The notes under the pieces: model-generated
The model's input: the letters and a program-made list of their open reading frames with translations, nothing else
Told to the model about the DNA's origin: nothing
Database searches by the model: none
Position numbers and translations under genes: made by a program
NCBI RefSeq assembly: GCF_001435995.1
Contig: NZ_AYYQ01000035.1
Location: forward strand, 14,416-78,415
Direction: 5' to 3'
Source: Apilactobacillus ozensis DSM 23829 = JCM 17196
GTDB lineage: Bacteria > Bacillota > Bacilli > Lactobacillales > Lactobacillaceae
DNA: 64,000 bases
Part shown: piece by piece, positions 1 to 64,000 of the stretch
How positions within the stretch are numbered: the first letter of the stretch is position 1
Layout: the number at the start of each line of letters is the position of its first letter

Positions 1-1
1 T

Positions 2-193
2 ATAAATAAAAATTATCAAAATTTATTTTTTGAAGAATGTAATTCTAAAATAGACACTAATGGTCTGAAACTTTTTAATTACAGTCATAACACCAAGTAT
101 AATTTAGAAAACATTAATCATATTAATACTGTTGATACTTCTAAAAAACATTTATTGAAATATATGAGATATATCATTAGATTATTGGGCTAG
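2..193 (+). CDS. C-terminal end of an unidentified protein (start lies outside the window)
   Basis: An open frame enters from the left edge and closes at a TAG at 191-193, giving 63 visible residues. They are rich in Asn, Lys, Leu and Ile, with a basic, hydrophobic C-terminus ending in RLLG. There is no start codon with a ribosome site inside the window, so only the tail is present. I do not recognise a family from it. Nothing after the stop links it to secG, which begins 144 bp downstream with its own ribosome site. The stretch 194-337 is AT-rich and holds nothing else I can support. Confidence 0.5.
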   Translation: MNKNYQNLFFEECNSKIDTNGLKLFNYSHNTKYNLENINHINTVDTSKKHLLKYMRYIIRLLG

Positions 194-337
194 TTATTTG
201 TATAATTGAGATAGATATTTGAAAATCTATTTTTATTATTTAATAATGAATTTGGAACTTAATAATTTATATGATAAACTATATTGTAAAATATGTTGTT
301 GTAAGCCTAAGTGAGTTATTAGGTAGGAGGAATTATC

Positions 338-574
338 TTGTATAATTTTTTAATGAGTGTTATTTGGATAGATTCTGTGCTAATTATAATCTCAGTACTA
401 ATGCAACCAGCTAAAACTAATGATGCAATGTCTTCATTAACTGGTGGAGCTGATGATTTATTTGCGCACGCAAAGCCAAGAGGATTTGAAGCATTTATGC
501 AGAAAGTAACGGTTGTTTTAGGAGTTATTTTCTTTGTAACTGCACTTGGTTTAGTATGGTTATCCTCACATTAA
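338..574 (+). CDS. secG: Protein translocase subunit SecG
   Basis: SecG is the small accessory subunit of the SecYEG membrane channel that exports unfolded proteins. The 78-residue product fits the family: a first membrane helix at about residues 3-21, a short loop with the Gly-Gly-Ala-Asp-Asp-Leu-Phe stretch typical of SecG near 36-42, and a second helix at about 57-75. The start is a TTG at 338 preceded by AGGAGG at 326-331 with 7-base spacing. It is directly followed by a strong terminator and then rnr and smpB; the secG-rnr-smpB order is conserved in Firmicutes. Identification rests on size, topology and neighbours together. Confidence 0.93.
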   Translation: MYNFLMSVIWIDSVLIIISVLMQPAKTNDAMSSLTGGADDLFAHAKPRGFEAFMQKVTVVLGVIFFVTALGLVWLSSH

Positions 575-576
575 AA

Positions 577-608
577 AGAACTCCTGTAAATTATACAGGG
601 GTTTTTTT
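577..608 (+). terminator. Rho-independent terminator after secG
   Basis: The arms CCTGTA and TACAGG (583-588 and 594-599) form a stem followed directly by a run of seven T. It sits 3 bp after the secG stop. Confidence 0.85.
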
Positions 609-658
609 AATATTAATGAATTTGGCATAAAATTTATAATAATAATGAGGAATGAAAT

Positions 659-2971
659 TTGATAGAAAAAAGTTTAAAAGAAGAATTACAAAACGTTTTA
701 GATAATAATATTGATAAAAGCTTTTCGGTTGAAATGTTAGCTGATGAATTGGGTTACCATGGATCGAATGCTTTTAAAATGATTGTTCAAGTAATGGCAG
801 AATTAGAAAGAGAAAAGAAATCAATTGTAACTAGTGATGGAAAATTTCAATCAAGTATGAATAATGCTTTGCAAGGTGTTTTTCATGCTAATCCAAAAGG
901 GTTTGGATTCGTAGCTTATGATGATGATTTACCTGATGCTTTTATTGCACCAGATAATACTATGAATGCTATGAATGGCGATACTGTAGCAATCAAGATT
1001 GTTAGAAAAGCCGAAAAAGGTTCAGATAAAGGACCTGAAGCTAAAATTACTGATATTGTTGAAAGAAATTATCAACAAGTTGTTGGAGAATTTGTTAAGA
1101 CTGATGATGACAATGGTTATTACGGTCAAGTTAAGTTAAAAGATAAAAAACTTAGCAATTTTAAATTTTACGTTACAGAGGTAGGTTTAACGCCAACGCC
1201 CGGTGAAGTGATTACTGCTGAAATAACTGAGTATCCTAGTTCAGATCACCAAGATACGTTGGTTGGTATAGCTAAACAAGTAATTGGAAGTGTTGATGAC
1301 CCAGGAATCGATATCTTACAAATTGTATATGCACATGATATACCATCACAATTTCCTGAAGATGTACTTCAAGAAGCAGATGCTATTCCGGACCACATTT
1401 CTGAAGAAGATAAATTAGGTCGAGAAGACATCACGGATCAAGACCTGGTAACCATCGATGGAGAAGCTTCTAAAGATTTAGATGATGCCGTTACTGCCTG
1501 GAAACTACCTAACGGGAACTACCATTTAGGTGTTCACATTGCTGATGTTAGTCATTATGTAAAAGAAGGTAGTTTACTAGATCAAGAAGCTTATAAGCGT
1601 GGAACTTCAGTTTACTTAACTGACCGAGTAATTCCAATGTTACCAAGAAGATTATCTAATGGAATTTGTTCTTTAAACGAAGGCCAACTTAGATTATGTA
1701 TGAGTTGTGAAATGGAAATTACGCCAGCTGGTAATGTCGTAAAACATCGTATTCACCCAAGTGTTATGAAATCGACTGCTAGAATGACATATACTAATGT
1801 GAATAAAATATTAGAATCACATGACGAAAAAACTATGGAACGTTATAAACGACTAGTTCCAATGTTTGAAACTATGGGTGAACTTCACCGTATTTTATAC
1901 AAGCAACGTAAACGACGTGGTGCTATTGATTTTGATGATAATGAAGCAGAAATTATCGTTGATAAAACTGGTCACCCAATTGATATTAAAGTACGTGTGC
2001 GTGGCTTAGCTGAACGTATGATTGAATCATTTATGTTGGCAGCTAACGAAACAGTTGCTAAGAGTTATTTTGAAAAGCATGCACCTTTTATTTATCGTGT
2101 ACATGAAACTCCAGATGGTGAAAGAGTTAAAAAATTCTTTGATTTTCTTTCGGTGTTTGGAATTGATATTAAGGGAGATCCTGAACACTTAAAACCTAAG
2201 ATGTTACAAAATGTTTTGAAAAAAGTTGCTGGTAAGCCAGAAGAAGCTGTTGTTTCTGTAATGATGTTGCGTAGTTTGAAACAAGCTAAGTATACTGACC
2301 AATCGCTTGGTCACTTTGGGCTAGGTGCGCAATTCTATACTCACTTCACTTCACCTATTAGAAGATACCCTGATACGATGGTTCACCGTTTAATTCATTA
2401 TTATCAAGATAATGGGATTAACGACAAAACTAAAGCTAAGTACTCTAGACTGCTTGAAGAAATTGCCACTCATTCATCTAAATGTGAACGTCGAGAAATT
2501 GACGCTGAACGTGACACTGATGCAATGAAGAAAGCTGAATATATGGGAGACCATATTGGTGAAGAATTTGAAGCAACCGTTAGTTCAGTTATGAAATTTG
2601 GAATGTTCATTGAGCTTCCTAACACAGTAGAAGGTTTAGTTCATATTAGCCGAATGAAAGATGACTACTATGAATACATTGATAAGTTCATGGCACTTGT
2701 AGGTAGAAGAACTCACAGAACTTATAGAATTGGGCAACCAATTAAAGTTAAATTAGTTGGCGTTAATGTTGAGCAAAGTGAAGTTGACTTTGAAGTAGTT
2801 AATCCACAAGATGCGCCTTTATCAAAATTACGTCCAGAAAGAAAAGATAATGGTCGTCACGGTAGAGGCCATCGTGGTAATTCTAATAAGCTTAACAAAT
2901 TTGGTCGTAATAATCACAATGGTAATCACAAGAGAAGTAGCAAGAATTCCAATCATTCTCGTTCTAAATAA
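659..2971 (+). CDS. rnr: Ribonuclease R (RNB-family 3'-5' exoribonuclease)
   Basis: RNase R degrades structured RNA and defective mRNA from the 3' end and works with SmpB and tmRNA in ribosome rescue. The 770-residue product has the family layout: an N-terminal winged-helix region (about 1-70), cold-shock-type OB folds (about 70-240), the RNB catalytic domain with the acidic motif DLDDAV near 272-277 that holds the metal ligands, an S1 domain at about 634-714, and a very basic Lys/Arg/Asn/His tail over the last 50 residues. Start is TTG at 659 with GAGG upstream. smpB follows after 20 bp, so the two genes are probably co-transcribed. No anomaly seen. Confidence 0.97.
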   Translation: MIEKSLKEELQNVLDNNIDKSFSVEMLADELGYHGSNAFKMIVQVMAELEREKKSIVTSDGKFQSSMNNALQGVFHANPKGFGFVAYDDDLPDAFIAPDNTMNAMNGDTVAIKIVRKAEKGSDKGPEAKITDIVERNYQQVVGEFVKTDDDNGYYGQVKLKDKKLSNFKFYVTEVGLTPTPGEVITAEITEYPSSDHQDTLVGIAKQVIGSVDDPGIDILQIVYAHDIPSQFPEDVLQEADAIPDHISEEDKLGREDITDQDLVTIDGEASKDLDDAVTAWKLPNGNYHLGVHIADVSHYVKEGSLLDQEAYKRGTSVYLTDRVIPMLPRRLSNGICSLNEGQLRLCMSCEMEITPAGNVVKHRIHPSVMKSTARMTYTNVNKILESHDEKTMERYKRLVPMFETMGELHRILYKQRKRRGAIDFDDNEAEIIVDKTGHPIDIKVRVRGLAERMIESFMLAANETVAKSYFEKHAPFIYRVHETPDGERVKKFFDFLSVFGIDIKGDPEHLKPKMLQNVLKKVAGKPEEAVVSVMMLRSLKQAKYTDQSLGHFGLGAQFYTHFTSPIRRYPDTMVHRLIHYYQDNGINDKTKAKYSRLLEEIATHSSKCERREIDAERDTDAMKKAEYMGDHIGEEFEATVSSVMKFGMFIELPNTVEGLVHISRMKDDYYEYIDKFMALVGRRTHRTYRIGQPIKVKLVGVNVEQSEVDFEVVNPQDAPLSKLRPERKDNGRHGRGHRGNSNKLNKFGRNNHNGNHKRSSKNSNHSRSK

Positions 2972-2991
2972 TAAATTAGAGGTGATTTAGT

Positions 2992-3468
2992 TTGGCTAAA
3001 AAAAAGCAAAAGGCAAAAGATGATAATTTAATGGCTCAAAATCGTAAAGCACGCCATGATTATAGTATTTTACAAACTTATGAAGCTGGTGTTGCTTTAA
3101 CTGGAACTGAAATTAAATCAGTTCGAGCTAGAAGGTTAAACTTAAAAGATGGATTTGCTCAGATTAGAAATGGTCAAGCGTATTTAATGAATGTTCATAT
3201 TAGTGAGTATGCACAAGGAAATCAGTTTAACCATGACCCATTAAGAAATCGAAAATTGTTATTGCATAAGCAAGAAATTAAGCGACTTGCTAACGATACG
3301 CAAAGTAAAGGAATAACGATAGTTCCTTTAAAAGTATACCTAAAACATGGATACGCTAAAGTATTGTTGGGAGTAGCTCAAGGTAAACGTGAATACGATA
3401 AACGTGAAACTATTAAACGTCGTGATCAAGATCGTCAAATTTCACGTGTATTAAAACACTATAAATAA
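2992..3468 (+). CDS. smpB: SsrA-binding protein SmpB
   Basis: SmpB binds tmRNA and delivers it to stalled ribosomes for trans-translation. The 158-residue product contains the family signatures: RKARHDY near residue 18, GTEIKSVR near 38-45, and the conserved C-terminal region [14 protein letters not shown] (about 131-145), with a basic tail. Start is TTG at 2992 preceded by AGAGGTG. It lies 20 bp after rnr and ends in its own terminator. The ssrA gene itself is not in the adjacent sequence. A tmRNA- or tRNA-like 3' fragment occurs much further right at 59154. Confidence 0.97.
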
Positions 3469-3495
3469 AAGGATTCCCATCGGGAGTCCTTTTTT
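3469..3495 (+). terminator. Terminator after smpB
   Basis: AAAGGATTCCC and GGGAGTCCTTTTTT form a short-loop stem (one G-U pair) ending in a T run, just after the smpB stop. Confidence 0.85.
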
Positions 3496-3554
3496 AGTTA
3501 ATAAAGTGTAATCGTTCACAAGACTATGATAAAATTAAAATGAGGTGTTTAGCT

Positions 3555-4241
3555 ATGCAACAATTTATTCATAATGACTGGTGGGAACAATTAGAACCAG
3601 AATTTCAAAAAGATTATTATCAAAACTTACGTAAATTTTTGGTGGATGAATATAATAACAATCTTATTCATCCAAATGCTAATCAGATTTTTGAGGCATT
3701 TAACTGGACACCTTTTAGTAAAGTTAAGGTAGTCATTTTAGGCCAAGATCCATACCATGAACCCAATCAAGCTCATGGATTAAGTTTTTCAGTGTTACCG
3801 GGAGTCAAAATTCCGCCATCACTGAGAAATATTTATAAAGAGTTACATGATGACTTAGGAATTAAGCCGGTGCAACATGGGTATTTGGAAAAATGGGCTA
3901 AACAGGGTGTGCTATTGCTTAATTCAGTTTTAACGGTTAGAAATGGTCAAGCTTTTTCACATAAAGGAAAAGGTTGGGAACGTTTAACTGATGTGGCAAT
4001 TCAAAAATTGTCTGCTCGTAAAATGCCGGTTATATTTATTTTGTGGGGTAAAGCTGCTCGTGACAAAATAAAATTAATTGATACTGATACTAACATCGTA
4101 ATTCAATCAGCACATCCAAGCCCATTGTCAGCACATCGTGGGTTCTTTGGGTCTAAACCATTTTCTAAGACTAATGAGGCCTTAGAAGCTTTAGGCGAAA
4201 AGCCAATTGATTGGCAATTGCCTGAACAAATTAATATGTAA
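3555..4241 (+). CDS. ung: Uracil-DNA glycosylase (family 1)
   Basis: Ung removes uracil from DNA in base-excision repair. The product (228 residues) shows all family-1 motifs: the water-activating loop GQDPYH near residues 63-68, the Phe stacking residue in HGLSFSV, the uracil-specific Asn in LLLNSVLTV near 121-129, and the minor-groove loop [10 protein letters not shown] near 186-195. I place the start at the ATG at 3555 because GAGGTG (3542-3547) lies 7 bases upstream; the in-frame ATG at 3540 precedes that site and has none of its own. pta follows after 19 bp with its own ribosome site, so the two may share a transcript. Confidence 0.96.
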
Positions 4242-4260
4242 TTCATTGGAGGATAAGTTT

Positions 4261-5229
4261 ATGAATATTTTTGATGAAATGAAAGCTAAAATAAACGGTA
4301 AAGATAAAAAAATCGTTTTTCCAGAAGGAAACGATAAGCGCATTATTGATGCAGCCATTCGTTTAGCTAATGAAAAATTAATAACACCAATTCTATTAGG
4401 TTCTAAAGAAGAAATAGCTATTCAAGTTAGCGAAAATGACCTAAACGGAGTATCAATTGTTGATATTAATGAATATCCAGAAGATAAATTAAATGAAATG
4501 ATTGATGCATTGTATGAACGTCGTAAAAATAAAAATACTCGTGAACAAGTTGCGGAATGGATTAAAGATGCTAATTACTTTGGTACTATGTTAGTTTACA
4601 TGGGTAAGGCTGATGGAATGGTTTCAGGTGCATCACATGCTACTGGCGATACAGTTAGACCAGCGTTACAAATAATCAAAACGAAGCCTGACTATCGTCG
4701 TATTTCTGGTTCTTTTATTATGCAAAAGGGTGACGAAAAATATATTTTTGCTGATTGTGCCATTAATATTGAATTAGATGCAGACGGCATGTTAGAAGTT
4801 GCTAAACAAAGTGTTGAAACTGCTAAAATGATTGGTTTGGACCCTAAGGTTTCCTTTTTAAGTTTTTCTACTAAAGGTTCTGCTAATGGTGAAATGGTTT
4901 CTAAAGTACAGGCTGCAGCTGAAAAAGCCAAAGACGAATTAGAATGTCCTTCTGACGGTGAATTACAATTTGATGCGGCTTTTGTACCATCAGTGGGTGC
5001 CAAAAAAGCCCCAGAATCTAAAGTTGCAGGTCATGCTAATGTATTTGTATTTCCCGAACTGCAATCAGGAAATATTGGTTACAAAATAGCTCAACGTATG
5101 GGTGGTTTTGAAGCATTTGGACCTATTTTACAAGGACTAGCTAAACCAGTTTCCGATTTATCACGTGGTTGCAACGCTGAAGACGTCTACAATGTTGCAA
5201 TCATTACAGCTATGCAATCAATGGAATAG
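4261..5229 (+). CDS. pta: Phosphate acetyltransferase
   Basis: Pta interconverts acetyl-CoA and acetyl phosphate, part of the acetate branch of heterolactic metabolism. The 322-residue product matches the short single-domain PTA type: KIVFPEGND near the N-terminus, the central region with MVSGASHATGDTVRPALQ (about 120-137), and the C-terminal GNIGYKIAQRMGG and GPILQGLAKPVSDLSRGC motifs that form the CoA/phosphate site. Start is ATG 4261 behind TTGGAGGA. An upstream in-frame ATG at 4207 lies inside ung and is not preferred. The pta-tsaE order with a short gap is common in lactobacilli. Confidence 0.96.
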   Translation: MNIFDEMKAKINGKDKKIVFPEGNDKRIIDAAIRLANEKLITPILLGSKEEIAIQVSENDLNGVSIVDINEYPEDKLNEMIDALYERRKNKNTREQVAEWIKDANYFGTMLVYMGKADGMVSGASHATGDTVRPALQIIKTKPDYRRISGSFIMQKGDEKYIFADCAINIELDADGMLEVAKQSVETAKMIGLDPKVSFLSFSTKGSANGEMVSKVQAAAEKAKDELECPSDGELQFDAAFVPSVGAKKAPESKVAGHANVFVFPELQSGNIGYKIAQRMGGFEAFGPILQGLAKPVSDLSRGCNAEDVYNVAIITAMQSME

Positions 5230-5254
5230 TTTATTGGAAAGGAATATGTTTTAA

Positions 5255-5722
5255 ATGATATCGCTTAAGGTCAATAGTGCTGAACAGACTATGCAATATG
5301 GCAAGTCTTTAGCACCATTCTTAAAACCTAAAGACATTATTCTATTAGATGGTGATTTAGGAGCTGGTAAGACAACCTTTACTAAGGGTCTTGCTAAGGG
5401 ATTAGGGATTAAAAGGAACATAAAAAGTCCTACATTTACGATTATTAGAGAATATCAAGATGGCCGCATTCCACTTTATCATATGGATGTTTATCGATTA
5501 GATGATGGTAGTGGTGACGAATTAGGATTAGATGAATATTTTAATGGCGATGGAGTAAATGTTATTGAGTGGTCGCAATTCGTTGAAGATGAATTACCAA
5601 GTGACTATTTGAAAATAGTTTTTCATCGAGATGATGAGCAAGGTGATTCTTACCGTAAAATTGATTTTATTCCGCATGGTGAACATTTCGAAAAATTAGT
5701 GAAAGAGAGTATCGAAAACTAA
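5255..5722 (+). CDS. tsaE: tRNA t6A biosynthesis ATPase TsaE
   Basis: TsaE is the ATPase partner of TsaB/TsaD in making N6-threonylcarbamoyl-adenosine at position 37 of ANN-decoding tRNAs. The 155-residue product carries the Walker A loop GDLGAGKTT at about 33-41, then the conserved SPTFTIIREY stretch and the YHMDVYRL and VIEWSQ motifs typical of this family. Start is ATG 5255 with GGAAAGGA 12 bases upstream. Its TAA overlaps the ATG of the next gene by one base, so translation of the two is coupled. No missing active-site residue is evident. Confidence 0.95.
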   Translation: MISLKVNSAEQTMQYGKSLAPFLKPKDIILLDGDLGAGKTTFTKGLAKGLGIKRNIKSPTFTIIREYQDGRIPLYHMDVYRLDDGSGDELGLDEYFNGDGVNVIEWSQFVEDELPSDYLKIVFHRDDEQGDSYRKIDFIPHGEHFEKLVKESIEN

Positions 5723-6240
5723 TGTCTGATGTTTCAAATACCTTAGCTAAGCCTAATGATGCTAAAAATTTAATTAAACTTTTAAAACAATTAACCAAAG
5801 AATCAGATACATTTACAGTCGATCGTTCTTTGGGACAAATTAGTGAACAAGATGAAGCTCGTCAAATTATGTTAATTAATCAAACTAGGAATAATATTAT
5901 TCTAGTTGCTAAGTTAGAAGATACTACACACGATGTAGATGAATTAATTGGCGTAGTTACGATTCAACAAATTGATGACACAAAATGTGGCGAGTTAGGA
6001 GTTGCGGTATTAAAAGATTACTGGAATCAAGGAGTTGGTTCCGCTTTAGTCGAAGAAAGTATTGATTGGGGATGCGACTATAGTAATCTGGAAAATTTTT
6101 ATTTAGTTGTAAAAAAAGATAACTTAGCAGCTATTCACTTATACGAAAAAATTGGTTTTAAAAAATCCAAAAATAGATTTATTAAAATGGATACCAATTT
6201 AAAATCTACTTACGAAATGAATTATCAACTAAAAAAATAA
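5722..6240 (+). CDS. GNAT-family N-acetyltransferase
   Basis: The 172-residue product has the GNAT fold. A central strand ELIGVVTIQQI is followed by GELGVAVLKDYWNQGVGSAL (about 92-111), which contains the acetyl-CoA loop (QGVGSAL as the Q/R-x-x-G-x-G/A motif). The C-terminal NLAAIHLYEKIGFKK (about 136-150) is the usual Asn-Tyr motif of this superfamily. The substrate cannot be told from sequence; it may be a protein N-terminus or a small amine. It overlaps tsaE by one base and shares its transcript. The position after tsaE suggests, but does not prove, a RimI-like role. It ends at a bidirectional terminator. Confidence 0.85.
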   Translation: MSDVSNTLAKPNDAKNLIKLLKQLTKESDTFTVDRSLGQISEQDEARQIMLINQTRNNIILVAKLEDTTHDVDELIGVVTIQQIDDTKCGELGVAVLKDYWNQGVGSALVEESIDWGCDYSNLENFYLVVKKDNLAAIHLYEKIGFKKSKNRFIKMDTNLKSTYEMNYQLKK

Positions 6241-6275
6241 AGCGATGAATTTTGAATTCATTGCTTTATTTTTTT
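6239..6275. terminator. Bidirectional terminator between convergent genes
   Basis: AAAGCGATGAATT and AATTCATTGCTTT (6239-6251 and 6255-6267) form a long stem flanked by A and T runs. It serves the GNAT gene from the left, and the stop of the minus-strand exonuclease gene lies inside it. Confidence 0.85.
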
Positions 6276-6802
6276 AATCTTATGAATTTTTGAATAAAAT
6301 CTTTACCGTGATTTTTATATTGATTTATCAATATATTTGCGCACGCTAAACTGTCATCTAATGCGTTATGATGATGTTTTAATTCGATATTTAGTTTATC
6401 ACAAACGGTATTCAACTTATGATTTTCTAGCTCTTTATATAATTCTTTAGAAGTTTTAAGAGTATCTAGGGTTAGATATTTTGGCATTTCTAAGTTGTAT
6501 CTAATGATTGATTGTTTAATTACACTATTGTCAAATGGAGCGTTATGAGCGATAACCAATTGATTACTTGTGAAAAATGTTTTGATATGTTCCCAAATTT
6601 CAGGAAAAGTAGGGGCATCTTCAACGTCTTTGGTATGGATACCATGTACTTTAATGTTTCGCCAATTAAAATCTACTTCTGGGTTTATCAAAGAATAGAA
6701 CTCATCAATAACTTGATTGTTTCTTACGATAGTTAAAGCTACAGAACAGGCACTAGCTCTTTTACTAGCTGCAGTTTCAAAATCAATTGCAATAAAATTC
6801 AT
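6266..6802 (-). CDS. DEDDh 3'-5' exonuclease (DNA polymerase III epsilon-like)
   Basis: The 178-residue product is a stand-alone exonuclease of the RNase T/DnaQ superfamily. The three Exo motifs are present in order: DFET near residues 7-10 (Exo I), HNAPFD near 91-96 (Exo II) and HHNALDD near 143-149 (Exo III, the DEDDh His and Asp). There is no polymerase-binding or BRCT extension, so it is a single-domain exonuclease that could act in repair or RNA trimming. Start is ATG at 6802, with GGAGG upstream on the minus strand. It is monocistronic and convergent with the tsaE operon. Confidence 0.92.
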   Translation of the reverse strand: MNFIAIDFETAASKRASACSVALTIVRNNQVIDEFYSLINPEVDFNWRNIKVHGIHTKDVEDAPTFPEIWEHIKTFFTSNQLVIAHNAPFDNSVIKQSIIRYNLEMPKYLTLDTLKTSKELYKELENHKLNTVCDKLNIELKHHHNALDDSLACANILINQYKNHGKDFIQKFIRLKK

Positions 6803-6927
6803 TATAACCTCCGAATTTATTTCCTAATGTTTATGATTATCTTATAATTAGTATAGCATGCTATTGATTAGATTATTTACATGGTAAAATGTAAGTATAT
6901 TATTATTTTAATTAAGGATGTAGTCTC

Positions 6928-7821
6928 ATGGAAGATATTACTAAGAAGCTAAACATAAAGTTTTTAAGAAATGAACCTTTGTCAAATTTCACGTATACCA
7001 AAACCGGTGGGTGTGCTGACCTAGTTGCATTTCCCGAAGCGTTAGAAGATGTAAGTGCGATTAGCAAATACGCTAGTCAAAATAACGTTCCACTTACAGT
7101 TATTGGGAATGCTAGCAATTTAATTATCAAGGATGGTGGAATTCGTGGAATTGTAATGATTTTACGTGATATTAAGCAAATCAGACAAATCAATGAATTT
7201 AGTTTTGTGGCTGGAGCTGGTTCTGCTTATATAGACGCCACTATTTTCGCTCAAAAACATTCTTTATCTGGCTTAGAATTTGCCGCTGGAATTCCTGGTA
7301 GTGTGGGTGGCGCAGTTTATATGAATGCAGGCGCATACGGTGGAGAAACTTCTGAAGTAATTGAATCCGTTAAAGTTATTGATGAAAATGGTTCAATCAA
7401 AGATTTATCAAATCAAGAAATTAACTTTGGCTATCGTCATAGTGTAATTCAAGATAAGAATTATATTGTTCTTTCTGCTACTTTTACTTTAAATAAGGAT
7501 GATGCTAATTTAATTCAAGCTAGGATGGATTATTTTAATGCATTACGCTTTTCTAAGCAACCATTAGACTTGCCATCTTGCGGAAGTGTTTTTAAAAGAC
7601 CAGTAGGCCATTTTGCTGGAAAGCTTATTCATGATGCTGGTTTGCAAGGATTTCAGGATGGAGGAGCACAAGTTTCTACTAAACATGCAGGCTTTATTGT
7701 AAATGTTAACCATGCGACTGCTACAGACTATCTAAATGTAATTAAACATGTTCAAGATAAAGTTTATCAAGATAATAAAATTCATTTAGAAACTGAAGTT
7801 AAGATAATAGGAGAAGACTAA
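6928..7821 (+). CDS. murB: UDP-N-acetylenolpyruvoylglucosamine reductase
   Basis: MurB reduces UDP-GlcNAc-enolpyruvate to UDP-MurNAc with NADPH and FAD in peptidoglycan precursor synthesis. The 297-residue product is the short type II form. FAD-site motifs are GNASNLIIKDGG (about 61-72) and the GIPGSVGGAVYMNAGAYGGE stretch (about 126-145). Then come YRHS near 168-171, the catalytic Ser in SCGSVFKRP (about 218-226), and the terminal Glu region. Start is ATG 6928 behind AAGGATG. The downstream antiporter gene is 19 bp away, suggesting a two-gene transcript. Confidence 0.96.
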   Translation: MEDITKKLNIKFLRNEPLSNFTYTKTGGCADLVAFPEALEDVSAISKYASQNNVPLTVIGNASNLIIKDGGIRGIVMILRDIKQIRQINEFSFVAGAGSAYIDATIFAQKHSLSGLEFAAGIPGSVGGAVYMNAGAYGGETSEVIESVKVIDENGSIKDLSNQEINFGYRHSVIQDKNYIVLSATFTLNKDDANLIQARMDYFNALRFSKQPLDLPSCGSVFKRPVGHFAGKLIHDAGLQGFQDGGAQVSTKHAGFIVNVNHATATDYLNVIKHVQDKVYQDNKIHLETEVKIIGED

Positions 7822-7840
7822 CAAAAGGAGAGATTTCTGA

Positions 7841-9850
7841 ATGGAAGTTATCGAAGTTATTTTGTTACTCATCGGAATATTATTATTGTCTAACGTGATT
7901 AATCATTATATTCCAGCAATACCTGCCAGTTTAATTCAAGTTATTTTGGGATGTGGATTAGCATTGTTTACCAATTTTCAAATCCCGTTGAGCACAGACT
8001 GGTTCTTATTATTATTTATTGCGCCATTACTTTTCAATGATGGTCGAAGGTTTCCCAAAAAAGAGCTTTGGGAGCTTAAAATGCCAATTTTCGGTAATGC
8101 AATTGTTTTAGTGTTCTTAACAACGATTGTGGGTGGATTTTTAATTTATAAATTAATCCCTTCCATGCCACTGTCAGTTAGTTTTGCACTAGCTGCTATT
8201 TTATCTCCAACAGATCCAGTGGCAGTTCAATCAATTGCTAGTAAAGCCAACTTGCCATCAAATATTTTACATTTAGTTAATGGTGAAAGCTTAATTAATG
8301 ATGCCAGCGGTCTAATTGCTTTTAAGTATGCAGTTGCCGCTACAGTCACTGGATACTTTTCAGTGTTTAAGGCTGCTAGTGATTTTGTCTATACAAGTAT
8401 TATGGGAGCAGTTATTGGAATTGTTACCATGCTAATAATTACTTCAGTCCGTAAGTTTTTATATCGTAAGGGTATAAAGAACGTTATTTTTAACGTTGTG
8501 TTACAAATCATAGCTCCATTTGCAATTTACATGTTATCTGAAGAAGTTTTTCATGCTTCAGGAGTAATTGCAGTAGTTACTGCTGGAATTGTTTTACACA
8601 TGAAAAATTCAACTAAGCAGGCATTATCACCTGAGCTAATTTTAATTAACGAAAAAACTTGGGATATAATAATTTATATTTTAAACGGAATTGTGTTTCT
8701 GATTTTGGGAATAGAATTGCCTTTTGCTACCGAAGCAGTTATTAAAAGTCTTAAATTTAATACTTTACAGTCTATTATGTACGCAGTTATTACATGGTTA
8801 GTACTTTTAATTATTCGAATTGTTTGGATTACTGGATATCAATTTTTCAGTAACTTATTTAGTGGAAAGCGTCCGTTTAATATTGACATTAGAGTTGCTA
8901 CTATTGTTGGATTTTCAGGCGTTAGAGGTGCTATCACGATGGCCGGTGTTTTATCGGTTCCTTTACTAACTAGTACAGGTAAGGCCTTTCCTGACCGTGA
9001 TTTAATTACGTTTATTGCATCAGGTGTAATCGTTTGCAGCTTGATTGCGGCAGTTATCGTGTTGCCATTAATTTCTAATAATAAAGATGTAGTTAAATAT
9101 GAAAAACAAGATTTTTGGAATGTTGATAGAGCTAAGATTCATTTACTAAGAGCTGCAATTAATAATATCGATAAGTCTAAGAATGAAGTAAATAAAAATA
9201 TTATTTATTCGTTAATTTGGCAATACCAAATTGTGATAAGAAAGCTAAGTTTGAAACTTTATAATGATGAGCAAACACAAAACTTTTTACAAGAAGAAGT
9301 AAGAATTCGGGAAAAAGCGATTGCTTTAGAAAGACAAGTTGCTAAAAATATGTTAAATAATCATCATATTAGCAAGGTTATTTTCGATGAAATTGATCAA
9401 AGAATTAATCATCGCGAATCTGAAGTATTGTCTGAGTTTGACCGATTTAGTTACACTTTGGAATGGAAATCTGCTTATCAGACGCTTAAAGTATGGTTAT
9501 TTAAGAAAAATGAAAATGATAAAACAGTTAAAGACTTGAATAATGCTTTAGTGCTAGTGTTTAACTACACGATTCAAGAACTTAGAAAATCTTCTTTTTC
9601 TGATAATAAAGATTTAGTAAGACAAATTATTTTGGAATATGAAAATTTGGCTTATCTAGCTAAAAATAATAATAATAAATTTAATTACGATGAACAGTAT
9701 CGAAAATTACAAATCAGAGCTTTTGGATCACAAAGAAAAGCTATTCAGTCGCTATTTGAAGATGGCAAAATTGATTGGACTACAGCTTCTGATTTAAGAC
9801 AAGAAATTAATTATTTAGAAAATGTTGAACTTTATTCTTCAGAAGAGTAA
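7841..9850 (+). CDS. CPA1-family Na+/H+ (or K+/H+) antiporter
   Basis: The 669-residue product has about 12 hydrophobic segments over the first 415 residues and a long cytoplasmic tail of about 250 residues rich in Lys, Glu and Asn. Hallmarks of monovalent cation/proton antiporters of the NhaP/CPA1 type are SPTDPVAV near 125-132 and NGESLINDASG near 146-156, the two unwound-helix regions that carry the transported ion. A later GFSGVRGAITMA (about 358-369) matches the conserved third region. The ion specificity cannot be read from sequence. It sits 19 bp after murB and ends at a bidirectional terminator. Confidence 0.92.
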   Translation: MEVIEVILLLIGILLLSNVINHYIPAIPASLIQVILGCGLALFTNFQIPLSTDWFLLLFIAPLLFNDGRRFPKKELWELKMPIFGNAIVLVFLTTIVGGFLIYKLIPSMPLSVSFALAAILSPTDPVAVQSIASKANLPSNILHLVNGESLINDASGLIAFKYAVAATVTGYFSVFKAASDFVYTSIMGAVIGIVTMLIITSVRKFLYRKGIKNVIFNVVLQIIAPFAIYMLSEEVFHASGVIAVVTAGIVLHMKNSTKQALSPELILINEKTWDIIIYILNGIVFLILGIELPFATEAVIKSLKFNTLQSIMYAVITWLVLLIIRIVWITGYQFFSNLFSGKRPFNIDIRVATIVGFSGVRGAITMAGVLSVPLLTSTGKAFPDRDLITFIASGVIVCSLIAAVIVLPLISNNKDVVKYEKQDFWNVDRAKIHLLRAAINNIDKSKNEVNKNIIYSLIWQYQIVIRKLSLKLYNDEQTQNFLQEEVRIREKAIALERQVAKNMLNNHHISKVIFDEIDQRINHRESEVLSEFDRFSYTLEWKSAYQTLKVWLFKKNENDKTVKDLNNALVLVFNYTIQELRKSSFSDNKDLVRQIILEYENLAYLAKNNNNKFNYDEQYRKLQIRAFGSQRKAIQSLFEDGKIDWTTASDLRQEINYLENVELYSSEE

Positions 9851-9852
9851 TA

Positions 9853-9880
9853 AAAAAAGAGGCTTAAGCCTCTTTTTTAT
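9853..9880. terminator. Bidirectional terminator
   Basis: AAAGAGGCTT and AAGCCTCTTT form a perfect self-complementary stem with A/T runs on both sides. It lies between the antiporter gene and the convergent DUF1361 gene. Confidence 0.88.
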
Positions 9881-10530
9881 TTGGTATTTTTAATGTTTTT
9901 GTACACCAATGACATAACCCAACAAGCGAACAATTGAATTGCCATCATTATAAACACAAACTTAAGCATTTCAGGTGACCACATCGATAGTAATTGTTTA
10001 ATGACTACTTTAGGTGAAAGCATGATATAAACGGTGTGTAGTCTTAAAAATCTTCCAATGAATATACCTACTGAAGAAATAAAAGTTAGTGTAATTAAAA
10101 TGACTAATTTGCTAATGATATTATTTAGGTGCATTTTATAAGCCAAAGCATTAGTAACTTTAAATAGACTATAGCAACCTAGTATTAGACATGCAATTAC
10201 TGTAACCATCAAGCATGCATAGTTGAACCAAATTAATGAATCTAATCTTAAATTTCCCTGTATATACGGATATAGCTGTTCTAGATGAAATAAGTCAGTT
10301 AAAAGGTAGGGAACATTTGGGTAAAATACAATCCATATCATAAAAATAGGCCACATTAACCAGCTGTTCTTAATATGTTTATTATCTAGTTCTAAACTTA
10401 GTTCAATGGGGATATATCCTAAAAAAGTGTTTAGCAGCAGAAAACTAAATGGTTGCCTTATGTTGAAATACAAAAATATTAACCATAATATAAAAAACGT
10501 TCTTATTTGCCAGTTTATTGATTTATACAT
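9877..10530 (-). CDS. DUF1361 multi-pass membrane protein
   Basis: The 217-residue product has about six or seven transmembrane helices. The motif FYPNVPYLLTDLFHL (about 65-79) is the diagnostic Asn-x-Pro-Tyr-x-x-x-Asp-Leu stretch of DUF1361 proteins, whose function is not established. The start is placed at the ATG at 10530, because AAGGGG on the minus strand is 7 bases upstream of it and only one base from the ATG at 10536. It is monocistronic, convergent with the antiporter gene and divergent from cdaA. Confidence 0.8.
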   Translation of the reverse strand: MYKSINWQIRTFFILWLIFLYFNIRQPFSFLLLNTFLGYIPIELSLELDNKHIKNSWLMWPIFMIWIVFYPNVPYLLTDLFHLEQLYPYIQGNLRLDSLIWFNYACLMVTVIACLILGCYSLFKVTNALAYKMHLNNIISKLVILITLTFISSVGIFIGRFLRLHTVYIMLSPKVVIKQLLSMWSPEMLKFVFIMMAIQLFACWVMSLVYKNIKNTK

Positions 10531-10670
10531 GCGCATACCCCTTACTATTACTTATATTAATTCTAACTTGAAAATGTTATTATTTGAACTGAAAATACTA
10601 ATTATTTTTAATATTTTAAATAAATCTTTTAGATATAACATTTTATTGATAATCAAAGTACTACTCGTCG

Positions 10671-10679
10671 TGATATAAT
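10671..10679 (+). promoter_or_regulatory. Extended -10 promoter of the cdaA operon
   Basis: TGATATAAT is an extended -10 element (TGn followed by the consensus TATAAT at 10674-10679), 30 bp before the cdaA start. No good -35 hexamer is visible at 17 bp, which fits an extended -10 type promoter. Confidence 0.6.
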
Positions 10680-10708
10680 TAGGTTGAATTGTTATTGGAG
10701 GTTATAAA

Positions 10709-11554
10709 ATGGGTTTAGACTGGGGTAAGTTAATTACACCAAGCAATATTTTAGATATATTTGTTGTTTGGTTTATAATTTATGAAGTTATTATCCTTTT
10801 GAAAGGTACTAAAGCGGTACAATTATTTAGAGGAATATTAGTAATTGTAATTTTTAAAATAATTAGTATATTTTTAGGACTATCCTCGGTATCTTGGATA
10901 ACAGACCAAGTTATCAATTGGGGAGTTATTGCAATTATTGTTATTTTCCAACCTGAAATTAGAAGAGGACTAGAACATTTAGGACGAGGTTCTCTAATTA
11001 GACATAATCAGAATCAAAATGAATCTAACGAGAAAATGATAAATTCGCTAGATAAAGCGATTCAATACATGTCAAAAAGAAGAATTGGTGCTTTGATGAC
11101 TATTCAAATGGATACAGGTTTAGAAGATTACATTGAAACTGGAATTAAGTTAGATGCTGATATTACCGGAGAATTATTAATTAATACGTTTATACCTAAC
11201 ACACCATTACATGATGGTGCCGTTATTATAAAAGACAATCGTTTAGCGGTAGCCGCAGCTTATTTACCTTTATCACAAAGTAATTTAATTCCTAAAGAAT
11301 TAGGGACTAGACATCGTGCAGCAGTGGGAATTTCTGAAGTAACCGATGCTTTGACAATTGTTATTTCTGAAGAAACTGGTGAAGTTTCAATTACTAAGGA
11401 TAATGAATTGATTCGTGGTTTGACACGTCAAGATTATTTAAAATTTCTAAAAGATCAGTTTATTAAAGAACAGAAACCAATCAATAATGGTTTGTTAAGC
11501 CTTCTTTTAAATACTTTTAACAAGTTTAAGAATGGGGGCAAAAACGATGAATAA
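10709..11554 (+). CDS. cdaA: Diadenylate cyclase CdaA (c-di-AMP synthase)
   Basis: CdaA makes cyclic di-AMP from two ATP at the membrane; the messenger controls potassium and osmolyte transport. The 281-residue product has three N-terminal membrane helices (about 12-90) and a DAC domain with both catalytic motifs intact: DGA at about 169-171 and RHR at about 201-203. Start is ATG 10709 with TTGGAGG upstream. It overlaps cdaR by 8 bases, followed by glmM, the standard Firmicute cdaA-cdaR-glmM operon. In other species CdaR and GlmM modulate CdaA activity. Kup and cation antiporter genes, known types of c-di-AMP target, lie further right. Confidence 0.97.
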   Translation: MGLDWGKLITPSNILDIFVVWFIIYEVIILLKGTKAVQLFRGILVIVIFKIISIFLGLSSVSWITDQVINWGVIAIIVIFQPEIRRGLEHLGRGSLIRHNQNQNESNEKMINSLDKAIQYMSKRRIGALMTIQMDTGLEDYIETGIKLDADITGELLINTFIPNTPLHDGAVIIKDNRLAVAAAYLPLSQSNLIPKELGTRHRAAVGISEVTDALTIVISEETGEVSITKDNELIRGLTRQDYLKFLKDQFIKEQKPINNGLLSLLLNTFNKFKNGGKNDE

Positions 11555-12512
11555 GTTTTTGAACAGTCCATGGTTCTATCGAATATTAGCCTTAGTTTTT
11601 GCTTTATTGTTGTTTATTTACGTTAATCAATCAAAATTTTTAAATGGAAGTTATAATCAAAACTACACTGATTCTAGAACGACACAGTTAACTTCTAGTA
11701 AACCAGAGACTGTATCCGTTCCGCTACAACTTAACTTGAATAGTAATAAATATTTTGTAACAGGGTATCCTGAAAAAGTTTCAGTGAAGTTAGTTGGACC
11801 AGCAGCGCTAGTAACTACTACTGTTAATACCCAAAATTTTAAGATTTATGCTAACTTAGCCAATCTAAAAGTGGGTAAACACAGAGTTAAACTATACGAG
11901 GAAGGTTTGAATAATGAAATTAGATATGAAATCAATCCTTCATACATCGATGTAGAAGTTCAAAAACGTAGTACCAAAACATTTTCGGTGCATGCTAAAT
12001 TTGATAAAAAGAATATCGCTGATGGTTATCACGCAGGGACTCCAATTTTAGGAACTCAATCGGTTAAAGCAACTGGTGCTGAAAGCGAAATTGATAGAAT
12101 CGATAGCGTGGTCGCTAGATTAAGTATTCCACAAAATGCCAAAGAAACTGTTAGTGCCTCAGCAATCATAGAAGCTTTAGATTCAAAAGGTAGAACCGTG
12201 AATGTTATTTTAACGCCTTCAACTACAGCAGTTGATTTACCAATTAGTAGTGGTAATAATAAAGAAGTAAGTTTAAAATTTAAAGCAGAGCATAAGGATT
12301 CAAACAAAAAGTATTCAATATCTTCTGATATAAAATCAGTTAAAATATTTGGTACAGAAAAGCAACTATCAGGATTAAAAGATGTAACTGTGCCAATTGA
12401 TGTTTCAGATATTAAATCAGATACTACTAAAAGCATTCAATTAAGTAAGTTAGTAGATGGATACAACGGATTTGATCCGGAAAAAATTAAAATAAATGTG
12501 AATGTGGAATAA
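11547..12512 (+). CDS. cdaR: CdaR (YbbR-domain regulator of CdaA)
   Basis: CdaR is an extracytoplasmic, membrane-anchored modulator of the c-di-AMP synthase. The 321-residue product has one N-terminal helix (about 8-26, with the sequence FYRILALVFALLLFIYVN) and then repeated YbbR domains of about 80 residues, seen as recurring patterns of Val-Lys-Val-x-Gly-Pro and Leu-Lys-Val-Gly-type strands. The start is ATG 11547: GGGGG at 11533-11537 is a good ribosome site for it, while the earlier in-frame codon at 11532 lies within that site. It overlaps cdaA by 8 bases, so translation is coupled. Confidence 0.93.
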   Translation: MNKFLNSPWFYRILALVFALLLFIYVNQSKFLNGSYNQNYTDSRTTQLTSSKPETVSVPLQLNLNSNKYFVTGYPEKVSVKLVGPAALVTTTVNTQNFKIYANLANLKVGKHRVKLYEEGLNNEIRYEINPSYIDVEVQKRSTKTFSVHAKFDKKNIADGYHAGTPILGTQSVKATGAESEIDRIDSVVARLSIPQNAKETVSASAIIEALDSKGRTVNVILTPSTTAVDLPISSGNNKEVSLKFKAEHKDSNKKYSISSDIKSVKIFGTEKQLSGLKDVTVPIDVSDIKSDTTKSIQLSKLVDGYNGFDPEKIKINVNVE

Positions 12513-12536
12513 TTTTGAAAGAATGGGGAATAAAGT

Positions 12537-13889
12537 ATGAAGTATTTTGGTACAGACGGAGTACGTGGAATTGCCAATAAGGATTTAAGTCCAGAATTAG
12601 CCTTTAAATGTGGTCGAGCTGGTGGTTATGTTTTAACTAAACATGCTGAATCAGATAAGCAACCACAGGTATTAGTAGCTAGAGATACACGAATTTCTGG
12701 CCAAATGTTAGAAGAAGCACTTATTGCCGGATTATTATCTGCCGGAATTGAAGTTTTACAATTAGGTGTGATTACAACTCCAGGAGTAGCATACTTAGTT
12801 AGAACTCAAGATGCATCTGCTGGTGTAATGATTACAGCATCACATAATCCAGTTGAGTATAATGGTATTAAATTCTTTGGGGCAGATGGTTATAAATTAT
12901 CTGATTCCTTAGAGGAAGAAATTGAAGAGATTTTAGAAAATGATACTGACGATTTGCCAAGGCCAATTGCTAAGGGACTTGGCACGGTTGACGATTATTC
13001 TGAAGGTAGTCAAAAATATATTCGTTTCTTGGAACAAACAATTCCAGATGATTTATCAGACATGAAGATTTGTATTGATTCAGCAAACGGTGCTACTAGT
13101 AATCTAGTTTCTAGACTATATGCTGATTTAGGTATCGATTTTGAAACTATGGCTACCATGCCTAATGGCCTAAATATCAATGATGGTGTTGGATCTACTC
13201 ACCCAGAAAAATTACAAGAATTTGTAGTTGAAAATGGTGCTGAAGTTGGTTTTGCTTTTGATGGTGATGGTGACCGTTGTATCGCTGTTGATGAAAAAGG
13301 GAATATTGTTAATGGTGATGTTTTGATGTATATATGTGGTAAATATATGTCAGAACATGGTCGTTTGAAACAAGATACTATTGTTACTACTGTCATGAGT
13401 AATTTAGGGATGTACAAAGCGATGGAAGCCCATGGCTTGACTAACGTTCAAACTAAAGTTGGTGACCGTTACGTAGTTGAAGAAATGAATAAAGACGGTT
13501 ATAACCTAGGTGGAGAACAATCTGGTCATATTGTATTTTTAGACTTTAATACTACTGGTGATGGGCTTTTAACTAGTTTACAAGTTATGCATGTAATTAA
13601 AGATACTGGAAAATCATTATCTGAGTTAGCAGCTGATGTGAAGACTTATCCACAGAAATTAATTAATGTTAAAGTTAGTGATAAAAAAGCTGCCCTAAAT
13701 AATGAAAAAGTTTCCGCAGTAATTAAAAAAGTTGAGCAAGATATGAATGGTGATGGTAGAGTTCTAGTTAGACCTAGTGGAACTGAGCCATTATTAAGAG
13801 TTATGACTGAGGCTCCTACAAAAGAATTAGTTGATAAGTATACCAATGAAATAGCCGATGTAGTTAAAGCTGAAGTTGGAATTGAATAG
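12537..13889 (+). CDS. glmM: Phosphoglucosamine mutase
   Basis: GlmM converts glucosamine-6-phosphate to glucosamine-1-phosphate for UDP-GlcNAc synthesis. The 450-residue product has the full family pattern: the N-terminal YFGTDGVRG, the phosphoserine loop TASHNP with the catalytic Ser at about 102, the metal loop DGDGDR at about 242-247, GGEQSGH near 325-331, and the C-terminal phosphate-binding [10 protein letters not shown] near 405-414. Start is ATG 12537 behind ATGGGGA. It closes the cdaA operon, followed by a terminator. The next gene, glmS, makes its substrate but has its own promoter region. Confidence 0.97.
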
Positions 13890-13898
13890 AAACTAGAT

Positions 13899-13936
13899 AG
13901 TCGTTGATTATGTGATACATAGTGAACGACTTTTTT
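13899..13936 (+). terminator. Terminator of the cdaA-cdaR-glmM operon
   Basis: AGTCGTT and AACGACT (13899-13905 and 13925-13931) pair across a 19-base loop, followed by a T run. Confidence 0.78.
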
Positions 13937-13952
13937 AATAGTTTACATTAAC

Positions 13953-14042
13953 ATATACCAATTTAAATAAATCATATTGACATATGTATAAAAAACTTGT
14001 AAAGTATATTTTGAGTTGATAATATATTGTATATACCAATTT
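13953..14042 (+). promoter_or_regulatory. glmS promoter region with two identical 12-bp operator-like boxes
   Basis: The 12-mer ATATACCAATTT occurs twice, at 13953-13964 and 14031-14042, with starts 78 bp apart. Between them lies a candidate promoter, TTGACA at 13977-13982 and TAAAGT at 14000-14005 with a 17-bp spacer. Each box contains TATACCAA, the reverse complement of TTGGTATA. That resembles half of the binding site of NagR/DasR-type GntR regulators of amino-sugar genes. The second box is flanked by GTATATAC, making a near-palindrome. No glmS ribozyme is visible, and only about 60 bases remain between the likely transcript start and the gene. Confidence 0.55.
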
Positions 14043-14070
14043 CTTAATTGAATTGAAAGGAAACAATAAT

Positions 14071-15885
14071 ATGTGTGGAATAGTTGGAATTACTGGTAAC
14101 GAAAATGCTACTAGTATTTTAGTTAATGGATTACAAAAATTAGAATATCGTGGATATGATTCTACCGGAATCTATGTTAATGATCAAAATGGTAAAGATT
14201 ATTTAGTTAAAAGAACTGGATCAATCTCTAATTTAAAAGCAGCCATCACAGATGAAGTACACGGTTCTACTGGTATTGGACATACTAGATGGGCTACTCA
14301 TGGTGGTGTTACTGTTGAAAATGCACATCCACAATTTTCACAAGATAATCGTTTTTATCTTGTACACAATGGTGTTATCGAAAACTTTGAAGATTTAAAA
14401 ACAAAATATTTAAGTGATTTTCATTTTGTATCACAAACAGACACTGAAGTGGCAGTTCAACTTATTGATTACTTTGTTGTTAATAAAGGTATGGACACTA
14501 AAGCTGCTTTCTTAAAAATGATTTCTCTAATGCAAGGTTCATATGGGTTCATGTTGATGGATCGAGAACAACCTGATACATTATTTGTTGCTAAAAATAA
14601 AAGTCCTTTATTAGTCGGTGTTGGTAAGGACTGTAACGTTGTCTGTTCAGATTCATTGGCAATGTTAGATGTTACACATGACTTCTTAGAACTAAAAGAT
14701 GGTGAAGTAGTTACAGTTAAACCAGATTCTGTAACAATCGAAGATCAAGACGGTAATGTTGTTAACAGAGATACTTTCCATGTGGATACAGATGCTAGTG
14801 AAACTGAAAAAGGTGTTTATCCTTACTACATGTTAAAAGAAATTGATGAACAACCTAATGTTATGCGCAAGTTATCTGCTAAGTATTTAGATGAAAATGG
14901 AGCACCTTTATTTGATAAAAAACTTTTAGAAGCTATGAAACAGGCTGACCGACTATATATTATTGGTGCCGGTACTAGTTATCATGCTGGTTTAGTTGGT
15001 AAGAACTTATTTGAAAAGTTAGTTAATGTACCTACTGAAGTTCATGTTGCTTCTGAATTTGCATACAATCAACCCATCATTTCGGACAATCCATTCTTTA
15101 TTTTCTTGTCACAAAGTGGAGAGACTGCTGATAGTCGTGAAGTTTTAGTTAATGTTAACCAAAAGGACTTTCCTAGTTTAACCATTACTAACGTTGAAAA
15201 CTCAACGCTTTCTAGAGAAGCAACCTTTACTTTATTATTAGAAGCAGGTCCTGAAATATCAGTGGCTTCAACTAAAGCATATACTGCCCAAATTGCTGTA
15301 GAAGCTATTTTGGCTAAAGGATTAGGTGAATTTAAAGAGATTGAAGTTGCTAAAAACTTTGACATCAAACAACAATTAGGTTTAGTTGCGACTGGAATGC
15401 AATCAATTGTTGATGAAAAGGCTACAATTGACGATTTATCTAAAAAATACTTTGTAGATGCTGAAAAATCATTCTATATTGGTAGAGGTACTGATTACTT
15501 TGTGTCACTAGAAGCTTCTTTGAAATTGAAAGAAATTTCATATATTCAAGCAGAAGGTTTTGCTTCAGGTGAATTGAAGCACGGTACAATTGCTTTGATT
15601 GAAGATGGTACTCCAGTTATTGGAATTATTACGCAGGCTAATACTGCTAGCTTAACTAGATCCAATTTACAAGAAACAATGTCTAGAGGAGCTAAGAAAA
15701 TAACAATAGTAAGTGACGACTTGGCTAGAAATGATGATGATATTATAATTCCAACTGTTGATGAATTGCTCGCACCACTATTAAGTGTAATTCCTGCACA
15801 GTTACTGGCTTATTACACTAGTTTAAACAAAGGGTTAGATGTTGATAAACCACGTAATTTAGCTAAAAGTGTTACAGTGGAATAA
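14071..15885 (+). CDS. glmS: Glutamine-fructose-6-phosphate aminotransferase (isomerizing)
   Basis: GlmS makes glucosamine-6-phosphate from fructose-6-phosphate and glutamine, the first step to UDP-GlcNAc. The 604-residue protein begins MCGIVG, so the catalytic N-terminal Cys is exposed after Met removal. The glutaminase domain (about 1-225) has GHTRWATHG and the EN..HPQ region. Two SIS sugar isomerase domains follow, with the SQSGETADS phosphosugar loop and a C-terminal DKPRNLAKSVTVE signature. The start is ATG 14071, behind AAAGGA, because the catalytic Cys must follow Met; the ATG at 14053 would add six residues. The substrate of GlmM, encoded just upstream, is its product. Confidence 0.97.
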   Translation: MCGIVGITGNENATSILVNGLQKLEYRGYDSTGIYVNDQNGKDYLVKRTGSISNLKAAITDEVHGSTGIGHTRWATHGGVTVENAHPQFSQDNRFYLVHNGVIENFEDLKTKYLSDFHFVSQTDTEVAVQLIDYFVVNKGMDTKAAFLKMISLMQGSYGFMLMDREQPDTLFVAKNKSPLLVGVGKDCNVVCSDSLAMLDVTHDFLELKDGEVVTVKPDSVTIEDQDGNVVNRDTFHVDTDASETEKGVYPYYMLKEIDEQPNVMRKLSAKYLDENGAPLFDKKLLEAMKQADRLYIIGAGTSYHAGLVGKNLFEKLVNVPTEVHVASEFAYNQPIISDNPFFIFLSQSGETADSREVLVNVNQKDFPSLTITNVENSTLSREATFTLLLEAGPEISVASTKAYTAQIAVEAILAKGLGEFKEIEVAKNFDIKQQLGLVATGMQSIVDEKATIDDLSKKYFVDAEKSFYIGRGTDYFVSLEASLKLKEISYIQAEGFASGELKHGTIALIEDGTPVIGIITQANTASLTRSNLQETMSRGAKKITIVSDDLARNDDDIIIPTVDELLAPLLSVIPAQLLAYYTSLNKGLDVDKPRNLAKSVTVE

Positions 15886-15896
15886 AGCTAAAAAAT

Positions 15897-15921
15897 AAAA
15901 GTCCTCTTAGAGGGCTTTTTA
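15897..15921 (+). terminator. Terminator after glmS
   Basis: AGTCCTC and GAGGGCT (one G-U pair) form a stem with a 3-base loop, followed by a T run. Confidence 0.8.
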
Positions 15922-15938
15922 ATTTGGAGGGAATATTT

Positions 15939-16061
15939 GTGAAATTTACTAAAAAACATAAGAATAATCAAGAAAGCAAAAAACGTAAGGATGCAACTTG
16001 GGAAAAATTTAAAAATCAACAAAATAATTTAAGTGCTAATCGCCGTGGCGTAAAAAGATAA
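15939..16061 (+). CDS. Small highly basic protein of 40 residues, function unknown
   Basis: A GTG at 15939 has a strong ribosome site, GGAGGG (15926-15931), 7 bases upstream. It opens a 40-codon frame ending in TAA at 16059-16061. The product is very basic: it starts MKFTKKHKNNQ, has SKKRKD, then a short WEKFKNQQNN segment, and ends RRGVKR. It has no hydrophobic stretch, so it should be cytosolic and could bind nucleic acid; that is inference from charge only. It lies just after the glmS terminator and has no visible promoter of its own, so read-through from glmS may express it. I do not recognise the family. Confidence 0.6.
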   Translation: MKFTKKHKNNQESKKRKDATWEKFKNQQNNLSANRRGVKR

Positions 16062-16158
16062 TTTTATATTATTGAATATTTTAAATAAAATTTAATAATA
16101 TTATGGTATGCTTAACTCTGAAATTATACTTAAAATGGGAGCGTTAATTAATTAAATC

Positions 16159-17682
16159 ATGTATAAAAATTTTATGAAGTTAACTTTTTTGTCGCTAGCC
16201 TTAGTGCTATTTGGTGCTAGCACCGTTACTTTGGCCGATGATAATCAAAACGTATCAAACAGTAGTAATAATAATTTTACTAATGCTCAACCTTATCAGG
16301 CTAATTTTTTTAATAGTATAAAAGATAGTGCTGTAAGTATCGCTAACCAAAATGACTTATTTCCATCAATTATGATGGCTCAGGCTGCTTTAGAGAGTGG
16401 CTATGGTACTAGTTCATTAGCCACCAATGCAAATAATTACTTTGGTATTAAGGGGAATTATCAAGGCCAAAGTACTAGTATGAATACAAGTGAGTATGGT
16501 TCTAGTGGAGCGTATAATACCAATGCTAATTTTAGAAAGTATCCTAGCCCAGCTGAGAGTCTTCAAGACTATGCTAACTTTTTAAATACTGCTAGGTACA
16601 GTAATGTTCATCGTTCAGTGGCTGGAACTTATCAGATTGCGGCACAAAACTTAGTTCAAGATGGATATGCTACGGATCCTAATTATTCATTTAAATTAAT
16701 TAAAATTATCAACGATAATGCACTTTTTACTTTCGATAATAATCAAAATGCATCTTCTGGCAACAACCAGTCTAATAATCAGCAAAATAATTCAACAAAT
16801 TCCAACAAGCCAAGTGATAATAGTTCTAATAATAGTGGTAACAAACCAAACAATAACAACAAGCAGAATAATAAGCCTAAGCAAACACAAAATTTATTAG
16901 CGACGGCTACTTATTTTAGTGGAAGTCATCAGATATCGGTAACCTTATCGAATAATTTTAATAAATATAATCTTTATAATCATGTAAAAGATACTCGTAA
17001 AAAAGTTGTTAAATACAAGTGGCTACCTAATTTAAAATCTGGTGATATTGTTAATGTGGACTTGATGGCTGTGCAAAATCATAATGGTAAAAATTCGATA
17101 TGGTATCGTTTAGATTTACATGAAGGCAAATCGACCAAAAAATATTGGGTCTATAATAAAGCTATTGTATTTCCTAAAATAGACTATAAAAAAGTAAACA
17201 AAAATTTTGTTTTAGATCAATTTAATCCGCGTGATACCTATAATCACGTTTATAGTTACAATAAAATGGCTATGAAAATTGCTTCATCAGTTAATTTTCA
17301 AGTGAAAAAAGTTTTTTCTGATATGGAAGCTGCTTTTTATATTAACGGTATGAAATCAACTTGGTATCGTATTAGTGTAAAAGGATATGGAAAAGTTTGG
17401 ATTGATTCTAATGGTCTGATTAGTACCGAAAAAAACGCCAAATACTACCAAGAAAATGGTACTAAGACGTTAGCAAGTAACTATAAACAATTTAAACTAT
17501 ATAATCATATTCCAGGTACCAACAAAAATGAGCTTAAACAAAATTGGAATGGAATTAACTTAACTGATAAAGTGGTTAGTTATGACTTAAAGGGTGTAAG
17601 AGTTAAATATGCAACTGTTTGGTATCGCATTCATTTGAATAATAAAAGTTACTGGATATCAGCACAAGCTTTTGCTCAATAG
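16159..17682 (+). CDS. Secreted N-acetylglucosaminidase-type wall hydrolase with GW (SH3_8) repeats
   Basis: The 507-residue product has a signal peptide (about 1-26: basic start, hydrophobic core LTFLSLALVLFGAS, cleavage near TLADD). A glucosaminidase domain follows at about 45-195, with PSIMMAQAALESGYGTS carrying the catalytic Glu and NNYFGIKG typical of FlgJ/LytG-like enzymes. Then comes a low-complexity Asn/Ser/Gln/Lys linker (about 197-245) and three GW-type modules (about 250-340, 345-425, 435-507), each with WYRI/L and YWV/I or VWI motifs that usually bind lipoteichoic acid. Start ATG 16159 has only a distant GGGAG (17 bases). Likely role: cell-wall turnover or cell separation. Confidence 0.9.
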   Translation: MYKNFMKLTFLSLALVLFGASTVTLADDNQNVSNSSNNNFTNAQPYQANFFNSIKDSAVSIANQNDLFPSIMMAQAALESGYGTSSLATNANNYFGIKGNYQGQSTSMNTSEYGSSGAYNTNANFRKYPSPAESLQDYANFLNTARYSNVHRSVAGTYQIAAQNLVQDGYATDPNYSFKLIKIINDNALFTFDNNQNASSGNNQSNNQQNNSTNSNKPSDNSSNNSGNKPNNNNKQNNKPKQTQNLLATATYFSGSHQISVTLSNNFNKYNLYNHVKDTRKKVVKYKWLPNLKSGDIVNVDLMAVQNHNGKNSIWYRLDLHEGKSTKKYWVYNKAIVFPKIDYKKVNKNFVLDQFNPRDTYNHVYSYNKMAMKIASSVNFQVKKVFSDMEAAFYINGMKSTWYRISVKGYGKVWIDSNGLISTEKNAKYYQENGTKTLASNYKQFKLYNHIPGTNKNELKQNWNGINLTDKVVSYDLKGVRVKYATVWYRIHLNNKSYWISAQAFAQ

Positions 17683-17760
17683 ATTTTATTTATTAATTTG
17701 ATATAATAAGTCATTAGTTTTATAATTATTAAATTGAAATAATTTATAGGAAGTATTGAA

Positions 17761-18903
17761 ATGTCTAAAGATTACAAAATAAAAGTTGAAAACGTAACCA
17801 AAGAATACGATTTATTCAAAACACAAACTGATAAGCTAAAATCATTTTTTTCTTTAAAGACTAATGTTCCTCACTTCTGGTCTTTAATGGGAGTTTCATT
17901 TGAGGTAAAGCCAGGTGAGACTTTAGGTTTAATTGGAGTTAATGGTTCAGGTAAGTCTACTATTTCTAATATAATCTCTGGAATTATTCCACAAACTACA
18001 GGAACGGTTGATGTTAAAGGTGATACATCCATTGTTGCAATCAATGCCGGTTTGCGTAAAAACTTAACTGGAAGAGAAAACATTAGATTAAAATCTTTAA
18101 TGCAAGGTTTAACTAATGAAGAAATCGATGATATGATGCAAGACATTATTGCTTTTGCTGATATTGGAGATTTTGTTGATCAACCAGTTAAAAGCTATTC
18201 TAGTGGTATGAAATCACGATTAGGTTTTTCAATTGCCGTGCACATTAAGCCAGACATTCTCATCATTGATGAAGCATTGTCTGTTGGTGATGATACTTTT
18301 TATCAAAAATGTGTTGATAAGATATCTGATTTTAAAAAAGAGGGCAAGACCATTGTTTTCGTCAGTCATTCACTTCGTCAAATTGAATTCTTGTGTGACC
18401 GAGTAGCTTGGATTAATTATGGTAAACTAAAATCAATTGGTCCAACTAAGGAAGTTTTGACTAAGTATCGTGAATTTATTGCTTGGTTTAAGTCATTGTC
18501 GAAAAAAGATAAAAAAGCTTTCGAAAAGAAGCAAAAAGATATTCAAAAAGAATTTGACATTAATAAGTATCAACAAGAATTGATTGATGAAGAAAAGCAA
18601 AATGTTAAAGATGTGCATGTCGCGGAAAATAATGTTAAAAAACGTTTATTTGGCTCAGTTATTAGTGAAAAGATGTCTTTATCTACTAAGCTAGTTACCT
18701 GGGTTGTAGCATTTTTAGCCATCTTCTTCTGTTTATTAAACGTTTCAGGACATACCTTAAAACATGTTGTAGAACATCCTAAATCAATTATTCATCCAAC
18801 TAAAAAATTGAAATTACCTAAGAAGCTGGAAAAACAAGCTAAAATTAAGAAAGCTCATCATAAAGATGCTAAAAAACATGAAGTTAATACAAACAAAAAA
18901 TAA
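17761..18903 (+). CDS. tagH: TagH-like ABC ATPase with C-terminal membrane anchor (teichoic acid export type)
   Basis: The 380-residue product has an ABC ATPase domain (about 5-245): Walker A GVNGSGKST near 59-67, the signature SYSSGMKSRLGF near 144-155, Walker B ILIIDEALSVGDD near 164-176, and the switch His in FVSHS. The N-terminal FKTQTDKLKSFFSL insertion and the pattern INAGLRKNLTGREN are typical of TagH/polysaccharide exporters. After a charged helix comes one membrane segment (about 308-328) and a Lys/His-rich tail. Unusually, no tagG permease lies next to it. Start ATG 17761 has AGGAAG upstream. It sits between two GW wall hydrolase genes, fitting an envelope role. Confidence 0.85.
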   Translation: MSKDYKIKVENVTKEYDLFKTQTDKLKSFFSLKTNVPHFWSLMGVSFEVKPGETLGLIGVNGSGKSTISNIISGIIPQTTGTVDVKGDTSIVAINAGLRKNLTGRENIRLKSLMQGLTNEEIDDMMQDIIAFADIGDFVDQPVKSYSSGMKSRLGFSIAVHIKPDILIIDEALSVGDDTFYQKCVDKISDFKKEGKTIVFVSHSLRQIEFLCDRVAWINYGKLKSIGPTKEVLTKYREFIAWFKSLSKKDKKAFEKKQKDIQKEFDINKYQQELIDEEKQNVKDVHVAENNVKKRLFGSVISEKMSLSTKLVTWVVAFLAIFFCLLNVSGHTLKHVVEHPKSIIHPTKKLKLPKKLEKQAKIKKAHHKDAKKHEVNTNKK

Positions 18904-18930
18904 ATCCGTTAATTCTGACGGATTTTTTTA
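18903..18930 (+). terminator. Terminator after tagH
   Basis: AATCCGT and ACGGATT pair around an 8-base loop, followed by seven or more T. Confidence 0.85.
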
Positions 18931-18951
18931 CTGTAAGGAGGATTGATTCAC

Positions 18952-19260
18952 TTGAAAAACGATGAGAAATTAGATTTGATTGAAGAAATAACGCTCAATG
19001 ATGGAACTAAGTACATGGAAATAAGTAATATGGTTCAGAATGGTAGAGCTGAATTAGCTGCTGAAAGAGGCTTAATTAAGCAAGTAAGAATTTTACAGCT
19101 TAACATTCCGCACTCTGTGCATGTTGACAATTATGAAAAATATATTAATGAAAATTTTGATATGCCAGATGAAAACTTAACTAAATTTGAAGTTTGGAAA
19201 AAGACTCCAGAAATTCAAAATGAAGTTAAAATGATTTTGGATGAAAATCATATCGGCTAG
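18952..19260 (+). CDS. Small acidic cytosolic protein, function unknown
   Basis: The 102-residue product has no membrane segment. It is rich in Glu, Asn and Lys, with the patterns DGTKYMEISNMVQNGRAELA near 21-40 and IPHSVHVDNYEKYI near 54-67. I do not recognise a family. The start chosen is TTG 18952, because AAGGAGG (18935-18941) is 10 bases upstream; a TTG at 18943 would lie one base from that site. It follows the tagH terminator and precedes the amidase gene by 105 bp. Its codon use looks like that of its neighbours, so it is probably a real gene of the lineage. Confidence 0.7.
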   Translation: MKNDEKLDLIEEITLNDGTKYMEISNMVQNGRAELAAERGLIKQVRILQLNIPHSVHVDNYEKYINENFDMPDENLTKFEVWKKTPEIQNEVKMILDENHIG

Positions 19261-19365
19261 TTTTTTGTAAAAAAGTGTAATCTTTCGTAAATACGTTTGT
19301 AATTATTAAATGTTACTATTTATGTAGAAATTAATTAGACTAGTTATTAAAATAAGAGGGTTATC

Positions 19366-20697
19366 ATGATTAAAAATTTGAGTAAAAAATATGTACTTGT
19401 CTTAATTGCTGCTGTTTCTTTTTTTACATTAAGTATATTTAATGTAAAGTCTGTCAATTCTGCTTCTTTAAATGGTTACATTTATAAGCACAACATTAAG
19501 CCTGCTAAGATAACTGAAGATATTTGGAGTAAATTTCCTAAATATAAGTATTCAGGCGGAAAACCTAAGGGAGTTGTTATTCATGAAACAGCCAACCCGC
19601 ACTCAAGTATATATAGTGAGATAGCTTATATGAAAAAATATTGGAGAAATGCTTTTGTACATTCCTTCGTTGACGATAAGCGAATAATTAATATAGCCAA
19701 TACTAATTATTTATCTTGGGGAGTAGGATATCCTGGAAATGCTCGGTTTATTCAATTTGAGCAAATTGAAGTTCATAGTAAAAAGGCGTTTGCTAAGGAA
19801 GTAAATAATTCCGCTTATTACACTGCCTATTTATTGCATAAGTATAATTTGCCAGCTGTTAGCGCCGAAAATACTGGTAAAGGAACTGTCTGGTCACACA
19901 AATCAGTTGCTAAACATCTAGGTGGATCTAATCATACTGATCCAATTGGTTATTATAAAAGTAATGGTAAAAAGTTTTTTGGCAAGGCTTATACTATGTC
20001 TGAATTCTTTAGTTTAGTAAAACATTATTACAATAAGCATTCTAATAAAACAACTACTAATAATTCAAATGGCAACAATAGTAGTTCTAATAGCTCTAAT
20101 TCTGATGTAAATCAGGGTAATAGTAATCCAGTGGAAGATAAAGCTATTTCTTCTAATAGCAGCAATGTTGTTAATGGAGTTACTTATAACGATGGCTCAG
20201 GTAAGGATGTCGCTAAATTAAGTTATAACTATTCTAAATATGGAATTTATAATCATGTCAAAAATGCTGGATACAAAACTACTAGTTATAAATGGAAAAA
20301 GCTAGGTGTTAAGGCTGAACAATTAGTTTACGTTAATAATCGAGCTGTTCACAATAAGAACCATAGTGTTTGGTATCGAATAAAATTTGCTAATAATAGT
20401 AATGCTAAGACTTATTGGGTTCCTGAAAAGGCTTTAACTTTTAATTCGGTTCAATATAGTAACAGTAGTGAATCAATGACTTTTAATGGTATAGAAAGTA
20501 AATTATATGATAACATTCCAAATTCTAGTCATCTATCAAATGAAAAAATGAGTAACTATAGTTTATTGGGCCATGCAGTTAATACGGTTCAAAAAGCAAC
20601 AGTAAAAGATATCAATGGAAATCAAAGTACTTGGTATAAAGTTTCTATTGATGGACATAATTACTGGGCCAACGCTAATTCATTTTCAAATAACTAA
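19366..20697 (+). CDS. Secreted N-acetylmuramoyl-L-alanine amidase with GW (SH3_8) repeats
   Basis: The 443-residue product has a signal peptide (about 1-33, cleavage near VNSAS) and an amidase_2/PGRP-type zinc domain at about 45-215. Metal-site motifs are GVVIHETA (first His), VHSFVDD and the GGSNHTDPIGYY stretch (third ligand and catalytic Lys/His region). A Ser/Asn linker (about 225-270) leads into two GW modules (about 280-360 and 370-443) with VWYRI/YWV and TWYKV/YWA motifs. Start ATG 19366 is behind AGAGGG. Together with the glucosaminidase at 16159 it forms a pair of wall lytic enzymes sharing the same targeting module. Confidence 0.92.
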   Translation: MIKNLSKKYVLVLIAAVSFFTLSIFNVKSVNSASLNGYIYKHNIKPAKITEDIWSKFPKYKYSGGKPKGVVIHETANPHSSIYSEIAYMKKYWRNAFVHSFVDDKRIINIANTNYLSWGVGYPGNARFIQFEQIEVHSKKAFAKEVNNSAYYTAYLLHKYNLPAVSAENTGKGTVWSHKSVAKHLGGSNHTDPIGYYKSNGKKFFGKAYTMSEFFSLVKHYYNKHSNKTTTNNSNGNNSSSNSSNSDVNQGNSNPVEDKAISSNSSNVVNGVTYNDGSGKDVAKLSYNYSKYGIYNHVKNAGYKTTSYKWKKLGVKAEQLVYVNNRAVHNKNHSVWYRIKFANNSNAKTYWVPEKALTFNSVQYSNSSESMTFNGIESKLYDNIPNSSHLSNEKMSNYSLLGHAVNTVQKATVKDINGNQSTWYKVSIDGHNYWANANSFSNN

Positions 20698-20706
20698 TTT
20701 AATAAA

Positions 20707-20748
20707 CAAAAAAGGAACATGCTGGTTAAATGCATGCTCCTTTTTTTA
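20707..20748 (+). terminator. Terminator after the amidase gene
   Basis: AAAGGA-CATGC and GCATG-TCCTTT arms form a hairpin with a loop of about 9 bases, followed by seven T. Confidence 0.82.
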
Positions 20749-20878
20749 TGTGTCCGAACTCTTTTCCAAAAAATAATAGCAATAAACTAATAAATTAAGA
20801 CCATTCGGTAGAATTGAGTAATTCCTAATGTATGTACATCTTATTATAACTGATATTAAAAAAAATCACAATTATGTT

Positions 20879-20907
20879 TTGACTATTTATAAGTTGTTTG
20901 TTAGAAT
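20879..20907 (+). promoter_or_regulatory. Promoter of ilvE
   Basis: TTGACT (20879-20884) and TAGAAT (20902-20907) are separated by exactly 17 bp. The predicted transcript start near 20914 lies after the in-frame TTG at 20908, which supports the ATG at 20944 as the real start. The rest of 20749-20940 shows no T-box or other leader structure. Confidence 0.7.
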
Positions 20908-20943
20908 TTGATTAAAATAATATTAAGAAAAGATGATGTTTAT

Positions 20944-21975
20944 ATGAGTAAAGCTGATGCAAAAAATATAGATTGGAAAAATTTAAGTTTCGCTTACATG
21001 GATTTACCTTATCGATTTAAGGCCCTTTATAAAGATGGCGAATGGCAAGATGGCGAAATGACTGAAGATAGCACTATAAATATGAATGAAGCGGCGACTG
21101 TTTTACACTATGGTCAAGCTGATTTTGAAGGTATGAAAGCTTACCGCACTAAAGATGGGAGTATTCAGTTATTTAGACCAGACCAAAATGCTCATCGAAT
21201 GCATAACAGTTGTGAAAGATTATTAATGCCACCATATCCAGAAGATAAATTTGTTGAAGCAGTTAAGAAAGTAGTTAAAGCTAACGCTGATTTTGTTCCA
21301 CCATATGGAACAGGTGGAAGCTTATATATTCGTCCATTAATGATTGGATTAGGACCAACTATTGGCGTACATCCTTCAGATGAATATTTATTTACAGTTT
21401 TTGCGATGCCAGTTGGCAATTACTTCAAAGGGGGTCTAACTCCTACAAACTTTGTAACTTCTGAATATGACCGAGCTGCACATATGGGTACTGGTCAAAG
21501 TAAAGTTGGTGGAAACTATGCTGCTAGTTTATTACCGGGTGATAATGCACACAAAAACGGATTTTCAGATGTTTTATATTTAGATCCATTAACTCATAAG
21601 AAAATTGAAGAAGTTGGTTCAGCAAACTTCTTTGGAATTACTAAAGATAATCGTTTCATTACACCTGATTCACCATCAATATTACCAAGTATTACTAAGT
21701 ATTCATTACTATGGTTGGCTGAACATCGATTAAATTTAAAGGCAGAGCAATCTGATGTTTACATTGATGATTTAGATAAATTTAAAGAAGCAGGTGCTTG
21801 TGGTACTGCGGCAGTTATTTCGCCAATCGGTGGAATTCAACATGGTGATGACTTCCACGTATTTTATAGTGAAACTGAAGTTGGTCCATTGACTAAAAAG
21901 CTTTATGATTTATTAACAGGAATCCAATTTGGTGATGTAGAAGCTCCAGAAGGTTGGATTCAAAAAGTTGAATAG
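20944..21975 (+). CDS. ilvE: Branched-chain amino acid aminotransferase
   Basis: IlvE transfers the amino group between Leu/Ile/Val and 2-oxoglutarate using PLP. The 343-residue product belongs to fold type IV. Visible motifs are LHYGQADFEGMKAYR near 46-60, RPDQNAHRMHNSCERL, SKVGGNYAASLLPG with the PLP lysine near 185, IEEVGSANFFGI near 211-222, and the C-terminal GTAAVISPIGGI. The start is ATG 20944; the promoter at 20879-20907 rules out the upstream TTG. The gene stands alone among transport and wall genes, with no ilv biosynthesis genes nearby, so catabolic use is as likely as synthesis. Confidence 0.95.
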   Translation: MSKADAKNIDWKNLSFAYMDLPYRFKALYKDGEWQDGEMTEDSTINMNEAATVLHYGQADFEGMKAYRTKDGSIQLFRPDQNAHRMHNSCERLLMPPYPEDKFVEAVKKVVKANADFVPPYGTGGSLYIRPLMIGLGPTIGVHPSDEYLFTVFAMPVGNYFKGGLTPTNFVTSEYDRAAHMGTGQSKVGGNYAASLLPGDNAHKNGFSDVLYLDPLTHKKIEEVGSANFFGITKDNRFITPDSPSILPSITKYSLLWLAEHRLNLKAEQSDVYIDDLDKFKEAGACGTAAVISPIGGIQHGDDFHVFYSETEVGPLTKKLYDLLTGIQFGDVEAPEGWIQKVE

Positions 21976-22012
21976 TATGATATAATATTAAGTATATATA
22001 TAAATTTGGTTG

Positions 22013-22088
22013 AAAGTTACTACTTTTCAAGAATCTGTTCTCGTTTTGGGTTGGCGGGAACGGTGGATTAGTAGTAGCTTTTTTTGTT
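22013..22088 (+). ncRNA. Structured leader RNA with terminator before the CPA2 antiporter gene
   Basis: A nested structure fills the gap between ilvE and the antiporter gene. The outer stem pairs AGTTACTACT (22014-22023) with AGTAGTAGCT (22071-22080). The inner stem pairs GTTCTCG with CGGGAAC around TTTTGGGTTGG, and AATC/GATT pairing lies between them. A run of seven T follows directly. A good -10 TATAAT lies at 21981-21986, so a transcript could start near 21993 and carry only this leader into the antiporter gene. It may be just the ilvE terminator, but the size and nesting suggest a cis-regulatory RNA. I cannot assign a known riboswitch class. Confidence 0.5.
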
Positions 22089-22108
22089 TTGTATTTAAGG
22101 AGGATTAC

Positions 22109-23266
22109 ATGCACTATTTATCAATACTAACTTTTATATTGTTTTTAAGTCTGATTTCTAATTATTTATGTAGAAAAATTCAGATGCCGGTAGTTATCGG
22201 TCAAATGTTTATTGGAATTATCTTTGGCCCAGCTTTTTTTAATATAATTAGGCAATCTGAATTTATTAGTACATTTTCTGAAATTGGAGTTATCTTGTTA
22301 ATGTTTATAGCAGGGCTAGAAAGTAATTTATCGTTACTTAAAAAGTACTTTAAGCCTAGTATGCTAGTGGCTATTTTTGGAGTTGTTTTTCCATTGATTG
22401 GGATGTATTTAGCTAGTTATTATCATGGATTAACTATTAAAGATAGTATGTTTGTCAGTGTGATTTTTGCAGCTACATCAGTTTCCATTTCAGTAGAAGT
22501 TTTAAAAGAAATGGGTAAGTTGAATAGTAAGGAAGGGATTACTATTTTAGGTGCAGCAGTGGCTGATGATGTTATTGCTATTCTATTGCTTAGTTTTGCC
22601 AGTTTCTTTTTAGGTACACAGAGTAGTGGAAGTAGTAATATTTTAATGGTAATTTTTCTACAAATTTTATTTTTTGCTTTAGTTTTAATTTTTATAAAAT
22701 TTGGTGCTAAATTATTATTATCATTTGCATATTATTTTAGAATTAATTTAACGGTATTATCACTGGTAATTTGTTTCTTTGCTGCTTATTTAGCTGAGTT
22801 ATGTGATTTAAGTTCAATTACGGGCGCTTTCTTTGCTGGAATTGCTATTTCACAAACTGTTTTTAAGAAGAAAATTCGTCGTAATACTGAAACGATTGGA
22901 TATTCACTATTTATTCCAGTATTTTTTGTTAGTATTGGTTTGAGCTTACAGTTTAGTGGAATGCTTAGCCAACTATTGCTATTAACGACAATAACTATTT
23001 TATCCATTTTTACTAAACTATTTGGAGCTGGATTAGGTGCAAAGTTAAGTGGTTTTTCATTAGACAGTTCAGCAATAGTTGGTTCTGGAATGGTTTCGAG
23101 AGGTGAGGTAGCTTTAATCATCGCACAAATTGGCTTAAGTAGAAATTTAATATCAGAAAACTATTATTCAGTTATTATTGCAGCAATTGTAATTACTACA
23201 TTTTTATCACCGTTTATATTGAGACAAAGTATTGTTTGGAAAAAGAGGTTAAGTCATCATGAATAA
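22109..23266 (+). CDS. CPA2-family K+(Na+)/H+ antiporter
   Basis: The 385-residue product is almost wholly membrane-embedded, about 12-13 helices, with the cation/proton antiporter 2 pattern: FLSLISNYLCRKIQMPVVIGQM at the N-terminus, LLMFIAGLESNL near 60-71, LGAAVADDVIAILLL near 147-161 (two Asp in the ion-binding helix), and ITGAFFAGIAIS later. No RCK or other cytosolic regulatory domain follows. Start is ATG 22109 behind AAGGAGG (22098-22104). The next small membrane gene overlaps its end by 8 bases. The upstream structured leader suggests regulated expression. Confidence 0.9.
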   Translation: MHYLSILTFILFLSLISNYLCRKIQMPVVIGQMFIGIIFGPAFFNIIRQSEFISTFSEIGVILLMFIAGLESNLSLLKKYFKPSMLVAIFGVVFPLIGMYLASYYHGLTIKDSMFVSVIFAATSVSISVEVLKEMGKLNSKEGITILGAAVADDVIAILLLSFASFFLGTQSSGSSNILMVIFLQILFFALVLIFIKFGAKLLLSFAYYFRINLTVLSLVICFFAAYLAELCDLSSITGAFFAGIAISQTVFKKKIRRNTETIGYSLFIPVFFVSIGLSLQFSGMLSQLLLLTTITILSIFTKLFGAGLGAKLSGFSLDSSAIVGSGMVSRGEVALIIAQIGLSRNLISENYYSVIIAAIVITTFLSPFILRQSIVWKKRLSHHE

Positions 23267-23534
23267 TCGGATGTTTTTTAAAGAAATATTCTTAAATATT
23301 ATATTAGTGGTTTTTCCGGCTATTTTCATCATTAGTTCAATAGGAAATTTACCACACAGTCGTCCGTTGTATCTGGTCGGAATATTGTTACTAGGGATGA
23401 TTAGTTTAATGATGTCACCAATCTATTTTTATTATTGGTATAGTCATAGACAAAAACAAAGTTTATTATATCGAAAAATATTAGCAATTGTTTACTTAAT
23501 GGTTTTGATATTTTGTTTAATGAACATTGTATAA
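23259..23534 (+). CDS. Small membrane protein (91 residues) co-translated with the antiporter
   Basis: The ATG at 23259 lies inside the end of the antiporter gene (8-base overlap), with AAAGAGG at 23242-23248 as ribosome site. The product has three hydrophobic segments (about 8-27, 34-53, 69-90) separated by short loops with His/Arg/Lys. I do not recognise a family. Coupled translation with a cation/proton antiporter suggests an accessory or regulatory subunit, which is inference from position only. It ends at a bidirectional terminator. Confidence 0.75.
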   Translation: MNNRMFFKEIFLNIILVVFPAIFIISSIGNLPHSRPLYLVGILLLGMISLMMSPIYFYYWYSHRQKQSLLYRKILAIVYLMVLIFCLMNIV

Positions 23535-23570
23535 AAAAATGGAACTGACATTTAAGTCAGTTCCATTTTC
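23535..23570. terminator. Bidirectional terminator between antiporter operon and kup
   Basis: AAATGGAACTGAC and GTCAGTTCCATTT (23537-23549 and 23555-23567) form a 13-bp stem with A/T runs on both flanks. Confidence 0.9.
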
Positions 23571-23574
23571 TATT

Positions 23575-25614
23575 TTAACGTCGTTTCTTTCTTGAGTGAA
23601 TTGAATGGAATATCTTTCTTTGGACTAGATATTGATCATGTTGCATTGTAATGAACAATGGTGATGATTCTTCTAGTACACTACTAAATTCAAGACCATA
23701 CCAAGAAATTGGCGAAGCTGTGATGTTTTGTAGAAAAATTCTACCACTGATAAGTTGTCTATCAAAAGCACTAATTTCAGTGTTTAATGCTAAATCAGAA
23801 GGGCGTTCGTTAATGATAACAAACTTAAAGTCACCAACATTTCCACGATGTTTCATAGATGTGTAATGTTGTTTTTGCGGATCAACCACGCCTTGTTCAA
23901 TTAAATAGTTAACAATTTGGTGTAAATAAATACTTACACTTTGTTGTTTTCTAAATCCTAAATATAGCTGAACATCTACAATGTTTTTAGTTTCTAATAA
24001 GTCTGCTGTGTAGTTACTTTCATAAGGGTTATTAGTTTCATTAACCGTAACGAACCAGTAGACTTTTGCACGTTTTGGTTCCTTATCTAAAATAGAGTAC
24101 ATTGTACTACGTTTTATTTCATAATTATTCTTAACCTTAGTCATGTAAACCAAGTTAGAAGTATATAATGGAATGGAATCGTCAGCACTCAATTCAGATA
24201 ATTGGTCACGATAATCTAAAAGAGAAACATATTCACTTTCTTTTTCATAATGATCACGACGCTTATTACCAAAATACCAAATTATCATAACGTATAAGAT
24301 GCCAAACATAATAAATAATGTTACGTAGCCACCGTGTACGAATTTTACTAAACTAGCAATTAAAAAGACAACTTCAATTGCAGCAAAGAATAGTGCAATA
24401 ACAAATGCTAACCAACGTTTAATTTTAGTAGACATATATTCAAACAATAGCACAGTTGTCATTAACATCGTTACGGTAATAGCTAAACCGTAAGCAGCTT
24501 CCATGTGTTGGGAACTTCGGAATAGCCAAACTACCATAAAAGTAACTATACATAAAAACCAGTTAACAGTTGAAATGTAGATTTGGCTTCTAACATTACT
24601 AGGATGATGAACAATCATTCTAGGTAAGAATTTCAAACCGATTGCTTCATCTACCAAAGTAAATGAACCAGTAATTAAAGCTTGTGAAGCAATGATAGCG
24701 GCTAAGGCTGCTAGGGCAATTGCAAAAATACGCCAATGGCCTGGCAACATATCATAGAAAGGATTTGTATTATGTAATCCAGCGTATTGTGGATTATGTG
24801 CATTTTTAATAATCCAGGCACCTTGACCTAAATAATTTAGAATTAATGCACTGTATACAAATGGCCAAGTTCCGTAGATGTTTTTCTTACCAACATGTCC
24901 CATATCAGAATATAAAGCTTCAGCACCGGTAGTGGCTAAGAAAATACTTCCTAGAATGAAAATTCCAACTTTATTAGCGGGACTAAACAATATTTCGATT
25001 GCATAATATGGTGAAAATGCTTTTAGAACAGCAGGATATTGTAATAAATTAATAATTCCTACAATTGCTAAAAAACTAAACCAAACTAGCATTACAGGAC
25101 CAAATGAATTTCCAATGATACCAGTTCCAAATCTTTGGATTAAAAATAATACCAAAAGGACACAAGATGTAATAATCAAAACATTCGTTTGAGAATTACT
25201 AAAATGAATAAACCCAATTGATTGACCCTTTAAACCTTCAATTGCTGAAGTTACAGTCACTGCTGGAGTCAAAGTTCCATCTGCTAGTAGAGCTGCTCCA
25301 CCAATCAAAGCAGGCCAAACTAACCATTTGGCATTCTTTCTAACTAAAGCATATAAAGCAAAGATGCCACCTTCATGATTGTTGTCGGCTTTCATCGTGA
25401 TTAAAACATACTTAACAGTTGTAATAATCATTAACGTCCAAAAAATTAACGAAATTGATCCAATTATGTAATCGGGCGTTACGTTAGACATACTTCCAAC
25501 ATCACCAATAATGGCATTCATAACGTAAAGTGGTGATGTTCCAATATCACCGTATACTATTCCTAAAGCAATTAACATTCCTGCTAAAGAAATTTTTTCA
25601 AATTTAGCCTTCAT
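23575..25614 (-). CDS. kup: Low-affinity potassium transporter Kup
   Basis: Kup brings K+ into the cell with protons. The 679-residue product has the family signature at the N-terminus ([14 protein letters not shown], about 19-32), followed by [26 protein letters not shown] and about 12 membrane helices. A cytoplasmic C-terminal domain of about 210 residues contains ERPSDLALN-type strands. Start is ATG 25614 with TGGAGGA on the minus strand. It is monocistronic. In other Firmicutes, Kup proteins bind c-di-AMP; cdaA is 13 kb away. No ydaO-type c-di-AMP riboswitch is seen in the roughly 170 bp upstream. Confidence 0.96.
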
Positions 25615-25786
25615 ACTAAATCCTCCAAATACATGTTTATAAAATTACTCAAAGGTCAATCTTAAACTTTTCTTAAAAAAATTCAACCCTTAATCAGTTT
25701 ATTTAAGCATTAATAATAAAATATTATAAATTCACTTTGTAAAAATGTACATATTATAGGTTATATAATATTGGGGAGGTGTAAAA

Positions 25787-26875
25787 ATTAAGATTTTAAA
25801 AGATCCAATTTTAATAGTAGTACTCGTAATATTTTTAATCAGTACTGCTTTAGTTGGCAAGCCAAGTTTAAATGATGTTAATTGGAATACTATTTTTTCT
25901 TTGATGATGTTAATGGCTTTTGTGGCTTTAATTAGCGAGATGCATATTTTAGATTATTTCAGTAATCTTATTACTATGAAATCTAATAATTCACGAATAA
26001 TCATTATTATGTTAGTCTTGTTCGACTATTTTGCATCTATGTTTTTTACAAATGATGTTTTAATTTTAGCTTTAATTCCATTGTTTATAAAAATTGCTAA
26101 CCAGTATCATTTGAAAAAGGCTTATCCGCTAACATTGCTAACCATTGCAGCAAATCTAGGAAGTTCGGTTACTCCGATTGGTAATCCGCAAAATATATTT
26201 TTAGTTTCTAATTATTATGTTAATGTAGTTGAATTTTTTAAATATAGTTATATTTTTGGAATTATAGGGTTTGCTTTTATCTTATGTTTAAGTTTTTTTG
26301 CTGAAAGTAAAACAATATTTAATAGCGATAAGCATAGTGACATTTATCTTAAACCTGTAAATGTTTTTATAGCAGTTGCACTTATGGTAATAGTCTTACT
26401 AGGAATATTTAGCATAATTAATGTGGTGATTACATTAATAATTACCATATTAATTGGATGTATTTTTAATTATAAAATAATTTATCGTATTGATTATGGG
26501 CTTTTATTATCCTTCATTGGCTTTTTCCTAATTGTGGGAATTTTTAGTCGGTCGGTGATTATTAACAGCTTTATTTCTGGTTTAGCAACTAATCAAAGAA
26601 GCGTGTTTATACTTAGTGCTTTAACTAGTCAAATTATTAGTAATGTTCCGGCTTCAGTATTGATTGCTAAATTTAGCACATATATGCCTGCTATTTACTA
26701 TGGAGTTAGTGTGGGTGGATTAGGGACTATGGTTGCTTCTTTAGCTAATCTTTTAGCTTTAAAGCAAGTAACTATTTATAGTAAAAAAGATGCTAAAAAG
26801 TTTATAGTTTTATTTTCTTTTTTAAACTTTTTGTTATTATTTTTGTTTATAATAATTTTTTATTCTATAATTTAA
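25787..26875 (+). CDS. ArsB/SLC13-type anion permease with an apparent ATT start
   Basis: The product (about 362 residues) has roughly ten membrane helices. Motifs of the ArsB/NhaD/SLC13 ion transporter superfamily are present: FTNDVLILALIPL, NLGSSVTPIGNPQNIFL (the first SNxxP-like hairpin) and a second, SQIISNVPASVLIAKF. The substrate is unknown. The start needs comment. GGGGAGGTG (25773-25781) is an excellent ribosome site, but the only in-frame codon at the right distance is ATT at 25787. There is no ATG, GTG or TTG between the upstream stop (25766) and the TTG at 25901, which would remove the first membrane helix. Confidence 0.82.
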   Translation: MKILKDPILIVVLVIFLISTALVGKPSLNDVNWNTIFSLMMLMAFVALISEMHILDYFSNLITMKSNNSRIIIIMLVLFDYFASMFFTNDVLILALIPLFIKIANQYHLKKAYPLTLLTIAANLGSSVTPIGNPQNIFLVSNYYVNVVEFFKYSYIFGIIGFAFILCLSFFAESKTIFNSDKHSDIYLKPVNVFIAVALMVIVLLGIFSIINVVITLIITILIGCIFNYKIIYRIDYGLLLSFIGFFLIVGIFSRSVIINSFISGLATNQRSVFILSALTSQIISNVPASVLIAKFSTYMPAIYYGVSVGGLGTMVASLANLLALKQVTIYSKKDAKKFIVLFSFLNFLLLFLFIIIFYSII

Positions 26876-26883
26876 ATTACTAG

Positions 26884-27717
<834 letters not shown>

Positions 27718-27724
27718 AATTAAT

Positions 27725-27764
27725 AAAAAAGATGAGCCTATAATAATTAGGTTCATCTTTTTTT
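27725..27764. terminator. Bidirectional terminator
   Basis: AAAAAGATGAGCCT and AGGTTCATCTTTTTT pair (one G-U pair) around a loop of about 9 bases, with A/T runs on both sides. It separates the SDR and YeiH-like genes. Confidence 0.85.
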
Positions 27765-27765
27765 G

Positions 27766-28785
27766 TTAAAAGAATAATTTACTTACAATAATCACAAATG
27801 TTAGTAAAATAATGGAACTTATAAATGCAGCTAAAATTGGTTTTTTACCACGATTTAGAATAACTCTAAAGTTTACACTAATTCCCAATGCAGCCATGGC
27901 CATACCTAAGAAAATATAGGCAGCTTTAACTAATAAGTTAAGTAAACTAGCACTCATAGGAACGAATGAACCGATGATACTAGCTAAAATAAATCCACCC
28001 ATAAACCAAGGAATAGGGAGCTTGCCACGAGTGTTGCTATTGTTAGTTTGACTACTTTTTTGGTACCAAATACCAATAATAAGAGCGGCCGGGGCTAACA
28101 TCAACACACGCGAAAGCTTAGTGATAATTGCAATGTTTAAACCAATTGCACCTGCAGTACTACCAGTAGCTACAGCATGGGCGATTTCATGAAGTGAACC
28201 ACCAGCAACCACTCCAAATTGGGTTGCATCCATATGTAGTAATGGTTTTAACATTATTTCGATAAGTGTAAAAATAGTTCCCATGATAGCTACGATAGCA
28301 ACAGCTAAAACTTGGTCCTCTTCTTTTTGGGCCTGCTTTTCAGGAGAAACTTTAATTTGAGGCGAAATTCCCATAACTGCAGCTGCTCCACAAATACCGG
28401 TCCCACTAGCAGTTAAAATAGCTAATTCTTTATCGACCCCGAATTTACGGTTTAATAAATAGGTTCCAGTAATGGTTCCAGTGACAACTACAATGGCAAG
28501 TAAAATGGTTTTAATTCCAGATGACATTAGGGCGTTTAGATTTAACTTGAAGCCTAATAAAATAATTCCTAAACGTAAAAACTTATTGGATATAAAGCCA
28601 ACTTCTTTTTTGATGGATTTGGTCATTTTGGGTTGTACTTGCAGTAACATTCCAAAAATTAGTGATAACACTAATGAACCAATGATATTTAAATAGGGTA
28701 AATTAGCTAAATAAGTACCAATCATGGTACAAATTAATGTAATAATAATTGCTAACCAAAATTTACTAGTTGATAAAATTTTCAA
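27766..28785 (-). CDS. YeiH-type putative sulfate exporter (UPF0324 membrane protein)
   Basis: The 339-residue product has about ten membrane helices and the diagnostic stretch LTASGTGICGAAAVMGISPQ near 122-141. A second conserved region, GGSLHEIAHAVATGSTAG (about 205-222), is typical of the YeiH family. Transport of sulfate or sulfite is proposed for the family but is not well proven. I place the start at TTG 28785, because GAAAGGA on the minus strand lies at a proper distance from it; the in-frame ATG at 28803 lies in front of that site. A LysR regulator is divergent, the same pairing as yeiE-yeiH in enterobacteria. Confidence 0.86.
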   Translation of the reverse strand: MKILSTSKFWLAIIITLICTMIGTYLANLPYLNIIGSLVLSLIFGMLLQVQPKMTKSIKKEVGFISNKFLRLGIILLGFKLNLNALMSSGIKTILLAIVVVTGTITGTYLLNRKFGVDKELAILTASGTGICGAAAVMGISPQIKVSPEKQAQKEEDQVLAVAIVAIMGTIFTLIEIMLKPLLHMDATQFGVVAGGSLHEIAHAVATGSTAGAIGLNIAIITKLSRVLMLAPAALIIGIWYQKSSQTNNSNTRGKLPIPWFMGGFILASIIGSFVPMSASLLNLLVKAAYIFLGMAMAALGISVNFRVILNRGKKPILAAFISSIILLTFVIIVSKLFF

Positions 28786-28892
28786 ATTGAAACATCCTTT
28801 CATTGAATATATATTTTATTATATGAAGGTAATGTTATAAAATAAAATTATTATTATTAATTTAGCTATAAAATTTACTTATGGAGAATGAA

Positions 28893-29756
28893 ATGATTGA
28901 TCAACGATATATTACCTTTTTAATTCTGACTAAAACTAAATCTTACACTAAAACAGCTAAAAAACTGTTTATCACACAACCAGCAGTGACACAGCAAGTT
29001 AAAAGTCTGGAAAAAGAACTACAGCTGAAGTTGGTTGAATATCATCAACCACATTTGAAAATTACTGAACGAGGTGAAAAGTTAGCTAGCTTTGTCAATA
29101 ATATTACCAATCAGCAAGCAGAGTTTATTAACTATTTAAAAAATCCGGATTTACAAAAGGAAATTGTTTTCGGTGCTACGAAATCAGTAGCAATATTTAT
29201 GGTTCCAAAAGTGATTGAAGACTTTTCCAATAACTTTGACAAAATAAATTGTGTAGTTACTAATACTGAAAAAATTTTGAATATGATTGATAATGGGAAG
29301 TTAGATTTTGCTATTTTGGAAGGTAATTTTAATAAAAATAATTACAGCTATCATTCGATGCAAAAGGAACGTTTTATTTGTGTAGCTAATGCCAACAACC
29401 GATTAACTCAGTTACATGAAGTAAACATTAGTCAGTTATTAAATCAAACCCTGATACTAAGAGAAAAAGGTTCCGGAACTAGGTGTATTCTTTATAACTG
29501 GCTTAAATCACTCAACTTAAGTTTCAATGACTTTAACAAATTAATTAGTTTTAATGAACCTACGGGAATTATTGAACTAGTTAAAAACGATGTTGGTATT
29601 TCTTTTATGTATGAATCATTAGCTAGCAAAGAGTTAGCTAATGGGAATCTACGGGAAATTAATTTAACTGGCTTGGATATTTTTAGAACTATGAACTTAG
29701 TTTATTCGCGTAACAACTATTTTTCTAAATATTTTAATCAACTTTTTCAATCATGA
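28893..29756 (+). CDS. LysR-family transcriptional regulator
   Basis: The 287-residue product has an N-terminal winged HTH (about 1-60) with the LysR signature TKTAKKLFITQPAVTQQVKSLE (helix-turn-helix near 19-40) and a periplasmic-binding-like effector domain (about 85-287). It is divergent from the YeiH-like gene with about 107 bp between starts, the normal arrangement for a LysR protein controlling its neighbour. The start is ATG 28893, behind GGAGA (28883-28887); an earlier ATG at 28881 overlaps that site. Its 3' end overlaps the convergent gene at 29734 by 23 bases. Confidence 0.9.
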   Translation: MIDQRYITFLILTKTKSYTKTAKKLFITQPAVTQQVKSLEKELQLKLVEYHQPHLKITERGEKLASFVNNITNQQAEFINYLKNPDLQKEIVFGATKSVAIFMVPKVIEDFSNNFDKINCVVTNTEKILNMIDNGKLDFAILEGNFNKNNYSYHSMQKERFICVANANNRLTQLHEVNISQLLNQTLILREKGSGTRCILYNWLKSLNLSFNDFNKLISFNEPTGIIELVKNDVGISFMYESLASKELANGNLREINLTGLDIFRTMNLVYSRNNYFSKYFNQLFQS

Positions 29757-30285
29757 AATTGGCTTTAATCAAATTTAATGAACCTTGTTTAATCATATCA
29801 TTTGGATTTAAACCGGGTTTATTGAGTGGAATTTTCTTACCAATTTTTCGATAATATTTTTTCCAATAATTATCAATAGTGTGATTTGGGCCAAATTGCA
29901 TAGGTATTAAATGAAAAAAGCGGTGTTCAAAGGATTCATATATGAAATCGGCACAATAAAATCCAGGCTCATCCGGACTGAAAGAATGGTTATAGGGCAA
30001 TCCTAAATAACTTTCTGCCTCTTTGTATAATTTTTGAGTATTAAAAGTAGTTTTCAATCGATATAAATCAATGTTACTATTAATATCTTTGGTAAAGTTT
30101 ATAAAACTAGTTTTACGAACGCCATATTTTGGACACGCTTCGTAAACATAAGGAATTTTACCGTTATAAATAATTATGGCAACATGGTCGTACTGTATTG
30201 CTTTATTATGACTAGTACTGTTTACAATGGCCTTAGATAGTTGATTACTATCTTTTCGAAAAAATAATAAATCACCATTTTTCAA
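29734..30285 (-). CDS. YiiX/YebB-like permuted papain-fold hydrolase (C92-type)
   Basis: The 183-residue product starts MKNGDLLFFRKDSN, the typical GDLLF opening of YiiX/YaeF-like NlpC/P60 relatives. It has the catalytic His in QYDHVAIII (about 30-38) and the catalytic Cys in FYCADFIYESF (about 109-119), the reversed order that defines the permuted fold. There is no signal peptide, so it is cytosolic. The substrate, an amide or thioester, is unknown. Start is TTG 30285, with GGAG 7 bases upstream on the minus strand; a GTG at 30294 abuts that site. Its end overlaps the LysR gene tail to tail. Confidence 0.8.
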   Translation of the reverse strand: MKNGDLLFFRKDSNQLSKAIVNSTSHNKAIQYDHVAIIIYNGKIPYVYEACPKYGVRKTSFINFTKDINSNIDLYRLKTTFNTQKLYKEAESYLGLPYNHSFSPDEPGFYCADFIYESFEHRFFHLIPMQFGPNHTIDNYWKKYYRKIGKKIPLNKPGLNPNDMIKQGSLNLIKANFMIEKVD

Positions 30286-30326
30286 AACAAACACTCCATT
30301 TTAATTTTTAGAAGGGAAAGAAATAT

Positions 30327-31211
30327 ATGTTAAAGATACATAGCTTAAAAGATGCTATTTGGGTTGAACTCTATAAAACAGATGCTACAGAAATTACAAA
30401 CGTTATTCAAAAATATAAGCTGCCTAGAAATATTAAAGGATATATGTTGGATAAGCATGAGCATTCTCGCTTTGAGTATGATGATTTTAAAGACTACTCC
30501 ATTTTAATTATGCGAGCTTTACGTAGTAAGAAAATTGACAAGGTAAAAACTTCACCAGCAGTAGTAGTTATTAAAGACAATCTAATTGTAACTAAAAATA
30601 ACAAGAGTTTTAATAAAATTTCTGACGAAGGTGAATGTACTAAATTTGATTTGATTTTTGACTTCTTAGTTGAAATTAGTAATCCTTATTTTGCTAAAAT
30701 TGATAATATCAATGCTCAAGCTGAAAAGCTACAATCTAAAAATAGAAGTGTAAATAATAAAAAACTACAAGAAGTTTCAAATTTAAAAAATGATTTAGTA
30801 TATTTAAAATCAGCTACGGCTGCTAATTTATTAGCAATTCATCAATTGGAAAATACGGGTTCTAATCCTTCGACTCCAATTAGCTTTACTTCGCAGGAAA
30901 AACAAAAGATTGAGGATGTTACAGTTGAATATAACGAGTGTCAATACATGTTCGATGTTTTGAATGATATAGTAGGTCAAATTGAAGAAACTTATGGCAA
31001 TATCATTAACAGTAATCTAAATCAAACAATGAAAGTTTTAACGATTTGGTCTTTAGTGTTAGCAATTCCACCAATCATATCCGGTTTTTATGGTATGAAC
31101 GTTGGCTTACCATTTGCTAATAGTTGGTTCTCTTGGATATTTACAATTATAATTACAATCGTGATAATTGTTGTAATGCTAATGTATTTGCGAAAACATC
31201 ATGATTTATAA
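30327..31211 (+). CDS. CorA-family magnesium transporter
   Basis: The 294-residue product has a soluble N-terminal domain (about 1-230) with long charged helices, and two C-terminal membrane helices (about 236-256 and 266-287). The pore signature YGMN follows the first helix, in SGFYGMNVGLPF near 250-261. This is the CorA/MIT family that passes Mg2+ and related ions; a ZntB-like zinc role cannot be excluded. Start ATG 30327 has AAGGGA upstream. It is monocistronic and ends at a strong bidirectional terminator facing gap. Confidence 0.9.
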   Translation: MLKIHSLKDAIWVELYKTDATEITNVIQKYKLPRNIKGYMLDKHEHSRFEYDDFKDYSILIMRALRSKKIDKVKTSPAVVVIKDNLIVTKNNKSFNKISDEGECTKFDLIFDFLVEISNPYFAKIDNINAQAEKLQSKNRSVNNKKLQEVSNLKNDLVYLKSATAANLLAIHQLENTGSNPSTPISFTSQEKQKIEDVTVEYNECQYMFDVLNDIVGQIEETYGNIINSNLNQTMKVLTIWSLVLAIPPIISGFYGMNVGLPFANSWFSWIFTIIITIVIIVVMLMYLRKHHDL

Positions 31212-31213
31212 AT

Positions 31214-31250
31214 TAAAAAAGTCTACGATTGTGAAATCGTAGACTTTTTA
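31214..31250. terminator. Bidirectional terminator between corA and gap
   Basis: AAAAAGTCTACGATT and AATCGTAGACTTTTT form a perfect 15-bp stem with a 4-base loop. Confidence 0.93.
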
Positions 31251-31259
31251 TTATTAATC

Positions 31260-32273
31260 TTATAGTTTAGCAAAGTGTAATAAGGTGCGAACCATGTTGC
31301 ATGTAAAGCCCCATTCATTATCGTACCATGTCCATACTTTAACTAATTGATCATCGCCAAAAGTTGTAACGTCAGTTTGAGTAGCATCAAATACTGAACC
31401 GTGAGTATCACCAATGATGTCTGATGAAACAATAGGTTCGTCGTTCCAACCAAAAGCAGGGTTGTTTTCAGTATGCTTTTTCATAGCGTCATTAATTTCA
31501 TCTGCAGTTACGTTTTTCTTTTCGACAATTGCAGTTAGTTCTGTCAATGAACCATCAACAACGCCCACACGTTGAGCAACTCCATTTAATTTTCCATTTA
31601 ATTCAGGAATTACTAATCCCAATGCTTTAGCAGCACCAGTTGAGTGTGGAATTGTGTTAGTTGAAGCCGTACGGTTATTTCTAAATTTCTTACCTCTAGG
31701 GCCATCTAAGATAGCTTGAGTAGAAGTAAAGGCATGAATTGTAGTCATAGTACCAACTTTTATTCCAAAATCCTTGTTCAAGAAATATGCAGAAGGTGCA
31801 ATACTTCCAGTAGTACATGAACCAGCAGATACAATTTTATCACTAGCATCTAATGTATCTAAGTTTACACCAGGTACTACTGTTTTAATGTCGCCAGCGG
31901 GAGCGGAGATTAAAACTCTTTTTGCACCAGCATCCAAATGGGCTTGTGATTTTTCTTTAGATGTGTAAAATCCTGTACATTCTAATACAAAATCAACACC
32001 ATCGTTTTTAACCCATGGGATGTTTGCGGCATCTTTTTCAGCGTAAACTGGAATTTCTTTTCCATCAACAATGATAGCATTATCGTTAGAAGTTACTTCA
32101 CCAGGAAATTTTCCGTGAGTAGAATCATATTTTAGTAAATATGCAAGCATAGAAGGAGTTGTTAGGTCGTTAATAGCAGCTACCTCAATATCACTTGATT
32201 TTAGTTCATGGATACGTTTAAAAGCTAGACGTCCAATGCGTCCAAAACCATTAATACCAATTTTTACAGTCAT
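31260..32273 (-). CDS. gap: Glyceraldehyde-3-phosphate dehydrogenase (phosphorylating)
   Basis: Gap carries out the NAD-dependent oxidation and phosphorylation step of glycolysis and the phosphoketolase route. The 337-residue product begins with [15 protein letters not shown] (Rossmann loop) and has the catalytic Cys near residue 154 in [12 protein letters not shown], then HAFTSTQ, and the C-terminal [12 protein letters not shown]. The active-site loop reads SCTTGS where the textbook sequence is SCTTNC; the Cys itself is intact. Start ATG 32273 has TAGGAGG on the minus strand. The gene stands alone, without the cggR-pgk-tpi partners seen in many Firmicutes. Confidence 0.97.
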
Positions 32274-32380
32274 AATTTTCCTCCTAAATTTGTTGTTTAT
32301 TTATAACTACGCTAAAATGATATCAGCTTATTTAAATAAAATCATTTAAAATGCTTACAAATTTTAAGGAGAATCGTCTT

Positions 32381-32881
32381 ATGTCTTATCCTAAAGAAGA
32401 ATTAAAAAAGTATGTTTTAAACTATTTTAAAAATAAAGGAATTACAGTTGAAGACATCGCAAAAGAATTTTGTAGTTTTGAAGGCAAATATTCAAAAGAT
32501 TTAAAAGTTTCAGATGGGGTTAAAATTATAAATAACAAGGTATTATCTGACAAAGATATTCTTCAAACGATAGCTGTAGGAATTCAGTTAGATAAGTTAG
32601 CTGAAAAAAACATGTTAGATGAACCGTTACTTTCAATTATTAAAAAAGATTTGCCACAGTTTGGAACTGATGAATTGTTTGGAATTTACATTGCTAGTCA
32701 CTTTACAACTGCTGGAATTGCTAATTACGGTTATTTAGATCAAACTAAAAATGGAATTGCTAAAAAATTGGATGTTTCACAAGACCATGGCAAACATAGT
32801 ACAGTAAACACATTTTTGGACGATATAATTTCTAGCATTATTGCTTCAGCTTCTGGTTACTTCATTCATAAAAAAGATTAA
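32381..32881 (+). CDS. pgpA: Phosphatidylglycerophosphatase A (YutG/PgpA type)
   Basis: PgpA removes the phosphate from phosphatidylglycerol phosphate in membrane lipid synthesis. The 166-residue product matches the Gram-positive YutG form: GITVEDIA near the N-terminus, IQTIAVGIQLDKLAE-like helix, LFGIYIASHFTTAGIANYGYLD, and the C-terminal HSTVNTFLDDIISSIIAS with the conserved Asp pair. It has at most one weak membrane helix, unlike the longer PgpA of enterobacteria. The start is ATG 32381 with AAGGAG 9 bases upstream; an ATG at 32351 lies before that site. It is divergent from gap. Confidence 0.85.
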   Translation: MSYPKEELKKYVLNYFKNKGITVEDIAKEFCSFEGKYSKDLKVSDGVKIINNKVLSDKDILQTIAVGIQLDKLAEKNMLDEPLLSIIKKDLPQFGTDELFGIYIASHFTTAGIANYGYLDQTKNGIAKKLDVSQDHGKHSTVNTFLDDIISSIIASASGYFIHKKD

Positions 32882-33025
32882 CTATTTCCAAACATATTCA
32901 GTTTGTTCGTTGTATGCAGGACCTTGTTTTACCTTTACGTAGCTGTTATTTAGGCTGGCTAACGAGAATGCTATGGTAATTCCTGAAATGACGGTTATAG
33001 TTACTATTTTTTTAATTTTATACAT
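32882..33025 (-). CDS. Small single-pass or secreted peptide of 47 residues, unknown
   Basis: On the minus strand an ATG at 33025 with GGAAGTGA 5-6 bases upstream opens 47 codons, ending at TAG (32882-32884) exactly beside the pgpA stop. The product has a basic start (MYKIKK), a hydrophobic stretch at about 7-24 ending SLASLNN that looks like a signal peptide or anchor, and a short polar tail ending EYVWK. It is too small to assign to a family. It is convergent with pgpA with no gap and no terminator visible between them. Confidence 0.55.
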   Translation of the reverse strand: MYKIKKIVTITVISGITIAFSLASLNNSYVKVKQGPAYNEQTEYVWK

Positions 33026-33113
33026 TTTTATCACTTCCAAGTTATATTTATAACTTTTATTATGATATTTTTTTCTTAAAAATAGCTTAAATTTTTTATA
33101 TTTAAAAAAACAA

Positions 33114-33127
33114 TGTAAGCGCTTTAC
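33114..33127 (+). promoter_or_regulatory. cre-like site upstream of glcU
   Basis: TGTAAGCGCTTTAC resembles the catabolite-responsive element bound by CcpA (core AAGCGCTT), with an imperfect right arm. It is about 140 bp upstream of the glucose-uptake gene. The rest of 33026-33268 is extremely AT-rich; I see no other clear element there. Confidence 0.45.
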
Positions 33128-33268
33128 TTTTTTTACAGTAAGGCCTATAATTATAAATACACACTTTATTGAAATTATTCTTATGTAATTTTTTAATATA
33201 TGTTATATTCTATATATTCATGTTACATAAATATTTAAAATATTATTTTTTAGAAAAGGAAGTTTTTT

Positions 33269-34138
33269 ATGAATATCTTAATTGGAATATTGCCGGCTTT
33301 TCTCTGGGGAATTGGTCCCATTTTAGCTACTAAGCTAGGTGGTCGTCCTATTAACCAATTAGTTGGTACAGGCTATGGTCAACTAATTATTGGAGTTGTT
33401 ATTTACTTATTTACTAGACCTACTATTACTTTTAACGATTTTATTTGGGCCTTTATTGGTGGTTTTGCATGGTCAATTGCTCAGCTTATGCAATTTACAG
33501 CATTTACTAAGATGAATGTTTCAACTGCAATGCCAATTTCTACCGGTTTACAGTTAATTGAAATTCCGTTAGCCGGAGTTATTTTCTGGGGAGATTGGGG
33601 AACACCAACCGCAAAATTATTTGGTTTCCTAAGTATTGCATTATTGATTTTAGGAACTTGTTTCACTAGTTTCAGAGATGGTAGTGTTGATCGTCCTAAG
33701 ATGGACTACAAATCAGGATTATTCCTATTGATTGTGGGTTCATTTGGTTACACAGCTTGTTCTGTATTTCCTAAAATTCCTGATGCATCTGGTTTAGTTG
33801 GATTATTACCACAAACAATCGGTATGGGACTAGGTGGAGTTGTGCTAGGACTATTTATGCAATCTAAAGATCATGAATCATATTTATTCACACGTGCAAC
33901 GATGCGTGGTTTAATTATTGGATTGCTTGGTGGTTTAGGTACACTAGCTTATCTAACATCATTAAATCTTAACGGTGTTGCTACTTCGTTCCCACTTACT
34001 CAAATGAATGTGGTTGTTTCTACTTTAGGTGGATTATTGATTTTACACGAACGTAAGAATAAGCGTGAATTATTGTTTACAATACTTGGTTTAGCGATGA
34101 TAATTATTGCAGCAGTAGTAATTAGTCGTCTAAGTTAA
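33269..34138 (+). CDS. glcU: GlcU/RbsU-family sugar uptake protein
   Basis: The 289-residue product has ten membrane helices in the drug/metabolite-transporter-like pattern of the glucose uptake (GRP) family. It starts with ILIGILPAFLWGIGPILATKLGG, then GGFAWSIAQLMQFTAFTKMNVSTAMPISTGLQL (central), and a C-terminal half with LGTLAYLTSLNLNGVATSFPLTQMNVVVSTL. These proton-linked permeases bring in glucose or ribose without phosphorylation, fitting a heterofermenter. Start ATG 33269 has AAAAGGAAG upstream. A cre-like site lies upstream and a strong terminator downstream, so it is monocistronic. Confidence 0.9.
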   Translation: MNILIGILPAFLWGIGPILATKLGGRPINQLVGTGYGQLIIGVVIYLFTRPTITFNDFIWAFIGGFAWSIAQLMQFTAFTKMNVSTAMPISTGLQLIEIPLAGVIFWGDWGTPTAKLFGFLSIALLILGTCFTSFRDGSVDRPKMDYKSGLFLLIVGSFGYTACSVFPKIPDASGLVGLLPQTIGMGLGGVVLGLFMQSKDHESYLFTRATMRGLIIGLLGGLGTLAYLTSLNLNGVATSFPLTQMNVVVSTLGGLLILHERKNKRELLFTILGLAMIIIAAVVISRLS

Positions 34139-34152
34139 TTTAATAAAACTTA

Positions 34153-34183
34153 TAAAAGCTATCAATTATGATAGCTTTTTTTA
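34153..34183 (+). terminator. Terminator after glcU
   Basis: AAAAGCTATCA and TGATAGCTTTTTT form an 11-bp stem with a 5-base loop and T run. Confidence 0.9.
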
Positions 34184-34313
34184 GTCTAAATATTTGTTTA
34201 ATCCTTTGTATTTCTGTATAATGTTCAACTGTTATTTTGCATTAATTTGATTATTTATTATAATTAAAATAAGTTAATTTAATAAAAAACAATTGCACCA
34301 GGAGATGAAAGAT

Positions 34314-34946
34314 ATGCCTAAAATTTACCCTAAAAAGTTCAAAGATAAAATTTTAGACTTAGCTATTAATAAAAATGAATCTGTAAACGATATAGCTGAA
34401 AAATATGACATTTCGGTCAACACTGTTAAAAGATGGGTTAATGAATCTAGAAAAGCAGTTATTGATGGGAAAACGTATTCATTAAAAAGGTATAATGAAT
34501 TAGAAAAACATATTAAAGACATTGAAACAGAAAACGAAATATTAAAATTTGTTTTACAAAAAGGTGTTCAATGGAGTAACGATGTTGATAAGCTACTAAA
34601 ATTAGTGCAAAAGTCAGTGGACAATGGTTATCACAGAACAACAGTTTTGAAACTCTTAAATGTTCCCACTAGCACTTATTATGATTGGTTAAAATATGAA
34701 CCAACTGATACTCGTAAGCAAGATGAAAAACTAAAACCACTTATCAAGAAAATATGGGAAAATAATAATAGAGAATATGGCGTTCCAAGAATTCAAAGTT
34801 CACTTCGAGAAAAAAACATTTATGTGGGGAACCGTAGACTAAAGCGTTTAATGAATGAATTGAACATACATGCAATGACTCCAACGCATAAAGTATATCG
34901 AAAACCAGCGGTAGTTGATGATAAAACTTCTGTTGAAGATATGTAA
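34314..34946 (+). CDS. Orphan protein made of IS3-type transposase DNA-binding domains, no catalytic domain
   Basis: The 210-residue product joins two parts of an IS3/IS150 transposase in one continuous frame. Residues about 1-75 are an OrfA-like HTH (KFKDKILDLAINKNESVNDIA, then ISVNTVKRWVNE) with a coiled segment. Residues about 90-195 match the N-terminal part of OrfB (HTH_21), with TSTYYDWLK and NREYGVPRIQSSL then RRLKRLMNEL. The DDE integrase core is absent, and nothing after the stop (34947-35033) looks like one. It has a proper start (ATG 34314) with AGGAGATG in front and no terminal inverted repeats. It is either a decayed copy or a domesticated DNA-binding protein. Confidence 0.8.
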   Translation: MPKIYPKKFKDKILDLAINKNESVNDIAEKYDISVNTVKRWVNESRKAVIDGKTYSLKRYNELEKHIKDIETENEILKFVLQKGVQWSNDVDKLLKLVQKSVDNGYHRTTVLKLLNVPTSTYYDWLKYEPTDTRKQDEKLKPLIKKIWENNNREYGVPRIQSSLREKNIYVGNRRLKRLMNELNIHAMTPTHKVYRKPAVVDDKTSVEDM

Positions 34947-35033
34947 TTTTTTCTTATATTTTGCTAAATTAATTGACTTATGTTGCTGTTACATTAATAA
35001 TTTATGTAAAAGCTATTAAAAGGAGCTCAGTTT

Positions 35034-35594
35034 ATGTGGTGGATAATTTTAATTATTGTTTTGGCTTTGGTTTTATTTTATGTTTATGAACATAACCGCT
35101 TGCAACGTTTGAACATGCAAGTTAACCAAAGTGGTAGTGATATTGATGTACAATTAAAAAAACGTGCAGATTTAATTCCTAATCTAATCAGTACGGTTAA
35201 AGGGGCAGTTAATGCTGAACGAGGTACTTTAGAACGAGTTACTAAATATCGTACTCAAATTCTCGATGGCGTTGATAAAAAAGATTATAACGCTGCTTTA
35301 CAAGCTAGCAATAATCTAACAACTGTTTTGAATGCTACTGCTGAAAGTTATCCAGAATTGCATACTAATCAAAACTTTATGCAATTATCTGAAACTATGA
35401 CAACTATTGCTAATCAAATTGCTAGTTGTCAAAGTGCTTATAATTCTTGTGTAGCAGATTATAACTTGGCTGTACAAAATATTCCTTCATCTTTCGTTGC
35501 TAAAATGATGAATTTGAAAGAGAAAGATGCCATGATTCAGGCTACCTCAGAAGAAAAACAAAACGTCAATGTTAATTTTGATGACATTAAATAA
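35034..35594 (+). CDS. lemA: LemA family protein
   Basis: The 186-residue product has one N-terminal membrane helix (about 2-17, WWIILIIVLALVLFYVYE), then a long helical domain with the LemA hallmark QVNQSGSDIDVQLKKRADLIPNLI (about 29-52), and NATAESYPELHTNQNFMQLSE near 106-126. Its topology places the bundle outside or at the membrane; its function is not established. Start ATG 35034 has AAAAGGAGC upstream. htpX follows after a terminator; lemA-htpX is a widespread pair, so both probably act in membrane protein quality control. Confidence 0.93.
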   Translation: MWWIILIIVLALVLFYVYEHNRLQRLNMQVNQSGSDIDVQLKKRADLIPNLISTVKGAVNAERGTLERVTKYRTQILDGVDKKDYNAALQASNNLTTVLNATAESYPELHTNQNFMQLSETMTTIANQIASCQSAYNSCVADYNLAVQNIPSSFVAKMMNLKEKDAMIQATSEEKQNVNVNFDDIK

Positions 35595-35600
35595 CTATTC

Positions 35601-35631
35601 AAAAAGGCGATGTTGATGCATCGCTTTTTTG
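35601..35631 (+). terminator. Terminator-like hairpin between lemA and htpX
   Basis: AAGGCGATG and TGCATCGCTTTTTT pair around TTGA, followed by six T. The htpX ribosome site starts only 3 bp later, so it may act as a partial terminator that sets the lemA:htpX ratio. Confidence 0.75.
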
Positions 35632-35646
35632 TTAGGAGGAAGTTTA

Positions 35647-36582
35647 TTGAAAAGTAATTGGTTTGAACAACAAAGAAGTAATAAGCATCGAACGATAGTA
35701 CTGTTAGGATTATTTTTAATTTTAGTAACCGCAGTAGGCGCGGCTTTCGGTTATGCTTTTAGTGTTATTTCAAATGCGGGTGGTCAAAATACTACCTTGT
35801 ATGGAGGCTTAATCGGACTGGTAATTAGTGGTTTCTATGCGTTGATTATGTACAATGGCTTATCAATGCAATCGGTTATGTCCGCTAATGGAGCGCGTCC
35901 TTTAGAACCAAATGAAATTCCAGTTTTAGAGCATATTGTAACTGAATTGTGTTTAGCTGCACGAATTCCCGAACCAGCCCTATATATCGTGGAAGTTGAT
36001 GAATGCAATGCTTTTGCTACTGGGATTAAACCTGAAAAAGCTGGATTAGCTGTGACTGTTGGATTGTTAAATGCTTTAAATCGTGAACAGTTGGCAACTG
36101 TAATTGGTCACGAGGTCGCTCATATTAAAAATGGTGATATGAAAGTCACAACTTTAGCATCAGCATTTGGTGGTGCAATTAATTTTATGGGTGGTATTGC
36201 AACTAACCTAGCTGATTATGCATTAATCTTTGGTAATAGTCGGGATAGTAATGATGATGATCGTGATTCTAACGCAGGCATGCGTTTTATATTTTGGATA
36301 TTAATGTATGTAATTTCAGCCATTGGGAACTTACTAGCTAGTATTTTAACGTTTGCAATTTCACGAAATCGTGAGTATTTAGCTGATGCTTCATCAGCAG
36401 AATTAACTAAAGACCCAGTCGCTTTAGCCGAAGCTTTATCTATTATTAGTGGTAACCCTATTGATGGTCGTAAAGTTAAAAAAACTGCTTCCATTGGCGA
36501 TATTGTAGCTCCTAAACACGCTGGTATTTTCGATACACATCCATCTATAAGTGATCGAATTGAACGTTTGAACGCAATGTAA
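35647..36582 (+). CDS. htpX: Zinc metalloprotease HtpX
   Basis: HtpX is an M48 membrane protease that cleaves misfolded membrane proteins. The 311-residue product has two N-terminal helices (about 15-70), the zinc motif HEVAH at about 155-159, two further helices (about 170-225), and the third zinc ligand region SRNREYLADASSAEL near 238-252. It ends with the family motif FDTHPSISDRIERLNAM. The start is TTG 35647 behind AGGAGGA; a TTG at 35629 lies before that site. It follows lemA, its usual neighbour. Confidence 0.95.
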   Translation: MKSNWFEQQRSNKHRTIVLLGLFLILVTAVGAAFGYAFSVISNAGGQNTTLYGGLIGLVISGFYALIMYNGLSMQSVMSANGARPLEPNEIPVLEHIVTELCLAARIPEPALYIVEVDECNAFATGIKPEKAGLAVTVGLLNALNREQLATVIGHEVAHIKNGDMKVTTLASAFGGAINFMGGIATNLADYALIFGNSRDSNDDDRDSNAGMRFIFWILMYVISAIGNLLASILTFAISRNREYLADASSAELTKDPVALAEALSIISGNPIDGRKVKKTASIGDIVAPKHAGIFDTHPSISDRIERLNAM

Positions 36583-36588
36583 ACTAAA

Positions 36589-36616
36589 TTGACACTCCTG
36601 TTTATAATGATATACT
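36589..36616 (+). promoter_or_regulatory. Promoter of the His-rich secreted protein gene
   Basis: TTGACA (36589-36594) and TATACT (36611-36616) with a 16-bp spacer lie directly after the htpX stop and 48 bp before the ATG at 36664. Confidence 0.65.
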
Positions 36617-36663
36617 TTTATGTGTATTACAAGTATTTTATATTATTATTGGGAGTGTTTTTT

Positions 36664-37185
36664 ATGCATAATTTTATTAAAAAAAGTTCCATTGTTTTGT
36701 TAGGCTTTTCCTTATTATTTCCAATTGCTAGTAGTAGTTTGAATACGCTAAACGTTAGTGCAGCTAAACATCATAAAGTTGTTAAGCACCATAAGGCTAC
36801 TAAGCATCATAAACAAAATGTACATAAAACTAGTCACAATGAATATGTAGATGTTCAAAAATATAATCATTTAGTTAAGGGCATTGATACTGGTTTTAAT
36901 AGTGGGGTTAAAGACTATCAAACTGTTGGATTAAGTTTAAGCAGTTTCTCTGAAACTATTAATGGACTACCAAGTTCATTTACTGAACCTCAAGTAGAAC
37001 ATTATCGCGATTTTATGAAGAAAACATATAAATTATTTGATTACAAGTTAACTAAGAAAGCTAAAGCTGATATTAACGCTACTTTTAAAAAAATGCCAAG
37101 CACTATTAACTTTCAAAATAAAAAAGATGCAGTGTTAAAAATAGCTATCATTGCAAATGAAATTGGTTTCAATATTCGTTCATAA
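36664..37185 (+). CDS. Secreted protein with a His/Lys-rich N-terminal segment, function unknown
   Basis: The 173-residue product has a signal peptide (about 1-33, ending NVSAAK). After it comes a striking segment at about 33-60 in which the unit K-H-H-K recurs, giving about a dozen His within 28 residues. The rest (about 65-173) is a soluble helical domain rich in Lys, Phe and Ser, which I do not recognise. The start is ATG 36664 with GGGAGTG 7 bases upstream; upstream in-frame codons have no ribosome site and overlap the promoter. The His cluster could bind metal or acidic wall polymers; this is inference from composition. Confidence 0.72.
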   Translation: MHNFIKKSSIVLLGFSLLFPIASSSLNTLNVSAAKHHKVVKHHKATKHHKQNVHKTSHNEYVDVQKYNHLVKGIDTGFNSGVKDYQTVGLSLSSFSETINGLPSSFTEPQVEHYRDFMKKTYKLFDYKLTKKAKADINATFKKMPSTINFQNKKDAVLKIAIIANEIGFNIRS

Positions 37186-37190
37186 TAAAT

Positions 37191-37220
37191 TAACAACTCA
37201 TTTTTGATGAGTTGTTTTTA
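37191..37220 (+). terminator. Terminator after the His-rich protein gene
   Basis: AACAACTCA and TGAGTTGTTTTT pair around a short T/GA loop, followed by a T run. Confidence 0.85.
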
Positions 37221-37278
37221 TTTGCGTTTTTAGCTTGTGCTATAATTAAACCAATAATTTATGTAAGGTTTGATCAAT

Positions 37279-37821
37279 ATTAAAACTAAAAAAATGACTG
37301 AAATGGTAATATCGGCTTCTTTAGCGTTGATTTTACATTATGTGGCAATTATACAATTACCGCAGGGTGGTAACATCTCATTGGTAATGGCACCAATTTT
37401 ATTTATTGCACTTAAAAATGGTGTCGTTGATGGTTGTGTCTGTGGATTAATTGTAGGAATTTTTTCGTTAGTATTTGGTGGATTTTTTCTATCACCGTTA
37501 CAAGTGTTGTGTGATTATTTTCTAGCTTTTTCGGCGATTGGATTAGGCGGATTATGCTCACATCAATTTATTAATAGTGTTAAAAATAACGGTAAAGTTA
37601 AAATTTACCTAATCATTTCGTCACTAATTTCTGGACTAGGGTGTTTGATATTTCACACTATCGCCGGAGTAGCCTTCTATGATGCATATGCTCCTAAAGG
37701 TATCAATATTTTTTGGTATGCTTTAACTTACAATAGTATTTATGTAATTCCAGATACGATTGTAGCAGCAATTTGTATATATGTACTAACCGGTAGAGCT
37801 AAAAATATTCTATTAAAGTAA
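37279..37821 (+). CDS. thiT: Thiamine ECF transporter S component ThiT
   Basis: ThiT binds thiamine and works with the shared ECF energy module. The product (about 180 residues) has six helices and the family motifs QLPQGGNISLVMAPI near 27-41, FGGFFLSPLQVLCDYFLAF, HTIAGVAFY with YAPKG shortly after, and NSIYVIPD. The start is uncertain. AAGG (37265-37268) lies one base before the TTG at 37270 but 10 bases before the ATT at 37279, giving MKTKKMTEM; ATG 37294 is too far. I prefer the ATT because other genes here do the same. No TPP riboswitch is visible in the about 60 bp between terminator and gene. Confidence 0.85.
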   Translation: MKTKKMTEMVISASLALILHYVAIIQLPQGGNISLVMAPILFIALKNGVVDGCVCGLIVGIFSLVFGGFFLSPLQVLCDYFLAFSAIGLGGLCSHQFINSVKNNGKVKIYLIISSLISGLGCLIFHTIAGVAFYDAYAPKGINIFWYALTYNSIYVIPDTIVAAICIYVLTGRAKNILLK

Positions 37822-37848
37822 GGGTTACTATTATTTAGTAGCCTTTTT
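37822..37848 (+). terminator. Terminator after thiT
   Basis: GGTTACTA and TAGTAGCC (one G-U pair) with a 5-base loop, followed by five T. Confidence 0.75.
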
Positions 37849-37869
37849 ATTGTGAAGGGGTAGATTAAA

Positions 37870-38757
37870 ATTTATATAAGTGCTAAAAACAAACGTGATT
37901 ATTTGCTCGGCTTTATTTTTATTTTATTAATGGTGGCAATGGCACAATTGCTTCACAATATCGAAGTAATTTTGCCCGAAATTGCGGCTCTGACTTCTGG
38001 AACTTGGATATATCATAAGCGTGATTGGATTAAATATCCATTATTTGTTTGGATTGTTCCTACCATTACATCTGCCATTGGTTTTACAATTAATCAATTA
38101 AAAATTTTTTATGCTTGGAAAGTTTTACTAGCGGTGATATTAATTATCAGTATTTTAAAAATATTTAACTCTTGTTTAGCCCCATCTTTTGCAACTGGAC
38201 TATTGCCACTTGTTATTGATGCGCATAGTTGGACTTTTATTGTAGTTACAGGTACTTTAACTTTCATAGTAATGTTAGGAGTCTATGTCATGAATGAACA
38301 TACTAGTCAGCTTGAGATTCCTTCTATGCAATTTCATAAAATGTTTTTTTATATTTTAATTACGTTGGCCTGGATTTTAATAATTTTAGTGTTTAATCAA
38401 CCACATATGGCAGCTATTCCACCAGTATTTGTAGCTTTATTCGGAATTATTAATCAGTCAACTTATAATTTTAATTCATATTATAGACACGTTTTATCAT
38501 TAGCAGGTGCCGCCACGATTGGAACCATTGTACATATACTAGTTGCTTCTTGGTTAGGGACGGCTGTTATCACATTGCCATTAGTTTTTATATGGCTACG
38601 CTTATGGAAAGTTAAATTACCAGCAGCTTATACATTGCCTTTATTAGCCATCGTGCTGCCTAGAAGTATGTTCAACATGTTTCCAATATCTACGTTGTGT
38701 GCTTCAACATTTCTGTTAGGGATGGCTCTGATTTATCATAAAATCTGTATAGACTAA
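37870..38757 (+). CDS. HPP-like multi-pass membrane protein with an apparent ATT start
   Basis: The product (about 295 residues) has eight or nine membrane helices. CLAPSFATGLLPLVIDAHSW near 110-129 resembles the proline-rich signature region of HPP-type membrane proteins, so I call it HPP-like with reserve; the function is unknown. The ribosome site AAGGGG (37855-37860) lies 9 bases before an in-frame ATT at 37870. The nearest standard start is TTG 37903, 42 bases away and already inside the first helix region. There is a TAG in frame at 37861, so no upstream start exists. It follows thiT after a weak terminator. Confidence 0.72.
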   Translation: MYISAKNKRDYLLGFIFILLMVAMAQLLHNIEVILPEIAALTSGTWIYHKRDWIKYPLFVWIVPTITSAIGFTINQLKIFYAWKVLLAVILIISILKIFNSCLAPSFATGLLPLVIDAHSWTFIVVTGTLTFIVMLGVYVMNEHTSQLEIPSMQFHKMFFYILITLAWILIILVFNQPHMAAIPPVFVALFGIINQSTYNFNSYYRHVLSLAGAATIGTIVHILVASWLGTAVITLPLVFIWLRLWKVKLPAAYTLPLLAIVLPRSMFNMFPISTLCASTFLLGMALIYHKICID

Positions 38758-38799
38758 AAAAGATTATTATCTCACAGCGGATAATAATCTTTTTGTTTA
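38757..38799. terminator. Bidirectional terminator facing asnS
   Basis: AAAAAGATTATTATC and GATAATAATCTTTTT form a perfect 15-bp stem around an 8-base loop. Confidence 0.9.
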
Positions 38800-38807
38800 A
38801 ATATATT

Positions 38808-40196
38808 TTAGAATGGGGCGTTACCTGGAGTTCTTGGGTAAGGGATGACATCTCTAATGTTAGCCATACCAGTTACGTACATAACTAATCTTTCAAAACC
38901 AATTCCAAATCCAGAATGAACAGTTTCCCCATATTTTCTAAGTTCTAAGTACCAGTTGTATTCTTCTTCATTTAAGCCGAATTCGTCAATCTTAGCGCGT
39001 AATTTATCTTCACGTTCTTCACGTTGACTTCCACCAACCATTTCACCGATTTCAGGAACTAATAAATCGGCAGCGGCTACAGTCTTGCCATCATCGTTAT
39101 CACGCATGTAAAAGGCTTTAATATTACGAGGGTAGTCAGTTAGGAAGACTGGTTTGTTATAAATGTGTTCACATAAGTATCTTTCATGTTCTGATTGTAA
39201 ATCGATACCCCATTTTACAGGTACTTCAAATTTTTCACCAGATTCTTCCAATAGCTTAATGGCTTCAGTATAAGTAACCTTAGCAAAATCTTCATTTACA
39301 GTTTCCTTAAGACGGTCAATTAAGCCTTCGTTAATACTATTTAAGAAATCTAATTCTTCTTTGGCGTGTTCAAACAAATAGTTAACAACATATTTAACTA
39401 AGCCTTCGGAAACTTCCATAGTATCCTTTAAATCAGCAAAAGCCATTTCTGGTTCAATCATCCAGAATTCAGAAGCGTGACGAGCAGTATGTGAATTTTC
39501 AGCTCTGAAAGTAGGGCCAAAAGTATATACATTACGTAATGCTAGGGCGTATGCTTCTACTGATAATTGACCACTAACCGTTAAGTTAGCTTTTTCTCTA
39601 AAGAAGTCTTTTGAATCATCAACTTTACCATCTTCAGTCTTAGGTAAGTTGTTCATATCCATGGTAGTAACACGGAAAGTTTCACCAGCACCTTCAGCAT
39701 CACTACTGGTAATGATAGGAGTGTTTACATAGGTAAAATCACGTGATTGTAAATATTGATGAACTGCAAAGGCAGCCATTGAACGAACCTTGAATACAGA
39801 GTAGAAAGTGTTAGTACGGGGACGCAAGTGTGCTAAAGTTCTTAAGTATTCATATGATTGTTCTTTCTTTTGTAATGGGAAGTCACTGTTTGAATGACCT
39901 TCTAAAGTTATTTTAGATGCGTGAATTTCGAATGGTTGTGGAGCATCGGGAGTGCTTACAAAAGTTCCGTTTACACGAATAGTTGATGCAATTGGCCATT
40001 TTCTAATTTCATCAAAATCAGGGTTGTCGTTTTTAACGATAATTTGAGCATTTTTTAAAAAGCTACCGTCATTAGCTTCGATAAAGCATATTTTTTTGGA
40101 TCCACGACTAGTTTTGATCCAACCTTCAATTTCAACTTGCTTATCAGCAAATTCTGTAGGTTTTGCATATAAATCTTTAATTGTAAATTTTTCCAT
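38808..40196 (-). CDS. asnS: Asparaginyl-tRNA synthetase
   Basis: AsnS charges tRNA-Asn. The 462-residue class IIb enzyme has the N-terminal OB anticodon-binding domain (about 15-100, with [22 protein letters not shown]), motif 2 ([26 protein letters not shown] split as FRAENS and the following helix near 215-240) and motif 3 near the C-terminus ([15 protein letters not shown]). It ends with the typical PRTPGNAPF. The start is ATG 40196, behind GGAAAGG on the minus strand; the ATG at 40217 precedes that site. Expression is controlled by an Asn-responsive T-box leader directly upstream. Confidence 0.96.
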
Positions 40197-40231
40197 TAAA
40201 TATACATACCTTTCCAATTTAAATTTAGTTT

Positions 40232-40462
40232 AAAAAAGACCCTTCATCCAATAAATATAAGGACGAAAGGTCTATTCCGCGGTACCACCTAAAATACTCT
40301 TAAATAAAAGAGCCACTCAATCATGATAACGCTATGAAAAACGTCTATTCCTACTAAATTTCAGAATAAAGACAAATAGGGGTTATAAAAAATAATCAGG
40401 GTTACTAAGCTTACACCGACCTTAGCTCGCTGTTAATTAATTATTTTTTACCTATCCTATTT
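40232..40462 (-). promoter_or_regulatory. T-box leader with an Asn (AAC) specifier controlling asnS
   Basis: On the minus strand the conserved T-box AGGTGGTACCGCGG is at 40290-40277. It is followed by the terminator stem GACCTTTCGTCC (40272-40261) with GGATGAAGGGTC (40249-40238) and six T. Stem I closes between ATAGG near 40460-40450 and CCTAT at 40380-40376. Just inside its 3' side is ATAACC, whose AAC (40384-40382) is the expected specifier codon for asparagine. Uncharged tRNA-Asn should pair with it and favour read-through into asnS. Specifier placement is from my own folding by eye. Confidence 0.92.
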
Positions 40463-40545
40463 CATGTTTTAAACTATATTATTTAACTAAGTACAATAAT
40501 AACATTATCCGTTATTTTTACAACGAAAATGTTAGATTTTTTAAA

Positions 40546-40872
40546 TTATTCTCCGTGTTTTTTACCACGTAAAACATGGTCAGCATGTGAAAATGTTTCG
40601 TTGATAATATCTAAAATGTGGGGGTCATTAAGTATATAGTGGTTGTATTTTCCAACCCTTTTAGCGGATACTAATTGATGCTTTCGCAACATGGCTAAGT
40701 TATGTGATGCGGTAGGTTGATCAAGATTTAGCACTTCACAAATTTCTTTTACACTTAGTGAAGCTTGTTCTAAGATGAATAACATCTGTACACGTTTAGG
40801 ATTATTCAATAGTTTAATTATTTCAGACATTTCAGTTAAATGTTTACTATCGATTGGATTAATTGATTGCAA
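40546..40872 (-). CDS. ArsR/SmtB-family repressor paired with a CadD-type transporter
   Basis: The 108-residue product is a winged HTH with the ArsR pattern: NNPKRVQMLFILEQ near 27-40, the recognition helix region LNLDQPTASHNLAMLRKHQL near 64-84, and the wing SAKRVGKYNHYIL. The usual N-terminal ELCVCDL-type metal cysteines are lacking; only one Cys (EICEVL) is present, so the metal site, if any, must use other residues. Start is TTG 40872 with AAGGAG 8 bases upstream, a site that overlaps the end of the transporter gene. It is the second gene of a two-gene operon and likely autoregulates it. Confidence 0.88.
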   Translation of the reverse strand: MQSINPIDSKHLTEMSEIIKLLNNPKRVQMLFILEQASLSVKEICEVLNLDQPTASHNLAMLRKHQLVSAKRVGKYNHYILNDPHILDIINETFSHADHVLRGKKHGE

Positions 40873-40884
40873 GATATCAACTCC

Positions 40885-41451
40885 TTACAACAATTTTATC
40901 AGATGTTCAATTAATCCACTATCCCACAGTACATATAATCCCACTAATATATAACAAATCTTCATTAGTTTTTCACCATATTTTTGCATAACCTTATTAA
41001 CTAATCTAATGTCGGCGATAAATTTAACGATGATTGTAACTACAATTGTTAGTGTATTTATAAAAATTAATATAATTATGAATTGCTTTAACGATATACC
41101 GATTAATACTGGTAAAAAAATTGATAGGTTGCAACCAGCGCACACTGATAAATAAGTAATTACAAAACTTAAAATAGGTGATTTATGACTAGAGACGTTA
41201 TCCTCATCGTCATCATCTTTTAAAGCCATGTAGATGGGTAGTAAACCTAAAATACCCATCATCCATTCAGGAATAAAGTAGGCGAGAGTTTGCCCAATAA
41301 TAAAACTTAGCGTAAGTATGACTGTTACACCTATAATATATCCAATAATTGATTGTCTTAAATTATATTTTTTTACTAGAAAAATAAGCATGAAAAAGAA
41401 GTCTAAGTTTACGCTTAAAAAAGTTAGAGCTAATAACCAATAATTAATCAT
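40885..41451 (-). CDS. CadD-like cadmium/heavy-metal resistance membrane protein
   Basis: The 188-residue product has five or six membrane helices. It begins MINYWLLALTFLSVNLDFFFMLIFLV and contains the cysteine pair in YLSVCAGCNLSIFLPVLIG near 103-121, both typical of the CadD family of resistance transporters (LysE-like fold). An acidic cluster DDDDED sits in a cytoplasmic loop. The metal is not certain; cadmium is the usual ligand. The start is ATG 41451 behind AAGGATGG on the minus strand; the frame extends upstream without a ribosome site. It is co-transcribed with the ArsR gene. Confidence 0.8.
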   Translation of the reverse strand: MINYWLLALTFLSVNLDFFFMLIFLVKKYNLRQSIIGYIIGVTVILTLSFIIGQTLAYFIPEWMMGILGLLPIYMALKDDDDEDNVSSHKSPILSFVITYLSVCAGCNLSIFLPVLIGISLKQFIIILIFINTLTIVVTIIVKFIADIRLVNKVMQKYGEKLMKICYILVGLYVLWDSGLIEHLIKLL

Positions 41452-41463
41452 ATAACCATCCTT

Positions 41464-41487
41464 ACATATGTTTTTTTTGACATATGT
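41464..41487. promoter_or_regulatory. Operator-like palindromes before the cadD-arsR operon
   Basis: ACATATGT occurs at 41464-41471 and again at 41480-41487, separated by eight bases, in the promoter region of the cadD-like gene. Each copy is itself a palindrome. ArsR repressors bind such short dyads; the link is inference from position. Confidence 0.5.
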
Positions 41488-41547
41488 ATATTGTAGCATA
41501 TTTATACATATTTTTTATGATATTATATTTTGGGAGGTTAATTTAAA

Positions 41548-41898
41548 ATGATTAAAACAGTTAAAATAATTTCAATATTCTTTATATCAATGGTATTTTT
41601 TACTTGTGTAGCCAAGGCAGATAATAATTTATTAGGTAGAATTTCATACCATAAAATAAATCGTAGCTTTAACCTAAATAATAAATATACAAGGGCCAAC
41701 GTTTACAATCATATTCCGAATACAAATATAAAAAACATTAAATCTAAAAGCATTGATAAAATTAATTTGAAAAATAATACAATCCATGTAGATTTAATGG
41801 CGACGCAAGGAACTCGCTATAATTGGTATCGCTTTTATATCAATGATAAGCATAATAAAACCATTAAATATTGGGTTTACGGTAATATTTTAAAATAG
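41548..41898 (+). CDS. Secreted single GW (SH3_8) domain protein
   Basis: The 116-residue product has a signal peptide (about 1-25, ending VAKADN) and then one GW-type module (about 40-116) with the pattern seen in the two wall hydrolases: NVYNHIPNT near 51-59, VDLMATQG, WYRFYIN and KYWVYGN. No enzymatic domain is attached, so it may be a wall-bound accessory or a remnant of a larger hydrolase. Start ATG 41548 has GGGAGG upstream. It is divergent from the cadD operon and ends at a perfect terminator. Confidence 0.78.
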   Translation: MIKTVKIISIFFISMVFFTCVAKADNNLLGRISYHKINRSFNLNNKYTRANVYNHIPNTNIKNIKSKSIDKINLKNNTIHVDLMATQGTRYNWYRFYINDKHNKTIKYWVYGNILK

Positions 41899-41930
41899 AG
41901 AAGTTCATTAATAGTGAACTTCTCTATTTT
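41897..41930 (+). terminator. Terminator after the single-GW gene
   Basis: AGAGAAGTTCA and TGAACTTCTCT form a perfect 11-bp stem, followed by ATTTTT. Confidence 0.88.
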
Positions 41931-41957
41931 TACAATTTTCTACATATTTCCTATGAT
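41929..41957 (+). promoter_or_regulatory. Promoter of the hsdRMS operon
   Basis: TTTACA (41929-41934) and TATGAT (41952-41957) are separated by 17 bp. The element lies directly after the preceding terminator and 38 bp before the hsdR start. Confidence 0.6.
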
Positions 41958-41994
41958 ACAATTAATTAATAATAATTAACTAAGGATTGATAAA

Positions 41995-44900
41995 TTGGCA
42001 GAACTAGATTTTGAAAAACAGATTGTAAAGCAACTATCCACTGACAGTAATCAGTGGACAGAACGAAAAGACTTATATGAAGCTACTCCAGATGATTTAT
42101 GGAATAATTTTCGTGATAAATTAAACCATAATAACTGGGCGGCATTAAAACAACAACCATTAACTGATGAAGAATTTGCACGAGTAAAAAATATTATTTC
42201 ACAGGTTAATAGTCCTTATGAAGCCGCTAAACTTTTAGATTCAGAAAATGGAATCGGTAAGTTAGAGATTCAAAGAGACGATGCTAAGTTAGGCTATGTA
42301 CCCTTAAAGATTTTTTGGAAAGCAGACGTGGCGGGCGGTAATTCTAGTTATGAAATCGTACGTCAGGCCGTTAGACCACGTGGATTAGTAGAAGGCGATG
42401 AACAAGACCGCCGCTTTGATATAACCTTATTAATTAATGGGTTGCCCTTAATTCAACTGGAATTGAAAAAAAGTGGCGTAAGTATTTATCAAGCGTTTAA
42501 CCAAATTAAAAAATATGCTAAAGAAAATAAATATGACGGAATCTATTCTTTGATTCAGATGTTCGTCATTATGAGTCCGGAAAGTAGTGCTTATTTTGCT
42601 AATTGTAAGCCAGATGAATTCAACCGTTCATTTGTATTTAACTGGCGTGACAAGCATAATCAACCCGTGCAAAACGGGATGGACTTTGCAAAACAAGTAT
42701 TAAACATTCCAATGGCACATAAGGTTGTTAGTGAATACACTGCAATTGATGAAGAGCGGCAAAAGTTATTATTGTTGCGTCCATATCAAATATACGCAAT
42801 TGAAGCGGTTATGCAACGAATTAAAAAGCATGAAAATGGTTTTGTTTGGCATACTACTGGTTCTGGTAAGACGCTAACTTCTTACAAGACAGCTAAATTA
42901 GCCGCCCAACAACCAGCTGTTGACCGCGTCGTCTTTTTAGTTGACCGTAAGGCTTTGGATAATCAAACCAATAGTAACTTTCAAGCGTATGCTAAAAATG
43001 ATGACATGGAAATCAAAGATGCCAAAAATACTGGTAATTTGCGTAAAGAATTACTGAAAAATGATGGCAAAATTTTAATTTCATCGATTCAAAAAATGTC
43101 ACGTTTAGTGAATAAAGAACGTAAGGCCATGGAAGCTGGTAAAAATACGAAATTAAGCCAAGTCCTAAAAATGCGGGTATGCTTTTTCGTTGATGAAGCA
43201 CATCGTTCCCAGTTTGGACAAATGCGAAATGATATCAAAAATGCGTTCGTCAATAGTAATTGGTACGGTTATACGGGGACGCCCATTTTTGCGGAAAATC
43301 ATAAAGCTATCAAGGGTGATATGGGTGTTACAACAGAAGAATTGTTTGGTAAAGTATGTCATACCTATAATTTGAGGGATGCACTGGAAGACCACGCAGT
43401 GTTACCGTTCAATGTGGAACACGTTAATACGATTGGCAACGTGGATGAAGTAGTGCAGCGAATCCTTGGAAATAAGCAAGCTGATAAATTAGCTGCCTAT
43501 GGAAGAACGCTAGATACTAAGAGTAAATTAGAAATTGCAGCGACTGTTAAAAATATGTCACCAAAAGATAAAGAATCACATCTACCAAATTCCATTTATG
43601 AAAAGGACGAACATTTAGATGCGGTAGTAGATTATATCTTGCAACAGGGACCGCGGAAAACCAGCTTAGGGCATGGTAACTATAACGCAATTTTAACGAC
43701 GAGCTCGATTGAAATGGCAATTCGTTATTATCAAAAAATAAAGGCGAAGAAGCAGTTAGTTAAAAATGACTTAGATAATGGCTGGCCACGGATTGCTGTT
43801 ACGTATTCATTAAGCGAAAACGATGACAATAGTATCCAAAATCGTTCCCCAATGGACGCCATATTAGCTGATTATAATCAGCAATATGGCACAAACTTTC
43901 ATAATAACAATGAAGAAATTGGTTGGTACAACGATGATGTAGCTAAACGAACCGCACGACGTGAAGCCGGCTATAGTCATTTGGATAAAGATAAAGAAAT
44001 TAATATTGTAATCGTAGTTCGTCGATTATTGACTGGTTTTGATGCACCTAGGTTAAATACGTTATTTGTGGATAGAATTTTTGAAAATGCTGATTTAATT
44101 CAAGCTTATTCTCGAACGAATCGTTTAGAGAATAATGATTATAAACGTGAAGGTCAAATCATTACTTTTCGTAAACCGGCAACGACGGAAGAAAATGAAA
44201 AGAACGCCTATGCCTTATATGGTGGCGAGGGTTCTTATGCAGAGTTAGTCCGTCCACAGTATCAAGACGCAATGGGTGACTTTAAAGAAGTGTTGCATCA
44301 GTTGCGAACAGTTGCCCCCAATGCAGATGCTGTTGATAACTTAAAAGGCACGCAGGCTAAAATTGATTTTGTGAAAACTTTTAGAAAATTAAGTAATCAA
44401 CTGAATTCTTTAGCTATGTACAATGATTTTAGTTGGCAGCAGATGGAAAAACAATTAGGCCTAACGGAAAATGAATTGCAGCATTATATTGGTAAATTTA
44501 ATCGGATTAAAACAGAAGTATTAGAGCATCAAAATAATGATGATGCCAACAATGAATTAAGTAATTTAGACTTTTCATTATCAGTTGGTTCCACTATTTT
44601 AGTAGATTATGACTATATTACGGGATTAATCAAAAGTTTGATTAAATTGCGTCCGCAATATGATTCGGATGAAGCGCAACAAGAAAACATGAGTGAATAT
44701 ATTCAACGCGAAGCTGAAGTGCAGGAAAAGATTAATGAATATGATAAAGCCGGCCATCCAAAGCAAGCAGCGCTGCTACGTGAAATTTTAAAGAGTATTG
44801 ATGACAATCAAGTTGCACCTAAAGATGTTGATGCCTACATTGATGGCTATCGACAAAATAAAATTAATGGTTTAATGCAGAACTTTGCTCAACAATGGGG

Positions 44901-45117
44901 CTTAGATACTGATATGTTAGCGAGGGTAGCTAATGAATCGAACGTGGATCAAGATGATTTTCCGCACTTACAAGATTTAGTTAATAGTGGAGACTTAGCA
45001 GTTGCCGCTGAAGCTCAAAATGATGGGCAATTGAATATTCCATTTTTATACAGTGCCAAGGCAGAAGACGCTATTAAACAATTCATTAAAATTCAATTAA
45101 GTGAATATCAAGTCTAA
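41995..45117 (+). CDS. hsdR: Type I restriction enzyme, R (restriction/translocase) subunit
   Basis: HsdR cuts unmethylated foreign DNA after ATP-driven translocation, in complex with HsdM and HsdS. The 1040-residue product has an N-terminal PD-(D/E)xK nuclease (DITLLINGLPLIQLELKK, about 142-157). SF2 motor motifs are TTGSGKT near 287-293, VDEAHRSQFG near 398-407, GYTGTP shortly after, and the C-terminal helicase lobe with VVRRLLTGFDAP and QAYSRTNR. A helical C-terminal region contacts the methylase. The start is TTG 41995 with AAGGA upstream. It is the first of three hsd genes. All catalytic motifs look intact. Confidence 0.96.
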   Translation: MAELDFEKQIVKQLSTDSNQWTERKDLYEATPDDLWNNFRDKLNHNNWAALKQQPLTDEEFARVKNIISQVNSPYEAAKLLDSENGIGKLEIQRDDAKLGYVPLKIFWKADVAGGNSSYEIVRQAVRPRGLVEGDEQDRRFDITLLINGLPLIQLELKKSGVSIYQAFNQIKKYAKENKYDGIYSLIQMFVIMSPESSAYFANCKPDEFNRSFVFNWRDKHNQPVQNGMDFAKQVLNIPMAHKVVSEYTAIDEERQKLLLLRPYQIYAIEAVMQRIKKHENGFVWHTTGSGKTLTSYKTAKLAAQQPAVDRVVFLVDRKALDNQTNSNFQAYAKNDDMEIKDAKNTGNLRKELLKNDGKILISSIQKMSRLVNKERKAMEAGKNTKLSQVLKMRVCFFVDEAHRSQFGQMRNDIKNAFVNSNWYGYTGTPIFAENHKAIKGDMGVTTEELFGKVCHTYNLRDALEDHAVLPFNVEHVNTIGNVDEVVQRILGNKQADKLAAYGRTLDTKSKLEIAATVKNMSPKDKESHLPNSIYEKDEHLDAVVDYILQQGPRKTSLGHGNYNAILTTSSIEMAIRYYQKIKAKKQLVKNDLDNGWPRIAVTYSLSENDDNSIQNRSPMDAILADYNQQYGTNFHNNNEEIGWYNDDVAKRTARREAGYSHLDKDKEINIVIVVRRLLTGFDAPRLNTLFVDRIFENADLIQAYSRTNRLENNDYKREGQIITFRKPATTEENEKNAYALYGGEGSYAELVRPQYQDAMGDFKEVLHQLRTVAPNADAVDNLKGTQAKIDFVKTFRKLSNQLNSLAMYNDFSWQQMEKQLGLTENELQHYIGKFNRIKTEVLEHQNNDDANNELSNLDFSLSVGSTILVDYDYITGLIKSLIKLRPQYDSDEAQQENMSEYIQREAEVQEKINEYDKAGHPKQAALLREILKSIDDNQVAPKDVDAYIDGYRQNKINGLMQNFAQQWGLDTDMLARVANESNVDQDDFPHLQDLVNSGDLAVAAEAQNDGQLNIPFLYSAKAEDAIKQFIKIQLSEYQV

Positions 45118-45132
45118 AGGAGACTAATTAAT

Positions 45133-46749
45133 ATGACTGACAAAAAACAATCAAACCAATTGGAACAAGCATTATGGAGTTCTGCCAATGCTCTACGTGG
45201 CAGTATGGATGCTTCCGAATATAAAAATTACTTACTAGGTTTAATCTTTTATCGTTTCTTATCAGCTAAGGCTTTAAAAGTTTTTGCGGAAAATAACCGT
45301 CTACAAGATGTTGACTTTGCAGATTTGAAAAAACAATATCAACAATACCTAGACCCAGAGAATGAAATTGCGGGTTATAAAACGCGTGATATTACCATCA
45401 AAGGCCTATTAAACAAAAACGGTTACCATATTGAACCAGAAGATTTATACAGTACTTTGATTGAAAAAATCAAAGCCCATGACTTTGCCCTAGAACAATT
45501 AGATGCAGCCTTGCATAATCTAGAAGTTTCCACCAATGAACAAACTTCACATGGTGACTTTGCCGGCTTATTTGCGGATGTTGATTTGCATAGTAATAAG
45601 TTGGGTAGTAGTTTACGTCAACGTAATCAAGCCATTAGTGAAACCATGTTGGCTCTAGATAGTATTGATTTATTTGGTCACAATGGAGATGTCTTGGGGG
45701 ATGCTTATGAATATTTAATTGCCCAATTTGCTAGTGATGCTGGTAAAAAAGCGGGAGAATTCTATACACCACGTCAAGTTTCCGATATTATTTCCCAAAT
45801 TGTAACTTACCAACGTGATGCTGGCGATGACCAGATTCGTACGATTTATGACCCAGCGGTAGGTTCAGGTTCCTTGCTATTGAACGTGGCGCAACACGTT
45901 GATAATCCAAAATTGATTCAATACCATGGTCAAGAATTGAATACTACTACTTATAACTTAGCGCGAATGAACTTAATGTTGCACGATGTGTCATATGAAG
46001 ATATGGATATTCGCAATGGGGATACTTTAGATAAAGATTGGCCCACTGAAGAACCATATCAATTTGATGCAGTAGTCATGAATCCACCATATTCAGCTCA
46101 CTGGGATAATAGTGACAGTCGTCTGGCAGACCCACGTTTTCGTGATTATGGCGTATTACCACCAAAGTCGAAAGCGGACTTTGCCTTTTTACTACATGGA
46201 CTATACCATTTGAAGACTAATGGAACGATGGGAATTGTCTTACCACACGGAGTATTGTTTAGAGGTGCTAAAGAAGGTAAGATTCGTCAAAAGTTAATTG
46301 AAGATAATCGAATTGATGCGGTAATTGGTTTACCAGCGAATATCTTCCATTCCACCAGTATTCCAACGTTAATCTTAGTGCTTAAAAAAGATAAACAAGA
46401 TTCTAATGTGATGTTCATTGATGCTTCCCGTGAATTTGAAAAGGGTAAGAATCAAAATAACTTAACGGCGGATAATATCGAAAAAATTGTTCAAACTTAC
46501 AAAAATCGTAAAGACGTTGATAAATATGCCCACGTAGCCACATATGATGAAATTAAAGAAAATGACTTTAACTTAAATATTCCACGATATGTAGATACTT
46601 TTGAACCAGAACCAGATATAGATGTGGACGCAGTTAAACAATCGATTGCAGCCTTAGATGCTGAAATGGCACAATTACAACAAGAATTAGATGCCATGAC
46701 CGCCGACTTGGTAGAAACGGATGTGAATAGCAATGAACACAAAGAATAA
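45133..46749 (+). CDS. hsdM: Type I restriction-modification system, M (adenine methylase) subunit
   Basis: HsdM methylates adenine in the sequence chosen by HsdS and protects self DNA. The 538-residue product has the N-terminal helical HsdM domain (about 1-160), then the AdoMet-binding motif DPAVGSGSLLL near 239-249, preceded by GEFYTPRQV. The catalytic motif IV NPPY is at about 317-320. The C-terminus is a coiled helix (AQLQQELDAMTADL). Start ATG 45133 has AAAGGAG upstream, 15 bp after hsdR, and the end overlaps hsdS by 17 bases, so the operon is tightly coupled. Confidence 0.97.
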   Translation: MTDKKQSNQLEQALWSSANALRGSMDASEYKNYLLGLIFYRFLSAKALKVFAENNRLQDVDFADLKKQYQQYLDPENEIAGYKTRDITIKGLLNKNGYHIEPEDLYSTLIEKIKAHDFALEQLDAALHNLEVSTNEQTSHGDFAGLFADVDLHSNKLGSSLRQRNQAISETMLALDSIDLFGHNGDVLGDAYEYLIAQFASDAGKKAGEFYTPRQVSDIISQIVTYQRDAGDDQIRTIYDPAVGSGSLLLNVAQHVDNPKLIQYHGQELNTTTYNLARMNLMLHDVSYEDMDIRNGDTLDKDWPTEEPYQFDAVVMNPPYSAHWDNSDSRLADPRFRDYGVLPPKSKADFAFLLHGLYHLKTNGTMGIVLPHGVLFRGAKEGKIRQKLIEDNRIDAVIGLPANIFHSTSIPTLILVLKKDKQDSNVMFIDASREFEKGKNQNNLTADNIEKIVQTYKNRKDVDKYAHVATYDEIKENDFNLNIPRYVDTFEPEPDIDVDAVKQSIAALDAEMAQLQQELDAMTADLVETDVNSNEHKE

Positions 46750-47962
46750 TGGACGAGTGCCTAAGCTAAGGTTTAAAGAGTTTAGTAGTGAATGGGAAGA
46801 GAAGAAGTTAGGCGAGATATCTTCTAAAGTTAATAAAAAAAATAAAGATAATTTAATAAAAAATGTCCTCACTAACTCTGCTGAATTTGGTGTTGTAAGT
46901 CAGCAACGTTTTTTTGATAAAAAAATAGCTAATTCTAATAATATTAATTCATACTATATATCTAATCCAAATAGTTATATTTATAATCCAAGAGTATCCA
47001 AATATGCAAAATTTGGACCTATTAGTAGAAATAAATTAAACAAACCAGGTATCGTTTCACCACTTTACTACGTTTTTAATACACAAAATAACGATTTATA
47101 TTTTTTAGACAATTATTTTTATAGTAGTAATTGGCATTCTTTTGTATATAAAAATGGGAATTCTGGTGCTAGATCAGATAGAATATCTATAAAAGATTCT
47201 GACTTAAAACGGTTACCTATAAAACTTCCAAATATACAAGAACAAACTAAAATCGGCGAATATTTTAGTAAGCTAGATAAACTCATTGAAGCACAAGAGC
47301 AAAAAGTTGAGCAGCTCAAGCAGTTAAAGCGTGGGTATTTGCAAAAAATGTTCCCACAAAAAGGAGCAGTAGTACCTAGATTGCGTTTTAGAGGATTTAG
47401 TGGTGAATGGGAAGAAATTTGTTTCAATGATATTTTTAAAGAAAAAAATCATATGCATGTAGAATCTATTGATTATCCATTGATGTCATTTGTACAAAAA
47501 TTAGGTGTTATACCCAAAAGTGATAGATATGACAGGAAAGCTCTGGTTAAAAATATGGATAAAAAATATAAGATAACTAACTATGATGATTTTATATATA
47601 GCTCAAATAATTTTTTATCTGGATCAATAGGTATAAATAGAACTGGTAATGCCGTAATTTCCCCTGTTTATAGTATTTTTAAAATAAAAAATAATTTTAA
47701 TGTTTATTACATTTATGCCATGTCTTCTTTAAAACTATTTTTATATAAAATGTCTAAATTTAAACAAGGAGTTACGTATGGCCAGTTTAAAATAAAGGAG
47801 AAAGACTTTCTCAAAATAAAAATGTGTATTTCTGATATAAAAGAACAAGAAAAAATAGGAAAAATGTTTTTTAAATTAGACAAACTAATTGAATTACAAC
47901 AACAAAAGTTATCTAAGTTACAACAACTAAAAAAAGGTTACTTGCAAAAAATGTTTTGTTAA
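46733..47962 (+). CDS. hsdS: Type I restriction-modification system, S (specificity) subunit
   Basis: HsdS recognises a bipartite DNA target for both cutting and methylation. The 409-residue product has two target-recognition domains (about 20-160 and 225-370). Each is preceded by a similar entry segment (RLRFKEFSSEWEEKKL and RLRFRGFSGEWEEICF) and followed by a conserved coiled-coil, LDKLIEAQEQKVEQLKQLK near 178-196 and LDKLIELQQQKLSKLQQLK near 383-401, each ending GYLQKMF. The recognition domains are visibly more AT-rich than the conserved parts, a sign of domain exchange. It overlaps hsdM by 17 bases. Confidence 0.95.
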   Translation: MNTKNNGRVPKLRFKEFSSEWEEKKLGEISSKVNKKNKDNLIKNVLTNSAEFGVVSQQRFFDKKIANSNNINSYYISNPNSYIYNPRVSKYAKFGPISRNKLNKPGIVSPLYYVFNTQNNDLYFLDNYFYSSNWHSFVYKNGNSGARSDRISIKDSDLKRLPIKLPNIQEQTKIGEYFSKLDKLIEAQEQKVEQLKQLKRGYLQKMFPQKGAVVPRLRFRGFSGEWEEICFNDIFKEKNHMHVESIDYPLMSFVQKLGVIPKSDRYDRKALVKNMDKKYKITNYDDFIYSSNNFLSGSIGINRTGNAVISPVYSIFKIKNNFNVYYIYAMSSLKLFLYKMSKFKQGVTYGQFKIKEKDFLKIKMCISDIKEQEKIGKMFFKLDKLIELQQQKLSKLQQLKKGYLQKMFC

Positions 47963-47987
47963 ATAAGTAATGATTAGAGGTGAAATT

Positions 47988-48911
47988 TTGCGTTCAAAAG
48001 ATATATATGTAGTTATGTCAAATGAAGACGATTATTTTAACTTTAAGTATGCCGGCTATAATAGTAATGGAAATGTTATAGCATATTATGTTCCAAGAGA
48101 CATGATAAATGTTGTTTTAAAGGAGCATACTAATTTAAGCTCTTCAGGAGTTTACTTGCTTCTTAATTTAAAAAATAATCATATAAACTATGATACTAAA
48201 GTATATGTAGGACAAGCTAAAAATATTATTAAAAGAACTAATGAACATAATCGTATTCAAGAAAATTGGTGGAATTTAGCTATTTTAATTATCAAAAATA
48301 ATGATATCTCGTTTAGCTCTGATGAGATATTATATTTAGAAAAGTATATGTATGATTTAATATATAATTCTAATAATATTGAATTATATTCTGATCATAG
48401 GCCCAGTGGTGCATCTAAAATTAGTTTGAGAGACAATAATAATTTTACTAACGACTTTCAAGACATTGATATGTTAATAAGAGTTTTAGGATTACCTATT
48501 TTTCATATGCGTCATAGCTATAAGAAAAATGGCCAATCTAATAATAATTCTATTATTAAAGAAGTTTCTTCTGATGAAAGTATTTTTAACATTATCTTTT
48601 ATTGTAAATCTCGCAATAGCGATGCAAAAGCTACTTTAGAGAAAGATGGAAGGCTGAAAGTTATCAAAGGTTCAAAGGTATCTAAGAAGGAATTTTCATC
48701 TAGTTTTAAAAAGCAGGGTTTTTTAGATAAGTATTTAGATTTAGAAAAAAACAAAGTAATTAAAAATGGAGTCTTTTGCAGAGATTATATATTTAGTAGT
48801 CCTTCTTCAGCAGCTGCTATTGTATACAAGTCTTCCGCTAACGGTAAAACTATGTGGAAAGATATTAATGGAAAAACATTAAAAGAGCATTTAGAAAAAC
48901 AAAACAAATAG
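47988..48911 (+). CDS. GIY-YIG nuclease with C-terminal DUF4357 domain, linked to the type I R-M operon
   Basis: The 307-residue product has a GIY-YIG nuclease fold at about 45-130: GVYLLLN (GIY), then KVYVGQAKNIIKR (YIG with the following Arg), and a Glu in ILYLEKYMYDL as metal ligand. The C-terminus (about 205-300) matches DUF4357, with ATLEKDGRLKVIKGSKV and FSSPSSAAAIVYKSSANGKTMWK. The start is TTG 47988 with AGAGGTGA 5 bases upstream; an ATG at 47970 precedes that site. It lies 25 bp after hsdS, before the operon terminator, so it is expressed with the R-M genes and may add to defence. It is AT-rich like the hsdS recognition domains. Confidence 0.85.
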   Translation: MRSKDIYVVMSNEDDYFNFKYAGYNSNGNVIAYYVPRDMINVVLKEHTNLSSSGVYLLLNLKNNHINYDTKVYVGQAKNIIKRTNEHNRIQENWWNLAILIIKNNDISFSSDEILYLEKYMYDLIYNSNNIELYSDHRPSGASKISLRDNNNFTNDFQDIDMLIRVLGLPIFHMRHSYKKNGQSNNNSIIKEVSSDESIFNIIFYCKSRNSDAKATLEKDGRLKVIKGSKVSKKEFSSSFKKQGFLDKYLDLEKNKVIKNGVFCRDYIFSSPSSAAAIVYKSSANGKTMWKDINGKTLKEHLEKQNK

Positions 48912-48943
48912 ATTACAAAGTTACATTTACGTTACTAATTTCT

Positions 48944-48970
48944 TAAAAGACTGATAAGCTCAGTCTTTTT
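48944..48970 (+). terminator. Terminator of the hsd operon
   Basis: AAAAGACTGA and TCAGTCTTTT form a 10-bp stem with a 5-base loop and T run. Confidence 0.88.
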
Positions 48971-49036
48971 TATTTACTTTAACCTTCAATCGCCATAGTA
49001 TGTAACTACATTAACTAAGAAATGGTGGTGATTGTT

Positions 49037-50146
49037 ATGGAAACTAAGTCAAGAATTTCATTATTTTATCCCAATCGAGCTAGTCATCGTGTGAACAAGA
49101 TTAGTTCACGTGACTATTTACAAAACTATAATTACCAGTATTCTTACCGGGCAGTTTTAAGTCGCCTTAAGAAGTTAGACAATCGAACTAGTAAGTTAAA
49201 ATATCTAGACAAGGCGATTAAGTATAATTACTGGCACAAACCGGCAATTTTTACAGCTAACCAAGTTTCAGGTAAACCTCGATCGTATGATAACGAGATA
49301 TTGATTAATTTTTATAAACAAGCTTTAAAGCTAGCACCACGCGACCAAAAATATTTAGCTGGATTAGCCTCAGTCTATCGTATGGATAATCAATTAGACA
49401 ATGCGGCCATTATTTGGCAATACTTAATCAATCACGATGCCAATGACTATCGTTCATTGTTGAGTTTGGCGTTATATGCCCAGATGGAAAATAATGAGCG
49501 GGCGTTCAATAAATCGATGCGTCGATTAGACCAAATGGATACTACTGAAACTAGTCAGATTGAATCTTTAATAGGCTTAGTGTCAGATGCTTACAAACTA
49601 CAGCCTAACTATGCAATAGATGACCTTAATTTATATGATGATGCAAGTCATTATATTGTGATATTAGGTGCCGCATTAACGATTCACGGTAATATCAAAG
49701 ATAAATTAAGGCGCCGTTTAGCGGCTGGTCTAAAATTAGCCCAACTTCAACCTAAAGCAAAGATTATCGTGAGTGGGGGCCAAGTTCCACAAGAACCCAC
49801 GACTGAAGCTAGTATGATGATTGAATGGCTAGTGGACCACGGAATTAAACGTCAACGTATTTTAAAAGAAGATAAATCTCGTGACACCGTGCAAAATGCG
49901 ATTAACTCTAATTTGATTTTAAAGACGGTGAATGCACAAAAAGTAACGTTAGTATCGAGTTCAAGTCATATTCAACGAGCTTATATTCTGTTTCAAACTG
50001 CTAACTATGCTAACCATATCAATTATGATTTAGACCAGTATGTAGTACGAGATACGGATAAATTAGTTCGTCCAGCTCAACATAAAATCATTAGTGACAT
50101 GTTGAGAGTAAAAGGGTATTGGTTGTTGCCAGGAATTCAACCATAA
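49037..50146 (+). CDS. YdcF-like (DUF218) protein with N-terminal TPR-like region
   Basis: The 369-residue product has a helical N-terminal half with TPR-like repeats (FYKQALKLAPRDQKYLAGLA near 95-114, then AAIIWQYLINHDANDYRSLL). A C-terminal DUF218/YdcF domain (about 200-350) has VILGAALT near 206-213, RRLAAGLKLAQLQPKAKIIVSGG near 225-247 and TVQNAINS. DUF218 proteins such as SanA and ElyC act in envelope processes by unknown chemistry. No signal peptide is seen, so this one is cytosolic. The start is ATG 49037 behind GGTGGTGA; the upstream ATG at 49022 has no ribosome site. Confidence 0.85.
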   Translation: METKSRISLFYPNRASHRVNKISSRDYLQNYNYQYSYRAVLSRLKKLDNRTSKLKYLDKAIKYNYWHKPAIFTANQVSGKPRSYDNEILINFYKQALKLAPRDQKYLAGLASVYRMDNQLDNAAIIWQYLINHDANDYRSLLSLALYAQMENNERAFNKSMRRLDQMDTTETSQIESLIGLVSDAYKLQPNYAIDDLNLYDDASHYIVILGAALTIHGNIKDKLRRRLAAGLKLAQLQPKAKIIVSGGQVPQEPTTEASMMIEWLVDHGIKRQRILKEDKSRDTVQNAINSNLILKTVNAQKVTLVSSSSHIQRAYILFQTANYANHINYDLDQYVVRDTDKLVRPAQHKIISDMLRVKGYWLLPGIQP

Positions 50147-50148
50147 TA

Positions 50149-50192
50149 AAAAGGTATTTGGAAATTTCTGTTAATTTCTAAATGCCTTTTTG
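50149..50192 (+). terminator. Terminator after the YdcF-like gene
   Basis: AAAAGGTATTTGGAAAT and ATTTCTAAATGCCTTTT pair with a few mismatches, followed by a T-rich run. Confidence 0.78.
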
Positions 50193-50252
50193 TTTTTTCA
50201 TGACTTTACAGTACAATATAAATAAAATATTTTACATACGGAGTTGTTTAAA

Positions 50253-51749
50253 ATTACTTTTTTTATTTACACCATGATATTTTACTTAGTCGTACTAGTA
50301 TCCTTTCTGTTTATCATATTTCATAAATATAAATGGTACGCATTTTTAATTATTTTCTTGTATTTTTATCTAGCCCATTCGTTTATTTTTGCACAATCAT
50401 TAATGAATTTAGCAATTCTAATATACGATGTAATTATATTATATGAATTTTTGCGCACCAAGGTAAATGCCCACAAGCATAAGCAACACCAGCATCAACA
50501 GCAACCTTCAAAAGACTATCATCAGCATGATGATAGTTATAATGCTGACCATAGCAATCAGTATTATAACTTTAATGACACATTTAACGATGATACGAAT
50601 TTAAATAGCAATGCTGACCTAAAGCATAAGTTAGATAAATTAGATGATTTAAGCAGCAAGTTGCAATTTTTATTTATTAATTCTAATTCCGATAACAAAT
50701 ATTATGATGACGGAGTTAGTAATGAAGAATTCATTCGTAGACAGCCAGCTAATGTAGCTTTCTTAGAACGTCAAGTGGGCTATGATTGTAAAAATCTATT
50801 TGAAAATATTCAGACTACTAACAACCTTTTAAGTATGAATGGAGTTGATCGGGTAGTCGATGTGAAACGTGTAAAAAAATATTTTATACGTAATTTAAAT
50901 ATGGTCAAATGTGATATTAGAAACGTTAGAAAGGGGATGGACGGTGAAAGTCGCTTTTGTGATCGTTTCAATGAATATATCCGAGCCAATAATCTATCTA
51001 AGCAAGTTGTTTTGTTACAAAATGTGAAAGCTCCATACTATGGAAATTATAGTGATGGGGTAACTAAACATAATCAAATTGATGCCTTGATTTTAACTGT
51101 TAAAGGTATTTTCATTGTTGAAATAAAAAATTATGCTCCTCGAGATGTTAATCATCCAATGTTTAAAGTTAATTATGCTGGTCGGATATGTTTAAATAAT
51201 GAAAAACCAGTTAATGCGAATGTAGCACATCAATTAATAGACCATGAGGGCGCAGTTGCTAAGCTAATATATGAATTGAATCAACAGTATCCTAACTTAA
51301 ACTTGGTTAATAATAAACAAGAAGTGCACAGAATTGTTATTGCGGCTCACCCAAACATTGCTAGTAAAAGTGTAAGTTCCAGATTAGGCTGTGGCAATAT
51401 TTTTTCACATCGATATTATAAAATTAATAAGTATGATCGTGATGTTTGCCAAGATTATATTAAGCATAATAAAAACTATGATATGAAATATAATTCAATT
51501 ATTCATCCATTATTTAACCTTGAAGCATTTAATACCGATACTTTCATTAATAAATTTAAAATGTTTTTTGAAAATAATAAACCAACATTACATGAATCGC
51601 AACTTACTGCAATTGCCAATGCTTTTGTAAATCAAACCAATCAAATCCCGGAAAGAAGACAGAATCATATTATTATTGATGATAATAATTTTTGGATTAT
51701 TGATGAATATATACGTACCTTGAATGAAATTACCAGTTTAATGAAATAA
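50253..51749 (+). CDS. Membrane-anchored NERD-domain nuclease-like protein with an apparent ATT start
   Basis: The product (about 498 residues) has two or three N-terminal membrane segments (about 2-60), a low-complexity His/Gln/Asp/Asn linker (about 70-125), a helical region, and a NERD domain (about 225-350). NERD features are GESRFCDRF, NQIDALILTVKGIF and VEIKNY near 288-293, which carry the D and E-x-K residues of the PD-(D/E)xK fold. GGAG (50240-50243) lies 9 bases before an in-frame ATT at 50253; the TTG at 50244 abuts it. DNA processing or defence is possible but unproven. Confidence 0.78.
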   Translation: MTFFIYTMIFYLVVLVSFLFIIFHKYKWYAFLIIFLYFYLAHSFIFAQSLMNLAILIYDVIILYEFLRTKVNAHKHKQHQHQQQPSKDYHQHDDSYNADHSNQYYNFNDTFNDDTNLNSNADLKHKLDKLDDLSSKLQFLFINSNSDNKYYDDGVSNEEFIRRQPANVAFLERQVGYDCKNLFENIQTTNNLLSMNGVDRVVDVKRVKKYFIRNLNMVKCDIRNVRKGMDGESRFCDRFNEYIRANNLSKQVVLLQNVKAPYYGNYSDGVTKHNQIDALILTVKGIFIVEIKNYAPRDVNHPMFKVNYAGRICLNNEKPVNANVAHQLIDHEGAVAKLIYELNQQYPNLNLVNNKQEVHRIVIAAHPNIASKSVSSRLGCGNIFSHRYYKINKYDRDVCQDYIKHNKNYDMKYNSIIHPLFNLEAFNTDTFINKFKMFFENNKPTLHESQLTAIANAFVNQTNQIPERRQNHIIIDDNNFWIIDEYIRTLNEITSLMK

Positions 51750-51784
51750 AGCATCTACAATTAAAATATCGTAGATGCTTTATT
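51748..51784. terminator. Bidirectional terminator
   Basis: AAAGCATCTAC and GTAGATGCTTT form a perfect 11-bp stem between the NERD gene and the convergent DUF805 gene. Confidence 0.88.
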
Positions 51785-51785
51785 A

Positions 51786-52820
51786 TTATTGATTGCTACT
51801 TTCAGAACTATTACTTTCACTGTTAGCGTTATTGCTATCTGAACTACTATCATTTTGATCTGGATTATTCACGTGTTTAGCTTGTTGACTGCTTTGTTCT
51901 TGATTATCTGTGTCGTTGTTGTTTTCTTGATTATCTTGCTGTGAAGATGATTCACTAGTTTGGTTTTGTTCATCTTTGTTATTGTCATGACTATTATTTT
52001 GGTCATTAGTTTGAGATGAACTATTTGAACTGGAACTGTCGCTATTGGCAGAACTGCTATCTTCAGATTGACTATTTTCGGATGCATGGTTTTGGTTATC
52101 TGAAGTGTTATTATGGCTAGACTCGCTAGTTTGGTCTTGCGACTGACTGTCAGACGATTCATCGCTATCATCACTACCGGGATCAATTAGCTCGGGGCCA
52201 TTGTCATTATCATCTGAATCTTCATGATCAGAATCATGGTCTTGCTTATCTTCATCATTATAACTTTTGCTACTATGGGAATCTTTTTCTTTTTTATTTG
52301 ATTCGATAGGATTAGTATTATCAACTTGCTTTTGAGGTGTCCCGGCAGCAATTGCGATTAATTTAATGCCCATTAGTAATGATAAAGCTGTAACGATTAT
52401 TATTATCCAATTAAATCCTTTACTTTGCCATCTATCATCAGCTGGTTTGGTAGTTACACCGTGACGGTTATCATCAGATGTAGGCAACATGAATAGAACT
52501 AATAGAATTATCCAGCCAATAATGGGGATTAAACCTAGCCATAAGAAATTCCCATTTTTATTAATATCGTGTAACCTACGAATAGCAGCAGTTAATAACA
52601 TGATAAAATTAAATGCACCAAAAATAGAAAATATAAGTTGGGTAATAATGTTACCGTTAGTAATAATCATTAAGCTGCCTAAAATGAGATTTATGAAAGT
52701 AATCGTGATGGCACCTAGCCAAAAGTCAATTCGATTAGTTTTTCCCTCGATGTAAAACATATTAGACCACATTAATTTAAATGCGGTTATTAAATTGTGT
52801 TTAACTGGTTCGTTATGCAT
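51786..52820 (-). CDS. DUF805 membrane protein with a long acidic Ser/Asn/Asp/Gln tail
   Basis: The 344-residue product has an N-terminal DUF805 domain (about 10-130) with FYIEGKTNRIDFWLG, three or four helices, and the signature AIRRLHDINKNG (about 83-94). A further helix lies near 138-158. The last 170 residues or so are a low-complexity run of Ser, Asn, Asp, Gln and Glu with short blocks such as SDDSDESSDSQSQD. Such a tail looks like an extracytoplasmic acidic brush or linker, but no LPXTG anchor follows. DUF805 has no known function. Start ATG 52820 has CAGGAG on the minus strand. Confidence 0.8.
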   Translation of the reverse strand: MHNEPVKHNLITAFKLMWSNMFYIEGKTNRIDFWLGAITITFINLILGSLMIITNGNIITQLIFSIFGAFNFIMLLTAAIRRLHDINKNGNFLWLGLIPIIGWIILLVLFMLPTSDDNRHGVTTKPADDRWQSKGFNWIIIIVTALSLLMGIKLIAIAAGTPQKQVDNTNPIESNKKEKDSHSSKSYNDEDKQDHDSDHEDSDDNDNGPELIDPGSDDSDESSDSQSQDQTSESSHNNTSDNQNHASENSQSEDSSSANSDSSSSNSSSQTNDQNNSHDNNKDEQNQTSESSSQQDNQENNNDTDNQEQSSQQAKHVNNPDQNDSSSDSNNANSESNSSESSNQ

Positions 52821-52925
52821 GTTTGATTAAACTCCTGTAAAAATTATTTATATATCTATTTTACTATATCTTATGATACTTTCCTTAAAAAGACTTTAAA
52901 ACTAACTAACAAGTAGGTGAACATC

Positions 52926-54158
52926 ATTAAAAATACTCATCAACTATTTATCAAGTATCTTATGATAACCATCATATATAATTCGGCATTAGGGATTTGG
53001 AGTGGAACTATCTACTTATTCATGCGACATATAGGTTACACCTATGCTCAAATCAATATGTTTTTAATGGCTTTTTGGATAGTTACATTTATAGCTGAAC
53101 TGCCATCAGGGTGGCTTTCCGATTATTTTGGTCATATTAATATTTTCTTGTTGAGTTGCGTTATACGTAGCCTGGGGTTATTGATTTTATTTCTTACTGC
53201 TAACAATGTGTTTAATTTAATTATGGTTGCCATTTTAACTGGCATTGGTGATTCACTTTTTTCAGGGACCCTCGATGCTTGGTTTGTAAATAAAGCTAAA
53301 CGAATTGACAAGCATTTTAAATTGGAAAATGCATTTACGATTACTTCAACTTGTTCAACTATCTTATCATTGTTAACTGGATTTATTGGTGCACAGTACT
53401 TAGCTAATTTAAATTTAGGGTATCCCATTTTAGCCGGAAGTATCTTATTAATTTTGTGCATTCCATTTGCGATTAATGAAGCTGAAGGCCTGCAACGTTT
53501 TAAATTGAATAATGTTAATAGGTTAAAACATTTTAGACTCACAAATCCTTTGAAATTTGAAAAGTTAAAACAAAATTTAAAAATAAATCGTGATTTTTAC
53601 TTTTTGAGTTTAGCTGGCTTACCACTATCCTTAATTGTGAGCGGTCCATTCAATCAATGGCAATTATTGTTCCAGTCTAATCATCAACCAATTCATACGG
53701 GATGGATACTAATTGGAGTTAACATGTGTGGGGTTATAGGGTCGGGTTTATCCGGAATAATTATGAAACATTTTAATAAACTTGCAACTTTGATTTTGTT
53801 GAGTGTCATAATGACTTTTACAACGTTACTATCAGTGTCAATTAATTCAACATGGTTAGCTGTTATGTTCTTTTTATTGCATGTACTAGCGACTTCACTA
53901 GATGAAGTCTTTAGGTACACGATGTTGCACAACGTGATTATTGGAGATAACCGGAATACTTTGATTTCCTTTAATAACACGATTAATGCTGGAGCGACTC
54001 TAATTGCGTTGTCTTTAAATGGTTGGTTGTCAGATACCTATTCGATTAAATTTGCATGGGGTGCTTTAGCTATTATAGGCGAAATATTAACTTTAGTAGG
54101 GTATTTTTGGATTTTTATTTATACGAAAAATAAAAGCAACAAGGTTAATAAAAATTAA
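52926..54158 (+). CDS. MFS transporter with an apparent ATT start
   Basis: The product (about 410 residues) has 12 membrane helices and major-facilitator features: AELPSGWLSDYFGHINIFL near 56-74 (the motif A loop between helices 2 and 3) and GDSLFSGTLDAWFVNKAKR near 109-127. It resembles proton-driven exporters; the substrate is unknown. AAGTAGGTGA (52911-52920) matches the ribosome-binding consensus in nine of ten positions. The ATT at 52926 is at the right distance, whereas the GTG at 52917 falls inside the site. Its stop lies within the downstream bidirectional hairpin. Confidence 0.85.
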   Translation: MKNTHQLFIKYLMITIIYNSALGIWSGTIYLFMRHIGYTYAQINMFLMAFWIVTFIAELPSGWLSDYFGHINIFLLSCVIRSLGLLILFLTANNVFNLIMVAILTGIGDSLFSGTLDAWFVNKAKRIDKHFKLENAFTITSTCSTILSLLTGFIGAQYLANLNLGYPILAGSILLILCIPFAINEAEGLQRFKLNNVNRLKHFRLTNPLKFEKLKQNLKINRDFYFLSLAGLPLSLIVSGPFNQWQLLFQSNHQPIHTGWILIGVNMCGVIGSGLSGIIMKHFNKLATLILLSVIMTFTTLLSVSINSTWLAVMFFLLHVLATSLDEVFRYTMLHNVIIGDNRNTLISFNNTINAGATLIALSLNGWLSDTYSIKFAWGALAIIGEILTLVGYFWIFIYTKNKSNKVNKN

Positions 54159-54173
54159 CTTTGTTGCTTTTTA
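54133..54173. terminator. Bidirectional terminator at the end of the MFS gene
   Basis: AAAAGCAACAAGGTTAAT and ATTAACTTTGTTGCTTTT form an 18-bp stem (one G-U pair) with a 4-base loop. Confidence 0.88.
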
Positions 54174-54180
54174 GTTAAGC

Positions 54181-54879
54181 CTATCGATTTAATTTTTTTA
54201 GTCTTTTTAATTCAGCTGCAATTTGACCGAAAGTACCATCTTTTTTTAAATTATCTTTAGTTATTTTGTAACCTTCTTCACTTTGTTCAACGATATCTTT
54301 AGATTTTTTTTGAGCATAACCGTTTAGCACATTTTTGGAGCAATTATTGATTAAGCTACTATAATTTAATAATTGATTGATTAATTGGTTAGCTTTGTTA
54401 TTAAAATTGATATCTTTAATATCTAATAAGTATAAAATGTTATGTAAATATTGAACATTATCAAAGTGCATGTCCAAATTAGCCTTCATTCGCATAGCAA
54501 CTTCATTATTATCTTTATCTACTGTAAATACAAAGACTCCGTAGAAAGTATCTTTAACTTGCAAAAAGTTAGTTTTCATCTTACTAACGTTTTTTCTAAC
54601 TTTAATAATGTCACTTATTATGTCTTCCATTGCCTTATATTTTTCTAAATAAATAGCATCGTCAATTGACCGTTGATTATTTGCATTGATAATATCATTT
54701 ACGCAAGAAATTGTAGCAACTGGTATCAATACAACACCAGACATGATACCAAAAGTTATTAACCATGCACTAGCATGCGCATTACCAAAAAATAAGTGTT
54801 CTTTTAAATTAGCTAGTATTATGTATACAATTACCAATATAATAGCATCTTTAAAAATGTATTTTAGGATGTTTTTCAT
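54181..54879 (-). CDS. Membrane protein with helical cytoplasmic domain, function unknown
   Basis: The 232-residue product has two N-terminal membrane helices (about 8-27 and 40-62), then a helix-rich domain with many Lys, Asp and Asn, including KAMEDIISDIIKVRKNVSKM (about 82-101) and a Lys-rich C-terminus. I do not recognise a family. The start is placed at ATG 54879, with AAGGGG 12 bases upstream on the minus strand; a TTG at 54891 touches that site. It is convergent with the MFS gene and separated from the XRE gene by about 115 bp. Its role is unknown. Confidence 0.6.
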   Translation of the reverse strand: MKNILKYIFKDAIILVIVYIILANLKEHLFFGNAHASAWLITFGIMSGVVLIPVATISCVNDIINANNQRSIDDAIYLEKYKAMEDIISDIIKVRKNVSKMKTNFLQVKDTFYGVFVFTVDKDNNEVAMRMKANLDMHFDNVQYLHNILYLLDIKDINFNNKANQLINQLLNYSSLINNCSKNVLNGYAQKKSKDIVEQSEEGYKITKDNLKKDGTFGQIAAELKRLKKLNR

Positions 54880-54994
54880 TATCTGTATCAACCCCTTAAT
54901 GCTTATATCATAACAGAGATTTGTTACATTAGCTTTTTAAAAATGTAGTTAAAAAAACTATCATCATATTAATCATGGTGATATTTTTGGTAAT

Positions 54995-55474
54995 TTATTG
55001 AATGTTTTGAGTTAATGGATACTTTTTATCCATCTTTGGTTCAATAATATATATTTTAATTAATTTGATAGCATAGAAACCTAACGGCCATAAGAATACC
55101 CATATAATGCCTAATACACTTGTATAGTTAGAGTGTGATAATAAGTAACCGAAAAGCATCATTGCTAAAATAAAAATCATTTGTATAGTATTACGAATTA
55201 ATTTGCCTTCTTCTCGACGTTTTTTAATTTGTAAAGTCTGCTTATCATTCATAGTTTTGATTTCACTTCCTTTAGCATTGTCAGAAATGGATTCAAATAA
55301 ATCGCCTATTTTAACGTTAAAAGCATTAGCAATTAGCCTTAACGTTTCTAAACTTGTATCATCTCCTGCCTCAATTCTTTGAATCGTTCTGACACTTAGA
55401 TTACATTTAGTTGCTAGGTGTTCCTGTGTCCACCCATGTTGCTTTCTTAAATCAGGAATTAATGTTTTATTCAT
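54995..55474 (-). CDS. Membrane-anchored XRE-family regulator
   Basis: The 159-residue product has an N-terminal XRE/Cro HTH (about 1-60) with the motif CNLSVRTIQRIEAGDDTSLETLRLIANAF split over helices 2-4. A charged linker (about 62-92) leads to two membrane helices (about 94-112 and 118-140). It is thus a one-component regulator whose DNA-binding domain is tethered to the membrane. A regular array of four GACA motifs at 11-bp period lies 34-72 bp upstream of its ATG and is probably its own operator. Start ATG 55474 has only a weak ribosome site. Confidence 0.85.
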   Translation of the reverse strand: MNKTLIPDLRKQHGWTQEHLATKCNLSVRTIQRIEAGDDTSLETLRLIANAFNVKIGDLFESISDNAKGSEIKTMNDKQTLQIKKRREEGKLIRNTIQMIFILAMMLFGYLLSHSNYTSVLGIIWVFLWPLGFYAIKLIKIYIIEPKMDKKYPLTQNIQ

Positions 55475-55507
55475 ATCTTCATTATAGTGGTTAGCCGATT
55501 TTTGTAC

Positions 55508-55546
55508 ACGACATTAACACGACAATGGTATGACAGTAGGGCGACA
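55508..55546 (-). promoter_or_regulatory. Four direct repeats with exact 11-bp period upstream of the XRE gene
   Basis: Read on the plus strand, the hexamers ACGACA, ACGACA, ATGACA and GCGACA start at 55508, 55519, 55530 and 55541, so the spacing is exactly 11 bp each time. One helical turn places all four on the same DNA face, as expected for cooperative binding of a regulator. They lie in the 119-bp gap between two minus-strand regulator genes, upstream of the gene starting at 55474. Confidence 0.65.
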
Positions 55547-55593
55547 TTTTAATAAAATTTATATATAGGTAAAATAACGGTAAAAATTTGTCG

Positions 55594-56319
55594 TTATTTG
55601 TTATCTTTAGCGTTAATTAATATTCTATTACTTTTTAAAGTCGATATTTTTTTATTTCCAATTTCGTCTGGATAATACATAATGATGCTTTTACCCATAT
55701 TTTTAGAGTATGGATATGCTCCTAAAGTTACTTTATATGTTTTATCGTGTAATTTTAAATTTCTAAAGATATTTAGACTATTTCTAGCTGACATACTTAT
55801 AAATAAATTACCAGATGGATCTTTGTAATTTTCTACTGATGGATATTCTATATATGAAAAAGTTCCATTATACTTAAAATATATATCATATTTATAATCC
55901 TTGTGTTTTTCTATATTTTTTAATTTATTTTCTTTAAAGTAAAATGGTATTTTCTTAATCTTAATTATTTTTATGGAACTTGGCTTTATAGTTGAAAGCC
56001 CAGCATTGTAACATGAAATTGAAAACCATATCATTATTGATAACATTGTTATTATTAAAGCGGTAGTTAATATTAATAAATGTTTTTTTCTTTTTGAAAT
56101 ACTAATTTTTTTTAACAAAATTTTATCATTCCTTATTAGGTAGTCTATCTTTACATTGAAGAACTTACATATATCCATTATTGTTAGTAAATCTGGAATA
56201 CTTCTATTTGTTTCCCATCCAGATACAGTAGTTCTAGAAACGTTTATTTTATTTGCCAAATCATATTGAGTTATATTGTTTTTAATTCTTAGTTTTCTAA
56301 TTTTTTCTCCTAAATTCAC
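55594..56319 (-). CDS. XRE regulator with membrane helix and extracytoplasmic sensor-like domain (second of a tandem pair)
   Basis: The 241-residue product has an XRE HTH (about 1-60, with KINVSRTTVSGWETNRSIPD near 24-43), a basic linker (KKISISKRKK), one membrane helix (about 81-103) and an outside domain (about 105-241) rich in Lys, Tyr and Ile. The outside domain shares phrases with the upstream gene product: IKIIKIKKIPF here and IKVIKVKKIPV there, NSLNIFRNLK here and HSLNIFKNLK there. The two are paralogues from a tandem duplication. The start is GTG 56319 behind GAAGGAG, 12 bp after the upstream gene. It may sense an outside signal and act on DNA directly. Confidence 0.82.
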   Translation of the reverse strand: MNLGEKIRKLRIKNNITQYDLANKINVSRTTVSGWETNRSIPDLLTIMDICKFFNVKIDYLIRNDKILLKKISISKRKKHLLILTTALIITMLSIMIWFSISCYNAGLSTIKPSSIKIIKIKKIPFYFKENKLKNIEKHKDYKYDIYFKYNGTFSYIEYPSVENYKDPSGNLFISMSARNSLNIFRNLKLHDKTYKVTLGAYPYSKNMGKSIIMYYPDEIGNKKISTLKSNRILINAKDNK

Positions 56320-56331
56320 TTTTTACTCCTT

Positions 56332-57042
56332 CTAATTATTTTTGTTAGATGGCAATATAATATATTTTTTTTGTGGTTTATTTTCATTGGTAACTATACA
56401 GATGTTTTTGCCTTTATTTAGACTTCCTTCTTCATCTTCAGCATAAGTAGGTATTTCTAATTTTTGAATTCTTTTATTTTGTTTTAGATTTTTAAATATA
56501 TTTAAAGAATGCTTAGCTTTAAAAGAAGCAGTAGTATACCTTTTATAAGAGTCGCATTGCATTGATGGGATATTGGCTGCAAAAGTTCTAAATGCAGAGT
56601 TAAATTTTACATAAACGTAATATTTATAGTCCTTTTCTGTTCTTATTTTGTTGTATATCTTTTTGTGTATGATTACTGGTATTTTTTTAACTTTTATGAC
56701 CTTTATTTCATTAGCGTTGATGCCTGTTATCATTGAATTATAAATTAATACGAAAGAAGTAAGCATTACAAATAGAGAAATAATAGTTATGTATGAATAT
56801 AACTTTATCTTCTTTTTATCATTTTTAAATTTTTCAATTATTTTTTTATCTTCATTTAAGATATCATCTATTGAAATATTAAAATAATCACATATTTTTA
56901 CAATCATTTTGATATCTGGATAGCTATTTCCGTTTTCCCAACTGGATACTTTAATTCTGTAAGTACCTAGTTTGTTAGCTAATTCTGATTGAGTATAATT
57001 TCTTTTTTCTCTGAGTAGCTTCAATTTATCTTTAAATTCCAT
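56332..57042 (-). CDS. XRE regulator with membrane helix and extracytoplasmic sensor-like domain (first of a tandem pair)
   Basis: The 236-residue product has an XRE HTH (about 1-60, with LGTYRIKVSSWENGNSYPD near 24-42), a Lys-rich linker, one membrane helix (about 78-100) and an outside domain (about 103-236), paralogous to that of the next gene. The HTH recognition segments differ between the pair, so the DNA targets are probably different while the sensed signal may be related. The start is ATG 57042 with AGGAG on the minus strand; the frame extends further but without a ribosome site. The family is not otherwise known to me. Confidence 0.8.
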   Translation of the reverse strand: MEFKDKLKLLREKRNYTQSELANKLGTYRIKVSSWENGNSYPDIKMIVKICDYFNISIDDILNEDKKIIEKFKNDKKKIKLYSYITIISLFVMLTSFVLIYNSMITGINANEIKVIKVKKIPVIIHKKIYNKIRTEKDYKYYVYVKFNSAFRTFAANIPSMQCDSYKRYTTASFKAKHSLNIFKNLKQNKRIQKLEIPTYAEDEEGSLNKGKNICIVTNENKPQKKYIILPSNKNN

Positions 57043-57582
57043 TACTATTCTCCTAAAACTTAATTTTAATCTGATAATATTGTACTCATAAAAGTTTTTA
57101 TACATAAAGACGTAATTTAATACAAACCTACTAGTTCGTGATTATTAAGTTAACTATAAAGTAAACGGTAAATTTACTTAACGAAAACTCGTTTTTATAT
57201 TGACTATTACGTTAGGTTATAGGAGATAATAAATTTGTTTGAGGAAATGTACAAGGTTAAGTGAAATTTCTTAAATATAAATATTTTAATTATTATTAAT
57301 TACAATATTAATTTTTATTTAGATAAGTAAAAAATAAACCCTTGTATTAACTGTTATGATATCCTTTATAAGGTCTTTTAAACTCAAATTAGGTAATACA
57401 ATATTCATACTTTTAGTCATATTTATTAAGTTGTTTACATTCTTTATTAAAGTTTATGTTAAGAATTGGCACAATATCTATAATCAATTTATTTACTATT
57501 ATTATTAAGTTTCTGAAATTAAACATTATTCTAATTAATAGCCTTAAAATATTTGACTTAACCGAAGTTGGCTTTTAATTAA
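57043..57582. other. AT-rich intergenic stretch without a supported gene
   Basis: I see no frame with both length and ribosome site. On the plus strand AGGAG near 57222 precedes a 9-codon frame starting TTTGAGGAA that stops at once, which may be a decayed gene start. On the minus strand a 33-codon frame around 57310-57410 has no ribosome site. Confidence 0.5.
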
Positions 57583-57634
57583 TTAAAAAATGACTATCAA
57601 GTGTTGAATATTATTATCCAACTTTTGATAGTCA
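57583..57634 (-). terminator. Terminator of the secreted-protein gene
   Basis: ATGACTATCAA and TTGATAGTCAT, with inner GTTG/CAAC pairing, form a long stem. On the minus strand it is followed by six T, just after the stop of the gene at 57661. Confidence 0.85.
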
Positions 57635-57660
57635 TCTTAACTTAAAGTGTTTTTTAGTTT

Positions 57661-58200
57661 TTAAAAATCATAATCATAAATAATTCCGTTCTTATGAACA
57701 CTGTAAATATTACCAGTTCCAGTAAAACCTTCAGATTGTAGTTTAAAGTTCGTTGGTCTAACTATATAAGATTTGCTTTTTTTATCGTAAGTACCGCCCC
57801 AAATATAGTTATGAGCTGATTTACCAGTAATAATAGAGCTAGCATACTTAGTAGCTTTAGCAACAGTATTAATATTAATGCCTTTGGTACTATACAATCT
57901 GGCATAAACATTTTTGCTCATTTTATTTTTAGTTAAATGGAATTTAGTTAGTTTGTTATAGCGAATACTGTTTTTTAAATAAATTCTAAAATAACCTTTG
58001 GTGTTACTTCTAATATTTTTGCCTAAAACATTAACATTAGTGTATTTATTTGTAGTACCTGATACAAAGTGTTTAGAGACGTTTTCAATATTAAAACTTA
58101 AATTATTATTTGAATTCGTATTAGCACTAGCATGGTAAGAAACTAAATAAAATAAAATAAATGACAATGGTACAAAAATTAAGACTTTTAGTTTACGCAT
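57661..58200 (-). CDS. Secreted protein of unknown function
   Basis: The 179-residue product has a signal peptide (about 1-27: MRKLKVLIF, then a hydrophobic core and cleavage near SASANT) and a mature part of about 150 residues rich in Lys, Asn, Tyr and Ser, with no Cys. It contains phrases such as YFRIYLKNSI and NYIWGGTYDKKSKSYIV but no complete GW motif, so I do not place it in that family. Start ATG 58200 has AAGGAAG on the minus strand. It is monocistronic and lies next to the membrane-anchored XRE regulators, which might control it; that is inference from position. Confidence 0.7.
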   Translation of the reverse strand: MRKLKVLIFVPLSFILFYLVSYHASANTNSNNNLSFNIENVSKHFVSGTTNKYTNVNVLGKNIRSNTKGYFRIYLKNSIRYNKLTKFHLTKNKMSKNVYARLYSTKGININTVAKATKYASSIITGKSAHNYIWGGTYDKKSKSYIVRPTNFKLQSEGFTGTGNIYSVHKNGIIYDYDF

Positions 58201-58651
58201 ATTATTACTTCCTTAATAAATATTATCTAAATTATATAGCTACAAATAAAAAATACAAATTAGAAGTTTTAATTTAAGAAATAGCCTGGTACTTTATCCT
58301 TGGTTATAATTATTCTAATACAGTCGTAAATCACGACACTATCATAATATTTATAGGAAATGTCTTTAGACATACATTAAAACAGTGTTTGTAAATCATA
58401 CTCTATATATAAAATAGCTTAATAAATACACTCTTTTTTGTACTTAAATAACGTAATCGTGTATCTACTACTATTAATATATTTTATTTTAATGTCGCTA
58501 AAAGCCTTACAAAACCTAAATATTTTTGTGAATTCGTTTATTTAATGCTACTTTTCCCAAATGGAGAACATAAATAACTAATATCATGGGCTTTCCCTAA
58601 CATAGGGCAAGCGACTTATTAATAAAAATGAATTATAGCAATAGAATTACA
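58201..58651. other. AT-rich intergenic stretch without a supported gene
   Basis: No frame with a ribosome site is visible. The only patterns are a small dyad TCGTAAATCACGA near 58325-58337, sharing ACGACA with the array at 55508, and GGGCTTTCCC near 58589, a short inverted repeat. It looks like a decayed insertion zone. Confidence 0.45.
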
Positions 58652-58822
58652 TCATTTATTCACTAGTATTGAGATGAAGTAAAATGTGTTTACAAATCCA
58701 TATATTATAAGTAAGCACATTAATGAATAAAATAGTTTCGAATTTTGTAAAACCCCTTTGGAATATCCACTAACAATAGTAACTAATATTATTATTATCA
58801 TTAAAATATTAAAAATCTCCAT
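58652..58822 (-). CDS. Possible 56-residue membrane peptide, unknown
   Basis: On the minus strand an ATG at 58822 opens 56 codons, ending at TGA (58654-58652). The product is mostly hydrophobic, with two likely membrane helices (about 3-19 and 32-54) separated by a polar loop SKGVLQNSK. A GAAAGG lies about 14 bases upstream, longer than ideal. Size and topology resemble small immunity-type or holin-like proteins, but I recognise no family. It is in a gene-poor zone next to an integrase remnant, so it may be real or a relic. Confidence 0.42.
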   Translation of the reverse strand: MEIFNILMIIIILVTIVSGYSKGVLQNSKLFYSLMCLLIIYGFVNTFYFISILVNK

Positions 58823-58894
58823 TTAAATATATACAACCTTTCTTATTATGACACTTTGATAGTAAATAAAAAAGCAACTTAATATAGCAGTTTA

Positions 58895-58951
58895 GACCTC
58901 CCAGGTTAGTGACAAATATTCACCACGTCTAATGCCAAAAAGGGATGCTAA
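58895..58951 (-). pseudogene. Remnant of a tyrosine integrase gene
   Basis: About 19 codons on the minus strand read as an integrase fragment around the first catalytic Arg, with GIRRGEYLSLTWE. The DNA closely matches the same part of the intact integrase at 59268-60416 (near 59760-59798), differing at only a few positions over about 40 bases. No more of the gene is present on either side. A hairpin, GGGATGC/GCATCCC, adjoins it at 58942-58965. It records an earlier element at this locus. Confidence 0.72.
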
Positions 58952-59094
58952 ATTAATGGCATCCCCTTGACATATCATTCCCCAGATATAATTTATTTAT
59001 GTGTTTTTTTAACTAAGAAAATAACTAATACTAACTAAGAAAACAACTAAGATTTAATTGTTCCATTTGTTTACTTATTAGTACTAAAAATAAT

Positions 59095-59145
59095 AAAAAA
59101 GCTGATATAACAACGATTATTACCGTTAGTTATATCAGCTTTTTG
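59095..59145 (-). terminator. Terminator downstream of the tRNA/tmRNA-like 3' end
   Basis: AAAAAGCTGATATAAC and GTTATATCAGCTTTTT form a 16-bp stem. On the minus strand it follows the att-like segment by about 8 bp, the normal place for the terminator of a tmRNA or tRNA gene. Confidence 0.82.
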
Positions 59146-59153
59146 TTGGCTAA

Positions 59154-59174
59154 TGGAGTCGGCGGGTTTTGAAC
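59154..59174 (-). other. Attachment-site core resembling the 3' end of a tmRNA or tRNA
   Basis: On the minus strand the 21 bases from 59174 to 59154 read GTTCAAAACCCGCCGACTCCA. This has the look of a T-loop, the 3' half of the T-stem and an acceptor end. The upstream half does not pair (GTGGTG instead of GCGGG), so no complete tRNA is present. The integrase gene begins 94 bp away. This is the usual remnant left when an element integrates into the 3' end of such a gene. I favour tmRNA over tRNA by the CCGCC-ACTCCA ending, without proof. Confidence 0.62.
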
Positions 59175-59241
59175 ACCACAACTTTACAAATGCTTTAATA
59201 CCGCTATCCATAGGACTGTATTTACATATTTAATTGTTTGG

Positions 59242-59263
59242 TGGCTACCATATTGGCTACCAT
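59242..59263. repeat. Two direct repeats, candidate integrase arm-type sites
   Basis: TGGCTACCAT occurs at 59242-59251 and again at 59254-59263, 12 bp apart, between the att-like core and the end of the integrase gene. Tyrosine integrases commonly bind such short repeats on the attachment-site arms. Confidence 0.55.
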
Positions 59264-59267
59264 TGAC

Positions 59268-60416
59268 CTAAAAATTGAGATATTTAACTAATTTATTTAC
59301 AGCTTCTTGGTTTTGTTGATTAGTAACGTGGGTATAAATATCCATTGTAGTTTGGATGTCCTCATGACCTAATCGCTCTTGAACTTCTTTAATAGATGCA
59401 CCAGCGGAAAATAGGGCGGATGCGTGTGTATGTCTGAAACCATGCACGGTTATTTTAGTTAGGTTATGCTCTTTAATAATCTTCTTTAACCATTTAGCAG
59501 GTGTATTTAAACACTTATGATTGTTAGTGCTAGAAGCAAACACTAACTGACTTTTCTGAAAGGTATTAAATCCAAGCATCAAGTAGCGTTTACGTTGTGA
59601 TAATCGCCATTGCTCTAAATAGTCCATTGTAGACTTATCCATTTTAATAGTTCTGCGACCTTTACGTGTTTTTGGAGCTTGTACGATTTGCTTACCTTTA
59701 AGCCCTTGTGTCAATGTTTTATTAATACGGATAGTTTGCTCGTTAAAATCGATATCATCCCAGGTTAGTGCCAAGCATTCACCACGTCTAACGCCGGCAA
59801 ATGCTAATACACGGAATAGGGTATACTTTTCTAGTTCTTTATCTGGATAAATGTAACTAAAAAAGTTTAATAATTGATTCTTATCCCAGAAGTTTGCTGG
59901 TTTATCTCCATAAGCAATTTGTTTCTTAGGGATGTTTACCAGCTTACAAGGATTGTCTTTAATGTATTGCTCCTTAATAGCGTAGTCAAAGACGTTAGAA
60001 GTGTAGTTAAACCACTTTTTAAAGTTATTAGGGGCGAGCTTGAACCATTGATTAACAGCTCTTTGTATCTCATTAATCTTAATTGTGCGAATGCGTTTAT
60101 TGCCAAATGCTGGTAAGATATGATTATTAAACATTGCATCAGTTCGAGCATAAGTAGATTCACGTACTGTATTAATGTATGCTTGATACCAATGGTGATA
60201 TACTTCTTCAAATTTAATATTATTTTCTTTCTGAATGCCACCTTGTGCGACTTCAAGCTCTAATCTTGAAGCTTCTAGGGTGGCTTCTTTTTTGCTCTTA
60301 AAACCACGTCTGTTGATTCTTTGAACCTTACCAGTTTGTGGATTCAAACCACCATAAAGTTGTATTCGGTAAAGTTTATCTCCATTTTTATTTTTATAAC
60401 TTTTAATACTTGCCAT
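59268..60416 (-). CDS. int: Phage-type tyrosine integrase
   Basis: The integrase catalyses site-specific insertion and excision. The 382-residue product has an N-terminal arm-binding domain (about 1-60, with the AP2-like pattern [19 protein letters not shown]), a core-binding SAM-like domain (about 65-165) and a catalytic domain with [14 protein letters not shown] (first Arg, about 205), HGFRHTHAS (His and second Arg, about 321-325) and [15 protein letters not shown] (His, and nucleophile Tyr near 360). The start is ATG 60416, with AAAGGG 9 bases upstream; the ATG at 60425 is too close to that site. It sits next to the att core, as in satellites and prophages. Confidence 0.95.
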
Positions 60417-60563
60417 TCTATACATCCCTTTTTATATCGTTGGGGAAATTGGGTATGTATTTATAGTTATTATTTTAATATTAAATTTAATATACTAAAC
60501 GTGTTTAATTACGTAACCATTTAAATATGGAAAATAGTCCATTTCTTCTAATCTTACATAATA

Positions 60564-61139
60564 TTATTTTTTTAAACTTCCATCATCATTATATAACTCT
60601 AACACGTCATCTAGCAGTTTTTCGGTTATGTTACCAGCATTTCTATTACAATGGCGACTAGATACAAAAGCGATAAAGACTCCATTTAAAATGAATAACA
60701 TAGTTTCCACAGAACTACTATCTGTGCGGTCATTATTAATAATAGATCGTTCAATTTTTTTAAATTCCTCATCGATTTGTTGAAACTCTTTATCTGGTAA
60801 ATCGGATTCATTAGTAGTTAGAAATAATTTTCTTAATTGTTTGCATTGAGCATATAACCGCTCTTGTTGAATATTTTCTAATTCACGCGTAGAAAGTTGG
60901 CTTAAGTTAACATTTTCAGGTTGGCGAACATTGCTCAACCCTTGAATATAAGTAATGCTAACTTGAAAGTAATGAGCTAATGCATTCCAAGTGGATAACT
61001 TAGGTTCACGGACTTCACGTTCATATTTAGCCAACGCATCGGCTGAAATATTTAAATTTTCTTTTTTCTTTAATTCGTCTGACAGTTTAGCTAGGGAAAT
61101 CCCTTTATCTGTACGGACTTCACGTAATCTATTGTACAT
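60564..61139 (-). CDS. XRE-family repressor of the integrated element
   Basis: The 191-residue product has an N-terminal XRE HTH (about 1-65) with KGISLAKLSDELKK and ISADALAKYEREVREPKLSTW, then a helical C-terminal region (about 85-191). There is no Ser-Lys peptidase motif, so it is not a LexA/CI-type self-cleaving repressor. In phage satellites such a gene, transcribed away from the excision genes, acts as master repressor. The start is ATG 61139 with GAGGTG on the minus strand. It is divergent from the AlpA-like genes, with three GTCTTG half-sites in between. Confidence 0.88.
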   Translation of the reverse strand: MYNRLREVRTDKGISLAKLSDELKKKENLNISADALAKYEREVREPKLSTWNALAHYFQVSITYIQGLSNVRQPENVNLSQLSTRELENIQQERLYAQCKQLRKLFLTTNESDLPDKEFQQIDEEFKKIERSIINNDRTDSSSVETMLFILNGVFIAFVSSRHCNRNAGNITEKLLDDVLELYNDDGSLKK

Positions 61140-61196
61140 ATTTAACACCTCGCTTAATAAGAGTATAACAAAAAATAGCACAATTCAATACTAAAT

Positions 61197-61257
61197 GTCT
61201 TGACAGCCGAAAATATTTTGTATATTATTAATCTCATCAACAAGACAAATCGTCTTG
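61197..61257 (+). promoter_or_regulatory. Promoter and operator of the element's rightward operon
   Basis: TTGACA (61200-61205) and TATTAT (61223-61228) with a 17-bp spacer form a good promoter. A GTCTTG at 61197-61202 overlaps the -35. A perfect dyad, CAAGAC-AAATC-GTCTTG, lies at 61241-61257 just after the expected transcript start. The repeated half-site in this divergent control region is a likely operator for the XRE repressor. Confidence 0.65.
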
Positions 61258-61281
61258 AAAAATATTTGGAGGCTATTTATT

Positions 61282-61470
61282 ATGAACAACAATGCACGTT
61301 ACTTGAAATACAAGGAAGCTATGAAGTATTTGGATATCAACAGTTACATTACATTAAAGAAAATGATTGAGAATGGATTACCAATTATCAAGGTAGGAAA
61401 CGTCAAACGTATCGATAAACAACAACTTGATCAATACATGTTAGGTAATACTGTGCAGGAGCGTGCTTAA
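61282..61470 (+). CDS. AlpA-like HTH protein (excisionase or activator)
   Basis: The 62-residue product is a small winged HTH of the MerR/Xis type: RYLKYKEAMKYLDINSYITLKKMIENGLPIIKVG contains the helix-turn-helix, and KRIDKQQLDQYML the usual C-terminal helix of HTH_17 proteins. In phage satellites the first rightward gene of this kind often drives excision or activates the element. The start is ATG 61282 behind GGAGG; upstream in-frame codons lie within the operator. Its TAA overlaps the next ATG by one base. Confidence 0.82.
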   Translation: MNNNARYLKYKEAMKYLDINSYITLKKMIENGLPIIKVGNVKRIDKQQLDQYMLGNTVQERA

Positions 61471-61739
61471 TGGAATTTAAACTCCCACCAGCTCAAGAAA
61501 CTGCTTTTTACAACTATGTACAAGAACTAATGCATCAAGCAATCTTGAATGCGGAAGATAAGGTTAATCTAAACACGCCCTGGCTTAAAGGTAAGAAACA
61601 AGCTGCTAAGTGGTTAGGGATTAGTCCACAGTCATTAGCGAAACTTATGGCGCAAGGTTTGCCCGTCCATTATCTAGATGATATGGAAGTTGTATTTTTT
61701 AACAAGCAAGAAATTAATAAATATTTATTAGCACAATAA
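61470..61739 (+). CDS. Second HTH_17-like small DNA-binding protein
   Basis: The 89-residue product has an N-terminal helical segment (about 5-30) and a C-terminal HTH (about 40-85) with GKKQAAKWLGISPQSLAKLMAQGLPVHYL and FFNKQEINKYLL. This is the same plan as the preceding protein but with different sequence. The ATG at 61470 overlaps the upstream stop by one base, so translation is coupled. Two adjacent AlpA/Xis-like genes are a common feature of Gram-positive satellite elements. One may be the excisionase and the other an activator; which is which cannot be told. Confidence 0.75.
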   Translation: MEFKLPPAQETAFYNYVQELMHQAILNAEDKVNLNTPWLKGKKQAAKWLGISPQSLAKLMAQGLPVHYLDDMEVVFFNKQEINKYLLAQ

Positions 61740-61808
61740 AAAACATGTCGTTGGGGAATGGGATGTTAACAAGGAAGTTACAAAATGGATAAATTAGGGT
61801 ATAAAAAA

Positions 61809-61869
61809 AGACCGTTTTACTTTGGCGAGTAACGGTCTGATAAGTCTTCAGGTATAAGGCTTTTATACC
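61809..61869. repeat. Two adjacent hairpins before the primase gene
   Basis: AGACCGTT (61809-61816) pairs with AACGGTCT (61831-61838), and GGTATAA (61851-61857) pairs with TTATACC (61863-61869). On the minus strand the first hairpin is followed by a run of T, so it could end a leftward transcript. The pair may also be a replication origin or an attenuator. A 15-codon frame starting ATGGATAAA near 61784 with AAGGAAG in front is present but too short to call. Confidence 0.5.
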
Positions 61870-61912
61870 CTTTATTATATCAAAAAATACAATTAAATAA
61901 AGGGGTACGCAC

Positions 61913-64000
61913 ATGGCTACCTGGGAATACATTCAAGCACTATCTAGTAATGGAATTTGTCTTTATCCATTGATTAAAGGCACGAAACGTCCAGCAATTA
62001 AGGACATGTTGAATCAAGCGACCAATGATATTGAACAACTAACGGAGTGGTTTCAACCGCAAGCAGATGGAAATGTTTTATATGATGTAGCGATAAACCC
62101 TAGCAAGAGTAATTTAATCGTGATTGATGTGGATAATCACGACCAACAGTTGAGTGGTACGAAGTGGTTAAATGATAAAGAACTAGCTGGTTATAAAATG
62201 GATAGCTCTGTTATTGAAATAACCCCTAATCAAGGGATACATTTTTTCTATCTAAATGATTTGGAGATTGATGTACCAAGTCAACTAAGTTTGGATAAAT
62301 GTGGGGCGATTGAAGTTAAGACCACGTCGACAATTATTTATCCGAGTGCTGGCTATCGACAAACCGCTAACGACCAGTTATTAATCAATACCACGGTGCC
62401 ACCGATGCCAAAATGGTTAAAGCGTTTGATTACTAAGTCTATTGAAACTAAAGCAAGGCAACCAGCATCCCCAACTACGGATGATAACATCAATGTTAAG
62501 GCTCATAGTTGGTTGTTAAAGCTCACGGACATGTATATTCATGGAATTAAGCAGGGACAACGTAATACTCAAATGGTGCAGATATTAGGAAAGTTATTTT
62601 TTACAGGTGCAGATCAAACATTAGTATGGAAATGGTTCAACCACATTAATGATAACTATGTGCAACCATCCCTTAAGCCTAGTGAAATGAAAGCAATCTT
62701 TAAAAGTATTGCTAACAAGCCCCACCAAGTCATTCATACCGAAAACTTTGATGAATTACAACAAGCATGTAGGGATGCGAAAAGGTTAGTACAACAGAGT
62801 AGGGATGGTAAGCTAAGTTATTTAAATGGTGCGCAAATCATGTTGAAATACTTTCACTTCACACGTTTTTCAATTGATGAGGGTGAACGAGTGGCCGTCT
62901 ATGTAAGTGATGAACGCAGTCCGTGGTTTGGGCTGTACACACGTAATTATGATTATATCCGTCGTTTAATCAATGCAATGTACATGAACTATAGTAGTAA
63001 GGGGATTGGCGAAGTTCTCAACAAGATTGAAATGTTGATTACAGAAATTCGTCAACCAGAACACACCAAGGACTTAATTCCAGTTGGTAACGGGATTTTT
63101 AACCTAAAGACCAAGCAGCTAGAACCATATACGCCTGCTCACGTCTTTTCCAGTAAAGTTAGTACTCGTTATGATGCTAAATACAATGAACCAGCTAATA
63201 CCCCTAATTTAGATGGATGGGATGTTGATAGTTGGTTGATGAACTTAGCTAAAGATGAAGCAGGTAACGTGGATAAGCAAGTAGAGACTTTATTTTGGCA
63301 AGTCTTAGCCGATGCTTTAAATGGAAACTATACACGTCGTAAAGCGATTCTCTTAAACTCCGAACTTGGTAACAGTGGTAAGGGGACGTTTCAGAGCTTG
63401 ATAGCTAATCTAGTCGGTCAACATAACGTGGCCACGCTTAAAGTGAATGAATTTGGCGAACGTTTTGCGATGTCACGCTTAATGGGTAAATCGGTCTGTA
63501 TTGGCGATGATAACCCGAGTGGCTATATTCGTGATAGTAGCAACTTTAATAGTGTGGTAACGGGGGATGTGGTTAATATTGAGTATAAGGGCAAGGATAG
63601 TTTTACCACTCAACTAACTCCGACTGTCATTCAATCCTTTAATGGCTTACCGCACTTTAGTAATAAGGGTGGAACGTATCGTCGGATGTTGATTGTGCCA
63701 TTTCGTCAACATTATCAAGGCAATTCAGATAACTGGAAGATTAAGGATATTTACTTAAAGCGTGCTGATGTCTTAGAATATGTATTATTTAAAGCTCTGA
63801 ACGTGTATTCAGACTTTGATAAGTTCATTGTTCCCGATGTATCTAATCAAGCTTTAAATGAGTTTGAAAAGGAGAACGATCCAATTAAGGAGTTCGTGGA
63901 TGAAGAGTTTAGGCAATGGGATGTTGCACGGATTAGCACTAAAGCGGTTTATATTGCTTATACCCGTTATTGTAGCGAGAATGGGTACGCAGCGACTTCC
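61913..64000 (+). CDS. Satellite replication protein: primase-polymerase plus SF3 helicase (continues beyond the window)
   Basis: An ATG at 61913 with AAAGGGG upstream opens 696 codons with no stop before the window ends. The N-terminal part (about 10-190) is a bifunctional primase/polymerase (Prim-Pol) domain with the metal motif VIDVDN near 70-75 and the His in ITPNQGIHFFYL. The C-terminal part is a phage D5/P4-type SF3 helicase: Walker A NSELGNSGKGTF near 482-493, Walker B SVCIGDDNP near 527-535, and motif C with Asn in QSFNGLPHF near 573-581. It would prime and unwind DNA at the element's origin. Confidence 0.93.
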   Translation, partial: MATWEYIQALSSNGICLYPLIKGTKRPAIKDMLNQATNDIEQLTEWFQPQADGNVLYDVAINPSKSNLIVIDVDNHDQQLSGTKWLNDKELAGYKMDSSVIEITPNQGIHFFYLNDLEIDVPSQLSLDKCGAIEVKTTSTIIYPSAGYRQTANDQLLINTTVPPMPKWLKRLITKSIETKARQPASPTTDDNINVKAHSWLLKLTDMYIHGIKQGQRNTQMVQILGKLFFTGADQTLVWKWFNHINDNYVQPSLKPSEMKAIFKSIANKPHQVIHTENFDELQQACRDAKRLVQQSRDGKLSYLNGAQIMLKYFHFTRFSIDEGERVAVYVSDERSPWFGLYTRNYDYIRRLINAMYMNYSSKGIGEVLNKIEMLITEIRQPEHTKDLIPVGNGIFNLKTKQLEPYTPAHVFSSKVSTRYDAKYNEPANTPNLDGWDVDSWLMNLAKDEAGNVDKQVETLFWQVLADALNGNYTRRKAILLNSELGNSGKGTFQSLIANLVGQHNVATLKVNEFGERFAMSRLMGKSVCIGDDNPSGYIRDSSNFNSVVTGDVVNIEYKGKDSFTTQLTPTVIQSFNGLPHFSNKGGTYRRMLIVPFRQHYQGNSDNWKIKDIYLKRADVLEYVLFKALNVYSDFDKFIVPDVSNQALNEFEKENDPIKEFVDEEFRQWDVARISTKAVYIAYTRYCSENGYAATS

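Follow-up and report, generated by a model that had tools for sequence, protein, structure and literature searches.

A 10.6-kb element at the ssrA gene of Apilactobacillus ozensis, probably a complete PICI-type phage satellite, with a large hairpin beside its origin

Boundaries, integrase and regulatory genes

An element of the PICI kind, 10.6 kb long, lies at the end of ssrA (the tmRNA gene) in the DNA of Apilactobacillus ozensis analysed here (the window, 64,000 nucleotides). It runs from window position 59130 to 69812, the right limit being extrapolated, and its contig extends beyond the right edge of the window. Its parts follow in the order integrase, repressor, two AlpA/excisionase-like proteins, Prim-Pol/SF3 helicase, lipoprotein, iteron origin, hairpin, type III mod and res. 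From one att copy to the other, eight genes were called, each of them open.

The left boundary, attL (59130–59174), is a 45-bp direct repeat that copies the 3′ end region of ssrA, its first 37 bp exactly. The right copy (positions 12184–12228 of L002, a stretch that reaches past the window) overlaps the 3′ end of the whole ssrA, agrees with the left one at 43 of 45 positions and lies 10,638 bp from it. The att-like core proposed in an earlier note on this DNA is present, at 45 bp instead of the claimed 21 bp. Searching the window for a 19-bp core pattern, allowing up to three mismatches, gave a single hit, against 0.00 expected by shuffling. Two TGGCTACCAT units (59226–59265), copied at the right end with 85% identity in a repeat search, are putative arm-type sites. 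This anatomy is observed; the reaction that it suggests is one in which the integrase would recombine the ssrA-derived core via arm sites at both ends, an insertion that would leave ssrA whole. The same att site is occupied in genome G011. In G009, ssrA and a sequence resembling the left flank of the island (80% over 399 bp) are ∼0.3 kb apart, and no island separates them.

Besides its Phage_integrase domain (E 3.3e-30), the tyrosine integrase (59268–60410, minus strand, 380 aa) has SAM-like and arm-binding domains. Next to it, the XRE/CI-like repressor (60564–61142, minus strand, 192 aa) has HTH_3 as its sole Pfam family above cut-off, and no LexA/S24 peptidase family was found in it at E 0.05. 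Two small AlpA-like HTH proteins are encoded rightward. The first (61282–61470, plus strand) matches HTH_17 below cut-off and scores 26.6 bits with TIGR01764 ‘excise’, short of the 28.8 set as its cut-off; its ATG start was picked by eye, and the family scan ran on 61255–61470. The second (61470–61739, plus strand, 89 aa) also matches HTH_17 below cut-off and is 63% and 62% identical to its counterparts in the G009 and G011 elements. The earlier note had read the same arrangement, down to the repressor lacking a LexA-type peptidase, and each of these assignments holds. The repressor would silence the rightward genes, and one AlpA-like protein may act as an excisionase. Solely because the repressor has no peptidase domain, a helper-phage protein, rather than RecA/LexA and the SOS response, is the presumed trigger of release.

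Replication gene and origin

The next rightward gene encodes a 755-aa Prim-Pol/SF3 helicase with Prim-Pol, PriCT_1, D5_N, DUF5906 and Pox_D5 domains (61913–64180, plus strand; to 64000 in the window, whole in L002 4329–6596). This fits what had been predicted, including that the element is cut at the window edge: the gene ends at 64180 and the contig runs on. A 387-bp lipoprotein gene separates it from the origin, where two inverted iteron pairs flank 72 bp of AT-rich DNA. The iteron motif TGGGACA occurs nine times in L002 7001–7500 (shuffle mean 0.055, maximum 2) and nowhere else in the 20 kb. In PICIs, too, the origin follows the replication gene and has iteron sets on either side of an AT-rich region, a likeness of layout only. 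Other repeats follow the primase at the same place in G009 (CGTAACA, nine) and G011 (AGTGTAC, nine); they were chosen post hoc as top k-mers, without a shuffle control, and such differences would be expected of initiators that each recognise their own iterons. From the observed layout, the Prim-Pol/SF3 protein would bind the TGGGACA iterons, melt the AT-rich stretch and replicate the excised circle.

The element is of a known kind, and its odd feature is a very large conserved hairpin beside the origin. This hairpin of ∼315 nt is maintained by compensatory changes. Two copies are known, one in the island and one on a plasmid, and in each no more than about 15 bp separate it from the last iteron. 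It was found in 2 of 41 genomes by BLAST, at one place each, and in 2 of 397 genomes of the family by a covariance model with stricter filters, which makes a scattered MITE unlikely. Across 22 loci, the only other matches of the covariance model under E 0.1 were inverted iteron pairs (20.3 and 15.5 bits). No match came from the plasmid or phage collections searched, and exact searches with hairpin segments in viral_contigs returned 0 and 0. A known RNA family was also rejected, the sole Rfam match inside being an animal miRNA model at 29.4 bits against a gathering threshold of 88. In a scan with 300-bp windows at 150-bp steps, the two known copies stand at −9.4 and −8.2 robust sd, whereas hairpins of like strength are absent from G009, G011 and an A. 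kunkeei circle (best −4.4).

Between the chromosomal and plasmid forms, DNA homology stops at the outer edge of the hairpin. Tentatively, the hairpin may be seen as working either as part of the origin or as a border between core and cargo. A further reading, as a structured RNA or a satellite origin element of a new kind, is conceivable but rather doubtful.

Cargo

The lipoprotein has Pfam matches below cut-off only (GH43_C, E 1.6e-4; a lactophage receptor-binding head domain, E 0.031). Its structure prediction, made for two sequences, is moderate, with a best pLDDT of 76.9 and 60.5 or less for the other four models; the best fold matches are a putative Shewanella lipoprotein (E 0.007) and NlpE (E 0.025). 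A superinfection-exclusion function would be a guess.

At the 3′ end of the island, mod and res are adjacent on the same strand with a 4-bp overlap and form a type III restriction-modification pair (PADLOC MTase_III E 6.9e-99 and REase_III E 5.6e-21; Pfam N6_N4_Mtase and ResIII). Judging from its family, this system would shield the host from competing phages.

Nature of the element and its relatives

Family searches gave no convincing terminase, capsid, tail, lysis or conjugation match among the eight genes; the only terminase match, in mod, is at chance level (E 0.025). As no such function turned up by family search in any of the eight, both a full prophage and an element spread by conjugation or mobilisation were rejected. 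Relaxase and plasmid-partition families are likewise unmatched in the eight genes, as is terS. Interference and capsid morphogenesis families gave no match there either, and such genes may escape sequence recognition. Collectively, the attachment repeats, gene order and origin indicate that a PICI-type phage satellite, complete and 10.6 kb long, has inserted at the 3′ end of ssrA, with a probability of about 0.85 as judged from sequence. The earlier note had proposed a PICI-like island and not a full prophage, and this is borne out by eight genes without a structural family, an origin of PICI layout and a TerS gene in a sister island. Of what it expected in the next 10–15 kb, the second core and the absence of structural genes were confirmed, and no packaging or capsid-interference gene was recognised; plasmid or conjugation genes, which would have spoken against it, were not recognised among the eight genes.

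The sister island, in Apilactobacillus genome G011 (L045 5150–15858), occupies the same ssrA site. Its integrase is 85% identical over 299 aa, with the start in another frame, its AlpA-like protein is 62% identical, and iteron-like repeats follow its primase. Unlike the present island, it has TerS (Terminase_2, E 1.3e-25) and a VapE-type helicase domain. Because no packaging or capsid-interference gene is recognised here, any packaging would be supplied by a helper, and the DNA may exit in helper particles or through lysis and natural transformation. The contrast with the sister also suggests a satellite derivative now devoid of its packaging module, a stranded defence island that excises and replicates and no longer leaves in particles. 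The restriction genes at its 3′ end and the occurrence of the core on a plasmid without integrase point the same way, but every one of the eight called genes is open, the element retains its att repeat at either end and, in the available part of PMC6092414, terS is only sometimes present in PICIs. This possibility is clearly the less probable one; it agrees on the satellite kind and differs only on continued phage-borne movement, and therefore the odds of both overlap.

The plasmid in question, from A. xinyiensis F575-4 (L038, the same length as NZ_BPLL01000034.1; probably circular, 17.7 kb), carries the island core in the same order, with iterons and hairpin: repressor 58% identical, the first AlpA-like protein 77% (over 62 aa), primase 82% and lipoprotein 74%. 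Neither integrase nor the second AlpA-like protein was found on it, and RepA-like and ParA-like genes are present. Elsewhere it encodes a type II restriction enzyme and a DRT2-type reverse transcriptase; the latter raised a retron link, dropped because no island gene is a reverse transcriptase. Primase relatives occur on 65 of the 72,556 plasmid records searched, and the closest one among 397 family genomes is plasmid-borne. An A. kunkeei record, a 6,765-bp unit repeated head-to-tail, holds one 41% identical. As extrachromosomal replicons with such primases, this record and the 17.7-kb plasmid count in favour of the satellite reading. A point against it comes from viral_contigs, where 78 stretches fitted a pattern and none was confirmed as a primase relative. 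The plasmid-borne relatives would suit an integrative plasmid-like element, with integrase and own replicon, moved by transformation or otherwise mobilised. This is improbable given that the eight genes have no relaxase, partition or conjugation match, that the genes are ordered and the origin is built as in PICIs, as far as PMC6092414 describes them, and that the sister island has TerS.

An ordinary prophage remnant that lost its structural genes is very improbable. In its favour, G006 has a fragment of a related integrase (69% identical) and, ∼4.4 kb away, a portal gene of SPP1 type; the interval holds a gene that shares 30% identity with the TerS of the sister island. However, the present island has a compact, open gene set between att repeats and a satellite-type origin, and the G009, G011 and G013 elements share integrase, AlpA-like and Prim-Pol genes with no structural genes beside them (stretches inspected by eye, some proteins scanned). 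For the preferred satellite reading, a phage-like contig in the same genome (C4, 38 kb, probably circular) could be the helper. Against this reading, no DNA common to island and C4 suggests a joint cos/pac site, the best matches being 27 bp at 85% (E 0.10). Portal profile PF05133 was found in 8 of 16 genomes, the island's own among them, and PF04860 in 0 of 16.

Significance

Apilactobacillus is a genus associated with bees and flowers, and the A. kunkeei record with the 6,765-bp unit comes from bee bread. A literature search combining Apilactobacillus, satellite and phage returned a review and nothing else. A small, fully bounded probable satellite is now available in this genus, where a single att site appears to be shared by satellites that have a terminase gene and satellites that lack one, and where one satellite core exists in chromosomal and plasmid form. 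With a shared att site and a core in both forms, the step between satellite and plasmid becomes open to experiment. As a concrete origin-linked feature, the hairpin is without explanation so far; if it is a new type of origin element or a structured RNA, it may allow the replication core to swap between integrated satellite and plasmid while the cargo on the far side changes.

Comparison with known satellites

The Vibrionaceae PICMIs, set side by side by description only in the accessible text of PMC10803314, are likewise minimal satellites without capsid remodelling genes, and in some of them a type I or II restriction system sits between prim and fis. They insert beside fis, whereas the island lies beside ssrA and so falls outside the PICMI definition. 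The StCIs of Streptococcus thermophilus, as covered by the portions of PMC13376191 available, also have integrase, regulatory and replication genes without structural genes; such satellites measure 7 to 20 kb, and in at least 16 StCIs a restriction-modification and/or abortive infection system is probably encoded. Their direct repeats are 16–18 bp versus 45 bp here, ssrA or tmRNA has 0 occurrences in the main text of that paper, and induction by a virulent phage is demonstrated for them, whereas the island is known from its sequence. Gram-positive, SaPI-like PICIs, within the excerpted account of PMC6092414, have leftward integrase and repressor genes and rightward excisionase-like and primase-helicase genes, directions repeated here with an excisionase match under the curated cut-off. 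They also place two iteron sets round an AT-rich stretch after the replication gene, and accessory genes at the 3′ end, as the island does. Unlike them, the island has no recognised terS, capsid or interference gene, and it has a lipoprotein gene between replication gene and origin and a ∼315-nt hairpin by the iterons.

Boundaries and gene content of the island

The window lies on a 248,571-bp contig (C8) of a 1.48-Mb genome, the congeners of which are Apilactobacillus. Segment L002 covers 20 kb beginning within the window at 57585 (window coordinate = L002 position + 57,584), and L003 the 18 kb after it. ORFs were listed for L002 4200-20000 and the window end, and L003 served for a tRNA-gene scan only. 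Size floors were ≥45 aa beyond the window and 40 aa inside it, so that smaller genes may escape; overlapping and antisense ORFs lay outside the scans.

A 45-bp repeat at window 59130-59174 recurs as attR at L002 12184-12228, as found by repeat comparison, with a spacing of 10,638 bp and 43 of 45 positions identical. The second att core copy for which the earlier note had proposed looking to the right is present. The host target, ssrA (L002 12208-12577, minus strand), is an intact tmRNA gene whose 3′ end falls within this right copy. When the ssrA region was used as query against its own genome, just the two repeat copies were returned. A second repeat, internal to both island ends (on the right at L002 12070-12109), contains TGGCTACCAT units that look like integrase arm sites. 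A different unit, TACTGTCAT, is internal to both ends of a sister island in G011, another Apilactobacillus genome.

ssrA was detected in 15 of 16 Apilactobacillus genomes, and three of these (the own genome, G011 and the A. xinyiensis genome G014) hold a second, partial copy of its 3′ end, that of G014 being 24 bp only and on another contig. In the related genome G009, ∼0.3 kb without an island separates ssrA from sequence resembling the left flank of the island. Just left of attL lie an integrase-gene fragment (window 58899-58936, 89% to the island integrase gene over 38 bp) and short direct repeats seen by eye (58980-59090), likely traces left in this site by a previous element. Directly past ssrA and outside the island, L002 12742-13434 encodes a protein with a Peptidase_C39_2 match barely above cut-off, in a stretch conserved beside ssrA in G011.

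Between the repeats lie eight called genes. The integrase and repressor genes point leftward; those for two AlpA-like proteins and a Prim-Pol/SF3 helicase point rightward, the primase gene ending at L002 6596 on the plus strand. The right part comprises a leftward lipoprotein gene (L002 6627-7013; called a lipoprotein by eye on its signal sequence), then type III mod (L002 7873-9609, plus strand; start set by eye, the longest ORF running from 7795) and res (L002 9606-11861, plus strand). The earlier note had regarded a full set of phage structural and lysis genes, or plasmid or conjugation genes, as pointing away from a satellite; in family searches, none of the eight genes matched phage structural, lysis, relaxase or partition families. 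A weak match of mod to a PHROG terminase family (E 0.025) was taken as chance.

The primase gene has a GC content of 0.38, mod one of 0.28 and res one of 0.30, versus 0.315 for the window. Among 397 family genomes, the closest near-full-length relatives of mod are 50% and 44% identical, and in two further genomes the resemblance is partial, with 57-62% identity over stretches of 178-230 residues; among 16 Apilactobacillus genomes, weak partial matches occur in two besides the own. Because mod relatives are few and distant in family and genus, the type III cargo would be a recent or rare acquisition by the island.

Iterons and the adjoining hairpin

All nine occurrences of the motif TGGGACA in the 20 kb fall within L002 7001-7500 (iterons at L002 7112-7489), as against a mean of 0.055 and a maximum of 2 in 200 shuffles. 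Two inverted iteron pairs border a 72-bp stretch of 21% GC; the PICI origin is described as two iteron sets bordering an AT-rich region (PMC6092414). The probably circular plasmid of G014 has 11 TGGGACA copies and a corresponding stretch of 71 bp, and matches 9 of the 10 GGGACA sites of the island in equal orientation, with distances agreeing within 2 bp. Different short repeats, picked post hoc without shuffle control, stand in a similar layout 3′ of the primases of G009 and G011.

Beside the iterons is a long hairpin (L002 7494-7808). The fold of L002 7490-7812 reaches -144.7 kcal/mol (z = -15, 100 shuffles); the opposite strand also folds (z = -12.6), and the fold thus does not tell which strand is concerned. 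A consensus structure of the aligned island and G014 plasmid copies has 91 pairs with 15 double-sided changes and none broken, a score obtained on the same two sequences from which the structure was derived. A fairer test scores the structure of each copy, folded alone, on the other. The island fold (112 pairs) shows 12 double changes, 4 single compatible changes and 13 broken pairs on the plasmid copy, compared with 31.1 broken on average (minimum 21) when an equal number of substitutions is placed at random. In the reverse direction (123 pairs), 13 double changes, 4 single compatible and 17 broken pairs are found, the random control giving 38.3 on average (minimum 27). Since cross-scored folds break fewer pairs than random placement, the hairpin is taken from these sequences to be maintained, two sequences being few. 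Arm-to-arm correction of the inverted repeat, without selection, could be the source of this maintenance. Searched with a covariance model, 397 family genomes yielded the hairpin in two. The island and the G014 plasmid share homologous DNA from L002 4198 to 7805, the block ending at the outer hairpin edge; a second, separate block spans L002 3231 to 3856.

Relatives of the island and plasmid forms

The sister island in ssrA of G011 encodes a terminase small subunit (Terminase_2, E 1.3e-25), and its integrase starts in another frame. A related element of G009 occupies a non-ssrA location (integrase 78%, primase 57% identical). In G013 the integrase is 74% identical and AlpA-like genes are present; compared with G011, one gene has 50% identity to a Rha-like protein and the primase 52% to the VapE-type one. 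The TerS-like protein of G013 is weak, at 29% identity over 129 aa (E 5e-7) and without an NCBIfam match. Right of the replication genes of this element, L046 14929-18837 encodes an HNH nuclease along with two methyltransferases of type II, another candidate restriction cargo that may belong to the element. At E 1e-3 the primase has matches in at least 145 of the 397 family genomes; among the matches listed, identity exceeds 55% besides the own genome only in G014 (82%) and G009 (60% in this search). Outside genomes, 726 phage and 65 plasmid records match, every one <60% identical.

The G014 plasmid (L038, 17,803 bp) has identical ends of 77 bp, partly low-complexity, and is probably circular. 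It carries the satellite core without integrase and, in addition, a DRT2-type reverse transcriptase, a type II restriction enzyme and a RepA-like protein whose RepA_N match is below cut-off. An A. kunkeei HNS-8 plasmid (unnamed2, CP094921.1; 13,561 bp) is likely a small circle deposited as a dimer, because it repeats itself exactly at a 6,765-bp offset; every unit encodes its own recombinase and related primase. In G006 (L117 9440-10039) and G010 (L115 10765-11913), integrases of the same kind (69% and 68% identical) adjoin an apparent apt gene, judged by eye, and an SPP1-type portal gene lies near the G006 integrase. Integrase families seem common to phages and satellites of Apilactobacillus.

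A candidate helper

Contig C4 of the own genome (L128 and L129; 38,106 bp) is probably circular, of about 38.05 kb, because the same 55-56 bp stand at both ends. The eight proteins scanned comprise TerS, TerL, major head, tail sheath, endolysin, ParA, integrase and a DnaD-like/replication-initiation protein; a family search found an SPP1-type portal. A gene spanning the contig ends encodes a counterpart of the RepA-like protein from the G014 plasmid (72% identity); the ParA-like proteins of contig and plasmid share 38%. With head, tail sheath, packaging and lysis genes beside ParA and a RepA-like gene, C4 is probably a phage-plasmid and a candidate helper of the island. Sequence comparison found no convincing DNA common to C4 and the island.

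Comparison with known satellites

Anatomy and relatives support well the earlier proposal of a PICI-type satellite, phage induction and packaging being putative. The ordinary parts of the island place it within a known kind of satellite; what specialists would want to follow is the hairpin, together with the occurrence of this core in plasmid form.
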